Shown here: positions 1 through 50,496 of the stretch, piece by piece
How the letters are laid out: each line of letters starts with the position of its first letter
Numbering within the stretch: the first letter of the stretch is position 1
Assembly (NCBI GenBank): GCA_002701385.1
Contig: NZVD01000097.1
Span: 2,604-53,099 of the forward strand
DNA length: 50,496 bases
DNA from: Rhodopirellula sp.
GTDB taxonomy: Bacteria > Planctomycetota > Planctomycetia > Pirellulales > Pirellulaceae
Direction of reading: 5' to 3'
Program-made: the position numbers and the translations under genes
Notes under the pieces: generated by a model
Databases searched by the model: none
What the model was told of the DNA's origin: nothing
Seen by the model: only the letters and a program-made list of their open reading frames with translations

Positions 1-729
1 GGCGCCACTTTAACGAAGTCGATATTTGACGATTTTACCGAGCTGGATGTGGCTGTCCTTGAAGGATATGGCCTGACAGAAACTTCCCCAGTGGCGACCT
101 TGGCAGGACGTGATGCGATTAAATATGGATCAGTTGGTCGAGCATTAGATCAGACTGAAATTAAGATTAACTCAGAGGGAGAGGTGATCATTCGCGGACG
201 TCACGTCTGTGCTGGGTATTATCGAAACGCTCAGGAGAGTGATCAATTGCTTAGTGAGGGTTGGTTGTGTACAGGAGATTTGGGGACTCTGGATGAGGAC
301 GGATTTCTCTATTTAACAGGGCGTAAAACGGAGCTAATTGTTACTTCCAGTGGCAAGAATATCTGGCCCCAGACGATTGAACAACTCCTGTCCAGTCATG
401 AAGGGATTGAACAGGTGATGGTGGTAGGAGACCAGCAGAAATTCTTAACGGCAATTATAGTGCCCAATTGGGAGTATTTTGCAGATAGCACGGACGTCTC
501 TGGAACACCTGAACAATGGAAAGATAGTCCTAATGTCGAAAGGTGGTTTCAATATCTTGTCGATCAGTGTCTGGAGAATCGAGCGGCTTATGAGCAGATT
601 GGCCAATTGGTATTGATGAGTGATCCCTGGACATCAGAGGCCGGTCAGTTAACTGCCAAAGGGACGCTGCGTCGTGGAGTTATTAAAGCGCAGTTGGTAG
701 ATGTTCTCGATCGACTATATCGGGGTTAG
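1..729 (+). CDS. AMP-binding acyl-CoA synthetase, C-terminal part (5' end outside window)
   Basis: The frame is open from base 1, so this is the C-terminal ~242 residues of a longer protein; the first GTG (base 49) lies inside the domain and is not the start. Visible are the adenylate-forming family motif YGLTETSP (bases 67-90), the TGDLG segment followed by DGFLYLTGRK (the hinge aspartate/arginine region), and a C-terminal LTAKGTLRR stretch where the family's catalytic lysine lies. The family activates fatty acids to acyl-AMP and then acyl-CoA. The SSGKNIWPQTIE context resembles long-chain acyl-CoA synthetases of the FAA1/FadD15 type. The gene is 78 bases upstream of ispD on the same strand and could be co-transcribed. 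Substrate chain length cannot be read from this fragment. Confidence 0.9.
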   Translation, partial: GATLTKSIFDDFTELDVAVLEGYGLTETSPVATLAGRDAIKYGSVGRALDQTEIKINSEGEVIIRGRHVCAGYYRNAQESDQLLSEGWLCTGDLGTLDEDGFLYLTGRKTELIVTSSGKNIWPQTIEQLLSSHEGIEQVMVVGDQQKFLTAIIVPNWEYFADSTDVSGTPEQWKDSPNVERWFQYLVDQCLENRAAYEQIGQLVLMSDPWTSEAGQLTAKGTLRRGVIKAQLVDVLDRLYRG

Positions 730-807
730 TATGTAGGAAGCAGAATGAATCACCAGAGTTAATGGTAAGTTCTGTGAGATGACAATTCACAAGTATAGAT
801 TGAAGCC

Positions 808-1566
808 ATGTCTGATGTCGCTGTGGTGATCGTTGCGGCCGGTAAAAGCACACGCTTTACAGGCGAAAGTGAAAACCACCCAACCCAGCTTAAGAAACCG
901 TTCGTTTCCGTGCGTTCCCGCGCGTTATGGTTGCATAGTGTAGATCGGTTTCTTCGACGAGAAGATGTGAAACAGCTGATCCTGGTCATCGCTGAAGAAG
1001 ATCAGCAAATGTTTCATGAGCGTTTTGGAGCGGAGGTTGCCATTCTGAGCTTGGATGTGGTTCTTGGAGGATCCAGCCGCGCCGAGTCAGTGCTGCATGG
1101 CTTGCGAGCAGTTCGTGAAGAGATTGCTTTTGTTGCGGTGCACGATGCCGCTCGACCTTGTATTGCAGACACCTGGCTGGACCAGCTTTTTGCTCAAGCC
1201 CGTGAAACAGGAGCAGCGATTCTAGCTACGCCAGTGGTTTCGACTGTGAAACGCGTAATCGATGACTCGGTGGATGCCACCGTTTCTCGTGAAGGACTGT
1301 GGGAATCGCAGACGCCGCAGATGTTTGAGAAGAAAAAACTGTTAGAAGCCTACGAGCACTCAGAGAACTACGTACAGGCAACCGACGAAGCTCAGTTGAT
1401 GGAGTGGTTGGGGCACGATGTTGCAGTTGTTCCAGCTTCTCCCTTAAATCGAAAAGTGACAACGCAGGCCGATCTGCAGTTTGTAGAGATTGCTCTGGAT
1501 CTCTTGCCCAAGAAAGAGATTGAGAGTCCTTCCCCTTCGTTAGACGAAAACGGTTTCTGGAATTAG
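808..1566 (+). CDS. ispD: 2-C-methyl-D-erythritol 4-phosphate cytidylyltransferase
   Basis: IspD transfers CMP from CTP to methylerythritol phosphate, the third step of the non-mevalonate isoprenoid pathway, in the cytoplasm. The 252-residue protein has the nucleotide-binding N-terminus AAGKSTRF (residues 10-17, Arg16) and KKPF (29-32, the conserved lysine), the HDAARP motif near residue 113, the TPQ motif, ATDEA, and the NRKVT segment carrying the second conserved lysine near the C-terminus. The N-terminal loop is a little longer than in E. coli IspD. No ispF neighbours it, although the two are often adjacent in other bacteria. The stop codon is followed closely by the next gene, whose ribosome binding site starts one base before the end of this stop. 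Confidence 0.92.
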   Translation: MSDVAVVIVAAGKSTRFTGESENHPTQLKKPFVSVRSRALWLHSVDRFLRREDVKQLILVIAEEDQQMFHERFGAEVAILSLDVVLGGSSRAESVLHGLRAVREEIAFVAVHDAARPCIADTWLDQLFAQARETGAAILATPVVSTVKRVIDDSVDATVSREGLWESQTPQMFEKKKLLEAYEHSENYVQATDEAQLMEWLGHDVAVVPASPLNRKVTTQADLQFVEIALDLLPKKEIESPSPSLDENGFWN

Positions 1567-1576
1567 GAGTACAACA

Positions 1577-2005
1577 TTGTCTGCAGTTTTTTTCGCGGTA
1601 GATCGCGAACACGCGAAACCCATGTTTGCGGCCCGAGAACCCGCTGGATTACTTGAATTCTTCCACGGATTTGTCTCAACCGATCCTCCACAGTTAGTCA
1701 TGGAGGACCACTGGACGGTGATCAACGAATTCCTCCAACAGCAAGGCACTAGTCACGAACAGTGGACAATGCCCTTATCGATGGCCTTTAATGGAGGGCG
1801 TCCATTGCTGGATGAATCAGAGCGGAAGGTCTATTTGGTACGCCCGGATGTCGTTGGTTTTCTAGGGGATATTTTAAAGGAGCTGTTGAACGAGGGAACA
1901 CCGGAAGACCAGCTGGTTTTCGAAGGACTCACTCAAATGCAGGATTTTTATCAACAGGCTGCAGAGAGACGCCAATGTGTCGTTTTCACAATCGGAATTC
2001 TCTGA
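1577..2005 (+). CDS. DUF1877/YfbM-like protein of unknown function
   Basis: This 142-residue protein starts at TTG; the start is supported by AGGAG at 1565-1569, seven bases upstream, which overlaps the ispD stop codon, so translational coupling with ispD is likely. There is no signal peptide or membrane segment. The layout (a Trp near residue 46 in a helix that begins a short domain, a GGRPL turn, a VGFLGDILKEL helix, and a C-terminal QDFYQQAAERRQ...VVF segment) resembles the DUF1877 family typified by E. coli YfbM, which is small, cytoplasmic and of unknown role. The match was judged by eye and is tentative; the gene itself is well supported by its start signal and tight spacing. Confidence 0.75.
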   Translation: MSAVFFAVDREHAKPMFAAREPAGLLEFFHGFVSTDPPQLVMEDHWTVINEFLQQQGTSHEQWTMPLSMAFNGGRPLLDESERKVYLVRPDVVGFLGDILKELLNEGTPEDQLVFEGLTQMQDFYQQAAERRQCVVFTIGIL

Positions 2006-2053
2006 GATAATCAACTGAAACCACACTCACCAATCCAATAGACAGTTTTGACA

Positions 2054-3331
2054 ATGAGCGACATCTACGCAGATTTCACAACACGCGGTCTTATCCATCA
2101 AACGACGGATGATCTGGCACCCTGGCTTCAGGAAAAGCCTCGTACGATATATATCGGGTTTGATCCGACTGCAGACAGTATGCATGTAGGCCATCTGATG
2201 CAGGTGATGACTCTACGCCGATTTCAACAGGCAGGGCATCGTCCGATTGCGTTGGTAGGCGGAGCGACCGGTATGATTGGCGATCCGAGTGGAAAGAGCC
2301 AGGAACGTAATCTATTGACCGTTGATCAGCTTCACGCCAATACCGAAGCGTTGAAGAGCCAGATGCAGAATTTTATTGGATTTGACGAGGCCGGAGGCGG
2401 AGCCGTTCTAGCCAATAACCTGGATTGGATGAATGAGTTTTCGTTCTTGGAGTTCTTAAGGGACATTGGGAAGAACTTCCCAGTCAACGTCATGCTCGGT
2501 AAAGACTCCGTAAAGAGCAGGCTCGAAGGCGAAAGCGGATTAAGCTATACCGAGTTTAGTTACATGTTGCTGCAGGCTTATGACTTTGTTCATCTGCATC
2601 AAAAGTATGATTGTGAGCTACAGGTCGGAGGCAGTGATCAGTGGGGTAACATCACGGCTGGGATTGATCTGGGACGACGAATGCATGGAGCGTCTCTATA
2701 CGGCATGACATGCCCGCTGTTGACGAAATCCGATGGAACCAAGATGGGGAAAACAGAATCAGGAGCTGTCTGGCTGGCTCCGGAACGAACAAGTCCCTAT
2801 AAGTTTTATCAGTACTGGATAAATGTTGCTGATGACGATGCTGGGCAATGTTTGCGATTCCTTACCGAGTTGCCAATGGAAGAAATTGTTGAGCTAGATC
2901 AATCAAGAGAAACCGAACCACACCTGCGTAGTAGTCAGAAGCGGTTGGCGGAAGTCCTGACTCAGATCGTGCATCGGCAGGATGGACTGGATGCGGCTAG
3001 GAAGGCGACAGATATATTCTTCGGATCTGAAATTCAGGATTTAAGTGACGAACAGTTGCTCGATATCTTTGCGGACGTCCCTAGCGTGGAAATCTCTCGA
3101 GATGTTCTGACCGGCGGACAATTCAATATTGTCGATGCTCTAGTGGATAGCGGGTTGTGTAGTAGCCGTGGAGATGCACGACGTTCCATCGAACAGGGCG
3201 GCGGGTATGTGAATAATCGCCGAGTGGAGTCACTTGATACCAATCTCTCTGAGCAAGATCTGGCGAGCGATACGGTGATCGTCCTGCGTCGAGGCAAGAA
3301 GAAATACGCTTTGGTGCGTGTAGCGAATTAA
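2054..3331 (+). CDS. tyrS: Tyrosyl-tRNA synthetase
   Basis: TyrS charges tRNA-Tyr with tyrosine through a tyrosyl-adenylate. The 425-residue protein has class I signatures: YIGFDPTADSMHVGHL (the HIGH-type motif) near the N-terminus, the tyrosine and tRNA binding stretch VGGSDQWGNITAG, and TKMGKTESG, which is the KMSKS equivalent; a glycine at that position is normal for bacterial TyrS of this length. An S4-type RNA-binding domain closes the protein (VDALVDSGLCSSRGDARRSIEQGG...VNNRRV). The reading frame also opens at TTG 2048, but ATG 2054 gives the usual TyrS N-terminus. The gene lies 48 bases after the DUF1877-like gene in a same-strand run. Confidence 0.96.
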   Translation: MSDIYADFTTRGLIHQTTDDLAPWLQEKPRTIYIGFDPTADSMHVGHLMQVMTLRRFQQAGHRPIALVGGATGMIGDPSGKSQERNLLTVDQLHANTEALKSQMQNFIGFDEAGGGAVLANNLDWMNEFSFLEFLRDIGKNFPVNVMLGKDSVKSRLEGESGLSYTEFSYMLLQAYDFVHLHQKYDCELQVGGSDQWGNITAGIDLGRRMHGASLYGMTCPLLTKSDGTKMGKTESGAVWLAPERTSPYKFYQYWINVADDDAGQCLRFLTELPMEEIVELDQSRETEPHLRSSQKRLAEVLTQIVHRQDGLDAARKATDIFFGSEIQDLSDEQLLDIFADVPSVEISRDVLTGGQFNIVDALVDSGLCSSRGDARRSIEQGGGYVNNRRVESLDTNLSEQDLASDTVIVLRRGKKKYALVRVAN

Positions 3332-3354
3332 CTCGTATCAAGGAAGCTAAAACG

Positions 3355-4026
3355 ATGAAAATGACCTGGAAGAAATTCTTTTATATTCTTCTGGGCGTGG
3401 CTGTTTTGGTGTTACTTGGATTTCTTTATATTCTCTATCTGGTGAATGCAGTTCCCCGAAAGTATGAACAGGAACTGAAAATCCCCCCATCGGTGCATCA
3501 ACAACCCGCTCAGGAGTTATTGGATACCGTTGATGACATTAAAGAGAATATACGTTGGGGAGATGATCTCAATTACGAAATCACTCAACAGCAAATCAAT
3601 GGTTGGCTGGCCACTCAGCTTAACGGAAACCCTCATGTCTCGCTACCGGATGGCATACGCAATCCCAGAATTCTAATTGATCAGCCGCAACAGACGCTCT
3701 ACTTTACTCTCGAACGATCACGATTTACTTCGGCCATTTCCATACAACTCACGATCGAATTGGCAGAACAACCGAACACCATTGAGATCAAATTGAATTC
3801 GTTACATGCCGGTAACCTCCCGATTCGGATCAAACGGGTGTTTGACGAAATTGAGTCTGCCATGGCACGGTCTGGTGTGGATTTTAAGTGGAAACCAGGA
3901 ACCGATCGAACGGTTGCCATCGTACGGATTCCGACGGTGGTACGCATTAAGAGAGAACGCGAATTAGACATCACGTCCCTTGAATTTCTCAAAGAGAAGG
4001 TTCGTGTTCAGGTTGCCATTGATTAG
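3355..4026 (+). CDS. Membrane-anchored protein of unknown function
   Basis: The 223-residue protein begins with two lysines and one hydrophobic helix (about residues 8-30, FFYILLGVAVLVLLGFLYIL), then a soluble domain of about 190 residues with no cysteine. This is the plan of a bitopic inner-membrane protein with its C-terminal domain outside the cytoplasm, or of an uncleaved signal anchor. The domain reads as alternating beta strands with an EITQQQINGWL helix near residue 80; no family was recognised. AAGGAAG about eight bases before the ATG supports the start. It follows tyrS by 23 bases. Its last four bases overlap the end of the convergent phosphoesterase-like gene. Confidence 0.8.
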   Translation: MKMTWKKFFYILLGVAVLVLLGFLYILYLVNAVPRKYEQELKIPPSVHQQPAQELLDTVDDIKENIRWGDDLNYEITQQQINGWLATQLNGNPHVSLPDGIRNPRILIDQPQQTLYFTLERSRFTSAISIQLTIELAEQPNTIEIKLNSLHAGNLPIRIKRVFDEIESAMARSGVDFKWKPGTDRTVAIVRIPTVVRIKRERELDITSLEFLKEKVRVQVAID

Positions 4027-4394
4027 TTGGCAGTGAAATGGAATTTCCATTCCGATTCGGAGATTCGCTGAGCTTGTAAGTCACCGACCATCAATGGACT
4101 GGATAGACGAATCGTCCATTCAGTGAGTTCGGACCTGATTTCAGGCGAATAGGATCCTTGAACTTTACGTTGAACCGATCCACGATTTCCAGAAACTTCA
4201 CCTTCATACTCCAGATATTCCAGACGGTGTGCCGTAAGCGGGATTCCTGTAAAGTCGCTGGAGTCTATTGGAATAGTATTCCATCTCCACGTGGCTAAAC
4301 TACCCTCTGCCGTGACTTCAAGCATAAAGTCATAGTGAGGAGGCTCATTGGAGTTCGGAGCTGGACGATGCAGAAGGATGACGAATCGAGGCAT
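4023..4394 (-). CDS. Stand-alone LigD 3'-phosphoesterase-like domain protein
   Basis: The 123-residue protein matches the pattern of the phosphoesterase (PE) domain found at the N-terminus of DNA ligase D, which trims 3' ends at double-strand breaks. The family's metal-binding and catalytic positions can be followed: His9 (LLHR), His20 and Asp22 (HYDF), His56 (AHRLEY) and Tyr60, plus EYEGEV, which corresponds to the ADFEG segment. The arginine that follows the HYDF motif in the enzyme is Met24 here, so activity may be changed or lost. No ligase or polymerase domain is attached and no ku gene lies nearby. It begins three bases after the stop of the lipoprotein gene on the same strand, so the two are probably one transcript. 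The family assignment comes from motif reading only. Confidence 0.75.
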   Translation of the reverse strand: MPRFVILLHRPAPNSNEPPHYDFMLEVTAEGSLATWRWNTIPIDSSDFTGIPLTAHRLEYLEYEGEVSGNRGSVQRKVQGSYSPEIRSELTEWTIRLSSPLMVGDLQAQRISESEWKFHFTAN

Positions 4395-4397
4395 TTG

Positions 4398-7300
4398 CTA
4401 GTCCGCAAGATTAATCAGGACGTCTTGCTCCAATTGAATTGGCGTAGTCAATTCGTCTGCATGGATGGTTACCTTGAGGCTCGCCTTACCTGCGCGTTGT
4501 GACTGCACATTGATTTGGTACGGAATAACCGACTCGTCTGGTTTTAATTCAGTAATGACAGGAAGAGTCACACGACGCTGAATTGGATCAATCGCATTTT
4601 CAAATGCTGTAGAATCAGTTCCCTTTTGCGTTAAGGCAATGATTTTGAGGTGCTCGCTGGCCGTGACTTGTATTGCAATCTTGTGAACCGGTAAATCATC
4701 ATTGTTTTGGACGTAGACAAAGTAGATGTTTTCGTCACCAATCGTGATGGGGTTGTTTAGTGTTATTACTTTACTAGATAGAACGGATTGTCTGGCGGGA
4801 TTCGCCTCAGGATTCTTGATGACATCGGGAGTCTCCGTGGGGACGTCCACCGGTTCTCCCTCGGCCTCGTTCAAAGCAGGTTCATTATTTTCGGTAGCAG
4901 TGTCCGGGTCTGCCGGAGCATCAATGTTAGTGGACTCCTGTTCAGGGACAGTGAGAGTCCGTGTGGGTTCTTGCGGCGGAATTTCGACATTATTCTCAGG
5001 AGCTTGATCGACCGGGTTTTCTGAATCGTCAGCGGGAGGGAGAGTTAATGGAAAGGTATCCTGATCTGCTTCCTTTCCTTCTAGGGGGGAAGGAGGCGTC
5101 GTTTCAGCAGCATCCTCATTTGTCGGAACATCCTGTAAGACAGGATTAGGAAGATCGTCAGAAGGTGGAGTGACTTGGGTACTTTCTTCACTGGAATCAT
5201 CCGAATCAGTCGTTGCATCGTCTGCTGTCTCGGAGGTGGGGCTTTCGTCTCCCGAGTCTGGATTCAAGTCCGGCAGATCGAGATTGGGTAATGGTTCGTT
5301 GTTGGCTGGGATTTTGGGTTCAGCCGATTCGATAGCAGGCTGAGGATTGGCTGGTGGTGATAGATCAAGGGGGTTGGACGCAGAGTTCGCATGGATTGTG
5401 ATAAGTTCGGATTTCGTTACTCTTTGGGTAGCATCACCGGTTACGTCCATCTCTAAGGTGAAATCATTACCTGAATCTTCAGCCAGAATCTGAACGACGA
5501 GCGTTCTGGTTTGCCCTGCCAATAACGTAGGGATATCCAGAACGATCGATGGTCCTTCACTGCGATGCCCTTCACTGGCCAATTGTGGCTGTAATGCTTG
5601 CGGCAAGGTCGCCTTGATGGTGACGTTGGTGATAGGTTGTTTGGATTGGTTCGAAATCTGGAATCGCTTGGTTCTGGTTTCCCCGACTTCCCAATTTTGC
5701 TTGTTGTCTGATTCAATAATGGTGGCTTTGATTACGGGAACCGTTTGATCTTGGGGTTGGATGGGAGCGCTAACTTCCACACACACCTGTTTCTCCACAA
5801 CCAAACCGTTGGCAAGGGTTGCCGTCAGAGTATGGCAGAGAGTCCCTGCTCTGGATGCTCTCATGGAGATCGCTTTGGCAGTCGTACTGTTTGGTTCGAT
5901 CGTACGGGACTGGAAAGCTAGTTTTCTGACAGTCGGATTGCCTAACGGATTGGATTTGGAAATATGTATCAACCCGGGGCCGAGTGATTCCATGAGCTGT
6001 AAACCAGCGATAGGTTGAGTCGACGTGTTATGCAGTAGGATTTGAAATTGAAGGTCATCTCCCAATTTGGCAAGGCGGGGACCTTCGATGGTGATTTCAA
6101 GTGGGGAGGTCACGATGTTCGTCAGGCTATCGGCCTCGGTCTGTAATCCTTCTTCACAGGTCACTAAAAAGTTTAAATTACTAGCACCGACCTCACTGGT
6201 GGTGTAGCGGATGGTTAATTGCTTTTGCGTCTGCGGTGCCAGATCGCCAAAACTCCATACGATTTGATTCCCTGTGACATTGGCAATGGGATTACTCGAA
6301 TCCAAACTCAGACCGGGAGGCAGGCTTTGTACCACACTGACGTTGGTAGCCGTTTGGTTTCCCGGATTAGAAACCGTTACTACGCAGTTCATCGTCTTTC
6401 CAAATTCCACGATTTTAGGACTGGCAGCTTCAACAGTGAGTCCTGGTGCATTCCAGGTAACAACGCTCGTCGATTCTCCAACGACGAGCGCAGGAGTTTC
6501 AAGTGATATGTCGGCTGGTCGAATCACTTCGGTCGTAACGTAGACAACTCCGGCCTGATTACCGTTGGGAGTAACTCGAATGGCAGCCTGTCCGTTCGCA
6601 TCAGTTGTGACATCAATAGTATCTAACTGCTCGTTATTGGACGGGGATGAAAGTGTAGCTTTACGGTTACTGACGAGTTTGTAGCGTATGGTCCAGCCAG
6701 ACAGCGGAATATTGTCTGAAGGGCGTGTCACTGTCGTCGTCAAAACCTGATCGCTACCTGCGTTACCGGACACGGATGTGGGGAATTGCCATTGAGCATC
6801 GATCCAATGGACGAGTATTTTTTGATACTGTCGATCCCAGTTTGTTTCCGTAGAAGCCCCTACAAGGACTTCGGTAGTTCCCTTCTGTTCGGATGAAATG
6901 ACGGTCCAGCCTTCTCCCCGTGCAACTCCAATGTCGTCATCGTATTCCACGGTATCTTGATGGACGACTTCGGCGCGTTCCGCTGTGGTGGTATGAGCAT
7001 AGGATTCAGAAGCCTGGTTTCCATATTTGGGAAACAACCAACGAAAGGTATTGGGGTTCCCTCCCCCTGCACTCTCGATGATGCCCGGACTACCTTCCGC
7101 AATGGTCCATTCGAGTTTCTGTCCAGGAAGTAGTTGTTTCTTGGATCCAACAATCCCCGCCTTGAGTACCACAGCACTGCCAATCGGAGCTGCCATGACT
7201 TTCGGAGAAACCCAAATCATCCCTGGAGTAATTGGATTATCGGAGTTGGTTTCCGTTAGCGTGTCGGGCGCAGCCTGGTTTCCCTGATCTGGTTTGCGAA

Positions 7301-7538
7301 AGGCGGGTTTGGGAAGCGGTGATGGGAGGTCTCTGACTTTCTCCGTATCCTGAAAAGGGCGAGTAACTTCGGTAGAGTCTCCGGTAACAAAGAGTCCTTT
7401 GCCATTTGCATCGATTTTAGGTAACCGCAATTGGCTACAACCAAGCATGACTAAACATAGAACGGAGAGTCCCGCAAGCAATCCTTGGGTTGCGCGAAGT
7501 TGCTTAGGTAATCGAAATGTGCCTTTTGGATATGCCAC
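4398..7538 (-). CDS. Large DUF11/CARDB-type repeat lipoprotein
   Basis: The protein starts with a basic stretch, a hydrophobic core and the lipobox LVMLGC, so it is probably exported and lipid-anchored in the envelope. The frame is open from 7592, but that start would give a 51-residue signal; GTG at 7538, preceded by GGAAAGGA ten bases upstream, gives a 33-residue signal and about 1046 residues. Several beta-sandwich modules follow, with repeated DUF11-like patterns such as NPGNQTATNVSVVQSLPPGL, and an Ig-like segment DVTTDANGQAAIRVTP. From about residue 723 to 917 lies a Pro/Asp/Glu/Ser/Thr-rich linker, then a final module that again begins NNPITIGDENIY. Such proteins usually have structural or adhesive roles in planctomycete envelopes; the exact role is unknown. 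Confidence 0.85.
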   Translation of the reverse strand: MAYPKGTFRLPKQLRATQGLLAGLSVLCLVMLGCSQLRLPKIDANGKGLFVTGDSTEVTRPFQDTEKVRDLPSPLPKPAFRKPDQGNQAAPDTLTETNSDNPITPGMIWVSPKVMAAPIGSAVVLKAGIVGSKKQLLPGQKLEWTIAEGSPGIIESAGGGNPNTFRWLFPKYGNQASESYAHTTTAERAEVVHQDTVEYDDDIGVARGEGWTVISSEQKGTTEVLVGASTETNWDRQYQKILVHWIDAQWQFPTSVSGNAGSDQVLTTTVTRPSDNIPLSGWTIRYKLVSNRKATLSSPSNNEQLDTIDVTTDANGQAAIRVTPNGNQAGVVYVTTEVIRPADISLETPALVVGESTSVVTWNAPGLTVEAASPKIVEFGKTMNCVVTVSNPGNQTATNVSVVQSLPPGLSLDSSNPIANVTGNQIVWSFGDLAPQTQKQLTIRYTTSEVGASNLNFLVTCEEGLQTEADSLTNIVTSPLEITIEGPRLAKLGDDLQFQILLHNTSTQPIAGLQLMESLGPGLIHISKSNPLGNPTVRKLAFQSRTIEPNSTTAKAISMRASRAGTLCHTLTATLANGLVVEKQVCVEVSAPIQPQDQTVPVIKATIIESDNKQNWEVGETRTKRFQISNQSKQPITNVTIKATLPQALQPQLASEGHRSEGPSIVLDIPTLLAGQTRTLVVQILAEDSGNDFTLEMDVTGDATQRVTKSELITIHANSASNPLDLSPPANPQPAIESAEPKIPANNEPLPNLDLPDLNPDSGDESPTSETADDATTDSDDSSEESTQVTPPSDDLPNPVLQDVPTNEDAAETTPPSPLEGKEADQDTFPLTLPPADDSENPVDQAPENNVEIPPQEPTRTLTVPEQESTNIDAPADPDTATENNEPALNEAEGEPVDVPTETPDVIKNPEANPARQSVLSSKVITLNNPITIGDENIYFVYVQNNDDLPVHKIAIQVTASEHLKIIALTQKGTDSTAFENAIDPIQRRVTLPVITELKPDESVIPYQINVQSQRAGKASLKVTIHADELTTPIQLEQDVLINLAD

Positions 7539-7883
7539 CCTTAGGTTGTCCTTTCCAGTAAGGTGCAACTCCTCCATTATTTGAGAAACCATGAATCCGA
7601 GTTAAGACGAATTTCCCTAATTCGGGCGGTACGTTAAAAAAAATAGCTGAAAACAGTTAAATCAGGGGGACTTTGGACGGTAGTTGAACTTGCGACGTTT
7701 GGCAATCTGGGAAAGAATACCTCCGCATTTCCAGTAAATGCATTTGAGCCGAAGAACATTTTGCTTTCATTACGGTTGAATACGTAGGATTTGTACGTTG
7801 GCAGGGTGCGACATTTAGGCTTGTAATTGACGATGAATGATTAGGCCGGTTTGCAAATAGCTATCCGGTGAAGGGAGAAAAGG
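7539..7883. other. Divergent intergenic region
   Basis: This 345-base stretch separates the lipoprotein gene (minus) from the secreted 714-residue protein gene (plus) and must hold both promoters. It contains an A-tract (ACGTTAAAAAAAATAG, around 7632-7646) and is AT-richer than the flanking genes. No convincing -35/-10 pair, riboswitch or open frame with a ribosome binding site was seen. Confidence 0.4.
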
Positions 7884-10028
7884 ATGCAAAGCCTTACAAA
7901 GCGATTCGTTGCGGGAATCACCTTTGGGTTATGCGGATGGATGTTTTTTGCCGTTCTGTTCGGAGCTGTGACGACGGCTGTCCATGCTGATGATTTAACT
8001 GAAGCTATCGACCAAGTGTCAGCAACGTCTCGATCTCTCTTGGATTCCCAGAAAAAGGAAAAGGCGATTACAGCAATCCGTACTGGCCTGGAATACGACA
8101 CGTTGGAAGCATTGCTACGTCAGGGGGTCTCGGCCAAAAAGGAAGATATCGCCAAGTTACGAGACCATTACATTGAAACTATACCTGATTTCCCCAAAAA
8201 GACCCGGTTATCGGCCGAGCAGATTCGTCAGGCATTGGAACAGTGGGTGCAAAGTTTACCTTCTCAGGATCTGAAGCAAATTCTTGAGCAATTAAGAAAG
8301 CAACCTCCTGCGTTCGTCCCCATTTCGGATGAACAAGTCACGAAAACCAGGACGGCTTTGGAGGCTTCGATTGAAAACATGAAAGCATTCCTGGATGCCG
8401 GCGAAGTTGATTTTGACTGGAAAGAGCAGCTGCAATGGAGCCTTCTAGAGGAAGAATTAGTAAAAGACATCCCGAATCCGGCTCGCATGCAAGCTTCGTT
8501 GAATGGATTCTATGGAGCAGAAGTTGTAGGACTCGAGCGGCCTGAGTTTACCAATGTCCGAACAACGCTCAGGGCTTACATGAATGCCGTGTATTTCAAA
8601 CACAACAAAAACTCTCAAGCCATGTACGAATCGCAGATCGAGAAGCTGGTTACGGCCTTAGAAGACTATACGGACCATGCAAACAATGAGACGGCCTGGC
8701 AAGTGGGTCGATTGATTGGTTGGTTGGACCGAGCCGGGCAGGCCTCCAACGTTCAGCAGCAAATTCGTTATCACTTCTATCAACCAAATATCTATCTGCA
8801 TGTTTCTCAAAATCTCATATCAGCCGGTGAATTGATGGAAGTGGATGAAACCGAGCAGATGACGTTGAATGTCAAGGGAATAGCAGTCAAAGGTGAAGCC
8901 CGTTTGAGAGGCCAGATTTCCTTTCAAATTGCCGAATCTCAGGAAAAAGCAACCTTGCGTGTGATTCTCGACGGAACGGCATTAAGCCGCAATGTCGCTC
9001 AAAAATCGGGAGTGACGGTGGTGACACGAGGAACGACAACGCTTCAAGCTAGCAAATTGGTTGCCTTTGATGGTGAAGGATTTACGACAGAGCCAGCTCA
9101 GGCTGAAGCATCAACAAAACTGGAACTCGATAGTATCAAAGGCCCGTCCTCAACCCATGAATCGATCGCCAAGACCAAATTTATCAAGACTCGGTCACAA
9201 AACGAAAAAGACGCATCGGAAGTGGCTGTGGAATCGGTTACCACAAAAATGGATGCGCAGGTCCTGGAATTGTTGGCAAATGTTATTGATGGCTACCAAG
9301 ACAAAGTACGTAATCCTTTGATTCGCCGTGGAGGATTCCCAGTCAATGTCGAATCGACTAGTACTGAGGACTATATCCGCCTCAATATGTTACAAACCGG
9401 GCGTTATCAATTGGCTTCCCCCACAGAAGCACCGGCCTTAAATAAAGGAACCGACGTCGCGCTGCGGTTACACGAATCCTTCATTCGAAATTTCACTGAA
9501 GTCGTGCTGGGAGGCGTTGAATTGACGGATGAAAAGCTTGTCGAACATATGACTGACCTGGGAGCAGAAATTCCCGAAGAATTGCAGACGGGGAAGGGTA
9601 AAAAGTCCTGGGCCATCACCTTTTCTAGTACTCAGCCAATTAGCGTGAGTTTCCGTGATAATCAACTGGAAATTGCGATACAGGGGAAGCAGTTTAAGGA
9701 TGGCGCTAAGATCATCAATGACCGCATCCGAATTGCAGCAACTTATAACGTGAAAAAGACAGATGAAGGAATGCAATTACTCCGAGACGGAGATGTTGAC
9801 GTGCAATTCGTTGGCCGTCAGTCGCTTACGGTCAGTCAGGTCGCGATGAAGACTGTGATGAGTAAAAAGTTTAATGCCTTCTTCAAAGATGACATTGTTG
9901 GCAAAGGTGGGATTCCACTACCCGGTAATTGGGCCTCGGCAGGAAACCTGATCCTTCAACAGATCGTCTCTGATAATGGATGGTTAATGCTTTCCTACAA
10001 CCTAGGGAAGAGTGGTCCCACCGAATAG
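7884..10028 (+). CDS. Secreted protein of unknown function (714 residues)
   Basis: The start is clear: GAAGGGAGAAAAGG runs directly before the ATG. A signal peptide follows (basic MQSLTKR, a long hydrophobic core, then AVHADD with a likely cleavage after Ala-Asp region near residue 35). The mature protein has a charged, helix-rich N-terminal third, with a repeated -EQ-RQALEQWVQSL- helical pattern, and a beta-rich C-terminal two thirds with many Thr/Val strands. No heme-binding, protease or hydrolase motif was recognised. A four-residue-periodic Lys/Glu pattern is present but no clear coiled coil. It is followed by a small unknown gene 24 bases later and then a TolC-like gene, so it may be part of an envelope-related set. 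The function is not known. Confidence 0.85.
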   Translation: MQSLTKRFVAGITFGLCGWMFFAVLFGAVTTAVHADDLTEAIDQVSATSRSLLDSQKKEKAITAIRTGLEYDTLEALLRQGVSAKKEDIAKLRDHYIETIPDFPKKTRLSAEQIRQALEQWVQSLPSQDLKQILEQLRKQPPAFVPISDEQVTKTRTALEASIENMKAFLDAGEVDFDWKEQLQWSLLEEELVKDIPNPARMQASLNGFYGAEVVGLERPEFTNVRTTLRAYMNAVYFKHNKNSQAMYESQIEKLVTALEDYTDHANNETAWQVGRLIGWLDRAGQASNVQQQIRYHFYQPNIYLHVSQNLISAGELMEVDETEQMTLNVKGIAVKGEARLRGQISFQIAESQEKATLRVILDGTALSRNVAQKSGVTVVTRGTTTLQASKLVAFDGEGFTTEPAQAEASTKLELDSIKGPSSTHESIAKTKFIKTRSQNEKDASEVAVESVTTKMDAQVLELLANVIDGYQDKVRNPLIRRGGFPVNVESTSTEDYIRLNMLQTGRYQLASPTEAPALNKGTDVALRLHESFIRNFTEVVLGGVELTDEKLVEHMTDLGAEIPEELQTGKGKKSWAITFSSTQPISVSFRDNQLEIAIQGKQFKDGAKIINDRIRIAATYNVKKTDEGMQLLRDGDVDVQFVGRQSLTVSQVAMKTVMSKKFNAFFKDDIVGKGGIPLPGNWASAGNLILQQIVSDNGWLMLSYNLGKSGPTE

Positions 10029-10052
10029 TAACTCAGTCGATAGAGAGTAACC

Positions 10053-10529
10053 ATGGACCGTTGGGTTGAAATATCGTTTGATTGCCTTCCGTTGCGCAGT
10101 GTAGGTCGCTTGGACATCCCAATGGATGCATCGCCCAAATATCAACAGCGGTGCGAGCGTATCAAAGCAGCGATGGAACGCCATGGTTCCTACAATTCTT
10201 ACTTTCTCTATAACGCTAAGGCGATCTTTCATTTGACCAATGATCCTCAAAAAGGAATGTTGGATTTCAGCTTCGAGGGGACTGTTTTGACGGATTCAAC
10301 GGATGAATCCACCAAGTCGGTTGATTTGCTGATTCAGTTGCAGGGAGAGACCTGTGATTGGTTGAGTCAGGGCGTGGTCGATTGGTTTGAGCAGACAGTT
10401 CGTGAAGCCGTCAAAGTGGAATTCGATCGCTATATCCACGCCGGGGACCTGCAAAAGACTCGTGAACGTCTTCAAGAAATTGAAGCAGCTTCTGATGGTG
10501 CAGATGGGTTTCTGGGAATGTACCTCTAA
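10053..10529 (+). CDS. Conserved-looking cytoplasmic protein of unknown function
   Basis: The 158-residue protein has no signal peptide or membrane segment. It reads as a mixed alpha/beta domain: N-terminal strands (WVEISFDCLPLRSVGRLDIP), a helix (RCERIKAAMERHG), strands around FHLTNDPQKGMLDFSFEGTVL, and a long C-terminal helical region ending in GADGFLGMYL. The gene is 24 bases after the secreted 714-residue protein gene, so co-transcription is likely. No family was recognised. The codon use and tight spacing argue that it is real rather than a chance frame. Confidence 0.78.
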   Translation: MDRWVEISFDCLPLRSVGRLDIPMDASPKYQQRCERIKAAMERHGSYNSYFLYNAKAIFHLTNDPQKGMLDFSFEGTVLTDSTDESTKSVDLLIQLQGETCDWLSQGVVDWFEQTVREAVKVEFDRYIHAGDLQKTRERLQEIEAASDGADGFLGMYL

Positions 10530-10757
10530 GGTTTTTAAGCGGTATTAAAAAATCTATTTTTCCGCTTCTTTTGGCTAAGATTCGAGCGTTTACGGACGAT
10601 TTGGACTCTACCGTTAACCCACTTAACGTCCAGTGGTGCTATAAATTTGTAGAATCTACAGGGCAATTTGAGGAGGCGGTGTAAGGGGGGGCAGCCTGTT
10701 ATTACAGGTTACACGACTTGTTTTTTGTACCTGCAAAGCCCAAACCAGGATTCGGTA

Positions 10758-12815
10758 GTGACAACTAGTTGCCACAAATCGCTTAAACCAGCTTGCCTTA
10801 TGGCGTTGATCTTATCAGCCATTGTTTCAGGCTGTACGCCTTCTCGGCCGCATTATCTGCGAGAACCGGGGGAATTGCGGACGTACGTCGATAGCCAAAT
10901 TCAAATTGAGTATCCCGATGTACAAACGGAGTCTCTTGATGAGGTTACCAAGACGAAATCTCCGATAACTCTGTCCAAGCCGGATTTTGATAAACCTTGG
11001 GACCTAACGCTGCAGGAAGCTGTGCAGACAGCATTAAGAAATAGCAAAGTCATCCGAAACTTGGGAAGTGTCACTCCTTTCGGGTTTGCAGATGGACTAT
11101 CCGGACGGACTGCCGGAGCGACGACTGTCTACGATCCCGCTATTTTTGAAACAGATCCGCGTTCAGGTGTGTTGGCTGCATTAGCTGAATTTGATGCTCA
11201 ATTTACCACCAGTATGTTCTGGCAAAAGTCGGATCGACCGCAAAACGTCAGCACCAGTGAATTTGGATTTGTCCCCTTTAATTACCAACAGGACCAGGGG
11301 CAGATTGATATGAGTCTGTCCAAAAAGGCTGCCACCGGGACCCAGTTCTCACTGAGAAATCAGACGATTTACGACCAGAATAATCGAGGGTTTGGCCGAG
11401 CACTTCCATCAGACTGGTATACCGCGATCGAAGGGGAAGTTAATCATCCTTTGCTGCGTGGTAATGGAACGATGGTCAATCGAATTCCTCTATTACTCGC
11501 TCGGATCAACACCGACGTAAGCGTGGCGATGTTTGAATCAGCTGTACGCAATATGGTTTTGGATATTGAAAATACATACTGGGACCTCTACACCGCCTAT
11601 CGCAATCTGGAAGCAGCTAAGATTGCACGCGATAGTGCTCAGGTGACGTGGAAAATTGCCTATGAGAAGATGGTAGGTGGTATTGAAACGGCTCAGGCCG
11701 AGGCCCAGGCTCAGGAACAATACTTCTTCTTCCAAGCTCAGGTGGAGACTGCCTGGAACGATTTGCTGAAGGCTGAGCAAAGCATGCGATGGTTGATGGG
11801 ACTTTCGCCTACCGATGGGCGAGTGATTAGGCCGTCCGACGAACCAGCTCAGGCGAAGGTTGTCTTTGATTGGCAACAGTCCCACGAAGAAGCACTCATC
11901 CGAAGTGTGGAATTGCGACAGCAGAAGTGGTCGATTAAGAGACGAGAGCTGGAATTGAAGCTGGCCCGTCACAACACCCTTCCCCAGGTGAATCTAGTCG
12001 CCATGTATCGCTGGCTCGGGTACGGTGACCAGCTAATTGGGAGTAGGAATGGGCTAGATTTTGTCGCTCCTGACTCCAATGCTGTCGAAGGTTTGACAAG
12101 TGGAAACTACCAGGAATTTCGAGTCGGAATTGATATTCGACCGCCTAAATTTGGGGCACGAGCGGAATTCGCAGCGTTACGTAATGCAGAGCTGAATCTG
12201 AAGCGGGATGTGGCTCGGCTTGAAGACATGGAGTTAAATACCTCCCACTTGCTTACCACTGCGATGAAAGGGCTGGATTATACGCACCGACAGGCTCAAC
12301 TGCATTACAACCGTTGGGCGATCTCCAAGAAAGAAGTCGATTCAGCAGTCGCACTCTATCGAGGAGGCAAGACCACCCTAGATCAGGTCCTGCAATCTCA
12401 ACGGCGTCATGCTCAGGCCCAAACCGACTATTACCGAGCGTTGGGCTCCTACTCCAAAGCAATTGCCGATGTTCATTACCGAAAAGGTTCGTTACTTAAT
12501 TACAACGACATTCATCTTTCTGAAGGTCAATGGCCAGACAAGGCGTACGATGACGCCATGGAACGGGCTCGCCAGCGAGATGCCGGTCGATATATGGACT
12601 ATGGGTTTACGCGACCAGGGGTGATCAGTAGCGGTGTGGCAAGCGAAGAGGATGTGAATCTTAATCCACAACCGCAGATAGCCGATCCAGATGTACAGGA
12701 AAAGCCTTTGGAGCAGCCTCAGCCAGCAGAAGTTCAGTCGGAGCCCGAATTAGAAGTAGGTGAGAGCGACGTCGATGTCGTGCTTAATCTACCCGACTAT
12801 AGTCTGGATCTCTAA
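10758..12815 (+). CDS. TolC-family outer-membrane efflux lipoprotein
   Basis: The protein belongs to the outer-membrane efflux (OEP/TolC) family, trimeric channels that carry drugs or secreted products across the outer membrane with an inner-membrane pump and an adaptor. The frame opens at TTG 10668, but GTG 10758, with AGGA seven bases upstream, gives a compact lipoprotein signal ending in IVSGC, as in NodT-type members. The mature part has the family's paired long helical repeats (for example LDIENTYWDLYTAYRNLEAAKIARDSAQ and, in the second half, VDSAVALYRGGKTTLDQVLQSQRRHAQAQTDYYRAL, each quoted here only as landmarks of pairing helices) and ends in an acidic, proline-rich tail. No pump or adaptor gene lies next to it, so its partners are encoded elsewhere. 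Confidence 0.9.
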   Translation: MTTSCHKSLKPACLMALILSAIVSGCTPSRPHYLREPGELRTYVDSQIQIEYPDVQTESLDEVTKTKSPITLSKPDFDKPWDLTLQEAVQTALRNSKVIRNLGSVTPFGFADGLSGRTAGATTVYDPAIFETDPRSGVLAALAEFDAQFTTSMFWQKSDRPQNVSTSEFGFVPFNYQQDQGQIDMSLSKKAATGTQFSLRNQTIYDQNNRGFGRALPSDWYTAIEGEVNHPLLRGNGTMVNRIPLLLARINTDVSVAMFESAVRNMVLDIENTYWDLYTAYRNLEAAKIARDSAQVTWKIAYEKMVGGIETAQAEAQAQEQYFFFQAQVETAWNDLLKAEQSMRWLMGLSPTDGRVIRPSDEPAQAKVVFDWQQSHEEALIRSVELRQQKWSIKRRELELKLARHNTLPQVNLVAMYRWLGYGDQLIGSRNGLDFVAPDSNAVEGLTSGNYQEFRVGIDIRPPKFGARAEFAALRNAELNLKRDVARLEDMELNTSHLLTTAMKGLDYTHRQAQLHYNRWAISKKEVDSAVALYRGGKTTLDQVLQSQRRHAQAQTDYYRALGSYSKAIADVHYRKGSLLNYNDIHLSEGQWPDKAYDDAMERARQRDAGRYMDYGFTRPGVISSGVASEEDVNLNPQPQIADPDVQEKPLEQPQPAEVQSEPELEVGESDVDVVLNLPDYSLDL

Positions 12816-12859
12816 ACAAATCTGGCGTTTGGATACTCGACGATATTCTGAGTCGAGTA

Positions 12860-12909
12860 GCTCGCTGTTGAGCACAAGGGTTTGTCAGCTAGGCGACGCT
12901 CGCTGTTGA
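12860..12909. repeat. 12-base direct repeat between the TolC-like gene and tmk
   Basis: GCTCGCTGTTGA occurs at 12860-12871 and again at 12898-12909, 38 bases apart, in the 187-base gap between the efflux gene and tmk. It could be a binding site pair for tmk-holB transcription or a chance repeat. Confidence 0.4.
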
Positions 12910-13002
12910 TAACTTCAGTGTGGGAAGTATGAATTCAACTCATTCTGTGTTAAAACGTGGATAGGAATTCTGCTTACATTGACACGGAAGCAACACTAAC
13001 GC

Positions 13003-13623
13003 ATGTTCTTTAGCTTTGATGGAACAGACGGAGTTGGGAAATCGACTCAGATCGAGCTCTTCAAAAACTGGCTAGCCAATAATGGCCATGAAGTCCTTCT
13101 ATGCCGTGACCCAGGCAGTACGGAATTGGGTGAACGGCTTCGCGATTTATTGCTTCAAAAACATGACATTGCAATAGATCGTCGCAGTGAGATGTTTCTT
13201 TATATGACAGCTCGGACCCAAATGGTCGAGGAAGTTATTAAACCAGCATTAGCCGCGGGGACAACCGTTATTTGCGATCGTTTCCTGTTAGCGAATATTG
13301 TCTATCAAGGGCACGCCGGTGGCATGGAGGCTGACGTGATTCGACAGGTTGGGGCTGTTGCGACTGACGGAATTGTGCCCGACCTGACCTTCTTGCTCGA
13401 TATGGACGTCACGCATGCCCGCGGACGTATGGATCGTGAATTGGATCGCATTGAGTCGCAGGGGCTAGTATATATGGAACAGGTGAGACAGGGCTTTCTA
13501 GCCGAAGCTGAGCGATTCCCTCAAGGGATTAAAGTGGTAGATGCAGCACAGGATATTGATGTAATTCATCAGGATATAGTCCAGTTAGCTGAGGCATTTC
13601 TCCGGCAGACGCGAGGTTCCTAA
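13003..13623 (+). CDS. tmk: Thymidylate kinase
   Basis: Tmk phosphorylates dTMP to dTDP for DNA synthesis. The 206-residue protein has the P-loop GTDGVGKST (residues 7-15), the DR motif in the form CDRFLLANIVYQG, and the lid region RIESQGLVYMEQVRQGF. Two positions differ from the common pattern: RDPGST stands where most Tmk have REPGGT, and FLLANIVYQG where DRYxxSxxAYQG is usual. The residues that bind ATP and the phosphates remain, so the enzyme is probably active. Three bases separate it from holB, the usual bacterial arrangement, which points to one transcript. Confidence 0.93.
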   Translation: MFFSFDGTDGVGKSTQIELFKNWLANNGHEVLLCRDPGSTELGERLRDLLLQKHDIAIDRRSEMFLYMTARTQMVEEVIKPALAAGTTVICDRFLLANIVYQGHAGGMEADVIRQVGAVATDGIVPDLTFLLDMDVTHARGRMDRELDRIESQGLVYMEQVRQGFLAEAERFPQGIKVVDAAQDIDVIHQDIVQLAEAFLRQTRGS

Positions 13624-13626
13624 GCA

Positions 13627-14709
13627 ATGAGTTGGCAGGACGTCTTAGGGCACGATGCTCAGATTGATCGCTTTCGACGGAATCTAGCGAATGGACGCCT
13701 CGCATCCACATTCCTTTTTGTGGGACCAACTGGGATTGGCAAGCACTTGTTTGCCCTGAAACTGACTCAGGCTCTGTTTTGTGAAGTGAACCCAGAAGTC
13801 GCATGTGACCCTTGTGGCACCTGCCCTTCATGCCAACAGGTAATGTCTGACACTCATCCTGATCTACATACTGTTGGTCTGCTCCCGAATAAAAACTTGC
13901 TTGTTGTTCCACAGTTTACAGGTGGAATCGAACCGGGTATCAATCAGGAGTTCAGGGGAGCATGCTATGAGATCAATCTAAAACCGGTTGCCGCCCGAAG
14001 GAAAGTTCTCATTATTGACGACGCAGATTATTTTCATCCCAGCGCTACCTCGAAACTCTTGAAAACCTTGGAAGAGCCTCCTGCGAACGCAGTGATTATT
14101 CTGATCGGGACAAGTTCAAGCCAACAAAAGGACACAATTCTCTCCCGTTGTCAGATAGTCCCCTTTAATCCTCTGTCTGTGGAAAACATACAGCAGATTC
14201 TTGTCCAGCAAGAGCTGGTACAGGATACGCAGCAAGCTCTTGAACTTGCAATGATTTCAAATGGAAGTGTTGGTTTTGCTCGTCAGATACTTGAGCAAGA
14301 CTTATTAGAAGTACGACGTGAATTCCTAAGAATACTTCCGGGGCTTCCTAATCACCCCGAAAAAATTTGTTCGCTCGTTAATGAGTTTGTTAAAAGAGCT
14401 TCTACCCGAAGTGAGAAAGGCGACCAGTTGGACTTTTTAGCATCCATCGTTATCGATTGCTTTCATCAGGTTCTCTTGATACTCAGTCATAGACAGAGCG
14501 TGAGTGATCAGGCTATGCGAGATGCTAGTCAGCAAATACTTGAGAACTGGCCGGGTGATTCGGAAACGGTGATAGCCTGCATTGACCGCACCGCTGACTT
14601 AAAATCTCATTTACTTCGCTTCGCCAACATTACGACAGTAACGGAGGCTTGGGTCGATGATTTGAGCCAGATTTGGTTGTCTGCAGGATTTAAGCTGCCA
14701 ACTCCCTAG
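13627..14709 (+). CDS. holB: DNA polymerase III delta' subunit
   Basis: HolB is the delta' subunit of the clamp loader, which opens and loads the sliding clamp during replication. The 360-residue protein has an AAA+ N-terminus with GPTGIGKH (residues 33-40; the usual Thr/Ser after Lys is His, in line with delta' not being the main ATPase), a four-cysteine zinc site (CDPCGTCPSC), the DDAD segment, the KLLKTLEEPP motif and LSRC, the conserved SRC arginine-finger motif. The C-terminal collar domain follows. The gene is directly downstream of tmk. Confidence 0.93.
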   Translation: MSWQDVLGHDAQIDRFRRNLANGRLASTFLFVGPTGIGKHLFALKLTQALFCEVNPEVACDPCGTCPSCQQVMSDTHPDLHTVGLLPNKNLLVVPQFTGGIEPGINQEFRGACYEINLKPVAARRKVLIIDDADYFHPSATSKLLKTLEEPPANAVIILIGTSSSQQKDTILSRCQIVPFNPLSVENIQQILVQQELVQDTQQALELAMISNGSVGFARQILEQDLLEVRREFLRILPGLPNHPEKICSLVNEFVKRASTRSEKGDQLDFLASIVIDCFHQVLLILSHRQSVSDQAMRDASQQILENWPGDSETVIACIDRTADLKSHLLRFANITTVTEAWVDDLSQIWLSAGFKLPTP

Positions 14710-14754
14710 TTAGGAAAGGGTGCTGAGTAATCGACGCATAAGATCGGCGCATGA

Positions 14755-14791
14755 AAACACCCTGCTCCAACAAATGATGGGCAGGGTGTTT
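14755..14791. terminator. Stem-loop after tmk-holB
   Basis: AAACACCCTGC (14755-14765) pairs perfectly with GCAGGGTGTTT (14781-14791), an 11-bp stem with a 15-base loop. The T-run after it is short, so it is a plausible but not strong intrinsic terminator for tmk-holB; the leading A-run means it could also serve the minus strand, where the 73-residue gene ends at 14853. Confidence 0.65.
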
Positions 14792-14852
14792 CAATATTCT
14801 GTTCTGAAAAGTCATCAGCATTAGTGCTTCTGCAATTCAGATTCGAGTCGCC

Positions 14853-15074
14853 TTATTCGCGAGGGCGAACGGCACCTGTCAGTCCGCTGTAATCGCGGCG
14901 GTCATTGCGGTGCCACAGGGGAGTGCCCTGTTCTACACGACGTCGCAGGATGTCGATTTTTTCATTTGACCCTGCTGGTGCATTTGTTGCTTCGAAGCCC
15001 TCTTCGGTTGGGGCGAAATCTTCGTCGTGGCCGTACTTGAGGATCGCTTCGAAAACGTTCCGTACATTTGACAT
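14853..15074 (-). CDS. Small protein of unknown function (73 residues)
   Basis: The likely start is ATG 15074, with AAGGA ten bases upstream; a longer in-frame ATG at 15164 would add 30 residues but lacks a good binding site. The protein is hydrophilic, with the segments FAPTEEGFEATNAPAGSNEK, IDILRRRVEQGTPLWHRNDR and a final DYSGLTGAVRPRE. The spacing of the PAGS-EKI-LRRRVE-G--LWH--D pattern suggests a conserved small protein rather than a chance frame, similar to small proteins I associate with planctomycetes, but I cannot name a family. It is transcribed towards the tmk-holB end. Confidence 0.7.
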   Translation of the reverse strand: MSNVRNVFEAILKYGHDEDFAPTEEGFEATNAPAGSNEKIDILRRRVEQGTPLWHRNDRRDYSGLTGAVRPRE

Positions 15075-15915
15075 TGGATTAATATCCTTATAGTAAAAAT
15101 GGTTATCTTTTCGCGTCACTTCAATCTTTGATTCACTCCAGCCTGTGCTGTTTGAATCGTACATTTGCTACATAAAATCACCCGCTTCTAACCAATACGA
15201 CATGGGTCGTTATCTGGTTCAGTGTGAGGCACACTTTATGCTGGAGCAAAAATGAAGTGAACCGCGTAAAACGCTAGTTGGTTCTAGTTGGTTCCTGGAT
15301 TAGTTAATCAAGACTTTCTCAAGTTCCTGAGTTGCTCGCTTGATGGCGTTTGAAGGAAACGATCTTAGATTCAATAAGCCTTCCAGGCTGTTCTGAATGC
15401 TCGACGGGTCCCAGCTAAACGTATTCCGGTGTTAGCGGGGTCAGCCGCCCTCCAAAATAAAACTAATCTCCTGAAGTGCCCTATTATTAGCTCTAAAAAG
15501 TCAGAGTCAATAAAAATCTGAAAAAAATAAGGGAAGAAATTCTACCGGTTACCAAATTCAGAAAACCAAGGTTGGGTCACTTCTGGATCCTGCTTGCATA
15601 TTTATTAAAACCTGCTTATTCGCTCAATTTTCCTGAGTTTTGTTAAGTTTTTATGTGGAAGGGATGAATAGCCAAAGTGTTATTTTTAACATGGAATTTG
15701 ACAACTCATTAGGCCGTTAGTGGTTGATAAATTACCCTAAGAGTTATTTCGAGAGATAAAAAAGCGTTCCAGCGATTGACAATTAGATTTGCGCAGTCCG
15801 AATCGTGGTTGAGTTTTACGATTGGAGGGTGCTCGAAGAGCTTATGTGTCTTGAATTCGTACTATGATTCTTAATATTATCAGGACAATATTGAGGCAGT
15901 GACTCGGAGAAAAAA
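15075..15915. other. AT-rich gene-free stretch
   Basis: These 841 bases hold no open frame with a credible start. Seen are a tandem 10-base repeat, CTAGTTGGTT at 15274-15283 and 15284-15293, a CCAAGGTTGG palindrome near 15568, several A/T tracts and TTGACA hexamers near 15699 and 15776 without a well placed -10. The minus-strand leader of the 73-residue gene and the promoter of the YjbQ-family gene must lie here. No known structured RNA (SRP, 6S, tmRNA, RNase P) was recognised. Confidence 0.5.
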
Positions 15916-16332
15916 ATGCCTACGTACCAGCAAACAATTACCCTGGAGCCTCGAAAACGAGGATTTCACCTGATCACGCATGAAGTGGTCTCAGCAATTC
16001 CAGCACTTGCCGAAGTTTCCATTGGGGTGCTTCATGTCTTTATTCAGCACACTTCCGCTTCGCTAACGATCAATGAAAATGCGGACCCCGACGTTCGAGT
16101 CGATCTGGAAGCATCGATCAATGCGATTGCTCCTGAGGACTTCCCTTACATTCATACTATGGAGGGTCCCGATGACATGCCCGCTCATGTGAAGAGTTCA
16201 CTATTAGGGTCGAGTGTCTCTATTCCGGTGACCAACGGTCGTCTCAATCTAGGGACGTGGCAGGGAATCTACCTGGCCGAGCACCGTGATTATGCAACCT
16301 CCCGTCGAATCGTAGTGACCTTGACCAGTTAG
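15916..16332 (+). CDS. YjbQ/UPF0047 family protein
   Basis: The 138-residue protein matches the UPF0047 (YjbQ) family, small trimeric proteins; some members have been reported to have secondary thiamine-phosphate synthase activity, though the physiological role is uncertain. Family landmarks are VFIQHTSASLTINENADPDVRVDLE (a landmark spanning about residues 43-67), the conserved HVKSSLLGSS segment with its histidine, and GTWQGIYLAEHRD near the C-terminus, with the conserved His/Asp residues. The gene stands alone, with a gene-free stretch on its left and a repeat-bearing gap on its right. There is no thiamine gene near. Confidence 0.92.
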   Translation: MPTYQQTITLEPRKRGFHLITHEVVSAIPALAEVSIGVLHVFIQHTSASLTINENADPDVRVDLEASINAIAPEDFPYIHTMEGPDDMPAHVKSSLLGSSVSIPVTNGRLNLGTWQGIYLAEHRDYATSRRIVVTLTS

Positions 16333-16348
16333 CCTCGATTACGTCCAT

Positions 16349-16478
16349 CGGACTTCGACCGCTAAACTGGCGGGTTTGGAATTCAGGGAGCTTGTGCGTT
16401 CCACCATAGTCCTTCAGGATACGATCGATAAACCACGACTATAGCGTTAGAAACAGGGAGCTTGTCCGTCGAAGTCCG
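16349..16478. repeat. Interleaved inverted and direct repeats in the gap after the YjbQ-family gene
   Basis: CGGACTTCGAC (16349-16359) has its perfect inverse GTCGAAGTCCG at 16468-16478. Between and beside them CAGGGAGCTTGT occurs twice as a direct repeat (16384-16395 and 16454-16465). Both neighbouring genes converge on this gap. It may be a dispersed repeat unit or a transcription boundary. Confidence 0.55.
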
Positions 16479-16578
16479 TAGGACCAAGTCGAATCCATAG
16501 CATCACGAAACAACTGCGTAGGCCGAACGGCCAAAGGCAGAAGAGACAATTAGGAAGTCATGATCGCGAATCGATGTG

Positions 16579-19296
16579 TTAACTGCTCTGCAATGAAACC
16601 AGTTCCTGCTCCAAAGTTTCCAGTGCAACTTTTGAGTCACTAACCTTCTTAGTCTCTGCATCTGCTGCAGCTTTGGCGGAAGCCAGAGCTTCTTCATGTG
16701 GCTTGCGGGCCGCGACGGCATCATCATAGGCCTTCTTGTTGGTGGCCAAGGTTGCCTCAGCTTCTGCGACAGCTTTCTGAGCTGCAGCGTAGACAGCCTT
16801 TTGAGCATTCAGAGCTGCAAGGGCATCTGCCACGGCTTTGTCCGCCGTAGGAATTTCAGCAGCTTTTTTGTCCGCTAGGCCCTTTAGGGCTTCCGCTGCT
16901 TTTTTGAGCTCCGCATCTCCACCACTTTTTGTGACTGCTTCATTGGATTTAGCAACAGCTTCACCGAGGGCTGCGACAGCAGCCTTCAGATTGGCAGCCG
17001 CTGTAGTAGCGGCTGTATGCGTCGTCGTTGCAGCAGTTTGCTTATCCAGTTCAGCTTTGGCAGTTGCCTGCGAATCTGTCACTCGTTTCGTTGTATTTTC
17101 AACCGCAGTATTTGCAGTGGTCACGACTTGGTTGGAGGCATCGTATTGCTTTTGAATTTCACTGAGATTAGCCATCATCTCTGCCTGCTGTTGCTGATTA
17201 GCAACCAGGATTTCGAAGGCGGATGCGAGCTTGGTCCTGAGATCAGTCAGTTTGGCAGTAAACGCAATCTCTTCATTCCATTTGGTTACCAGAGCCTGAG
17301 CTGTGGCCACCATTGCCTGTGAGTCAGTTGCGGCTTTTAATGCTGCTGCTGCGGCTTCTTCTGCAGGTTTGACCGTTGGTGTAATGGCGGCAACTTCCTT
17401 TTGTCCGGCAGTCATGGCCGCTGTTGCGTCGGCTGCAGCTTTCTTGCTGGTGGCGAGTTGTGTGTTCGTCGTATCCAGCTGCTTCTTGCTGGCTGCAGCA
17501 TCGGCTGTTACCTTTGCAAGGTCTGCCTTGCGTTTGGCCAAGGCAGATTCCAATTGAGCGGCTAACTGAGCAAGCTCTTTGTCATCACCGTTTTTGCCAG
17601 CTGCTTCTTTGGCTTTCGCCGCTGATTCAGTAAGAGATGGGATTACAGGAGTGGTCTTGGTGATCACAGCTGTCTGTGCTTTATACTGAGCATCCAACTC
17701 TGCAGCCGATTTGGTATACGTTGCAACCTGGCCGTTGGCAGTAGCTAAAGCAGTCTTAGCATCCGTTACCTTCTTATTGGCCGCAACCAGATTGGCTTTG
17801 ATCGTATCAGCTTTTGTCTTGGCAGCTGCAGATGCATCAGCCAGTGGCTTGTATGCCGCCTGTACCTGAGCCAGTCCAGTCTTTGCTTCTTCTAGTCGCA
17901 TGGCCAGTGGTTTAGGGTTTACCGCTAATTCACCGATCAGTGCTCGGTCATCGACAGCGTTCCATATATTAACTTTCCCAGTCCAGTCGCCAGCGATGAC
18001 TCGGTTGGTTTCGTCACAGATTGAGACTTCCAGGGCAAGGTCAGCGAAGGCGGGATAAGTCGCCTGAGCGGCTCCGTCCTGATTCCAGATTTTTGCGGTA
18101 CGATCACGTCCGGTAGTCACGAGACGACCATCGCGTGCAAATTCAAGACTGGTGACACCACCACTGTGGGCACCCCAAGTCTTTACCTGACGTCCTTCTT
18201 CCATTTCCCAAAGGCGTACGCTTCCGTCAATGGCACTCGTTGCCAGGATATTGGAGTCGAGTCTCCAGGAGATTCCTGAGATACGTTTACTGTGTCCTTT
18301 GAGAGTGAGATATTCACGCCCGGTGTGTGCTTCCCATACGTGCATGCCACCATTGCGGTCACCGGTCGCCAGCAAGACGCCGTCTGGACTGAATTCCATC
18401 TTCGTAATCCAATCAGTGTGCTTCTTGGTTTCATAGAGCATTTCACCGGTAGCGGTGGAGTAAACGCGAATCATCTTCAGTGGTCCACCGAGAGCGATCA
18501 TTGATTGGTCTGCACTTATGTCTGCTCCCAAAACAACATCGAACTCGTCACCAATTTCGAAGATTCGTTCACCGTTCTTTATGTTGTATACCACGACCTT
18601 ACCAGATTGCCCGCCAACACCGCCTCCGGCTAGTAACAAGCTTCCATTTCGACTGAATTTCAGTACGTGAGGAATCCCTTCTGGGAAGTCAAGAATTCCG
18701 AGTAATTCCATCGTCGCGACATCATATAGCGAGATCTTCTTTTGTCCGGCAATGGCTGTGAGTGAGGACCACGGATTGGTTGCCATCGCTGTGACGGCAG
18801 CAGTTTTAGGCGAGTAGATTCCAGGGGCTTTATTGAGTCGACCCGGCATCGGAGGAACTTCCGGTTTTCCAGTTGCTCCTGCATCCAAAGTCATTTCAAA
18901 CTTTGGCTTTTGAGCGACCATCACTTTACTGCCGGCATTTTCTGGCATGCCCTGATTGATCCACTTTTCAACCATTGAGATTTCGTTGGCTGGAATAGGG
19001 TCTGAATTGGGGGGCATAAATGGTTCGGATTCATGCGTGATCAACAGAAACAGATAGCTGCTTCCTGCGTCACCTGGCTCCAACACATCACCGGAAGATC
19101 CACCAAGCATAAGATTGGTGTACGTAGAGATATCCAGTCCACCGCTCTTCTTATTTACGTTGTGACAAGTCACGCACCGTTGGCGGAAGATTTGAGATAC
19201 ATGGTCGTCCCAGGTAACCTTCGCTTCTTTTTCCTGGCCGTAGGTTACAGTGGCGATCCCGCATAGAAACAGCCCGAGTAAAAAACGACGAATCAT
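16579..19296 (-). CDS. Planctomycete cytochrome c / WD40 / coiled-coil protein
   Basis: The start is ATG 19296, preceded by GGAGAAGAG; the frame is open 31 codons further but that part lacks a signal. A signal peptide (residues 1-20, ending TYGQ) leads to a planctomycete-type cytochrome c domain with CVTCH (41-45) and EPFMPPN (91-97), whose Met94 could be the distal heme ligand. A WD40 region follows (about 165-456; for example DGSVRLWEMEEG and DRTAKIWNQDG), then about 440 residues of Ala/Lys/Thr-rich sequence with heptad character, a long coiled coil. It is the last gene of the DUF1501 cluster. Such proteins occur in large families in planctomycetes; their electron donor and acceptor are not known. 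The function is inferred as an envelope redox or scaffold protein. Confidence 0.88.
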   Translation of the reverse strand: MIRRFLLGLFLCGIATVTYGQEKEAKVTWDDHVSQIFRQRCVTCHNVNKKSGGLDISTYTNLMLGGSSGDVLEPGDAGSSYLFLLITHESEPFMPPNSDPIPANEISMVEKWINQGMPENAGSKVMVAQKPKFEMTLDAGATGKPEVPPMPGRLNKAPGIYSPKTAAVTAMATNPWSSLTAIAGQKKISLYDVATMELLGILDFPEGIPHVLKFSRNGSLLLAGGGVGGQSGKVVVYNIKNGERIFEIGDEFDVVLGADISADQSMIALGGPLKMIRVYSTATGEMLYETKKHTDWITKMEFSPDGVLLATGDRNGGMHVWEAHTGREYLTLKGHSKRISGISWRLDSNILATSAIDGSVRLWEMEEGRQVKTWGAHSGGVTSLEFARDGRLVTTGRDRTAKIWNQDGAAQATYPAFADLALEVSICDETNRVIAGDWTGKVNIWNAVDDRALIGELAVNPKPLAMRLEEAKTGLAQVQAAYKPLADASAAAKTKADTIKANLVAANKKVTDAKTALATANGQVATYTKSAAELDAQYKAQTAVITKTTPVIPSLTESAAKAKEAAGKNGDDKELAQLAAQLESALAKRKADLAKVTADAAASKKQLDTTNTQLATSKKAAADATAAMTAGQKEVAAITPTVKPAEEAAAAALKAATDSQAMVATAQALVTKWNEEIAFTAKLTDLRTKLASAFEILVANQQQQAEMMANLSEIQKQYDASNQVVTTANTAVENTTKRVTDSQATAKAELDKQTAATTTHTAATTAAANLKAAVAALGEAVAKSNEAVTKSGGDAELKKAAEALKGLADKKAAEIPTADKAVADALAALNAQKAVYAAAQKAVAEAEATLATNKKAYDDAVAARKPHEEALASAKAAADAETKKVSDSKVALETLEQELVSLQSS

Positions 19297-19432
19297 AACT
19301 CTTCTCCAAGTGATGATGAAAGGGTTGGTTCGGTGATGGCGCAAAAAGACATCAGCCTGTAGCCTGAATTCTGTTTTGCCAGAATCCAAGCGGGTATTAT
19401 TCTTTCGGTTTGAGCCTAAATGGCGAACCGGT

Positions 19433-21865
19433 TTAGTGATTAAATACGAATTCTCGCGAATTCAGCAATGCCCAGAAGACATCTTCCAGAGCCTGTTGCT
19501 TGTTCTCTTCCTGAGAGACCAACTCCATTAAGTTGGTGAGTTCCTTCTCGGTTGGTTTACGTGTCAGACATCGAATGTAAATCTCTTCGATAATCTTCGC
19601 GTGCGGTACTTCTTCGCCAATTCGGGTGGTAACCAGGCCACCTTGAGCGATCTTGGCGTTGACGGTATCTCCGTTAAGCATATGGAGCGCCTGAGACAGG
19701 TTGGGTTCCATTTTGACTTCACAGGAGCAAACCGTTTCTCGCTTGGCTCGACCAAACGTGGTTAGGAAGTAGGTACTCGTGTTCCCGTTGGCAATCTGCA
19801 CTGCCCGAGCTCCGCTAGGTAGCCCTGGGAATTTATTACTGGTTGTCGTCACCTGAGTAATCGAATCCAGCAGGACCTCCGCTCGCATTCGACGCAGTGT
19901 TGCATGCGAGAAGTTGGTGGTGTCCTTTTCGTTAGTTTCGTTAGTTTTTGTACTCAGTTGATAAGTACGCGAAGTACATATGTCACGAACTAGTTTCTTG
20001 AAGTCGTAGTTGTATTCGGTGAGGTTGGTAGCCAACGCGTCTAACAATTCCTTGTTGACAGGAGGGTTACTGATTCGTACGTCGTCGACTTCCTGGATAA
20101 TTCCTTTACCGAAGAAGTGAGCCCAAATCATGTTTGAGAGATTCTGAGCAAAGAAAGGGTTCTCGTCGGAAGCAAGCCAGTTGGCCATGACTTGACGACG
20201 ATCCTTTCCGGTCAGATCAGGTGTGTCACCGCCCAGGAACTTAGGTGCCATGACTCGATTTCCAACAGGGTGACGGACTTCGCCCGAGTTGCTGTTGAAT
20301 ACGATAATTTCGCGAGGGTCTTCACCACGCTTACGACCGATTTGGGAGAAGAACGCAGCAAAGCTGTAATAATCGTCCATCGTCCAGCGGTCGAATGGAT
20401 GGTTGTGACACTGAGCACATTGAATTCTCATACCCATGAAGACCTGAGCCACGTTTTCAGCGACTTTCAATGTATTGGTTTCATTCTGGTAGTAATTTGT
20501 CGCTGCGTTGGCAAAGGTGCCACCGTTGCTTCCAAGCAATTCCTGAACCATGACATTCATCGGAACATTGTTTGCAATTCGTTCCTGAAGCCAGGTGTAA
20601 TACAGCAGCATAGATTTGTAACTGATTTGGTTCGTGGTTCGAATGGTCAGCAGTTCCGCCCATTTCATCACCCAGATTTCGACGAATTCCTTACGAGTCA
20701 GCAGTTCATCGACTAGCTTGTCTCGTTTCTTGGGATCTGTATCAGCCAGGAACGCGTTGTATTCGTCGACCGTTGGCAGGCGTCCGGTTACATCGAGGGA
20801 GACTCGACGAATAAATTCTTCGTCAGTACAGAGTTCCGACGGGATGATACGCAAGTTCTTGAACTTGTTGTGCATGTGCGTATCGATGTAATTGTTTTCC
20901 GGAAGTTCATTCCAGCTGAACTCCAGGTTTTTCGGTAACACAATAAAGTGCGTACCGACTGTATGTGTGTCGAAGCGAGCCATGATAAATGCTTCACCAC
21001 GGTTTTGGGCGGTGACAATTCCGTCCTGTTCGATGATGGCGGAGTTATCATTGTTCGAGCTAAAGTAAGCCAGATGCGTTACGTCGCGGTCTGTACCGTC
21101 TGAATAATAGGCACGAACTGAGATTTTTTGCTGAGCTCCTTCACCATTGAGAACAGCTCCCTTAGGGTAAATATCCACTTTCGTGACAGTTGGGATTTCG
21201 CCCTGATCCATGACAGCTCCATCTCGTAGCCATTCGTGAACCGTTTCGTATAATTCATCTCCCTTACGGAATCGTGTTCCACCAGTATGTGGGACGATAC
21301 CCGCTCCTTTAGTCATCAGCAGGCTGTCTTCCGGAAAGGCGAGGTTGATTCGTCGAGAGCTGAAGTCACGGGTGATGTTGTTATAGTCGCCGTTAGGATT
21401 GAATCCATAGAGTGACAGCAGAAATCCGTCTTTCCCGCGAGCTGCACCGTGGCAACTTCCTGTATTACAGTTTGCTTTCATGAAGATCGGCATGACATCC
21501 AGCGTAAAACTGACAGGAGGTGTTACATCGAAATTCTGAACTTTGGCGGCAACCTGCAACGCCTTCCCCTGAAACTCAACGTTGACCATCGTTTCCCCGT
21601 TACCTTGCGGGTAAAACAGATATCCGTCCTGGCGGAGGACTTCAGCATTCCCGTTGGTAATCGTTGCCTGTTCGGTAACGTCTTCGGTGATTCCATCTGC
21701 ATACCGAGCCTGCACGATGAGACGTTGTCGGTCTCGAGAATTAGTTAAATCAATATTCTGTGGATAGACATTGATCTCGACTAACTCCGCTGCAGATGTG
21801 ACAGCAGTCATCAGAACCAAAGCGAATAAAGCTAAAGAGCGTAGGGTGTTTTTTGTAGCAGTCAT
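19433..21865 (-). CDS. DUF1549/DUF1553 protein with Ig-like and heme-type motifs
   Basis: The frame opens at TTG 21889, but ATG 21865 gives a normal signal peptide (about 1-26, ending TSAAE). Of 810 residues, 28-110 form a bacterial Ig-like domain (VEINVYPQNIDL...), followed by a segment with CNTGSCH (133-139, a CX4CH form), a second Ig-like domain (about 228-310), DUF1549 (about 322-490) that includes CAQCH (483-487), and DUF1553 with the WAHFFGKGIIQEVDD-type segment in the C-terminal third. DUF1549/DUF1553 pairs are typical of planctomycetes and close relatives; their activity is unproven. The gene precedes the cytochrome/WD40 gene and follows the PPC gene, with a gap of about 76 bases, so all are probably one operon. 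Confidence 0.92.
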   Translation of the reverse strand: MTATKNTLRSLALFALVLMTAVTSAAELVEINVYPQNIDLTNSRDRQRLIVQARYADGITEDVTEQATITNGNAEVLRQDGYLFYPQGNGETMVNVEFQGKALQVAAKVQNFDVTPPVSFTLDVMPIFMKANCNTGSCHGAARGKDGFLLSLYGFNPNGDYNNITRDFSSRRINLAFPEDSLLMTKGAGIVPHTGGTRFRKGDELYETVHEWLRDGAVMDQGEIPTVTKVDIYPKGAVLNGEGAQQKISVRAYYSDGTDRDVTHLAYFSSNNDNSAIIEQDGIVTAQNRGEAFIMARFDTHTVGTHFIVLPKNLEFSWNELPENNYIDTHMHNKFKNLRIIPSELCTDEEFIRRVSLDVTGRLPTVDEYNAFLADTDPKKRDKLVDELLTRKEFVEIWVMKWAELLTIRTTNQISYKSMLLYYTWLQERIANNVPMNVMVQELLGSNGGTFANAATNYYQNETNTLKVAENVAQVFMGMRIQCAQCHNHPFDRWTMDDYYSFAAFFSQIGRKRGEDPREIIVFNSNSGEVRHPVGNRVMAPKFLGGDTPDLTGKDRRQVMANWLASDENPFFAQNLSNMIWAHFFGKGIIQEVDDVRISNPPVNKELLDALATNLTEYNYDFKKLVRDICTSRTYQLSTKTNETNEKDTTNFSHATLRRMRAEVLLDSITQVTTTSNKFPGLPSGARAVQIANGNTSTYFLTTFGRAKRETVCSCEVKMEPNLSQALHMLNGDTVNAKIAQGGLVTTRIGEEVPHAKIIEEIYIRCLTRKPTEKELTNLMELVSQEENKQQALEDVFWALLNSREFVFNH

Positions 21866-21941
21866 TGTGTTACAAAACCTGAATTTCAAAATGTACGAAT
21901 ATCAATCGGTTGATACGTTAATACAGAGGTTAGTTGGTGGA

Positions 21942-24422
21942 TTATTCTTCTTCCGAACCACTGGGGACCGTGCCTTCGGTTCGCTGTTTAGCAGCCAAAC
22001 GAAGTTTCTCCAACCGGCTCAATGGCTTGGCCATCGGCATCGGTGCTGGCATTGGCTTTGGTGCAGCCTGAGCGACAGGCATCGGTTTAGGTTTCGGAGG
22101 AGCATTCGGTGGAGGTGGGAGTGGCTTGTCGATTTGCAGTACCGTAGCTGCAGTTCGGAAGACAATCGGTTCTCCATTTTCGGTAATCGTAATTCGACAG
22201 AACACATTAGTGTGTTTTCCAGCAGGGCTGGTTTTATCGGTCTGGATGTTGAAGGTAAAGTCCTCGGTCTCTTTATTGAATTCCAAGTTGGTAGTGGTTA
22301 CCAAGTTCGGAAGTCCAAGCAATTGGATCTGAGCATTACCTTCAAAGGCTGTGGTGTGAGTGATCTTTCCGTAGAGCTGAGTTTCCTGACCCTGCTCACA
22401 GGCCGCTCGTTCCAAGGCAAAGGAAACGTAAGGGGCAGCTACAGAGAGCGTTGCCATCTGGCTTGATACCCAAGCTGTTCCATTGACGTTGGCGGAGCCA
22501 AGCACGTAGATCGGCCATTCACGAATCTGAGCATTACCAGCGGCATTGAGTGGGTAAACCGCTTCGGTGGCTCCGGCAGGTACAACGACGGTCGAGCGAG
22601 TTCCAATCCCTGGTGGTCGGAATGGGAACTGCAGTGTAATGGCTTCGTTGAATCCTTCTTTACGGTGGATTAATACTTTCAGAGCCATTTCGCCACTTTG
22701 GACAATCGGCACTTTAGGCTGGACGATTTCCAGGCTGTAGGGAAGTTCGTCGACAACAGCGATCGCCAGCTGTTCTACATCTTTATAGACGTATAAAGAT
22801 TGTCCCGGAGCTGCTACTACAAGGTCGGCGCGATTCTTGAAATGCCCCTGAATTCCTGTGGCAGGGTCAACATGTTTACCCTGGAATGTCATGAGTCCAC
22901 CGGCGATAGGAGCATCTGCAGCCGCTTCGAATACGACAGGCATGGTGCTCATGTTCGCTGGCATGTTAGGAGCGTGCATGGTAACACCCTGAGGTAGCTG
23001 ATTACCTTCAATGGTAATGTCGCCACCAAAGTTGGATCGAGAAGCTGAAATCAGAGTCGCGTATTTTCCGCCACGAGGAACGTAAATCTGTTGTCGTGAT
23101 TGGGAATAGCGAGCGACACGTGGAATTCCAAGTGAAAGCTGAGCTTTGACTGGACGGAATTCGACACGGTAGACAAAAGTATCGCCACCTCGTTTCAAGT
23201 GGTCGGTGACTCGCAGGACATACTCACCATCAGCTGGGAATGTATAGCGGAAATAACTATCCGGTCCACGTGAATCGTCGTTGCCTACCAATGAGCGACC
23301 ATTTCCGTCATAGAGATTCATGACAGGATCTAGCGGCGAACGAATTCGACGAGCGAAGCACTCGATATCGAAAACCTGACCTTTCTTAGCTGTAAAACGG
23401 AAGCAATCGATATCACCCTCTGCTTGTACAATCCCATTAAAGGCATTGGGCAGTTCAGCCGCACAGGCTTCTGCGATTGATTCATTGGGTTCTGTTTCTA
23501 ATGAGTTGCCATGTTCGAATAACATGAACGGGTTGCCCGATGGAGCGACTCCATTGGCGTCCTGAGGGACTAATGAAAATTGATCGTTTGGTTCAGTAGG
23601 AAGTTGAACAGATTGAGCAATAGCTCCGGTTGGGTCTCCTACAAAACGAACATCGACTGTATCTCCGATTTTCCCACCGGCCGGATAGACAGCCAGAGGA
23701 CGAGGGAAGGTGCCGACGTGAAGGTTGTAACGGCAGTTTCCATTACCGGCATAACTGCTCTCACGAACCATGACGTAGTACGTGCCATCTTCTTTGGCAA
23801 CGGCAGAGGCTACGGCATCTTGTTTGGTCAGCGGAGTATCGTCGTCGGCAGACAATTCAAAACGCTTGGCGTCGATGATGGCGATGTATGGATCAAACAG
23901 AGTTGTCCCAAGTCGCATCGCTTCGATTTCCGCTGAAATCCGCTGCCCAGCTTTGAGTTCGACGGCGTAGTAATCTACGTCTTCATTGGTAACGACACCG
24001 TGAACGGTCGTATTTAATTCGATTTTTTGAGGAGCTTCAAAAGAACTGTTTGGTTCCACTTCTGCGGCTGCAGGAAATGGTCCAACCCAAAACGTTCGAA
24101 ACTCGGTCAAGCCACTTTTGCAACGGACATGAGCCACATGTTCCCCGAGACGGCAGTCAGCAGCGATATTAACTTTCGCTGTGGCTTTACCGGCTTCCGG
24201 AGTCAATTCAACGACTTCAAAACCGGGTGAATAGAAGAGAATCTCTTCGGCATCGGCCAGACGTGCACCATTAAAGGTAATGGTGTTTTCCACACCTCGT
24301 TGAACATTACGTGGAGTAATAATGCTCAATGCCGGAGAGGATGCATGACTAACGGATGTAAAAACCAGAAGCATCGCTGACAGCAATGCAAACGTGACAG
24401 TTCGTGGGGATAAACGTCTCAT
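21942..24422 (-). CDS. Secreted protein with two PPC (pre-peptidase C-terminal) domains
   Basis: The start is ATG 24422 with AGGT nearby upstream; the frame is open 20 codons further. A signal peptide (1-27, ending SHASS) leads to an IPT/TIG-like N-terminal module (about 30-115), one PPC domain (about 122-237: EVEPNSSFE ... VDYYAVELKAGQ ... DGTYYVMVRES), a second (about 310-422: ETEPNES ... DIDCFRFTAKKGQ ... DGEYVLRV), then a beta-rich region and a Pro/Met/Ala-rich tail. PPC domains are beta-sandwich modules of secreted proteins. No protease domain is attached, which is usual for planctomycete members in DUF1501 clusters. It is 76 bases before the DUF1549/DUF1553 gene. Confidence 0.9.
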   Translation of the reverse strand: MRRLSPRTVTFALLSAMLLVFTSVSHASSPALSIITPRNVQRGVENTITFNGARLADAEEILFYSPGFEVVELTPEAGKATAKVNIAADCRLGEHVAHVRCKSGLTEFRTFWVGPFPAAAEVEPNSSFEAPQKIELNTTVHGVVTNEDVDYYAVELKAGQRISAEIEAMRLGTTLFDPYIAIIDAKRFELSADDDTPLTKQDAVASAVAKEDGTYYVMVRESSYAGNGNCRYNLHVGTFPRPLAVYPAGGKIGDTVDVRFVGDPTGAIAQSVQLPTEPNDQFSLVPQDANGVAPSGNPFMLFEHGNSLETEPNESIAEACAAELPNAFNGIVQAEGDIDCFRFTAKKGQVFDIECFARRIRSPLDPVMNLYDGNGRSLVGNDDSRGPDSYFRYTFPADGEYVLRVTDHLKRGGDTFVYRVEFRPVKAQLSLGIPRVARYSQSRQQIYVPRGGKYATLISASRSNFGGDITIEGNQLPQGVTMHAPNMPANMSTMPVVFEAAADAPIAGGLMTFQGKHVDPATGIQGHFKNRADLVVAAPGQSLYVYKDVEQLAIAVVDELPYSLEIVQPKVPIVQSGEMALKVLIHRKEGFNEAITLQFPFRPPGIGTRSTVVVPAGATEAVYPLNAAGNAQIREWPIYVLGSANVNGTAWVSSQMATLSVAAPYVSFALERAACEQGQETQLYGKITHTTAFEGNAQIQLLGLPNLVTTTNLEFNKETEDFTFNIQTDKTSPAGKHTNVFCRITITENGEPIVFRTAATVLQIDKPLPPPPNAPPKPKPMPVAQAAPKPMPAPMPMAKPLSRLEKLRLAAKQRTEGTVPSGSEEE

Positions 24423-24526
24423 AATTACCTGTTGCTCCCATGCGTTATAAAGTGCGGGTGGCGCGTCGTACGCCACCCGCAACGCATGTCGTTAATAGTG
24501 GGGATTTGAATGTTTAGGTGTGGGGA

Positions 24527-25834
24527 CTAAACAATCAATTCCTGGCGAACTTTACCGCCATCGACGATCTCAATTGGACGGTCGCCAGGAGCCATAAGCT
24601 CTTTGTCTGCGACGATACCAATTCGACTGTAGATGGTAGTTGCCCAGTCTTCGACCGTCAGAGCATCCTCTTCCGGTTCGCTGGCTGTGGCATTGGACTT
24701 ACCGTAGACGATACCAGGCTTGGTACCACCACCTGCCATGACGACACTGAACACTTTCGGCCAGTGGTCACGCCCGGCATTGGCGTTGATCTTTGGAGTT
24801 CGTCCAAATTCAGAAGCGATGCAGACCAAGGTCGTGTCCAGAAGTCCTCGTTGATCGAGGTCTTCGATCAATGCTGCGAAGCCCTGATCTAAAGCTGGTA
24901 CCTGACCCTTAATGCTGCCTTCGATGTTGCTGTGCATGTCCCAACCACCGTAGGTGAGTGTGACAAAGCGAGTTCCGGCTTCGACTAAGCGGCGAGCCAA
25001 CAACATACGCGCACCTGCTGTGTTGCGACCGTATTTGTCACGTAGTGCAGCGTCTTCTTTGTTAATGTCAAACGCATCTCGAGCTTTTTCACTGCTGATG
25101 AGGCTATAGGCACGATCATAGAACGTGTCGACAGCATCCAGTGAATCTGCTTTTTCTTTGTTTGCAAAGTAATCGTTTACAGCTGTCAGCATCTTACGAC
25201 GCTTTCCGAAACGATTGTCATCCACTCCACCTGGAAGTTTCAGGTCACGAACCTGGAAGCTGCCACTGGCAGGATCGGAGCCGAGACTGAATCCAGCATA
25301 CGAGCTGCTCAAGTATCCCGTTCCAGCGAAAACATTTGGCTGGTTTGGAATGCAGACGTATGGAGGCAGGTTGTGACGAGGGCCAAATTCGTGAGCAACC
25401 ACAGAACCCATCGATGGGTACTGCAGAGCCGGGCTTGGTCGGTAACCTGTGAACATGTTGTGAGTTCCACGTTCGTGAGCTGCCTCACCGTGAGTCATAC
25501 TTCGGCAAATTGCGATCTTGTCTGCAACTTTCGAAGTCTTGACCATGGTTTCATTAAGGCGAGTACCAGGGACGACTGTCTCGATACTGCTCATTGGACC
25601 ACGATACTCAATAGGAGCGAATGGCTTCGGATCCCATGTTTCTTGATGGGCACATCCACCAGGTAAGTAAATAAAGATGACACTCTTAGCCGGGCCTTCC
25701 ACGCTTTCGTAGAATTTCTGATCTGCCTGAGCTTCTTTCATTCGGAAGTAATCCGAAAGAGATAAGCCTAGACCACCTAGGAATCCTACTTGCATGAAGG
25801 AACGACGACCTAAGTTGTTGCCTTTGCACTTCAT
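24527..25834 (-). CDS. DUF1501 protein, Tat-exported
   Basis: The start is ATG 25834 with GGAG about twelve bases upstream; an in-frame GTG lies six codons earlier. The N-terminus has a twin-arginine signal (GRRSFMQVGFLGG, Arg10-Arg11), so the protein is exported folded. The 435-residue body has the DUF1501 pattern: YLPGGCAHQETWDPKP near residue 60, ERGTHNMFTGYRP, LTYGGWDMHSN and ASEFGRTPKINANAGRDHWP near residue 340. The fold belongs to the alkaline phosphatase/sulfatase superfamily; His and Asp residues of the metal site (GGWDMH, GRDHWP) are present. It is the first gene of the four-gene cluster. Substrate unknown. Confidence 0.93.
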   Translation of the reverse strand: MKCKGNNLGRRSFMQVGFLGGLGLSLSDYFRMKEAQADQKFYESVEGPAKSVIFIYLPGGCAHQETWDPKPFAPIEYRGPMSSIETVVPGTRLNETMVKTSKVADKIAICRSMTHGEAAHERGTHNMFTGYRPSPALQYPSMGSVVAHEFGPRHNLPPYVCIPNQPNVFAGTGYLSSSYAGFSLGSDPASGSFQVRDLKLPGGVDDNRFGKRRKMLTAVNDYFANKEKADSLDAVDTFYDRAYSLISSEKARDAFDINKEDAALRDKYGRNTAGARMLLARRLVEAGTRFVTLTYGGWDMHSNIEGSIKGQVPALDQGFAALIEDLDQRGLLDTTLVCIASEFGRTPKINANAGRDHWPKVFSVVMAGGGTKPGIVYGKSNATASEPEEDALTVEDWATTIYSRIGIVADKELMAPGDRPIEIVDGGKVRQELIV

Positions 25835-26304
25835 AATTTCAAGTTTCTCCACAAATTAAAACGACATGTGAACCACGTCTGGTTCATTCAATTCGAATTG
25901 TCAAATATGTATCACTGGTGAACTCTGCACTTCTTGCGCAGAACCAGCGATGCGTAAAAATCAATTTATATATTTATCTTAACAACTACGGCATTTGTTT
26001 GCCGGTGAATTCGTTGCTGAGATGGAATATTTTAAGGTGGGTTTCGGGTGCAAAGTACTTCAAGGCGGGAAGCGATCTAGTGACCACTTTGCTCGTACTA
26101 CGAGAGCTTTGCACCGAAGTTAGTATAGTCAAGCTTATTAGTTTAACTATGAAAAGCAATCATACTTTTGGGGGGATTGTTGTGGCCCGCCGAGAGTGTC
26201 GAAAGCTGTGGAGGTTTATTCCCGTTTGTTAAGGTATACAACCTCGAATGGGAAATCGTCCAAGTTTGCTTTAATGATTAGTTTTCTTCGGAGGATAGCC
26301 CTGT
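25835..26304. other. Leader region of the DUF1501 cluster with a nested inverted repeat
   Basis: This 470-base gap lies between the csrA stop and the DUF1501 start on the minus strand. GGTGCAAAG (26047-26055) is inverted as CTTTGCACC (26107-26115), and inside lies the hairpin CTCGT-ACT-ACGAG (26092-26104). The nested form suggests a folded RNA, either the csrA 3' end or the cluster's leader. A forward frame across 25918-26232 has no binding site and unusual composition and is not taken as a gene. No clear promoter was seen. Confidence 0.5.
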
Positions 26305-26541
26305 TTAGGATGCGAGTGGCAATGCATCGTTATCCTGGCTGGCATCAAGCAACAGCTTGGCAGGATGAGCTAACGTCCGCGGGCCGTCGTCAAACAACTC
26401 CAGCTCGTTTCGTAAAACTTTAATGTCCGCTGGCGCTTCAATTCCAAGACGGACTTTATCCCCTGAGACTTTCACTACCGTTAAAGTGATTTTGTCTCCG
26501 AGTTGAATCTTCTCACATTCTTTGCGAGATAGTACTAACAT
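26305..26541 (-). CDS. csrA: Carbon storage regulator CsrA
   Basis: CsrA is a small dimeric RNA-binding protein that blocks or stabilises mRNAs by binding GGA-containing sites near ribosome binding sites. The 78-residue protein has the canonical MLVLSRKECEKIQLGD start, the VVKVSGDKVRLGIEAP core with the conserved beta strands, and the IKVLRNEL segment whose arginine contacts RNA. The C-terminal tail of about 28 residues is longer than in E. coli CsrA. A GAGG-type binding site precedes the ATG. A small unknown gene ends 53 bases upstream on the same strand. No flagellar gene is in the window. Confidence 0.95.
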   Translation of the reverse strand: MLVLSRKECEKIQLGDKITLTVVKVSGDKVRLGIEAPADIKVLRNELELFDDGPRTLAHPAKLLLDASQDNDALPLAS

Positions 26542-26594
26542 CGTTTTACCTCCATGTAATAACGTGCTGGTCGAACCAGGTGTATGGTGGATGA

Positions 26595-26906
26595 CTAACC
26601 GGCCAATGCCAGTAAATCGGTTTGATGATTGAGATCGACCTCTACCTTGCCCTGTCGTTGTCCGGTCGAGTCATAAAACAGGACGGAATTTGAAACAGTT
26701 TCCCAGATGGCTGTCAGTTTGACGCTTCGAGGTCCGTGAAGACAAAACAGAATTCCGCAAGCTTCACCCTGTTTGGTCAGGACTCGCTCGGTAAATGGAA
26801 AAGCTCCGGGTTCAAGAAAATTAAATTCGCATAGGGCATTTTGGATTTGGCTTCTAAGGTCTTGCAGATCAGCACACTGCAACAGGGTAGAAATCGTTCC
26901 CGGCAT
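26595..26906 (-). CDS. Small protein of unknown function upstream of csrA
   Basis: The 103-residue protein has no signal peptide or membrane segment. It starts MPGTISTLLQCADLQDLRSQIQ (a landmark helix), has a central beta-rich part (GEACGILFCLHGPRSVKLTAIWE, then SVLFYDSTGQRQG) and ends acidic. The beta-rich core with FYDSTGQR looks like a small all-beta fold. It is probably co-transcribed with csrA, which starts 53 bases downstream. FliW, the known CsrA antagonist of other bacteria, is of different length and sequence; nothing here shows a match to it. The link with CsrA is inferred from position only. Confidence 0.8.
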   Translation of the reverse strand: MPGTISTLLQCADLQDLRSQIQNALCEFNFLEPGAFPFTERVLTKQGEACGILFCLHGPRSVKLTAIWETVSNSVLFYDSTGQRQGKVEVDLNHQTDLLALAG

Positions 26907-27308
26907 AGCTCTTCTATATTCTCTAAGATTGGCTCGGTCGTACTTGAAAGCAGAAGTCGAGGGGGTCTTGGTTTAGGTTAGTTAAGTAAAATATTAACTA
27001 TGGGTAATATCGGGAAGATGGTGAGCGCCGTCCGGTTACGTCTTCAAATTCTAAAAAATAGTCCATGAACTATATGGAATGAATTCCGGAGAAGTAGCGT
27101 GTATCGATTATGACGGTCAGGAAAAGATTGATAAAATAAGCCTGTTGAGACATCGCGGTTACAAATGCCTGAGTTGCCTTAAAGTGAGAAACTTACAAAC
27201 CAAACCTAATTAGACTTTATATATAGAACGCCCTAGTACACTGAACCGGTTAGCCTCCAAGATCGAAGTAGAGCCGGTAGCATGTGGACCGACAGGAGAA
27301 TCAGACTA
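26907..27308. other. Divergent intergenic region with an inverted repeat
   Basis: This 402-base region separates the csrA pair (minus) from the PmoA-like gene (plus). TAGTTAA (26979-26985) is inverted as TTAACTA (26994-27000), about 75-95 bases upstream of the csrA-partner start, and could be an operator. A weak forward promoter candidate is TTACAA (27193-27198) with TTTATA (27216-27221), 17 bases apart. No gene was seen. Confidence 0.4.
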
Positions 27309-28265
27309 ATGCTCGCAAATCCTATGAAACCCTTTCTTGCGATAGCCGCCTTCGTCGCGCTATGCCTACCCTCATTTGCTCATGCAGACACTTTTGAAAT
27401 CAAAGAGATTGAAGGTGGCCTGGAAGTTTTGAAAGACGGTAAACTCCTGACCCGGTACTTAACCAAGTCCGGAGCGAAACCTGTTTTGTGGCCATTGATC
27501 GGCCCCCATGGAAACGAAATCACTCGTGCCTACCCGATGCGGGAAGCAGGAGAGCATGAACGCGATGACCATATTCATCACCGCTCATTTTGGTTTACCC
27601 ACGGAAACGTCAACGGTGTGGACTTCTGGGCAGAAACCGAAGGCCATGGAAATATCATCCACAAAGGCTTTAAGAAAGCCAAAGGGGGCGATACCGCTGT
27701 AATCGAAACGAAGAACGATTGGGTGGATGCCAAAGGTAACAAAGTGTGTGAAGATACTCGTCGCCTCACGTTCGGGAAGAACGGAGATTCTTACTGGATT
27801 GATTTCGATACGACGGTAACTGCCAGTGAAGGTGAAGTCGTCTTTGGGGATACCAAAGAAGGGTCGTTCGGAGTTCGCGTTGCAGGATCGATGAAAGTAA
27901 CTTCTCAAATGGGAGGTACGATCGTTAACGAGCAGGGAGATAAAGATTTGCAAGCCTGGGGCAAAGCATCTCCTTGGGTTGATTATGTTGGCCCTGTCAA
28001 AGGTAAGACGGTTGGTATTGCTATTCTGAACCACCCGACCAGCTTCCGATATCCAACCTACTGGCACGTTCGAACTTATGGATTATTTACCGCCAACCCG
28101 TTTGGACTGCATCATTTCAAAAACAGCAATGATGTAGATGGCTCTCATAAAATGGCCAAAGGAGAATCCATGACCCTGCGTTATCGAGTTTATGTCCATC
28201 CGGGCAACACAGAAGCAGCAGACATTGCCGCTCAGTTTAAGGCCTATAAGGCGGTCAAAAAATAA
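27309..28265 (+). CDS. Secreted PmoA-like (DUF6807) protein
   Basis: The start is ATG 27309 with AGGAG nine bases upstream; an in-frame ATG at 27282 lacks such a site. A signal peptide (1-26, ending AHADT) leads to the DUF6807 family, formerly named after methane oxygenase PmoA although it is unrelated in role to the membrane enzyme. Landmarks are LWPLIGPHGNEITRAYP, ERDDHIHHRSFWFTHG with its His cluster (about residues 80-95), and TYWHVRTYGLFTANPFG near the C-terminus. Such proteins are common in planctomycetes, often near sugar-modifying enzymes, and have a galactose-mutarotase-like fold; the activity is not established. A strong terminator follows. Confidence 0.88.
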   Translation: MLANPMKPFLAIAAFVALCLPSFAHADTFEIKEIEGGLEVLKDGKLLTRYLTKSGAKPVLWPLIGPHGNEITRAYPMREAGEHERDDHIHHRSFWFTHGNVNGVDFWAETEGHGNIIHKGFKKAKGGDTAVIETKNDWVDAKGNKVCEDTRRLTFGKNGDSYWIDFDTTVTASEGEVVFGDTKEGSFGVRVAGSMKVTSQMGGTIVNEQGDKDLQAWGKASPWVDYVGPVKGKTVGIAILNHPTSFRYPTYWHVRTYGLFTANPFGLHHFKNSNDVDGSHKMAKGESMTLRYRVYVHPGNTEAADIAAQFKAYKAVKK

Positions 28266-28291
28266 GCGTTCGATGGAGTTAAATCTCAATG

Positions 28292-28329
28292 AAAGAGCCG
28301 GGGCTTGATTGTTAGCTCCGGCTCTTTTT
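28292..28329 (+). terminator. Intrinsic terminator after the PmoA-like gene
   Basis: AAAGAGCCGG (28292-28301) pairs with CCGGCTCTTT (28318-28327), a 10-bp GC-rich stem with a 16-base loop, followed by a T-run. It lies 27 bases after the stop codon. Confidence 0.9.
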
Positions 28330-28420
28330 CCTAGAGCCTTTGATTTTCGCCCAATGTGCCTACCGCTTTTTAGAAACCAGTAAGAGATTTGCAAGCCGTT
28401 TAAGGCCGGCACTGCGATTT

Positions 28421-29395
28421 CTAGTAATTAGGAGTTGGGGGATGATAGTGTGCCAGATCAATCGTTTTAAACCAGGCAATCGTCTTCTCCAAACCCTCTC
28501 TTAATGAAATCTTAGGTTCCCACTGTAAGTGTTCCTGTGCTAGTCGGATATCCGGTTGTCTTCTGGTCGGATCGTCGACTGGCAATTCTCCTTCAATGAT
28601 TTCACTGGAGCTACCAGTGAGTTCGATGATGAGTTCGGCGAGTTGACGAATTGTGAATTCAGCGGGATTGCCAATATTGACCGGGCCTGTAAAACCGGAT
28701 TCATTCTCCATCATAAGAATCATGGCCTGAAGAAGATCATCGCGATAACAAAACGATCGAGTTTGTGAACCGTCCCCAAAAATGGTTAGCGGTTGGTTGT
28801 CTAATGCTTGCCGAATGAAATTGGAGACCACACGGCCGTCAAACGGGTGCATCCGTGGCCCAAAGGTATTAAAGATTCGGACAATTCGTATATCGACTTT
28901 ATTCATGCGATGGTACTCCATGAATAGAGTTTCTGCTGCCCGCTTCCCTTCGTCGTAGCAGGCACGTGGACCGATCGGATTTACGCTTCCTCGGTAATCT
29001 TCTGTCTGAGGGTGAATCTCCGGGTCTCCGTAGACTTCGCTAGTCGAGGCCTGCAATACACGGGCGTTACAACGTTTGGCGAGCCCTAATACATTGATCG
29101 CTCCCATTACCGAGGTCTTCATGGTTTTGATTGGATTGTATTGGTAATGACCGGGAGCAGCTGGGCAGGCCAAATTGTAGATTTGATCGACCTCAAGCCA
29201 AATAGGGATGATGATATCATGCCGTATTAGTTCAAAGTTTGGTTTGTCGAGCAAATGGGTGACATTGACTTTTTGGCTGGTGAAGAAGTTATCCAAGCAG
29301 ATTACATCATCGCCACGAGCAACAAGGATTTCACAAAGCTGAGAACCTAAAAATCCCGCTCCGCCTGTAACTAAGATCCGTTGCTTTTGATTCAC
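28421..29395 (-). CDS. UDP-glucuronate decarboxylase-like NAD-dependent epimerase/dehydratase
   Basis: The short-chain dehydrogenase-type enzyme has GGAGFLGS (NAD-binding), the catalytic TSEVYGD and YDEGKRAAE (YxxxK) motifs, and the substrate segment [15 protein letters not shown]. This sequence set is closest to UDP-glucuronate decarboxylases, which form UDP-xylose by way of a bound 4-keto intermediate. GTG 29395, preceded by AAAGG seven bases upstream, gives the normal [11 protein letters not shown] start (324 residues); the frame opens at ATG 29431, but that start lacks a binding site. It supplies nucleotide sugars for surface glycans. No sugar transferase lies next to it. A dTDP-glucose dehydratase role is less likely. 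Confidence 0.9.
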
Positions 29396-29619
29396 AATAT
29401 TGCCTTTAATTGCCGGTGAAAACCATGACATCAGTCATGTTACGTAAAGTATCGCTTATCGGATCGTTCTGCTTTGATAGAATCCGCGGAATACGGCCGA
29501 ACCACTCTGAATCCGGAGAGTCTGGATGTTAAACAGTACGATCTGCGTAGACTTCAACGGCAGGAATTGATTATTCTTCGAAACTGGTAATCTCAACAAC
29601 CTGTTTTTAGGGTAGGCTC

Positions 29620-30402
29620 ATGCAATTTAAACAGATTTGGCGAAGTTCAATTTTACTGCTCTCAATGGTCTGTGCTTCCATTATTGCATCGTCTGCTATT
29701 GCGAATGACTTTCGGATAGAGACAGAAATATTCGTAGAAGATGATTCGACGCCGGCTTCTTCCAGCCTGACGCTGTTTAGTGGTACGACTGTCTATGACT
29801 TTCTAAATCACGAATCGTCGTTGGGAGACATAACAGTCTTTGATGTCAGTCGAGGCAGGTTTGTATTGATTGATGCTCAACGCAAACTAAAAACAACGAT
29901 TACGAAAGACTATCTTCTCAAGTTTCTTGAGCAAATAAAGACACAAGCCAGTGATGAAGTGGTGGCTCGATTTGTGACTCCGAAACTGGAACAGATGTTT
30001 AATCCTTCCACCAAAACGGTAACGGTTGCTAGCGATCATATGACTTATCAGGCCATAGGAATTCATGCCAAGTGGGTACCGGCGATTCAAAAGTATCGCC
30101 ACTTCGCTGATTGGATCGCCAGACTAAACAGCACACGTGTTGGGAATCTCCCTCCTTACTCCCGATTCGAACTCAATCGGGTCATGGCCGAACAAAAACT
30201 GCTGCCCAAGTCTATTGAAAGAACAGTGCTTCTTGACCGAGTCGGATTGCGAAAGCAAGTGGTTCGTAGTGAACACAGTATTCACTGGCAATTGACGAAT
30301 TCGGACCGTAAGCGAATAAGCAGCACTGGCACGCTCATGGCTGGATGCAAGGAAGTGTCGGTCAACGAGTTTTGGAATACCCAAACTCAGGCGCGCAAGT
30401 AA
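29620..30402 (+). CDS. Secreted protein of unknown function (260 residues)
   Basis: A signal peptide (1-28, ending AIANDF) is clear. The mature 230 residues are mixed alpha/beta, with a short strand run (TLFSGTTVYDFLN), a long helix (TTITKDYLLKFLEQIKTQ) and a basic central part. No family was recognised. It faces away from the epimerase gene and lies upstream of the first TonB receptor, with 221 bases between. Promoter elements were not identified. Confidence 0.78.
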   Translation: MQFKQIWRSSILLLSMVCASIIASSAIANDFRIETEIFVEDDSTPASSSLTLFSGTTVYDFLNHESSLGDITVFDVSRGRFVLIDAQRKLKTTITKDYLLKFLEQIKTQASDEVVARFVTPKLEQMFNPSTKTVTVASDHMTYQAIGIHAKWVPAIQKYRHFADWIARLNSTRVGNLPPYSRFELNRVMAEQKLLPKSIERTVLLDRVGLRKQVVRSEHSIHWQLTNSDRKRISSTGTLMAGCKEVSVNEFWNTQTQARK

Positions 30403-30535
30403 CCGAGAACCAATTCCAGACCGTTGCTCCGTCTCCGCAAATTCTGATTCGTCGTCATGCGTTCTGTTGTCGCGTCCCATGCTTAAGACTCTTAGTTGTA
30501 AGTATTTGTGGTCATAAAAAGACCATGGCAACTCT

Positions 30536-30564
30536 AAAAAAGCCAACAAATAATGATGTTGGCT
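30536..30564 (-). terminator. Minus-strand intrinsic terminator without a parent gene
   Basis: AGCCAACA (30541-30548) pairs with TGTTGGCT (30557-30564), loop of eight bases. Read on the minus strand the stem is followed by six T (A-run at 30536-30541), the form of a good intrinsic terminator. No minus-strand gene ends here; the gene on its right runs forward. It may end an antisense or small RNA. Confidence 0.6.
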
Positions 30565-30623
30565 CAATTCACAGACGATTTGCTACTCATATTACGAAAT
30601 CTATGTTTATGGGAAAATGAAAA

Positions 30624-32945
30624 GTGTCGGGCGTGTACTTACATGTGACTAGGTGTCTCATTGGAGTCGCGGTATTATGTTTGGCGATGACGAGTTTGCA
30701 AGCCCAGGATGCTCCCGAGAATGCACTTCCACCTGCTCCGGTACTTGATCCGAATGTCGAGTCTCTACAAATCGATGTGGATGAACAATCGATTCAGGAA
30801 TCTGCCAAGGTCGTATTAGCGAATGCAAAGGAGCCAGCCGACGACACTCCGGAAGCAATTGAAAACCCTCCAGAAATTGCACCGATCGTTGTCGAAGGTG
30901 TCATTCCATTTCCAACGACGCCAGATGGAATTTGGAACGATGATCGTTTGGACTCCATGGGGCGAGGGCTATTTGATGGCGGTCGTCGTAGTGATTTTTC
31001 CAATTTTAATGCTCCCACCAATCGATCTGTGATTGACCTACAGGATCTGCTAGAGCGAGCGCCCGCGGACATGCTGCAGGCGTTAGAGCGAGAAACCGGT
31101 GTCCTCATGCAGCGGACTCAGCGTGGTGCTGCTTCCCCGTTCATCCGTGGCTTGACCGGCCAGCAGGTATTGATCCTGGTGGATGGGATTCGGATGAATA
31201 ATGCAACGTTTCGTACCGGGCCGAACCAGTATTTCAATACGATCGACCCGGGAATGGTAGATCACATTGAAATCATCCGAGGTCCCCAAACCGTCCTTTG
31301 GGGTTCCGATGCGTTGGGTGGCGTCGTAAATGTCGTCACGCGACGTACTCCCACGGATACTCTGCTCAACGAACCCGTTCGCACCTGGACGTCTCGTTAT
31401 TCCAGTGCAGATGGTGGTATTTACACTCGGCTGAATTATCAGTTCCAAAAGGGAGACACCAGTGTCTTCGCGGGATCAGGTTACGGGAACTTCAATGAAT
31501 TGGATCGAGGTGGTGATTTGGGCCGTCAGGCCGCCACGGCTTACTCTCAGTATTCCGGCGATGTAAGAGTGGACCGTTTACTTTCTGACAACCACGCGGT
31601 GACGTTGTCAGTACAGCACTTTGAACAACGGGATGTTTTTCGTACCGACCGATTTCCAAGCCGTCGAACCATCTTTGATCCTCAGCAGCGAAGTATGGCC
31701 TATTTACGGTTTCAAGGAACAGACATGGAGAAGTTCTTTGATAACTATATGCTGACATTTTCAATGCACCGACAGCGTGAACAATCCACGGATGCCCGGG
31801 TTAGCCGCACCTACTGGGATGACATGGAAACCGATAATTATTCGTACGGTATTCAATTGCTGATGGGGCGTGAACTCGATAATGGTTGGAATCTTACCTA
31901 TGGTGCCGATATGTATCGAGATGTGGTGGACTCTTTCCGCAACCGGTATGACAATCTGACCAACGATTTCATCTCCTCGCCCACACCGAAATATCCGGAT
32001 GATGGACGATATCGTCAGACCGGAGCCTTTCTTCAGATTGACAAAGAACTTAACAAACGGCTGAGTTTTAACGGAGGAGTGAGGTTTACTCGGGCTCACG
32101 CTCAGGGGACGCCTATGGTCGACGTCGATCACGACAATGACCCAGCCACCGATCCTGAATCACAGCCTGTGTTCATTTCACCCACTTTCAACGACTGGTC
32201 GGCAGGAGGTGGACTACATTACAAACTGAATGAAACGACGGCCTTGGTAGGCTCAATTTCCGAAGGCTTCCGAGCGCCTAATCTGGATGACCTGGCTGCC
32301 AATAATGACAACGTCCAACAAGCAGCCGCGGATACTCCCAGTGTTGATCTCAGACCGGAGAGAAGTCTGAGTTATGAAGTGGCACTTCGGAAAGAAGTGG
32401 ATACCGTGCGTTGGCAGGCGTCTGTGTTTTGGACAGACATTGAGGATATGATTCTTCGCACGCCTGCAGGTTCGAGTAGTGATAGTATTCTCTTTTCCCG
32501 TAGTAATCGCGATGCCCACATCAATGGCGTTGAATTTGCCGCGGAGAAGCGTCTGTCCACCAATTGGACGGCTTATGGAAACTTCTCATACATCTACGGT
32601 CAGGATCTCGATCTCGACGAACCGCTATCAAGGATTCCACCCACACAAGGTGTTGTCGGTTTGCGTTGGCGTAATAGTGAGAAGTACGAATTTGTCGACA
32701 TCTATTCTTGGTTAGTTGATACGCAGGATCGACTTAATTTTCAGGACGTATCGGATGGGCGAATTCCGGACGGAGGGACGCCTGGATATGGTACGATCAG
32801 CGTTCGTTACGGTACGGAGTTGAAGGACCATCACTTGCTTCGAATTGAGTTGGAAAACATTCTTGATAAAGCCTACCGTGTGCATGGGAGCGGAGTGGAT
32901 GGTGCTGGTTTCTCAGCTAATATCCAATACGCATTTGAATTCTAA
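30624..32945 (+). CDS. TonB-dependent outer-membrane receptor
   Basis: The protein has a signal peptide (1-27, ending LQAQD), an unusual acidic, Pro/Glu-rich segment of about 100 residues, then a plug domain (LQDLLERAPADMLQALERETG, GLTGQQVLILVDGIRMNNA, VDHIEIIRGPQTVLWGSDALGGVVNVVTRR) and a beta-barrel of about 550 residues that ends in an aromatic residue (AFEF), as outer-membrane barrels do. Such receptors import iron chelates, cobalamin or sugars with energy from TonB-ExbB-ExbD, encoded just downstream. The start is GTG 30624 with GGGA upstream. The substrate cannot be read; the plug resembles hemoglobin/transferrin-type receptors, which is only a hint. The acidic N-terminal segment may contact TonB or span the periplasm. 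Confidence 0.92.
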   Translation: MSGVYLHVTRCLIGVAVLCLAMTSLQAQDAPENALPPAPVLDPNVESLQIDVDEQSIQESAKVVLANAKEPADDTPEAIENPPEIAPIVVEGVIPFPTTPDGIWNDDRLDSMGRGLFDGGRRSDFSNFNAPTNRSVIDLQDLLERAPADMLQALERETGVLMQRTQRGAASPFIRGLTGQQVLILVDGIRMNNATFRTGPNQYFNTIDPGMVDHIEIIRGPQTVLWGSDALGGVVNVVTRRTPTDTLLNEPVRTWTSRYSSADGGIYTRLNYQFQKGDTSVFAGSGYGNFNELDRGGDLGRQAATAYSQYSGDVRVDRLLSDNHAVTLSVQHFEQRDVFRTDRFPSRRTIFDPQQRSMAYLRFQGTDMEKFFDNYMLTFSMHRQREQSTDARVSRTYWDDMETDNYSYGIQLLMGRELDNGWNLTYGADMYRDVVDSFRNRYDNLTNDFISSPTPKYPDDGRYRQTGAFLQIDKELNKRLSFNGGVRFTRAHAQGTPMVDVDHDNDPATDPESQPVFISPTFNDWSAGGGLHYKLNETTALVGSISEGFRAPNLDDLAANNDNVQQAAADTPSVDLRPERSLSYEVALRKEVDTVRWQASVFWTDIEDMILRTPAGSSSDSILFSRSNRDAHINGVEFAAEKRLSTNWTAYGNFSYIYGQDLDLDEPLSRIPPTQGVVGLRWRNSEKYEFVDIYSWLVDTQDRLNFQDVSDGRIPDGGTPGYGTISVRYGTELKDHHLLRIELENILDKAYRVHGSGVDGAGFSANIQYAFEF

Positions 32946-32972
32946 ATACGCTTTCGCAGGTCACTAGAGCGT

Positions 32973-33000
32973 GCCAGGATTTGATTGATTCAAATCTGGC
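32973..33000. terminator. Bidirectional stem-loop between convergent genes
   Basis: GCCAG plus ATTTGA (32973-32984, one bulged G) pairs with TCAAATCTGGC (32990-33000), loop of five bases, between the receptor (ends 32945) and exbD (ends 33010). There is no long T-run, so it is a probable but weak terminator or transcript-end stabiliser. Confidence 0.55.
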
Positions 33001-33009
33001 TTGCGAGTA

Positions 33010-33408
33010 TTACTGAGCCTGATGAGCCACGTTGACGTGGATGGCTCCGCTACGTTTGGTAATATCCAACGCGTCTAGGAAAGCCGAGTAAGGCATGTTT
33101 TCATCTCCGCGAATAGTGACACTCTTCTTTTCGGACTTCGCGAGTAGCCGTTTAAGTTCTGATTCCAGAGCGATAAGTGAAGTCGGCGTCTTATTGAGAT
33201 AGACATCGCCGGATTCACTCAGCGTGATGATAATCTCTAACTCGTTTTGGCTTGTGCCAGCTGTGGCGGAAGGCAAGGTTAGCTGGATCGCCGGAGTCAG
33301 GAAGGTTGATGACAGCATGAAGAAGATCAGCAACTGAAAGATACAGTCGATCAGTGGGCTAAGTTCCATGCGAACGGAAGGTCGTCTTTGACGTTGAATC
33401 GATTTCAA
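33010..33408 (-). CDS. exbD: Biopolymer transport protein ExbD
   Basis: ExbD is the small subunit of the ExbB-ExbD proton channel that drives TonB. The 132-residue protein has a basic N-terminus, one transmembrane helix (about 18-40) with the conserved MELSPLIDCIFQLLIFFML pattern, in which the Asp (residue 21) is the proton-carrying residue, and a periplasmic beta/alpha domain (VTIRGDENMPYSAFLDALDITKRSGA). The ATG overlaps the exbB stop by four bases (ATGA), so translation is coupled. It is in the same transcript as exbB. Confidence 0.94.
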   Translation of the reverse strand: MKSIQRQRRPSVRMELSPLIDCIFQLLIFFMLSSTFLTPAIQLTLPSATAGTSQNELEIIITLSESGDVYLNKTPTSLIALESELKRLLAKSEKKSVTIRGDENMPYSAFLDALDITKRSGAIHVNVAHQAQ

Positions 33409-34055
33409 GAGGAACCCTCGCTCTTGGCTAGAGATTCTTTAGCCAACCATTCGTTGATTCTGGACGATATCCATGTCATGCGTAACGTTGTCGCTGCGAT
33501 CTGGTTATCCAAAAAGTGGTAGATGGCCAGCGTGGGAAGGGCAACGATCAATCCAAATACGGTAGTCAGTAAGGCTGTCCAGATTCCCGAAGCAAGATCT
33601 CCTGGCTGCACCTGACCTCCCTGCTGCTCGATTTGATAGAAAGCTTCGACTAGCCCGATCACTGTTCCCAGTAAGCCAATCATTGGCGCGAGCGTCCCAA
33701 TAATCGAGAGCCAATTGATACGTTTTTCCAACATAGCAATCTGCTCAGAGGCTTCCCGATTAACAATTTCTTCTCTGGCTTCCTGCGTTAACTCAGCGTG
33801 CTTCAAGCTGCAATTCGCAATGATTGATAATGGATGAATGATCGTTGTTAGCCACTTCTGAGTTGCAGAAACACCGCCACTCGACAGTTTCTCTTCCAAA
33901 GCACGGGAAAACGATTGGTAAGCACTCCGATTGGCAAATAGCACAAAGATCCGTTCAGCAGCGACTCCAACGGCTATGATCGAACACAATAGCAGCGGGT
34001 ACATGACGAACCCGCCCTGTTCAAAGAGTTCGCTAAGTGTTTTTCCCCAGAACAT
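33405..34055 (-). CDS. exbB: ExbB/TolQ/MotA-family proton channel protein
   Basis: The 216-residue protein has three transmembrane segments (about residues 16-38, 95-125 and 145-175). The long second segment SIIGTLAPMIGLLGTVIGLVEAF (a landmark) and the third, with LLTTVFGLIVALPTLAIYHFLD, carry the family's conserved Gly/Thr/Pro pattern. Together with ExbD and TonB it energises the receptors of this region. It starts 233 bases from the divergent tonB gene, so both promoters lie between them. A TolQ role cannot be excluded, but tonB beside it favours ExbB. Confidence 0.93.
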   Translation of the reverse strand: MFWGKTLSELFEQGGFVMYPLLLCSIIAVGVAAERIFVLFANRSAYQSFSRALEEKLSSGGVSATQKWLTTIIHPLSIIANCSLKHAELTQEAREEIVNREASEQIAMLEKRINWLSIIGTLAPMIGLLGTVIGLVEAFYQIEQQGGQVQPGDLASGIWTALLTTVFGLIVALPTLAIYHFLDNQIAATTLRMTWISSRINEWLAKESLAKSEGSS

Positions 34056-34288
34056 AGACGATCAGGTTGTTGCCTTTGGATAGCGAATGGATTTGGAACC
34101 GACTCCTTTAAGAGTAACTCAAATCCCGTAATGTGCTAGTTAGCTAGAGGGGGAATCGTGGTGCCCTTTGGGAATGTCCGAATCGATTCGATTAGTCAGG
34201 TAAGGTTTGACGATATGATAAATGTAGGAAATGATAGACTATTGCAAGCAACTGCTGATTCGAGTTCAGACGGGATATTAAATAACAC

Positions 34289-35323
34289 GTGCAGAGATTC
34301 ATAAGCACAGATTGGTTATTCTTGGTGCTGCTCACCGGCAGTGCTGTCGGACACGTTGCGTTGGGCGGGCTAGGGAGCGGCGAGTCATCGGTCTCACTGA
34401 ATGACATGCTACAGGGGGAATCATCTATTGCCGTGCAGCTTATCTCCAGTAGCCAACCCCCGGATTCTGAATTGCGGCCGCAGAAGAACTTGACGGCTAG
34501 TGAAAACACTATCGATCGTCAGGATTCTGTGGAATTACCTGACTACTTGATTGCTGATTCGCTCTCGGAATTTGAATCTACAGTCGAAAAGCAACAGCGA
34601 ACAGTGAAAGAGCGTGCCGCCGAGTCGCCAATGCCACGCGATACGATTGTCAACAACTCTTCAGATCCACAGCCACTTGAATCCGCTGAGGAATTAAATA
34701 CATCGGGCCCCTCAGGTTCCACAGAGGTCCCACCGGCTCTAAAGGAAAAGACGATTGACCTAGCTTCCAATTCATCCTCCAGGGAGACGATTGGAGACGA
34801 AGCTACGAAGTTGCTTGAGCCCATACAACTAGCCAACCCCCAAGTGAACAAGAGCAAACCGAACCCTCGAGAAATTCCCATGTCGAAGGCTGCGGAATCT
34901 CCCGAACGTAATAGTACTCCCGTTGAGTTTGAAGTCGAGTCGGTCATCGCGGATGCGTCGGCAAAACAAGGCAATGCAACGACAGATCTAGTGAAGGATT
35001 CCATGGAAGGCGCCACCACTTCACCGGCGTTGGATCGTAAAAATCCTTTGAATCGGCCACCGGTGTTTCCGCCAGAACTGATTAGTAAGGGAGTAAGTGG
35101 TACGGTGAAACTGGAAGTTGTAGTATTGGCGTCCGGTAGCGTGGAATCCACGAAAGTGTTGGTTTCGACAGGTTCAACAGAACTTGATCAGGTGGCCCAG
35201 AAAGCAGTCGCCAAATGGCAATTTAATCCGGGATTAACCAACGGTGTGGCGACTGCCAAACGCGTTCTGGTTCCAATAACATTTAAGATTGAAAGACGCC
35301 GAGCTGGCGTGTTGAAACGGTAA
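34289..35323 (+). CDS. tonB: TonB energy transducer
   Basis: The 344-residue protein starts at GTG 34289 with one N-terminal transmembrane helix (residues 8-29), a long polar linker (about 30-255) rich in Ser/Glu/Pro and low in structure, and a C-terminal TonB domain (NRPPVFPPELISKGVSGTVKLEV..., then STKVLVSTGSTELDQVAQKAVAKWQFNPG, as landmarks). TonB carries the energy from ExbB-ExbD to outer-membrane receptors. The linker lacks the Pro-Glu/Pro-Lys runs typical of E. coli TonB. It ends two bases before the end of the convergent tadA. Confidence 0.93.
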   Translation: MQRFISTDWLFLVLLTGSAVGHVALGGLGSGESSVSLNDMLQGESSIAVQLISSSQPPDSELRPQKNLTASENTIDRQDSVELPDYLIADSLSEFESTVEKQQRTVKERAAESPMPRDTIVNNSSDPQPLESAEELNTSGPSGSTEVPPALKEKTIDLASNSSSRETIGDEATKLLEPIQLANPQVNKSKPNPREIPMSKAAESPERNSTPVEFEVESVIADASAKQGNATTDLVKDSMEGATTSPALDRKNPLNRPPVFPPELISKGVSGTVKLEVVVLASGSVESTKVLVSTGSTELDQVAQKAVAKWQFNPGLTNGVATAKRVLVPITFKIERRRAGVLKR

Positions 35324-35325
35324 GC

Positions 35326-35829
35326 TTACTTTTTACCCAAACGTCTTTGACGTCGAAAGAACTCGGTAAGGATTTCACTACAGGGCGGCTTGAGAATGTT
35401 AGTAACCAGTGAGCACTGGTGGTTTAGTCGTTGGTCATTGAGCAACTGATACAAGGACTCTGCAGCACCACCCTTAGGGTCATCGGCACCGTAGACTACG
35501 GTGGGGATTCTGGCCTGTATAATGGCTCCGGCACACATACAGCATGGCTCGAGCGTGACATACAGCGTACAGTTTTCCAGTCGCCAGTCCCCCAGAGCTT
35601 CCGCAGCCTGAGTAATCGCAATCATCTCTGCATGAGCTGTGGGATCGTGTAATTGTTCACGTTGATTGTGAGCGGCTGCAATGATCTGATTGTTATGAAC
35701 GATGACGGCACCGACAGGTACCTCGTCTTCAGCATCCGCGACCATCGCCTGCTGTAACGCATGTTGCATGAAGAATTCGTGCCGTTGGAGATCTCCGTGT
35801 AAGAGATCTTCTTCAAAGTTATGAAACAT
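35326..35829 (-). CDS. tadA: tRNA adenosine(34) deaminase
   Basis: TadA converts A34 to inosine in tRNA-Arg(ACG). The 167-residue protein has the zinc site HAE (residues 66-68, with Glu68 catalytic) and PCCMC (95-99, Cys96 and Cys99 binding zinc), and [10 protein letters not shown]. Compared with typical TadA, the N-terminus is about 20 residues longer before the internal Met21, which fits the usual start. It follows the DUF1080 gene by 16 bases and ends against tonB. Confidence 0.93.
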
Positions 35830-35845
35830 ACTTGGAAACCAATGA

Positions 35846-36508
35846 CTACTTAGTTTTTAATTCTCTAATCTGTATAGACTTATAACCTGCTTTGGTTTCC
35901 CAAGTGGCAAAGCCAAGTGGTTTGTTGAGATTAACTTCGTTACGCGTGGTGATTTTGCGATCCTGGATGTTTTGATAAACGACCTGTTTTCCATTGATCC
36001 AGCATTGAATTAGGTGAGGCTCCACCTTGATACGAACTTTATACCACTTGCCTTCCGGAAAATTCTGATAGCCGGTTGTTTCGTTTTCCGATGCATCTTG
36101 TCCATCGATGCTCGAAAGTCCGGTGACGGCTCCTCCCCATCCCCCAGCGATGAAACTGCAGAAAGAATCTGCGACCGGAAAAGTAGCTCCACAGAAAAAA
36201 TCATTGCCGTTCATCTTGATAACGGTTGCTCGGATTTCATAATTCGTTTTTGGTAGATCGTCACGTTTGTAGGTAATGCCGGTCATGGAATACCCGAAGT
36301 GGAGTAGGAGCAGGCCGTCCTGGACTTCAACTTCCCCTTCCCCGCCGTAGTTGGTCTTTTCCCAGCCTTCCAGTGTTTTGCCATCAAACAAGTCACGCCA
36401 TTTCGTCGGTTTGACGCCGCGCTTTGCCGCGACCACTGTACTGGTCAGCCAGGTCAGCGACAGGCAGAAGGTGATGGACAGAAGGGCAAAGCGTTTGCGG
36501 TTGGACAT
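35846..36508 (-). CDS. Secreted DUF1080 (3-keto-disaccharide hydrolase-type) protein
   Basis: The 220-residue protein has a signal peptide (1-27, ending VVAAK) and one DUF1080 domain, a concanavalin-like beta-sandwich: [19 protein letters not shown] near residue 38, [50 protein letters not shown] and [20 protein letters not shown] at the end. The family acts on or binds glycans; a keto-sugar hydrolase activity has been assigned to some members. Planctomycetes encode many. The gene is 16 bases upstream of tadA on the same strand and probably shares its transcript. The substrate is unknown. Confidence 0.9.
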
Positions 36509-36624
36509 GACAAAAATCCTGAGTTGAAAATTTAGGTGAGAGGGGGCAGGCGTAAACAGTCCGCTCCGTTCATTCTAGTTCAAATCCAGAGTGAACTCAT
36601 CGCCCCCACTCCCACTGTCCTCGA

Positions 36625-38541
36625 TTATCGTGTCAGACTCAATCCACCATAGAATGTGGCTCCAGGAGTCCCGTATCCGAACAATTCTTCATAGTCTTCA
36701 TCCGTTAGATTGTTGACACGAAACACAGCCGACCAATGTTCGTTTAGTTGTCGAGTGGCATAGAGGTTTAACAGCGTATAGTGTGCTAACTCGGTCGTTG
36801 TTCCGCCAGGGTTGTCCAAGCGGCTTCCGGTGTAGGCCAGAGTCAATCCAAGGAGCGTCCGCTCATCTTCCAGCATGTGCTCCAAGTTTATCATCGAACG
36901 ATGCTTGGGACGCCGAAGTAGCTCACTTCCGGTTTCTCGATTCACTGTGTTGGTAAGGGTGTAGTTTGCATTTACTGTGGTTCGATCGTTGAGTTGCCAG
37001 TCTAACGTCAGTTCGACCCCAGAGGACTGCGCCAGTCCGACGTTGTCGAGGACGAACAAACTAGGGTTCCAGACGATCAGGTTTTCAAAATCGTTGCGGA
37101 AATACGTGGCATCGAACAATATCTGGCCATCGTGTAATTGCGTCGTATAACCTAGCTCCCAACCTTTACTGGTTTCAGGAGCAAGAGCGGGGTTTCCAAA
37201 AGCGAACAGATTTTCCGCCAGGGCAGGAGCTCGGAATCCTGTTCCTAATGCTGCATGGATATGCGCAGGCTTGTCTTGGAGGTGATAGATCGTGCTTAAT
37301 CGATATGTGTTGGCATCCCCTGCTCGGCTGAATTCGTCCCAACGCACGCCTGCTGTGGCATGCCAGTTTTCCTGGAGTGTGATCCTATCTTCCAGAAAGA
37401 CTCCTGTCGAAGTCTGATTCACGAGAGCTTGTAAATCACTGGATGCCTCTTCATCCTGATACGTGACTCCGGCTGTGAGCAGGTTATTGTCATTGGCAGC
37501 ATAATTGGCCTGATATTCGAAGAGACGAGTTTCGCCGTTGTACTCTGAAGCCCAGAAGGCATTCGGGACATTGGTATCGATTCGCTCATAGTTGCTCAGA
37601 CTGAATGCCGCCTTGTGTTCCAATCGTCCTTCGAGGACCAGTTTGGAGAGTTGAATGCGATTGGAGAAATTGCGTGAGAGATTGGATCGGTTGAGGTTGT
37701 CCACGGGGTTAGGAGCGCCAAAATCCCAGTTGTCGATTTCCACTTCGGCGGAGGTTAAACGAAACACATAATCTAAATTGATGTCGTCTTGTAGGTTCCA
37801 GCCGAATCGTCCCGAGATGGTACCCACATCAAAGCCATCTGACTCAGTATTACCGAACCTTGCCGCGGCCTGAGAAACACTTTGAGTTTCCAGATAAGAC
37901 CCGGCGATCGAATAATAAGAATTTTCGTCGCCTCCGCTGTATTGCAGGCCTTCGTAATGAGTTCCAAGGCTTCCACCGTAGGCGGAAAAATTGAGCTCCC
38001 CAGTTCCCTGCCCCCGCTTGGTAATGATATTAATCACACCACCAATGGCATCGCTGCCGTAAATAACACTTTGAGGCCCTCGCAGTATTTCGATACGCTC
38101 GATGTTATCTGTTGTCAGATTGGCAAAGTCGAAAGCACGTGATGCGCCGGATGGATCGTTCATCGGAATGCCATCAATCAACACCTTGGTATGTGCCGAG
38201 TTACTACCTCGCAGGAATAATGATGTTAATGAGCCGGCACCGCCATTTTGACTTGTGCTAATACCCGTTCGGTTTCTCAACGCATCGAGCAGTGTCGTTG
38301 TTCCCTGCTTGCTTAGTTGCTCGGCGGTTATCACTTCGACACTCGCCCCTGTCGTTCGACGGCTGGCAGCCTGTGCTGCGGGTGTCACCAAGGATGAATT
38401 TTGCAGAGCGTTGCGAGGAAAGGCCCCGGGGCGTCCAACGACGACAGTTTCGGGGATTTCAGAAGGAGCTGAATCCTGGGCTTTACCGGAGTGAACGGTA
38501 AGTGTGACGATTGCTATGGCAATCAGATGTTTTTGAAGCAT
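36625..38541 (-). CDS. btuB: Cobalamin outer-membrane receptor BtuB-like
   Basis: The protein is a TonB-dependent receptor of about 638 residues whose upstream cobalamin riboswitch marks it as a B12 importer. The signal peptide ends SGKAQ, followed by a TonB box (ETVVVG), the plug (VEVITAEQLSKQGTTTLLDALRNRTG, FLRGSNSAHTKVLIDGIPMNDPSG and IERIEILRGPQSVIYGSDAIGGVINIITKRG, given only as landmarks) and a barrel that ends LSLTR rather than in the usual aromatic residue. ATG 38541 gives the normal signal start; ATG 38559, six codons earlier, lies inside a hairpin. Only this one receptor gene is under the riboswitch. Confidence 0.92.
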   Translation of the reverse strand: MLQKHLIAIAIVTLTVHSGKAQDSAPSEIPETVVVGRPGAFPRNALQNSSLVTPAAQAASRRTTGASVEVITAEQLSKQGTTTLLDALRNRTGISTSQNGGAGSLTSLFLRGSNSAHTKVLIDGIPMNDPSGASRAFDFANLTTDNIERIEILRGPQSVIYGSDAIGGVINIITKRGQGTGELNFSAYGGSLGTHYEGLQYSGGDENSYYSIAGSYLETQSVSQAAARFGNTESDGFDVGTISGRFGWNLQDDINLDYVFRLTSAEVEIDNWDFGAPNPVDNLNRSNLSRNFSNRIQLSKLVLEGRLEHKAAFSLSNYERIDTNVPNAFWASEYNGETRLFEYQANYAANDNNLLTAGVTYQDEEASSDLQALVNQTSTGVFLEDRITLQENWHATAGVRWDEFSRAGDANTYRLSTIYHLQDKPAHIHAALGTGFRAPALAENLFAFGNPALAPETSKGWELGYTTQLHDGQILFDATYFRNDFENLIVWNPSLFVLDNVGLAQSSGVELTLDWQLNDRTTVNANYTLTNTVNRETGSELLRRPKHRSMINLEHMLEDERTLLGLTLAYTGSRLDNPGGTTTELAHYTLLNLYATRQLNEHWSAVFRVNNLTDEDYEELFGYGTPGATFYGGLSLTR

Positions 38542-38575
38542 AGTGATCAATTCCGCCATATCCCGTGGCGGCTAG

Positions 38576-38745
38576 AAAAGGTCAGGCTTCGAGCCAGGTC
38601 TCCTGGCTTAGAGATGTCAATGTCATGTTCCAGGCCTTCCCACAGTGTTAACCAATGCAGTGGCACGATGGGGAACAAACTCACTCGTTACAGTCGCGGG
38701 AACGACGGGAGACTCTCACTCCACTTCCCTTAAACTCAAAGCGCA
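38576..38745 (-). promoter_or_regulatory. Cobalamin riboswitch
   Basis: Read on the minus strand, this leader has the class I cobalamin signature: GGGAA, then GGAGTGAGAGTCTCC (the GGUG/ATCC region), CCCGCGACTGTAA, CCACTG, GGGAAGGC and the B12 box GCCAGGAGACCTGGC. The B12 box lies at about 38592-38607. After it, the hairpin CCGCCA (38566-38571 side) with TGGCGG (38553-38558 side) covers the region just before the btuB start and may act as the expression platform, blocking ribosome binding when cobalamin is bound. The aptamer is clear; the platform is inferred. Confidence 0.93.
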
Positions 38746-38953
38746 ATATAAAGTGTGCTAGTATTGTCTTCGGAATATGCGGATTATTATGTTTAATCAT
38801 GCCACTGGCCCCGGTTAAAGCTCACTAAACTTCCTAAATTGACATCTTCGCTGGAGCTAAGATGAATCATTGCTACCTGCCGATTGGTCTGGAAGGTAGC
38901 ATATGGAGAAGTTCATCACACCATTTTGAGTCGCATGATCAGAGAAGAATAAA

Positions 38954-40117
38954 ATGTCACTGGCCTATCTGGATAATAATGCCACCACGCCGATTGCTCC
39001 TGAAGTTACAGGAGTTATGCAGCCCTATCTGCGAGAGTTGTTTGGAAATCCTTCGAGTAGCCATGTTAAAGGGACCGAACTGGGTGACGTGATTGAACAG
39101 GCTCGCGGACACGTCGCTACCTTCTTGGGGGCAGCTCATCATGAAATCACTTTTACCTCCGGCGGAAGCGAGAGCAACAACCATGTTCTAAAGGGTGTGT
39201 TTCTCAATCGTAAGGAATTTCTGGGAGGGCATTTGGTCATATCCTGTTTTGAGCATCCGGCCATTCAGCAGCCGGCTGCGTACCTGGAATCACTGGGCGT
39301 GGAAGTTACGCGGGTTGGGTGTGATCCGAATGGGATCGTCGATCCGGCCAATGTCGCACGAGCCCTCCGCTCCAATACTCGACTGGTTAGCGTAATGCAT
39401 GCCAACAACGAAATTGGCGCTATTCAACCGATCGCCGAGATCGCTCGGCTTTGCCGAGAGGAGGGTGTGTTATGTCATACCGATGCGGCACAGAGTTTGG
39501 GGAAGATCCCAGTGGATGTACAGACGCTCGGTGTTGATTTTCTGACTCTCGCCGGACATAAACTGTATGCTCCGAAAGGGGTGGGAGCATTGTATATCCG
39601 AGAAGGACTGACGCTCGAATCGCTCATTCACGGAGCCTCACATGAACGAGGCGTTCGGGCAGGGACGGAGAATACGCCGTACTGGGTGGGGCTCGGTGAG
39701 GCCTGTCGCCTACTCTCGGAGAATGCCCAACAGCACTCGGATGAATTGAGGCAACAGCGGGATCTGCTGCTTCGATTGCTTTCTGAGGGAATCGAAGGAA
39801 TTACCGTGAATGGACAGTTTTCTGATCCATCGGATGATGTGCAGCGACGGCTTCCTAATACGCTGAGTGTGAATTTTCCAGAAGTCATTGGAAGTGAATT
39901 ATTAGCTGCAACGCCAAGCGTATGTGCGTCGACGGGAGCGGCGTGTCATAGTGGTGAAACGCAGATGTCAGATACCCTTCAAGCGATTGGGTTGTCGCCG
40001 GAGGTGGCTCGAGGAACGGTCCGTCTGAGTGTTGGCCGAATGACGACTCAGGAAGAAATAGAGCAGGGAGCGGCGGACTTGATTGCCTCCTGGCATGCTG
40101 TGGTGCAATCTCAATAA
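38954..40117 (+). CDS. Cysteine desulfurase (NifS/IscS family)
   Basis: The 387-residue PLP enzyme releases sulfur from cysteine for iron-sulfur clusters and thionucleosides. It has the family start AYLDNNATTPIAPEV, the HTDAAQ segment that holds the cofactor, the PLP lysine in GHKLYAPKG (about residue 205), RAGTENTPYWVGLG and the active-site cysteine in CASTGAACHSG near residue 326. The SGTA/ACHSG form is like class I NifS/IscS proteins, not SufS. No iscU or sufB neighbours it, so its partner is elsewhere. An intergenic gap with the riboswitch lies upstream. Confidence 0.92.
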   Translation: MSLAYLDNNATTPIAPEVTGVMQPYLRELFGNPSSSHVKGTELGDVIEQARGHVATFLGAAHHEITFTSGGSESNNHVLKGVFLNRKEFLGGHLVISCFEHPAIQQPAAYLESLGVEVTRVGCDPNGIVDPANVARALRSNTRLVSVMHANNEIGAIQPIAEIARLCREEGVLCHTDAAQSLGKIPVDVQTLGVDFLTLAGHKLYAPKGVGALYIREGLTLESLIHGASHERGVRAGTENTPYWVGLGEACRLLSENAQQHSDELRQQRDLLLRLLSEGIEGITVNGQFSDPSDDVQRRLPNTLSVNFPEVIGSELLAATPSVCASTGAACHSGETQMSDTLQAIGLSPEVARGTVRLSVGRMTTQEEIEQGAADLIASWHAVVQSQ

Positions 40118-40136
40118 CATAGAATCTGCACGGTTA

Positions 40137-41021
40137 TCAGGCGTCAAGAACAAGCCCGGAGTCATCGATGTGATACGGGATGATATCTTCACTGCAGGCA
40201 CTACCGCGGTGTTTGGCAATGTAAAGAGCTCGGCGGACTTTCATGCCATCTCGTATTTTCCCCATGTAGATGAGTGTGTTGGCGTTGGAGAGTGTATCCC
40301 CTTCATCCAATGGGCGAGCGATCATGTCATCGAGCATCGTTTCGTGAGATGTGTAAAGCATCATGCAGCCGAGTGATTGACTGTCGTACTTCAAGTTTGC
40401 CACTTTCTCGGCATTTTCACGGTACTTAACGCGGAGCAAATCACGAGCGACCCATTCTGGATCTTTACGCAGGATTTGATGGTATATGTATTCGAAGAGA
40501 TTGATTTGAATGGAGTCGTTGGGGCGTCCCACAGGTTCGACTCCGTCTACAACGACTCTCTTCGTGCCTCGTAGACAATTGCCAAACAGGAAGGCGATGG
40601 CACACGTCAATTTATGGTTGAGCTGAGATTGCCAATCATGCCACTCGTCCCAATCCAAATCACGTTTAGTGACTCGTTTTCCCGAATAGTCAAAAATGTG
40701 CATGTAATCGCCAAGTTTCATTTCGCCTGCCAGAAAAGCATCGAAATCTATATGAGGCTCGATTTGGGCGAATTCCAACTCCCAGTCTTTCATGCGTTTA
40801 GCGTAATTAGCATGGTTCTGCGAATCACCACGCGAACACATATCAAAAAAGACACCGCCGTGACCTTCGTGTTCGATTCCGGCATGGGCATAGTGAACGC
40901 CCATTTGAGTCTTTCCAATTCCGGTTGCACCAATGATGACCGAGAGCGTCCCGGGTATGAGTCCGCCTCCCAATAGATCGTCGAGTCCGGGAACGCCGGT
41001 AGTTTGTCGGTCAGGTGCCAT
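40137..41021 (-). CDS. KaiC-like RecA-superfamily ATPase
   Basis: The 294-residue protein has the KaiC-domain layout: TTGVPGLDDLLGGGLIPG, Walker A GATGIGKT (residues 31-38) and Walker B-like RVVVDG (Asp159). In KaiC family members two catalytic glutamates follow the second core strand; here that place reads FFDMCSRGDS (Asp60-Met61), so ATP hydrolysis may be altered. The protein has no second KaiC domain and no kaiA or kaiB is near. Its C-terminal half (WVARDLLRVKYREN, then YTSHETMLDD) is unlike typical RadA. It lies 35 bases downstream of a TPR gene on the same strand, which suggests they work together. Possible roles are regulatory or DNA-linked; none is shown. Confidence 0.85.
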   Translation of the reverse strand: MAPDRQTTGVPGLDDLLGGGLIPGTLSVIIGATGIGKTQMGVHYAHAGIEHEGHGGVFFDMCSRGDSQNHANYAKRMKDWELEFAQIEPHIDFDAFLAGEMKLGDYMHIFDYSGKRVTKRDLDWDEWHDWQSQLNHKLTCAIAFLFGNCLRGTKRVVVDGVEPVGRPNDSIQINLFEYIYHQILRKDPEWVARDLLRVKYRENAEKVANLKYDSQSLGCMMLYTSHETMLDDMIARPLDEGDTLSNANTLIYMGKIRDGMKVRRALYIAKHRGSACSEDIIPYHIDDSGLVLDA

Positions 41022-41056
41022 CGTTGTTTAGCGTGTGGAGAGGAAGGTGTTGAGGT

Positions 41057-41407
41057 TTAGCCACCCATGCGTTGCTGTTCGCCAACCTGACGGCTCTTTT
41101 CCATCGCGAACTCAGCCTTTTGGATGAAACTTTCATCTCCAGTGCCTGCATACGCTCGCTGATATGTCACACTCATCGCCGTGTAGCTGAAGGGATCGGT
41201 TGGATCTAATTCCACCGCTGTTTCACCGTGTTCGACCGCTTTGTCATGTTGGCCGACACGCCCGTAAAGAACAGCTAATGCAAAGTGAGAAATGCTGTGA
41301 TTCGCATCCTCTTCCAGGATTTCATTCAACAGGGCAATGGCTTCGTCTAGTTTGCCTTCATCTTTCAGAGCATCCGCCTGATTGTATTTTGCATTGATGT
41401 CAGTCAC
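41057..41407 (-). CDS. Tetratricopeptide repeat protein
   Basis: The 116-residue protein carries about two to three TPR units, helical pairs that bind proteins: YNQADALKDEGKLDEAIALLNEILEEDANH (landmark, residues 8-37), HFALAVLYGRVGQHDKAVEHGETAVELDPTD and SYTAMSVTYQRAYAGTGDESFIQKAEFAMEKS. The W-L-G-Y-A-F-A-P pattern is followed well in the first two units. No signal peptide. It precedes the KaiC-like gene by 35 bases, probably in one transcript, and could be its partner or adaptor. Confidence 0.88.
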   Translation of the reverse strand: MTDINAKYNQADALKDEGKLDEAIALLNEILEEDANHSISHFALAVLYGRVGQHDKAVEHGETAVELDPTDPFSYTAMSVTYQRAYAGTGDESFIQKAEFAMEKSRQVGEQQRMGG

Positions 41408-41515
41408 GACTTTTGATCTCTACATAAATGGTTTTAAGCTAGTTGTAACTCCCGTCCTATCAGGTAGTTTACTCGCTTTATTATAGTTCGGGTATTAGCC
41501 ATAGAGTCAGGCAAC

Positions 41516-41553
41516 TAAAAAACCCTCTTCAAATCAATAGACTTGAAGAGGGT
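41516..41553 (-). terminator. Intrinsic terminator after ppdK
   Basis: ACCCTCTTCAA (41522-41532) pairs with TTGAAGAGGGT (41543-41553), an 11-bp stem. Read on the minus strand it is followed by TTTTTT (A-run at 41516-41521). It lies 40 bases after the ppdK stop. Confidence 0.93.
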
Positions 41554-41592
41554 CAATTAATTTGCCTCAAGCAGTTATCAGCTTAAGACACA

Positions 41593-44235
41593 CTATTTGC
41601 TTAGTTCTGCCTGTGCTGCAGCCAGTCGAGCGATTGGGACTCGGAAAGGTGAGCAACTGACGTAGTCGAGTCCGACTTCGTTGCAGAAGCGGATGGAATC
41701 AGGGTCTCCACCGTGTTCACCACAGATACCGACTTTGAGTCCCTTTTGAACTGAGCGACCTTTGGTCACACCACATTCCACTAATTGTCCAACACCGGTA
41801 GTATCCAGAGATTGGAACGGATCAACAGGCAGGATTTCCTGAGATAGGTAGTCAGGCAGGAAGCTGTTGATATCGTCACGACTATAACCAAAGGTCATTT
41901 GGGTCAGGTCGTTCGTACCAAAGCTGAAGAACTCAGCATGCTCGGCTACTTCGTCAGCGGTGAGAGCAGCACGAGGAATCTCGATCATGGTCCCGATCAG
42001 AATGTTCAGCTTGCCATTGTATTTACGACGAGCTTTCACGGCGTCGATCGTGTCCTGAACTTTGCCTCGGAGCAATTTCAGTTCAGCGGCTGTACCGATC
42101 AATGGAATCATGATTTCAGCAATTGCATTGACTCGTTTCTTCTTGCATCGAATCACTGCTTCAACGATAGCGGTCACCTGCATTTCAAGAATTTCAGGAT
42201 AGGTGATGCTTAGTCGACAACCACGGTGTCCCAGCATTGGGTTGGCTTCGTGTAATTGCTCAACACGTTCACGAACGGCGGATGGTGAGATTCCCATCGT
42301 TTTCGCCAGTTCTTTCTGGCTTTTGTCGTCGTGAGGTACAAATTCATGCAGTGGAGGATCCAGTAGGCGAATCGTAACCGGCAGACCTTTCATGGCAGTA
42401 AAGATACCTTCGAAGTCTTTGCGCTGAATCGGGAGCAATTTCTTCAATGCTTTGCGACGATCTTTCTCATTTTCCGAAAGAATCATTTCACGCATGGAAG
42501 TAATGCGGTCACCTTCAAAGAACATGTGTTCTGTTCGGCATAGCCCGATACCTTGAGCACCAAAGTCACGAGCTCGTTTAGCATCGGCTGGTGAGTCAGC
42601 GTTGGTACGAACATCGAGACGACGATACTTGTCAGCCCATCGCATAACCTTGGCAAAGTTACCCGAAAGTGTAGGTGTAGAAGTTTCTACTTCTCCGGAC
42701 ATGACTTCACCCGTAGAACCATCAATACTGATTAGGCTCTTATGAGTAAACTTGCGACCGTTAACGGTGAAGCTTCGGCTCTTTTCGTTGATGTTTACTT
42801 CACCGGCTCCGGCAACACAGCAACGTCCCCAGCCACGAGCAACCACGGCTGCATGACTCGTCATTCCACCGGTGCTGGTTAGAATACCAGCCGCACTGTG
42901 CATGCCATCCACGTCTTCCGGGCTGGTTTCTTTTCGTACCAAGATGACCTTTTCGCCATTGGCAGTTCGTTCAACCGCTTCGTCAGCAGTGAAGGCCGGG
43001 TAACCTACAGAAGCTCCCGGTGAGGCTGGAAGTCCCTGAGTTAGTACATCCGCGTTTGCCTTTCCTGCCGGAGTAAAGCTTGGCAGCAAGAGTTGGGTCA
43101 GAGCATTTGCAGGAATGCGAAGCAAGGCTTCTTTTTCATCAATCCGTTTTTCACGCACCATGTCACAGGCGATCTTCACTGCGGCAGCACCGGTGCGTTT
43201 ACCAGTACGTGTTTGCAGCATGAAGAGGTTGCCCTTTTCAATCGTGAATTCGATGTCCTGCATGTCACGATAGTGATTTTCCAGGATGTCTTTAATTCCG
43301 AGCAATTGTTTGTAGACGGCGTTATTCCACTTCCGCATTTCGACAACAGGTTGTGGAGTGCGAATACCAGCTACGACGTCTTCACCCTGAGCATTGATCA
43401 GGAATTCACCGTAGAATTCGTTCTTTCCAGTGGATGGGTTTCGAGTGAAGGCCACTCCCGTACCTGAATCTTCACCCATGTTCCCATATGCCATCGCCTG
43501 AACGTTGACAGCCGTTCCGAGTAGCCCTCGGATGCCTTCCACTTCACGGTATCGTACCGCACGTGTTGTATTCCAACTTCCAAAGACCGCTTCAACAGCT
43601 AGTTGAAGTTGTTCGATCGGGTCTTGAGGGAAGGGTGTACGAGTGTGTTTCTTGTAGACTGCCTTGTAGGCAGCTACGAGTTCGACGAGTCCTTCTTCGG
43701 GTACATCGGTGTCTTCTGATACCTTATATTTCTTCTTGATCTTGTCAAAAGCTGCTTCAAAGTGGTGATGGTCCACGCCCTTCACAACGTCGCCAAACAT
43801 GTTGATCAAACGGCGGTAAGCGTCATAAGCAAATCGACGATTATCTGTCGCTGAAGCTAAGCCTTCTACAGAGACGTCCGTCAGACCCAGGTTGAGAATG
43901 GTATTCATCATTCCTGGCATGGAAACAGCAGCTCCGGAACGAACGGAGACGAGAAGTGGATTCTTGGAATCACCAAACCCCTTTTTCAATTCCCGTTCCA
44001 AGGTGCGAATGTTCTTGGAGACATCGTCCATCAGATTGGCAGGAAGCTGCTCACCAAGCTTGTAGTACTGGTCACATACCGTGGTGGTAATTGTGAATCC
44101 AGGAGGGACTGGAAGACCAATTCCAGTCATTTCAGCAAGGTTCAGGCCTTTCCCACCTAGAATATCTTTGCCAACTCCTCGGCCTTCGGTTTTGGTTTTA
44201 CCGAAGTAGTACGTCATTTTTGCTTTTTTTGCCAT
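41593..44235 (-). CDS. ppdK: Pyruvate, phosphate dikinase
   Basis: PpdK interconverts pyruvate, ATP and phosphate with phosphoenolpyruvate, AMP and diphosphate; it links glycolysis and gluconeogenesis and may work in either direction. The 880-residue protein has the full domain set: the ATP-binding N-terminus with GGKGLNLAEM (residues 27-36) and SVRSGAAVSMPGMMNT (97-112), the swivel domain with the phosphohistidine in TSTGGMTSHAAVV (His461), and the TIM-barrel PEP/pyruvate domain with GLCRTEHMFF and CGEHGGDP. Length is normal. A terminator follows; a 443-base gap separates it from the divergent CPBP gene. Confidence 0.97.
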   Translation of the reverse strand: MAKKAKMTYYFGKTKTEGRGVGKDILGGKGLNLAEMTGIGLPVPPGFTITTTVCDQYYKLGEQLPANLMDDVSKNIRTLERELKKGFGDSKNPLLVSVRSGAAVSMPGMMNTILNLGLTDVSVEGLASATDNRRFAYDAYRRLINMFGDVVKGVDHHHFEAAFDKIKKKYKVSEDTDVPEEGLVELVAAYKAVYKKHTRTPFPQDPIEQLQLAVEAVFGSWNTTRAVRYREVEGIRGLLGTAVNVQAMAYGNMGEDSGTGVAFTRNPSTGKNEFYGEFLINAQGEDVVAGIRTPQPVVEMRKWNNAVYKQLLGIKDILENHYRDMQDIEFTIEKGNLFMLQTRTGKRTGAAAVKIACDMVREKRIDEKEALLRIPANALTQLLLPSFTPAGKANADVLTQGLPASPGASVGYPAFTADEAVERTANGEKVILVRKETSPEDVDGMHSAAGILTSTGGMTSHAAVVARGWGRCCVAGAGEVNINEKSRSFTVNGRKFTHKSLISIDGSTGEVMSGEVETSTPTLSGNFAKVMRWADKYRRLDVRTNADSPADAKRARDFGAQGIGLCRTEHMFFEGDRITSMREMILSENEKDRRKALKKLLPIQRKDFEGIFTAMKGLPVTIRLLDPPLHEFVPHDDKSQKELAKTMGISPSAVRERVEQLHEANPMLGHRGCRLSITYPEILEMQVTAIVEAVIRCKKKRVNAIAEIMIPLIGTAAELKLLRGKVQDTIDAVKARRKYNGKLNILIGTMIEIPRAALTADEVAEHAEFFSFGTNDLTQMTFGYSRDDINSFLPDYLSQEILPVDPFQSLDTTGVGQLVECGVTKGRSVQKGLKVGICGEHGGDPDSIRFCNEVGLDYVSCSPFRVPIARLAAAQAELSK

Positions 44236-44678
44236 GTTGTAAATCTGTCCTATTGGGGTTTTGAACCGTAGACAAGGCTCGTCTTAATGTGCTTGTTGTT
44301 ATGAAATAAGTCAGCGTTTTGGGGGATTTCCTCCGCCAAGCAACTCACTGTAAATAGCTGGAATGTTCGTTATATTGATGGCTTAACCGCTCATTTCCCT
44401 GAAAAACAACCTTTGCTTCAAAATAGTTAAACTGGAGCGTTGAGCAAGTCCGTTTAACTGGAGAATAAAGGGCAATTAGGTCAAATATTCGGCCAAAACA
44501 TAAGTAGGTAAATCTACCAGCGAGGTTCTGAATGTGTCAATTAACAAAACCCCCAATAGTAGGGGTTATTGGCATAAAACACATAAACTGTGGTTGTTCC
44601 GTGCAAAAATTACCATTGTTAAGCGGCATTGGCCATTTATTTTGCCAAAATAGTACCACTTAATAGGAGGATTCATTG
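44236..44678. other. Divergent intergenic region
   Basis: This 443-base AT-rich region must hold the ppdK (minus) and CPBP (plus) promoters. The one clear structure is the small stem AACCCC (44548-44553) with GGGGTT (44562-44567). An AGGAGG binding site for the CPBP gene is at 44665-44670. No Rex-type TTGTGAA palindrome was seen although ppdK would be a likely redox-linked target. Confidence 0.4.
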
Positions 44679-45524
44679 GTGGATTCAAAATCCAGCCATT
44701 CAGACCAATTTGCAGCTGAAAACAGCGACGAATTTAGCGCCCACCGCGCCCCCGATCAGCCGCTGGATCTGACGCTAGACGCGACAGGCCGCAATAAGCC
44801 AGACGATCTCAGCGGTTTGCCGGGGACTGGGAATTGGCAGAGTGTCCTGTTGAAGTTCGTGGTGGTGGAATTTGCCTTGGTTCCTGTCGCGTTGCTACTG
44901 ATCTACTGGTGTGACTTACCCAATGCTACGAATCTCTCCGGGCAATTGATTGGCGAAGATTCCTGGTTATCCGCGGTTGTCTTTGGCTGCATGGCAACAA
45001 TTCCTGTATTGGCTCTGTTTGTCACTGCTGAATTGTGTGAGCCTCATTTCAAGTCACTTCAAGACCTTCGCCAATTAGTGCTCACCAAATTAATGCCATG
45101 GCTTCGTGGGATCCCAACTTGGGGATTGTTACTCATTTCAATTGGGGCAGGGATCGGGGAGGAGTGGCTCTTTCGGGGATTTTTTCAACAGTGGATGAAG
45201 TCACTCGTTGGGGCTGAAGCTGGCATTTGGATTCCTATTCTGATCACGTCGCTGTTGTTTGGACTTTGTCATGCCGTCTCGATGACATATTTCGTGGCAA
45301 CCTTTCTCATTGGGATTTACTTTGGCTTTCTGACCGAATGGACAGGTTCGCTGCTACCGGCGGCAACAAGTCATGCTCTTTACGACTTCATCGCGTTGGT
45401 TTACTTAACTCAGTTAGACCGACGTACTTGTCAACCGACTGGTCAACTAATTTGTCAGGAAGCGGAGCAGGGTTCAAGTGATCCCATAGAAACAACGGGT
45501 AATCAGAGTGACGCCGGGGTGTGA
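44679..45524 (+). CDS. CPBP-family intramembrane glutamic protease
   Basis: The protein of about 281 residues has a polar N-terminus (about 50 residues) then several transmembrane helices. The CPBP (CAAX protease and bacteriocin-processing, Abi) motifs are present: EEWLFRG (about residues 161-167, catalytic glutamates), FGLCHAVS (His about 198) and SHALYDF (about 231-237). Family members cut membrane or prenylated peptides; bacterial ones include bacteriocin-immunity proteins. GTG 44679 is chosen because AGGAGG ends eight bases upstream; TTG 44676 is also possible. The substrate is unknown. Confidence 0.88.
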   Translation: MDSKSSHSDQFAAENSDEFSAHRAPDQPLDLTLDATGRNKPDDLSGLPGTGNWQSVLLKFVVVEFALVPVALLLIYWCDLPNATNLSGQLIGEDSWLSAVVFGCMATIPVLALFVTAELCEPHFKSLQDLRQLVLTKLMPWLRGIPTWGLLLISIGAGIGEEWLFRGFFQQWMKSLVGAEAGIWIPILITSLLFGLCHAVSMTYFVATFLIGIYFGFLTEWTGSLLPAATSHALYDFIALVYLTQLDRRTCQPTGQLICQEAEQGSSDPIETTGNQSDAGV

Positions 45525-45586
45525 CGATGTTTAATTGCTAACTACAGTAGCGGCAGATCCCGAGTGGTGCGAGCAAGGGCGCAAGA

Positions 45587-45622
45587 AAAACCGAGTGTTC
45601 CTCTGATGGACCACTCGGTTTT
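45587..45622. terminator. Bidirectional terminator between convergent genes
   Basis: AAAACCGAGTG (45587-45597) pairs with CACTCGGTTTT (45612-45622), an 11-bp stem with a 14-base loop and T-runs on both sides, between the CPBP gene and the YTV-repeat gene, which converge here. Confidence 0.85.
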
Positions 45623-45664
45623 GTACTCTGTAACACCCTGAAGTCTGTCGGGACTACGGCCAGT

Positions 45665-47215
45665 TTAGAAACAGCAATTGGTTAACAGGCTGCGTCGTAA
45701 TAATCCGCATGGATTAGGCGTACAGACTGTCACAGGATATTGTTCGCAAACAACTCGGGGTACACAGCGGCTAACCGTATACGGCACTTGTTTGGGTACA
45801 CGCTTACAAACCTGAATAGTTTTGGTGTATTTCACGGGCTTTCGAACGGTATAACATTCCTGCCGAGTTTTTGTTTCTTTGACGATTTTGCATTCCTGAT
45901 AAGGAACTTGTTTGGTTTTAGTTTCCTGAACCAATCGGCATTGTCGATAGTTGACAACTCGCTGTTTGGTTTCAGCCACGATCTGCAGTGCTTTGTAGTT
46001 ACAGGTTCGGACCTTTTGTTCACGAACCAGGCGACAGGTTCGGTAGTTAATAGTGCGTTGTTTGTTTTCTTTCACAAACTTACAAACCGTGTAAGGGACC
46101 TGACGTGATTTAGTTTCGGTAACCATCCGGCAAGTACGATAGTTCATAACGCGTTGTTTAGCTTCTGGAACCACTTTACAAACTCGATATGTACATACCT
46201 TTTGCTTTGGTTCGTTAACCCAGCGGCAGCTAGTGTAAGGCACCTGTTTTTGGACGGTTTCCCGAACGTATTTCACACAGGGAATTTCCTTAGTACAGAT
46301 CTCTGGAACCCAGACTCGCTTGCAGATTTGACGAGGCGGGCATTGGTATTCAACCACTTCGCAGCTGCCGGGAACCCAAATTCGGCGACAGCAGGTTGGA
46401 TCCCAGGTCCAGCAACCGGGCGTTCGAACCACGCGACGACGGATCGGCCCTGGGCATTCTACAATTTCAGTTTCCCAATGACCTGATTTGATTTGAACCG
46501 TCTTGGTGTAGTGAACCGGTTTTCGGATCACCTGAGACACTGTTCTTGTTTTAGTTTCATAGATGGGTTTTCGAACGGTGTAATTAATTACTTTTTGTTT
46601 CGTTTCCCAGACAGTCTTGGGCACGGTGTAATTAATCGTACGCTGTTTTGTTTCCCACACTGGTCGCGTGACATTCCATGTGTGTGTTCGCGTCTTGGTT
46701 TCGTAGACGGGTTTGGTCACGGTATAGTTGACCACCCGTTGCTTTGTTTCTACGACCGGCTTAATCACACTGTAGGGAATCTCTTTGGTTTTAGTGACCC
46801 ATACAGGACGTCGCTGAGTGTAGTTAATCACTCGCTGCTTGGTTTCCCAAACTGGACGCGTTGTAGTGTAATTAACGTCTCGATACTTTGTTTCATAAAC
46901 ACGTCGAGCGACTTCGTAGTTTACGTTTCGGACCTTCGTTTCATTAACGTACTTAACACACTCGATGTCTTTGGTATCAACCACGGTATCGTAAACGGTC
47001 TTATAACAGGTGTACTGTTGTTGATCGAATACGACACGGCGTCTGGTACGCATGATCGTATGAGTTTGGACCTGAGATTCACAAATAGATTCAGGTTCCG
47101 CAATCCCGCAATTACGGTAGTTGGCCAGGCCGAGATATCCAGCCGAAGCTGAATCCAGCATGAACAGGCAGATAGCAACTGCCAGGCTGGTTACGCTCCA
47201 ACGTGATTTTAACAT
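45665..47215 (-). CDS. YTV-repeat envelope protein, 16-residue repeats in two classes
   Basis: The 516-residue protein has a signal peptide (1-25, ending SASAG) and starts at ATG 47215, with AAGGAG six bases upstream. It matches the YTV family described from planctomycete cell-wall fractions. Two sets of exact 16-residue repeats, consensus x-ETK-R--NY--, follow each other: residues 90-233 (nine units, without cysteine) and about 314-457 (nine units, most beginning with Cys). A Cys/Pro/Trp-rich centre (254-313) separates them, and the C-terminus has many Cys and ends NCCF. The cysteines suggest disulfide cross-links in the wall. High Arg/Lys content and repeats favour a structural role. Lack of membrane anchor is noted. 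Confidence 0.92.
   Translation of the reverse strand: MLKSRWSVTSLAVAICLFMLDSASAGYLGLANYRNCGIAEPESICESQVQTHTIMRTRRRVVFDQQQYTCYKTVYDTVVDTKDIECVKYVNETKVRNVNYEVARRVYETKYRDVNYTTTRPVWETKQRVINYTQRRPVWVTKTKEIPYSVIKPVVETKQRVVNYTVTKPVYETKTRTHTWNVTRPVWETKQRTINYTVPKTVWETKQKVINYTVRKPIYETKTRTVSQVIRKPVHYTKTVQIKSGHWETEIVECPGPIRRRVVRTPGCWTWDPTCCRRIWVPGSCEVVEYQCPPRQICKRVWVPEICTKEIPCVKYVRETVQKQVPYTSCRWVNEPKQKVCTYRVCKVVPEAKQRVMNYRTCRMVTETKSRQVPYTVCKFVKENKQRTINYRTCRLVREQKVRTCNYKALQIVAETKQRVVNYRQCRLVQETKTKQVPYQECKIVKETKTRQECYTVRKPVKYTKTIQVCKRVPKQVPYTVSRCVPRVVCEQYPVTVCTPNPCGLLRRSLLTNCCF
45845..46276 (-). repeat. C-terminal repeat set of the YTV protein
   Basis: Nine units of 48 bases encode nine 16-residue repeats with one cysteine at the same unit position in most (residues 330, 346, 362, 378, 394, 426, 442); the unit at 410 has Leu instead. 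No insertion or deletion shifts the period. Confidence 0.9.
46517..46948 (-). repeat. N-terminal repeat set of the YTV protein
   Basis: Nine units of 48 bases encode nine 16-residue repeats (residues 90-233) with the pattern VxETKxRxxNYTxxRP and no cysteine. The period is exact. Confidence 0.9.
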
Positions 47216-47711
47216 GGGGTACTCCTTCGGTGATTTAAGCTCACTCAAATGGACTAATAGGTGAAATTGTTAGTTGTCGAACCAAAACTGGCGGACTACA
47301 AACTTGATCCATCAAGTGAACCAAACCGATGAGTTGTTTCAGGTACGGTTTGGTGGCTACATCCTGAATGCCCCAATCAATTCTTCCCGCTGGTGCACAG
47401 GCGGCCCTAAAAAAATTATCGGAATCCCGAATAAATTACCTTGAGCGTAGATTTCATCTATTTACGACTACCCGTATCTAAATTCGGGCAGGCGAAATAG
47501 GTAAAATAAGGGCTTTTAGTCTCGGGCCTGCAATATCCTAGGTTTTAACGGCCATATTGCAGGTTAGGTAAAGTATGACGATTAAGAGGTCAATCATTAC
47601 CTCGAAGCAAGTCGAACCACTACAATTCCAGACTCATATTTGCCCTTCCCGCCAATTCTCCGGTAAAACTAATGAGCAGTTTACGAGGGTGAATTTAACC
47701 GAGCTAGCGGG
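47216..47711. other. Divergent intergenic region with two inverted repeats
   Basis: This 496-base gap lies between the YTV gene (minus) and rex (plus). ACTTGAT-CC-ATCAAGT (47302-47317) is a near-perfect palindrome 87-102 bases upstream of the YTV start. CCTGCAATAT (47527-47536) is inverted as ATATTGCAGG (47554-47563), 149-185 bases upstream of the rex start. Either may be a regulator site. No gene was seen; a forward frame at 47575-47787 overlaps the rex start and lacks a binding site. Confidence 0.5.
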
Positions 47712-48383
47712 ATGTCCGAGCACAAGTCCACACTATACAACGATCAGGGAGAACTCGTCGTACCGAAAGCGGTCGTCGGGCGTCTGAGTTTGTATTTGCG
47801 GGAAGTCCAGCACCTGATTCGTGATGGCAAAGAGACCACCAATAGCACGGAATTGGGGGGATTGTTGGGAGTGACCGATGCTCAGGTTCGAAAAGACCTG
47901 GCTTATTTTGGCCAGTTTGGCCATCCCGGAGTTGGTTACCGCTGTCAGGAACTTGTGGCAGCCATCAAGCACATCATGGGTACTGACAGTATTTGGAATG
48001 TTGCCTTGATTGGGATTGGGAATCTTGGTCGAGCCTTATTGAGATATAAGGGATTTCATGAACAGGGCTTTCGGATCGTAGCAGCCTTTGATGTGGATGC
48101 TCAGTTGATCGGTGGTAAGGTCGAAGGGGTGGATGTCTTTCATGTGAACGACTTGGATCTGGTAGTGCAAGATCAATGCATTCGGCTCGTCGCGATTTCA
48201 GTGCCGTCGCATGCAGCTCAGTCTGTTGTCGACCAAGTCGTGGAGGTTGGCGTTGAGGGAATCTTGAATTTTGCTCCTGTCACGATTAGTGTTCCTTCCC
48301 AAGTACGAGTGATCGGCGTGGATTTGGCGATGGAGTTGGAGCAGCTTGCCTTCACCGTTGTGAATCGCGATTCGAGTTCATAA
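47712..48383 (+). CDS. rex: Redox-sensing transcriptional repressor Rex
   Basis: Rex senses the NADH/NAD+ ratio and represses fermentation and respiration genes when NAD+ is high. The 223-residue protein has an N-terminal winged helix (VVGRLSLYLREVQHL; STELGGLLGVTDAQVRKDLAYFG, landmarks), the Rossmann NAD(H)-binding core with VALIGIGNLGRALL (GxGxxG, about 95-107), and the C-terminal swapped helix with MELEQLAFTVVNR. Length is normal for the family. It stands alone, with a terminator after it. Candidate targets in the window are not proven. Confidence 0.95.
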   Translation: MSEHKSTLYNDQGELVVPKAVVGRLSLYLREVQHLIRDGKETTNSTELGGLLGVTDAQVRKDLAYFGQFGHPGVGYRCQELVAAIKHIMGTDSIWNVALIGIGNLGRALLRYKGFHEQGFRIVAAFDVDAQLIGGKVEGVDVFHVNDLDLVVQDQCIRLVAISVPSHAAQSVVDQVVEVGVEGILNFAPVTISVPSQVRVIGVDLAMELEQLAFTVVNRDSSS

Positions 48384-48426
48384 CGCAAAAAAACTGAATT
48401 GAATTGTGGAATGCTACCGTGTGTCA

Positions 48427-48448
48427 GCTTTTCCTAAAAGCATTTTTT
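48427..48448 (+). terminator. Intrinsic terminator after rex
   Basis: GCTTTT (48427-48432) pairs with AAAAGC (48436-48441), loop of three, followed by ATTTTTT. It lies 44 bases after the stop. Confidence 0.8.
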
Positions 48449-48500
48449 CGGTATATATATTTGCATTCAACTGTTCACCGTTGAAGCAATGACTCCCAAT

Positions 48501-48571
48501 TACCCCATAGTGTAATGGTAGCACAAGTGGTTTTGGTCCACTTAGTCTAGGTTCAAATCCTAGTGGGGTAG
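48501..48571 (+). tRNA. tRNA-Gln (anticodon TTG)
   Basis: The cloverleaf is complete: acceptor TACCCCA (48501-48507) with TGGGGTA (48564-48570), anticodon stem AGTGG/CCACT with loop TTTTGGT and anticodon TTG at 48533-48535, and T-arm CTAGG/CCTAG around TTCAAAT. The discriminator is G. The CCA end is not encoded. It reads CAA codons. A strong terminator follows five bases downstream. Confidence 0.97.
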
Positions 48572-48575
48572 CTTG

Positions 48576-48612
48576 GCCACCGAAGCAATGAAAAGTTTCG
48601 GTGGCTTTTTTT
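48576..48612 (+). terminator. Intrinsic terminator after tRNA-Gln
   Basis: GCCACCGAA (48576-48584) pairs with TTCGGTGGC (48597-48605), a nine-bp stem, followed by seven T (48606-48612). Confidence 0.92.
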
Positions 48613-48702
48613 ATGTCCGCCCAACCCAGACTTGGACATCCAGGCTTAGGGCATTGCCGCGAGCAAGCATTCCAGAGAGTGACAGAATAGGACTGAAATA
48701 CG

Positions 48703-49203
48703 ATGAATGAATTTGTTCACTTACGGCATAAGCCACCAACGGAATTGACTCGTCAGCGTGAACTGATTCTGGCCTGCCCGGAAATGCGTAGTAATGTCAA
48801 CGTAGCGAGGATGATTCGTGCAGCTGCCTGCTGTGGGGTCCAGTCGTTCATTGCTTGTGGGAACGTAAAGATTGACCCTAAGATTTCACGCAATGGTGAG
48901 CAATACCTGGATTTTCAGATTCGTCGTTCACTTCCCCCTGTGTTGAAGAAACTGAAGTCGGAAGGTTATCCGTTGGTAGGTCTGGAGCAAACGTCCAACT
49001 CGATCAATATTCACGAGTACGCTTTTCCACAACGGTGTGTACTCGTCGTAGGGCACGAGAGACGAGGTATCACTGAAGACATACTCAAACTACTGGATGC
49101 GACTGTTGAAATTCCCGTGTGGGGCATGCCTTATTCATACAACGCAGCAACGGCAACAACGATGGCACTTTATGAGTACTGTCGTCAATTTCCAGCGGGT
49201 TGA
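48703..49203 (+). CDS. SpoU/TrmH-family RNA 2'-O-methyltransferase
   Basis: The 166-residue protein is a single SPOUT-fold domain. The three family motifs are seen: motif 1 NVNVARMIRAAACCGV near residue 32, motif 2 VLVVGHERRGITEDIL near residue 117, and motif 3 VEIPVWGMPYSYNAATATTMALYEY (a landmark) near residue 140, where the SAM-binding knot lies and Asn149 stands in place of the usual SLN asparagine. It methylates a ribose in tRNA or rRNA; the target is not known. It lacks the extra domain of RlmB. It lies 91 bases after the terminator of tRNA-Gln. Confidence 0.92.
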   Translation: MNEFVHLRHKPPTELTRQRELILACPEMRSNVNVARMIRAAACCGVQSFIACGNVKIDPKISRNGEQYLDFQIRRSLPPVLKKLKSEGYPLVGLEQTSNSINIHEYAFPQRCVLVVGHERRGITEDILKLLDATVEIPVWGMPYSYNAATATTMALYEYCRQFPAG

Positions 49204-49225
49204 TTTGAATAATCGAAAAGTGTGC

Positions 49226-49735
49226 CTAGATGCTAGGAGAAGCATTAACGCCTGATGTAGTACTAGGCTGGGTTTTACTGCGATCGACAATGCCAGCTAC
49301 ACGTGGATGATATTCAACCTGAAAGTCCTGGAACTGGAGGTAGGAGGCACGACCTGGTACGGTTCGGAATAAGAGACACAAAACGTTCTCCAATTTATCC
49401 TGAACTACATGGTAGTAATTGCTCTTACCCTCTCGTCGTCTTTCAATAAATCCGGCGACGCGAAGCAAGGACAAGTGATGGCTCATTGCAGGTTGGCTTT
49501 GATTCAAACGTTCGCAAAGCGAACGGACATTTAATTCACCGGTCTCGAGTAGTAATAGAAGGACTCGCAGACGCGTTTCGTCAGAAAGCAATTTGAAAAC
49601 TTCAATCAAGTCACTGGCGAGGTCTCGTGTTGGAGTGATACTTGGCTGGTGAAATTCGTGTTTTTGCGATTGAGGAGCTCCTGCATTTGTGGATGTAGTC
49701 TGTTGTGGCTGCTGATCTTTGTCGTGATAATTCAT
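49226..49735 (-). CDS. ArsR-type winged-helix transcriptional regulator
   Basis: The 169-residue protein has a polar N-terminal tail (about 40 residues), a winged-helix domain (about 43-115: VFKLLSDETRLRVLLLLLETGELNVRSLCERLNQSQPAMSHHLSLLRVAGFIERRREGKSNYYHV, landmarks) and a polar C-terminal tail. The metal-binding CxC motif of ArsR/SmtB repressors is absent, so it is likely not a classical metal sensor. The tails on both sides are longer than usual. The target is unknown; it is divergent from the substrate-binding protein gene that begins at 50091. Confidence 0.9.
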   Translation of the reverse strand: MNYHDKDQQPQQTTSTNAGAPQSQKHEFHQPSITPTRDLASDLIEVFKLLSDETRLRVLLLLLETGELNVRSLCERLNQSQPAMSHHLSLLRVAGFIERRREGKSNYYHVVQDKLENVLCLLFRTVPGRASYLQFQDFQVEYHPRVAGIVDRSKTQPSTTSGVNASPSI

Positions 49736-50090
49736 TTTCGTCTTTGCCTTTTAGTACCCTGAGGCTAAAAAAAACATGAGGATCGCCTCCCCCAATCGAA
49801 CTACATTCCTTAAGTCCTGTTTTAACTAACATACTACCGAAATTCAAACAATTCCCGACAGATTCGGCAGCGTTCCACTTAAATTCAAACTATGTACATG
49901 GCCTAAGGGTTCAAACTTGTTGAGTTCATTGGTCAATTTAGAGTCTCTGAGTAGGGATTCGCACTTTTTTAGCGTTCTTGTCAGTAACTTGAAGGCATCG
50001 TGGTTGTTTTATCTGTTTGAAATCGGGCAAAATGGTTGTTTGTGCGAGTTCGTACTGATTTGTGATGAATAACACTTCGGAGGAGCTACC
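49736..50090. other. Divergent intergenic region with spaced repeats
   Basis: This 355-base gap holds AAATTCAAAC at 49841-49850 and 49881-49890, exactly 40 bases apart, and a third TTCAAAC at 49910-49916. They lie upstream of the ArsR gene (start 49735) and also upstream of the gene at 50091. GGAGGAG at 50079-50085 is the binding site of that next gene. No other structure was seen. Confidence 0.5.
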
Positions 50091-50496
50091 TTGGTTCCTG
50101 TACTGCGAAAATATTTCCCGGCACTTTTGATGCTGTTGGCTGTGATTTCAGTCGTCTGGGCGATTAATCTAGGGACCCTGCCACCGGCGGATTTTGTCTT
50201 CAATAATGGGACAGAGGTAAAGACGATTGACCCCGCCAAAGCCACGGGTGTCCCGGAAGGTCGGGTGATCAACGCACTCTATGAAGGTCTGTTGCGAAGC
50301 GTTCCTGACGGTGAACCGGATGACTTGGGGCGTACGCCTACAAAACCCAAGGCCGTTGCGATGTCGGATTCCTATACGGTCAGTGAAGATGGCACAGTCT
50401 ACAATTTCCATATTCGAGAAAATGCCACCTGGACGAACGGCGATCCTGTAACGGCTGAAGATTTCGCCTGGTCCTGGATGCGTTTTCTACATCCGG
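50091..50496 (+). CDS. Peptide ABC transporter substrate-binding protein, 5' part (runs off window)
   Basis: The gene begins at TTG 50091, five bases after GGAGGAG, and is cut at base 50496, leaving about 135 residues. The N-terminus has one hydrophobic segment (FPALLMLLAVISVVWAI) that could be a signal peptide or anchor. The rest matches the bacterial extracellular solute-binding family 5 (OppA/DppA): NNGTEVKTIDPAKATGVPEGRVINALYEGL (landmark), then AED-FAWSWMRFL. The family binds oligopeptides for an ABC importer. The ArsR-type gene is divergent. Confidence 0.9.
   Translation, partial: MVPVLRKYFPALLMLLAVISVVWAINLGTLPPADFVFNNGTEVKTIDPAKATGVPEGRVINALYEGLLRSVPDGEPDDLGRTPTKPKAVAMSDSYTVSEDGTVYNFHIRENATWTNGDPVTAEDFAWSWMRFLHP

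Follow-up and report, generated by a model that had tools for sequence, protein, structure and literature searches.

A YTV repeat protein of Rhodopirellula sp. predicted to form one giant, mirror-paired antiparallel beta-hairpin

A YTV (PF07639) protein was found to be encoded in a 50,496-nucleotide window from a Rhodopirellula sp. (the window being the whole stretch of DNA analyzed), and its mature chain very probably forms one giant antiparallel beta-hairpin, in a host in which two protein families of peptidoglycan synthesis were looked for without a match. The resulting ribbons would be stapled to each other in the cell wall. The YTV family itself was already known; what appears to be new is the pairing of two mirror-image arms in one giant hairpin, and the sequence evidence for it is strong. 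It has long been asked how planctomycetes maintain their shape when they have hardly any peptidoglycan or none, and the hairpin, if true, would offer a concrete model of how a wall can be made of protein instead of peptidoglycan.

Gene and Protein Layout

The YTV gene (45665–47215, minus strand) was shown to be a real ORF with an ATG start encoding 516 amino acids. PF07639 matched the protein in 12 stretches (E 1.1e-68; 227.5 bits compared to a cut-off of 21), and a Fibrinogen_BP Pfam match fell below its own cut-off. It was the sole YTV protein found in the host genome (4.9 Mb, 99% complete). A putative signal peptide, judged by eye from the sequence, covers residues 1–25 (47141–47215; cleavage at SASA/G26) and would leave approximately 491 mature residues. 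All parts of the protein lie on the minus strand. Residues 26–86 (46958–47140) correspond to the predicted N-terminal part of strand 1 and end in the cap TKDIEC. The unit parse and class profiles place array 1 at residues 87–230 (46526–46957), with nine Cys-free 16-residue units of the class [x]KPV[WY]ETK, and array 2 at residues 314–457 (45845–46276), with nine 16-residue units of which all but two (starting with V314 and L410) are led by Cys. Between the arrays lies the hub (residues 231–313; 46277–46525), and array 2 is followed by the C-terminal cap (RKPVKYTKT) and a Cys-rich tail (residues 458–516; 45665–45844 including the stop codon), called by the cap parse and by coupling with the N-terminal segment. 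A terminator-like inverted repeat with 93% complementary arms was detected 3′ of the gene (45587–45622).

The original prediction had described residues 90–233 as nine Cys-free units and residues 314–457 as nine mostly Cys-led units, both free of indels and joined by a hub rich in Cys, Pro, and Trp. This layout was confirmed: both blocks are exactly 9 × 16 residues, Cys stands first in seven of the nine units of the second block, and the linker 234–313 contains nine Cys and five of the 12 Trp of the protein. A common register for both blocks requires, though, that the first is read as 87–230. The repeats had also been called exact, which holds for their length, constant at 16, and not for their sequence, as identity at lag 16 reached 52% and 41% in the first and second block, respectively. 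Lag-16 self-identity was 21.9 SD over that of shuffled sequences, and the half-period lags 8, 24, and 40 gave weaker signals. The precursor contains 31 Cys in total, and since the N-terminal segment (Cys36, Cys45, Cys70, and Cys86) and the C-terminal tail carry some of them, they are not confined to array 2 and the hub.

Relatives and Unit Classes

YTV matches were present in all 60 genomes of the first sample, the host's own among them, and a gap-free 90-column hub alignment matched 231 of 248 genomes from the class. The matches fetched as loci gave 137 distinct hub-bearing ORFs, which were parsed. The relatives were found to have a common plan, consisting of an N-terminal segment, array 1, hub, array 2, and tail. 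Ninety-seven proteins had a hub of at least 95 bits (86 mostly from the same order and 11 from family f22), and the hub aligned without gaps in 96 of these; thinning to hubs less than 80% identical left 67 representatives. The named close relatives (90–99% identical) came from six uncultured Pirellulaceae/Planctomycetaceae genomes. Besides, a second YTV group (L074–L084) with less Cys, approximately 30% identity, shorter arrays, and a related hub was present in many relatives and was not found in the host genome. The scan gave no relatives in viral contigs.

In the phylum, PF07639 was found in 12 of 147 genomes, 10 of them from the same class or closer and two from outside the class (f38). Outside the class, weak matches located in long ORFs (G297:C53:24906-25022, E 4.7e-5, and G340:C12:12495-12578, E 7.8e-4) were both over the cut-off and possibly represent distant relatives of the repeat. 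A passage in PMC10632474 states that the family is restricted to the class Planctomycetia; from our matches it is nearly, perhaps not strictly, limited to it.

When profiles were built with the protein concerned left out, 963 of 971 16-residue units were sorted to the correct array; without the Cys position the figure was 962. The two-class order that had been read from this one protein is thus real and general, but its interpretation as successive zones of a fiber did not hold up, the classes being better explained as the two strands of one hairpin. Nor does Cys define the classes, since in addition to the profile result many relatives are Cys-led in both arrays. Among 58 of the 67 representatives (the remaining nine had too few inner units), Cys occupied position 1 in at least half of the units of both arrays in 28, of the second array only in 28, of neither in two, and of the first only in none. 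Judged from these counts, a Cys-free array 1 is a lineage state, one of two common states, and not a rule of the family.

Residue Coupling between the Arrays

Within 54 proteins, the residue types of each array-1 unit were compared to those of the mirror unit in array 2, with shuffled unit order as control. The mirror alignment gave z-values of 32, 21, and 13.6 when zero, one, and two end units were dropped, compared to 33, 6.9, and 4.2 for the forward alignment. As the forward signal collapses without the end units, it comes mainly from these special units. Shifting the mirror alignment by one or two units gave z-values of at most 5.7 with two end units dropped; the raised value at shift +1 (5.4) is explained by a register that crosses unit borders. 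By residue offset, mean z was 6.36 at −5, 4.6 at −3, and 4.0 at −7, and at most 2.3 at even offsets. This narrow comb of odd offsets, which runs on across unit borders, is the pattern of same-face side chains on two antiparallel strands. In the 516-aa protein, the main register places residue i opposite residue 549−i. The beta structure proposed originally is supported by this alternating antidiagonal signature.

A second set of 25 representatives (60–95 bits), which had no protein in common with the first and was blindly aligned according to hub distance, peaked at the same offset, and still did so with 23 proteins after the two from the same order had been removed. When 34 proteins of the first set were analyzed by direct columns, the peak was again at −5. 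Within the hub, analyzed in 62 representatives, the column-pair sum was highest at 87 (equal to 549), and 89 and 85 came next. Row shuffles (200, 200, and 300) never reached the main peaks of the 34-protein, 25-protein, and hub analyses. The terminal segments also coupled antiparallel in 21 representatives (of 45 candidates, 33 were usable and yielded these), with the best offset at 0 and the next at 2, where 2 was expected; it is this coupling with the C-terminal tail in relatives, at most two residues from the main register, that assigns the N-terminal segment to strand 1.

Several further offsets also rose above the highest value of the row shuffles (in the 34-protein set 13, −51, 59, and 27; in the 25-protein set −69), at less than half of the height of the main peak, and may be caused by unit homogenization or coiling of the ribbon. 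Charge pairing within the single protein did not single out 549 (six opposite, two same), and favored sums of 551 (22 opposite, one same), 541 (20 and five), and 557 (20 and one), which is compatible with diagonal salt bridges.

Two Faces, Cysteines and the Wall

The consensus sequences of the two arrays were shown to be alike at even positions, least so at position 12, and different at odd positions (Jensen-Shannon 0.138 compared to 0.457; rank 65 of 12,870 partitions). The shared face reads Lys2/Val4/Glu6/Arg8/Lys10/Tyr14/Val16 on both strands. On the odd face, Trp/Tyr on strand 1 would stand opposite a ladder of Cys on strand 2: in 340 of 412 direct cross-strand pairs, the Cys at array-2 position 1 was opposite Trp/Tyr at array-1 position 5. 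Direct Cys:Cys pairs across the hairpin were depleted, with 11 seen compared to 41 expected from pooled column frequencies (kinship ignored). Proteins with Cys at array-1 position 1 tended to have less of it at positions 5 and 7 of array 2 (r −0.56 and −0.50; 54 proteins, kinship ignored), as if the Cys site were kept in space yet moved between the strands. The depletion of Cys:Cys pairs indicates that the cysteines probably staple different hairpins. Located approximately 16 residues apart and facing aromatics, the array cysteines would be poorly able to bond within an extended ribbon, and disulfides between ribbons would therefore be their likeliest use.

A role in the wall, as originally suggested, is supported by published reports of YTV proteins of other species in wall preparations (PMC8567305, PMC5287468). 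They are called the major constituents of Gemmata obscuriglobus walls isolated by boiling in 10% SDS in a passage of PMC5287468. For Tuwongella immobilis, the two proteins that scored highest in the wall preparation are given in PMC8567305 as Cys-rich YTV proteins recovered in the SDS-soluble fraction. In addition, a YTV protein is named in PMC10632474 among the essential genes of Planctopirus limnophila. Within the host's family f1, the penicillin-binding transpeptidase PF00905 was found in none of 37 genomes, some of which are 69–89% complete; among the 60 genomes of the first sample, eight had it, and each of these belongs to another family of the order. A search for MurG gave no match in the host genome.

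The cysteines may instead be free thiols, metal sites, or links within the chain, a reading that is possible but on the whole doubtful. In its favor, VKOR, the single disulfide-enzyme family tried, was not found, and the SDS-soluble recovery in T. immobilis (PMC8567305) is not expected of a fully cross-linked wall. The depletion of direct cross-strand pairs and the 16-residue distance between successive array cysteines on an extended strand argue against it, as does the description of planctomycete walls as a disulfide-bonded protein sacculus, cited in PMC2754498.

The divergent upstream neighbor of the YTV gene is rex (47712–48383, plus strand), which encodes a redox-sensing repressor and often lies next to YTV genes. 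Among 65 distinct relatives with a hub of at least 95 bits and at least 1200 upstream bases, a divergent rex was present in 35, placed otherwise in one, and not seen in 29; with at least 1800 upstream bases it was present in 17 of 31. This neighborhood suggests redox-linked control of a Cys-rich wall protein. A Rex-operator-like pattern was not above chance. Convergent with the YTV gene is a gene for a CPBP-type intramembrane protease (44676–45524, plus strand), and similar genes were found in 27 fetched loci (same-place duplicates counted); NCBIfam matches fell below the cut-off.

Extended Ribbon or Coil

With the same strand pairing, the ribbon could be coiled into a compact two-start beta-helix having one turn per 16-residue unit. 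The 16-residue period with its frequent Pro (position 3 in array 1 and position 5 in array 2) could mark the corners of such a helix, and the extra coupling at offset 13 exceeded the row shuffles in one set. However, the offsets one unit away (11, 13, −19, and −21) were near background in the comparison within proteins (0.51, 0.37, 0.61, and 0.58 compared to 6.36 at −5), and 14-residue units alternate freely with 16-residue units in relatives, so that we consider coiling of this kind unlikely.

Hub and Predicted Turn

The register extrapolated from the arrays lands on a turn near Asp272-Pro273-Thr274-Cys275. The predicted hairpin tip comprises residues 272–277 (DPTCCR; 46385–46402, minus strand), as the register is centered at 274/275 and the AlphaFold2 model of the hub has a break between strands at 273–276. 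Within the hub, the register pairs Trp269 with Trp280, Trp247 with Trp302, Pro266-Gly267 with Pro282-Gly283, and Pro255 with Pro294. Conservation in the hub was most symmetric about sum 87 among 65 centers tried (r 0.45, p 0.0015), and hub coupling reached columns 40 with 45 and 47, which are only five to seven residues apart.

Fold prediction, which had been proposed as a check of the repeat structure, gave a partial answer. For the full-length protein with five near-identical relatives, AlphaFold2 reached a pLDDT of 30, and the long strands in this model were disregarded. For the hub segment alone (six near-identical sequences), the best model had a pLDDT of 60 and the other four 30–51; its strands (38–43 and 48–53, 2–20 and 67–89) lie almost symmetrically about a hairpin center near 549, a statement on secondary structure and not on contacts. 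The best hit of a sequence search in PDB had an E-value of 0.62, and that of a Foldseek search of the hub model against PDB 1.4.

These results also bear on whether array 1 of one molecule pairs with array 2 of another in a staggered or swapped fiber. Coupling alone cannot separate contacts within a molecule from contacts between molecules. Such an arrangement is improbable, though, because the register runs on into the hub as far as column 40, coupled to 45 and 47, for which one chain turning back on itself is the simplest explanation, and the strands of the AlphaFold2 hub model are symmetric about the same center.

Mirror Order of Unit Lengths and Equal Arms

Units of 14 residues occur in part of the relatives, and their positions were shown to coincide between the two arrays when read outward from the hub. 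Among 22 proteins in which both arrays consist solely of 14- and 16-residue units (L054, L060, and L106 were excluded for other lengths), the mirror order of unit lengths agreed better than the forward order in 13, was tied in nine with palindromic, short, or uninformative patterns, and was worse in none; mean agreement was 0.95 for mirror and 0.75 for forward order. The mirror match was exact over the shared length in 16 of the 22, for example 18/18 in L123 and L052, 17/17 in L108, and 15/15 in L045. Permutation within single proteins gave p ≤ 0.0004 in L045, L052, L058, and L123 and p > 0.1 in L028, L056, L121, and L134. Mirror order counts in favor of a hairpin because duplication cannot produce it. 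The two-residue deletion in 14-residue units started at position 11–12 in 68 of 101 and at 8 in 26 in array 1, and at 7–10 in 68 of 99 and at 12 in 23 in array 2; as its placement is ambiguous, it was not used as evidence for the register.

The number of units per arm was compared after calling caps by a likelihood ratio of cap versus unit. As this misplaced some caps, the counts were restricted to 36 proteins with clear caps, leaving 86 without a clear cap by that rule uncounted. Both arms had equal unit counts in 28 of the 36 (mean 10.3 and maximum 19 in shuffles; r 0.957), and the remaining eight had 25/21, 25/19, 15/13, 8/9, 9/10, 19/13, 21/18, and 11/13 units. When the common 9/9 case was left out, 11 of 19 were equal compared to 2.5 expected.

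That the arrays are two independent consecutive beta-fiber zones, one free and one disulfide-linked and not pairing with each other, would agree with the two real unit classes and with the restriction of Cys to array 2 within the arrays of the 516-aa protein. It would leave the mirror-placed 14-residue units, the equal arms, and the fixed antiparallel coupling unexplained, and is very improbable. Although all proteins went through a single parser and many of the genomes are in many contigs, an artifact arising from the parsing, from common descent, or from the assembly of repeats can hardly account for the mirror pattern, as the arrays were parsed separately, residue coupling is an independent type of data, proteins with better mirror order span families f1, f6, f7, f8, f12, f16, and f17, and the pattern was also found in single-contig genomes (L052, L058, and L061).

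Proposed Structure and Comparison with Known Systems

In the hairpin proposed here, array 1 would form one strand and array 2 the other, each unit facing its mirror unit. The hub would provide the last stretch of the ladder and the turn, and the N- and C-terminal segments would pair at the open end. After secretion, the chain may zip into one long ribbon of approximately 240 residues per arm, corresponding to approximately 80 nm if fully extended (textbook rise). The array cysteines, mostly unusable within the ribbon, could then serve in stacking with other ribbons, and disulfides at intervals of approximately 16 residues would staple the stacked ribbons into a tough wall layer; Cys in array 1, as in some relatives, would add more linkage sites. 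The fixed register i+j=549 leads to concrete tests, namely which residues touch, where the turn lies, which cysteines could bond solely between molecules, and why the number of repeats should change jointly in both arms.

A wider reading, which we regard as evenly balanced between right and wrong, is that YTV proteins represent a tandem-repeat fold of a new class. In such a protein "stem-loop," two long arrays with mirrored unit lengths would be zipped in a single register, in arms that can reach a few hundred residues, and turned by a hub of near-invariant length. Ribbons stapled through cysteines on one face would then form a load-bearing sacculus that replaces peptidoglycan across much of the class, with the placement of Cys setting the density of links.

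In the literature searched, as far as its accessible text goes, we found no structural model of YTV proteins and, Mahajan et al. (2020) aside, no description of mirror-paired arms or of a turn in the hub. The contact-based modeling in PMC8078820 (PLoS Comput Biol, 2021) lists YTV PF07639 in one row of its repeat-family table (0.59, no template shown); the main text of that paper names YTV once and contains neither "hairpin" nor "antiparallel." The 516-aa protein resembles the described family in sequence, repeats, Cys content, and a distribution centered on the class; the Pfam model of PF07639, however, describes a repeat of 43 positions compared to the 16-residue units found here.

We know of no other protein family with mirror symmetry between two tandem arrays, and our literature searches gave no case. 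Silkmoth chorion proteins also combine short tandem repeats and antiparallel beta-structure in a coat cross-linked by Cys; they differ from the YTV model in having many short strands instead of two mirror-matched long arms. Beta-solenoid repeat proteins are likewise built of tandem units of similar length, but in YTV proteins, unlike in these, the coupling runs antiparallel between two distant arrays.
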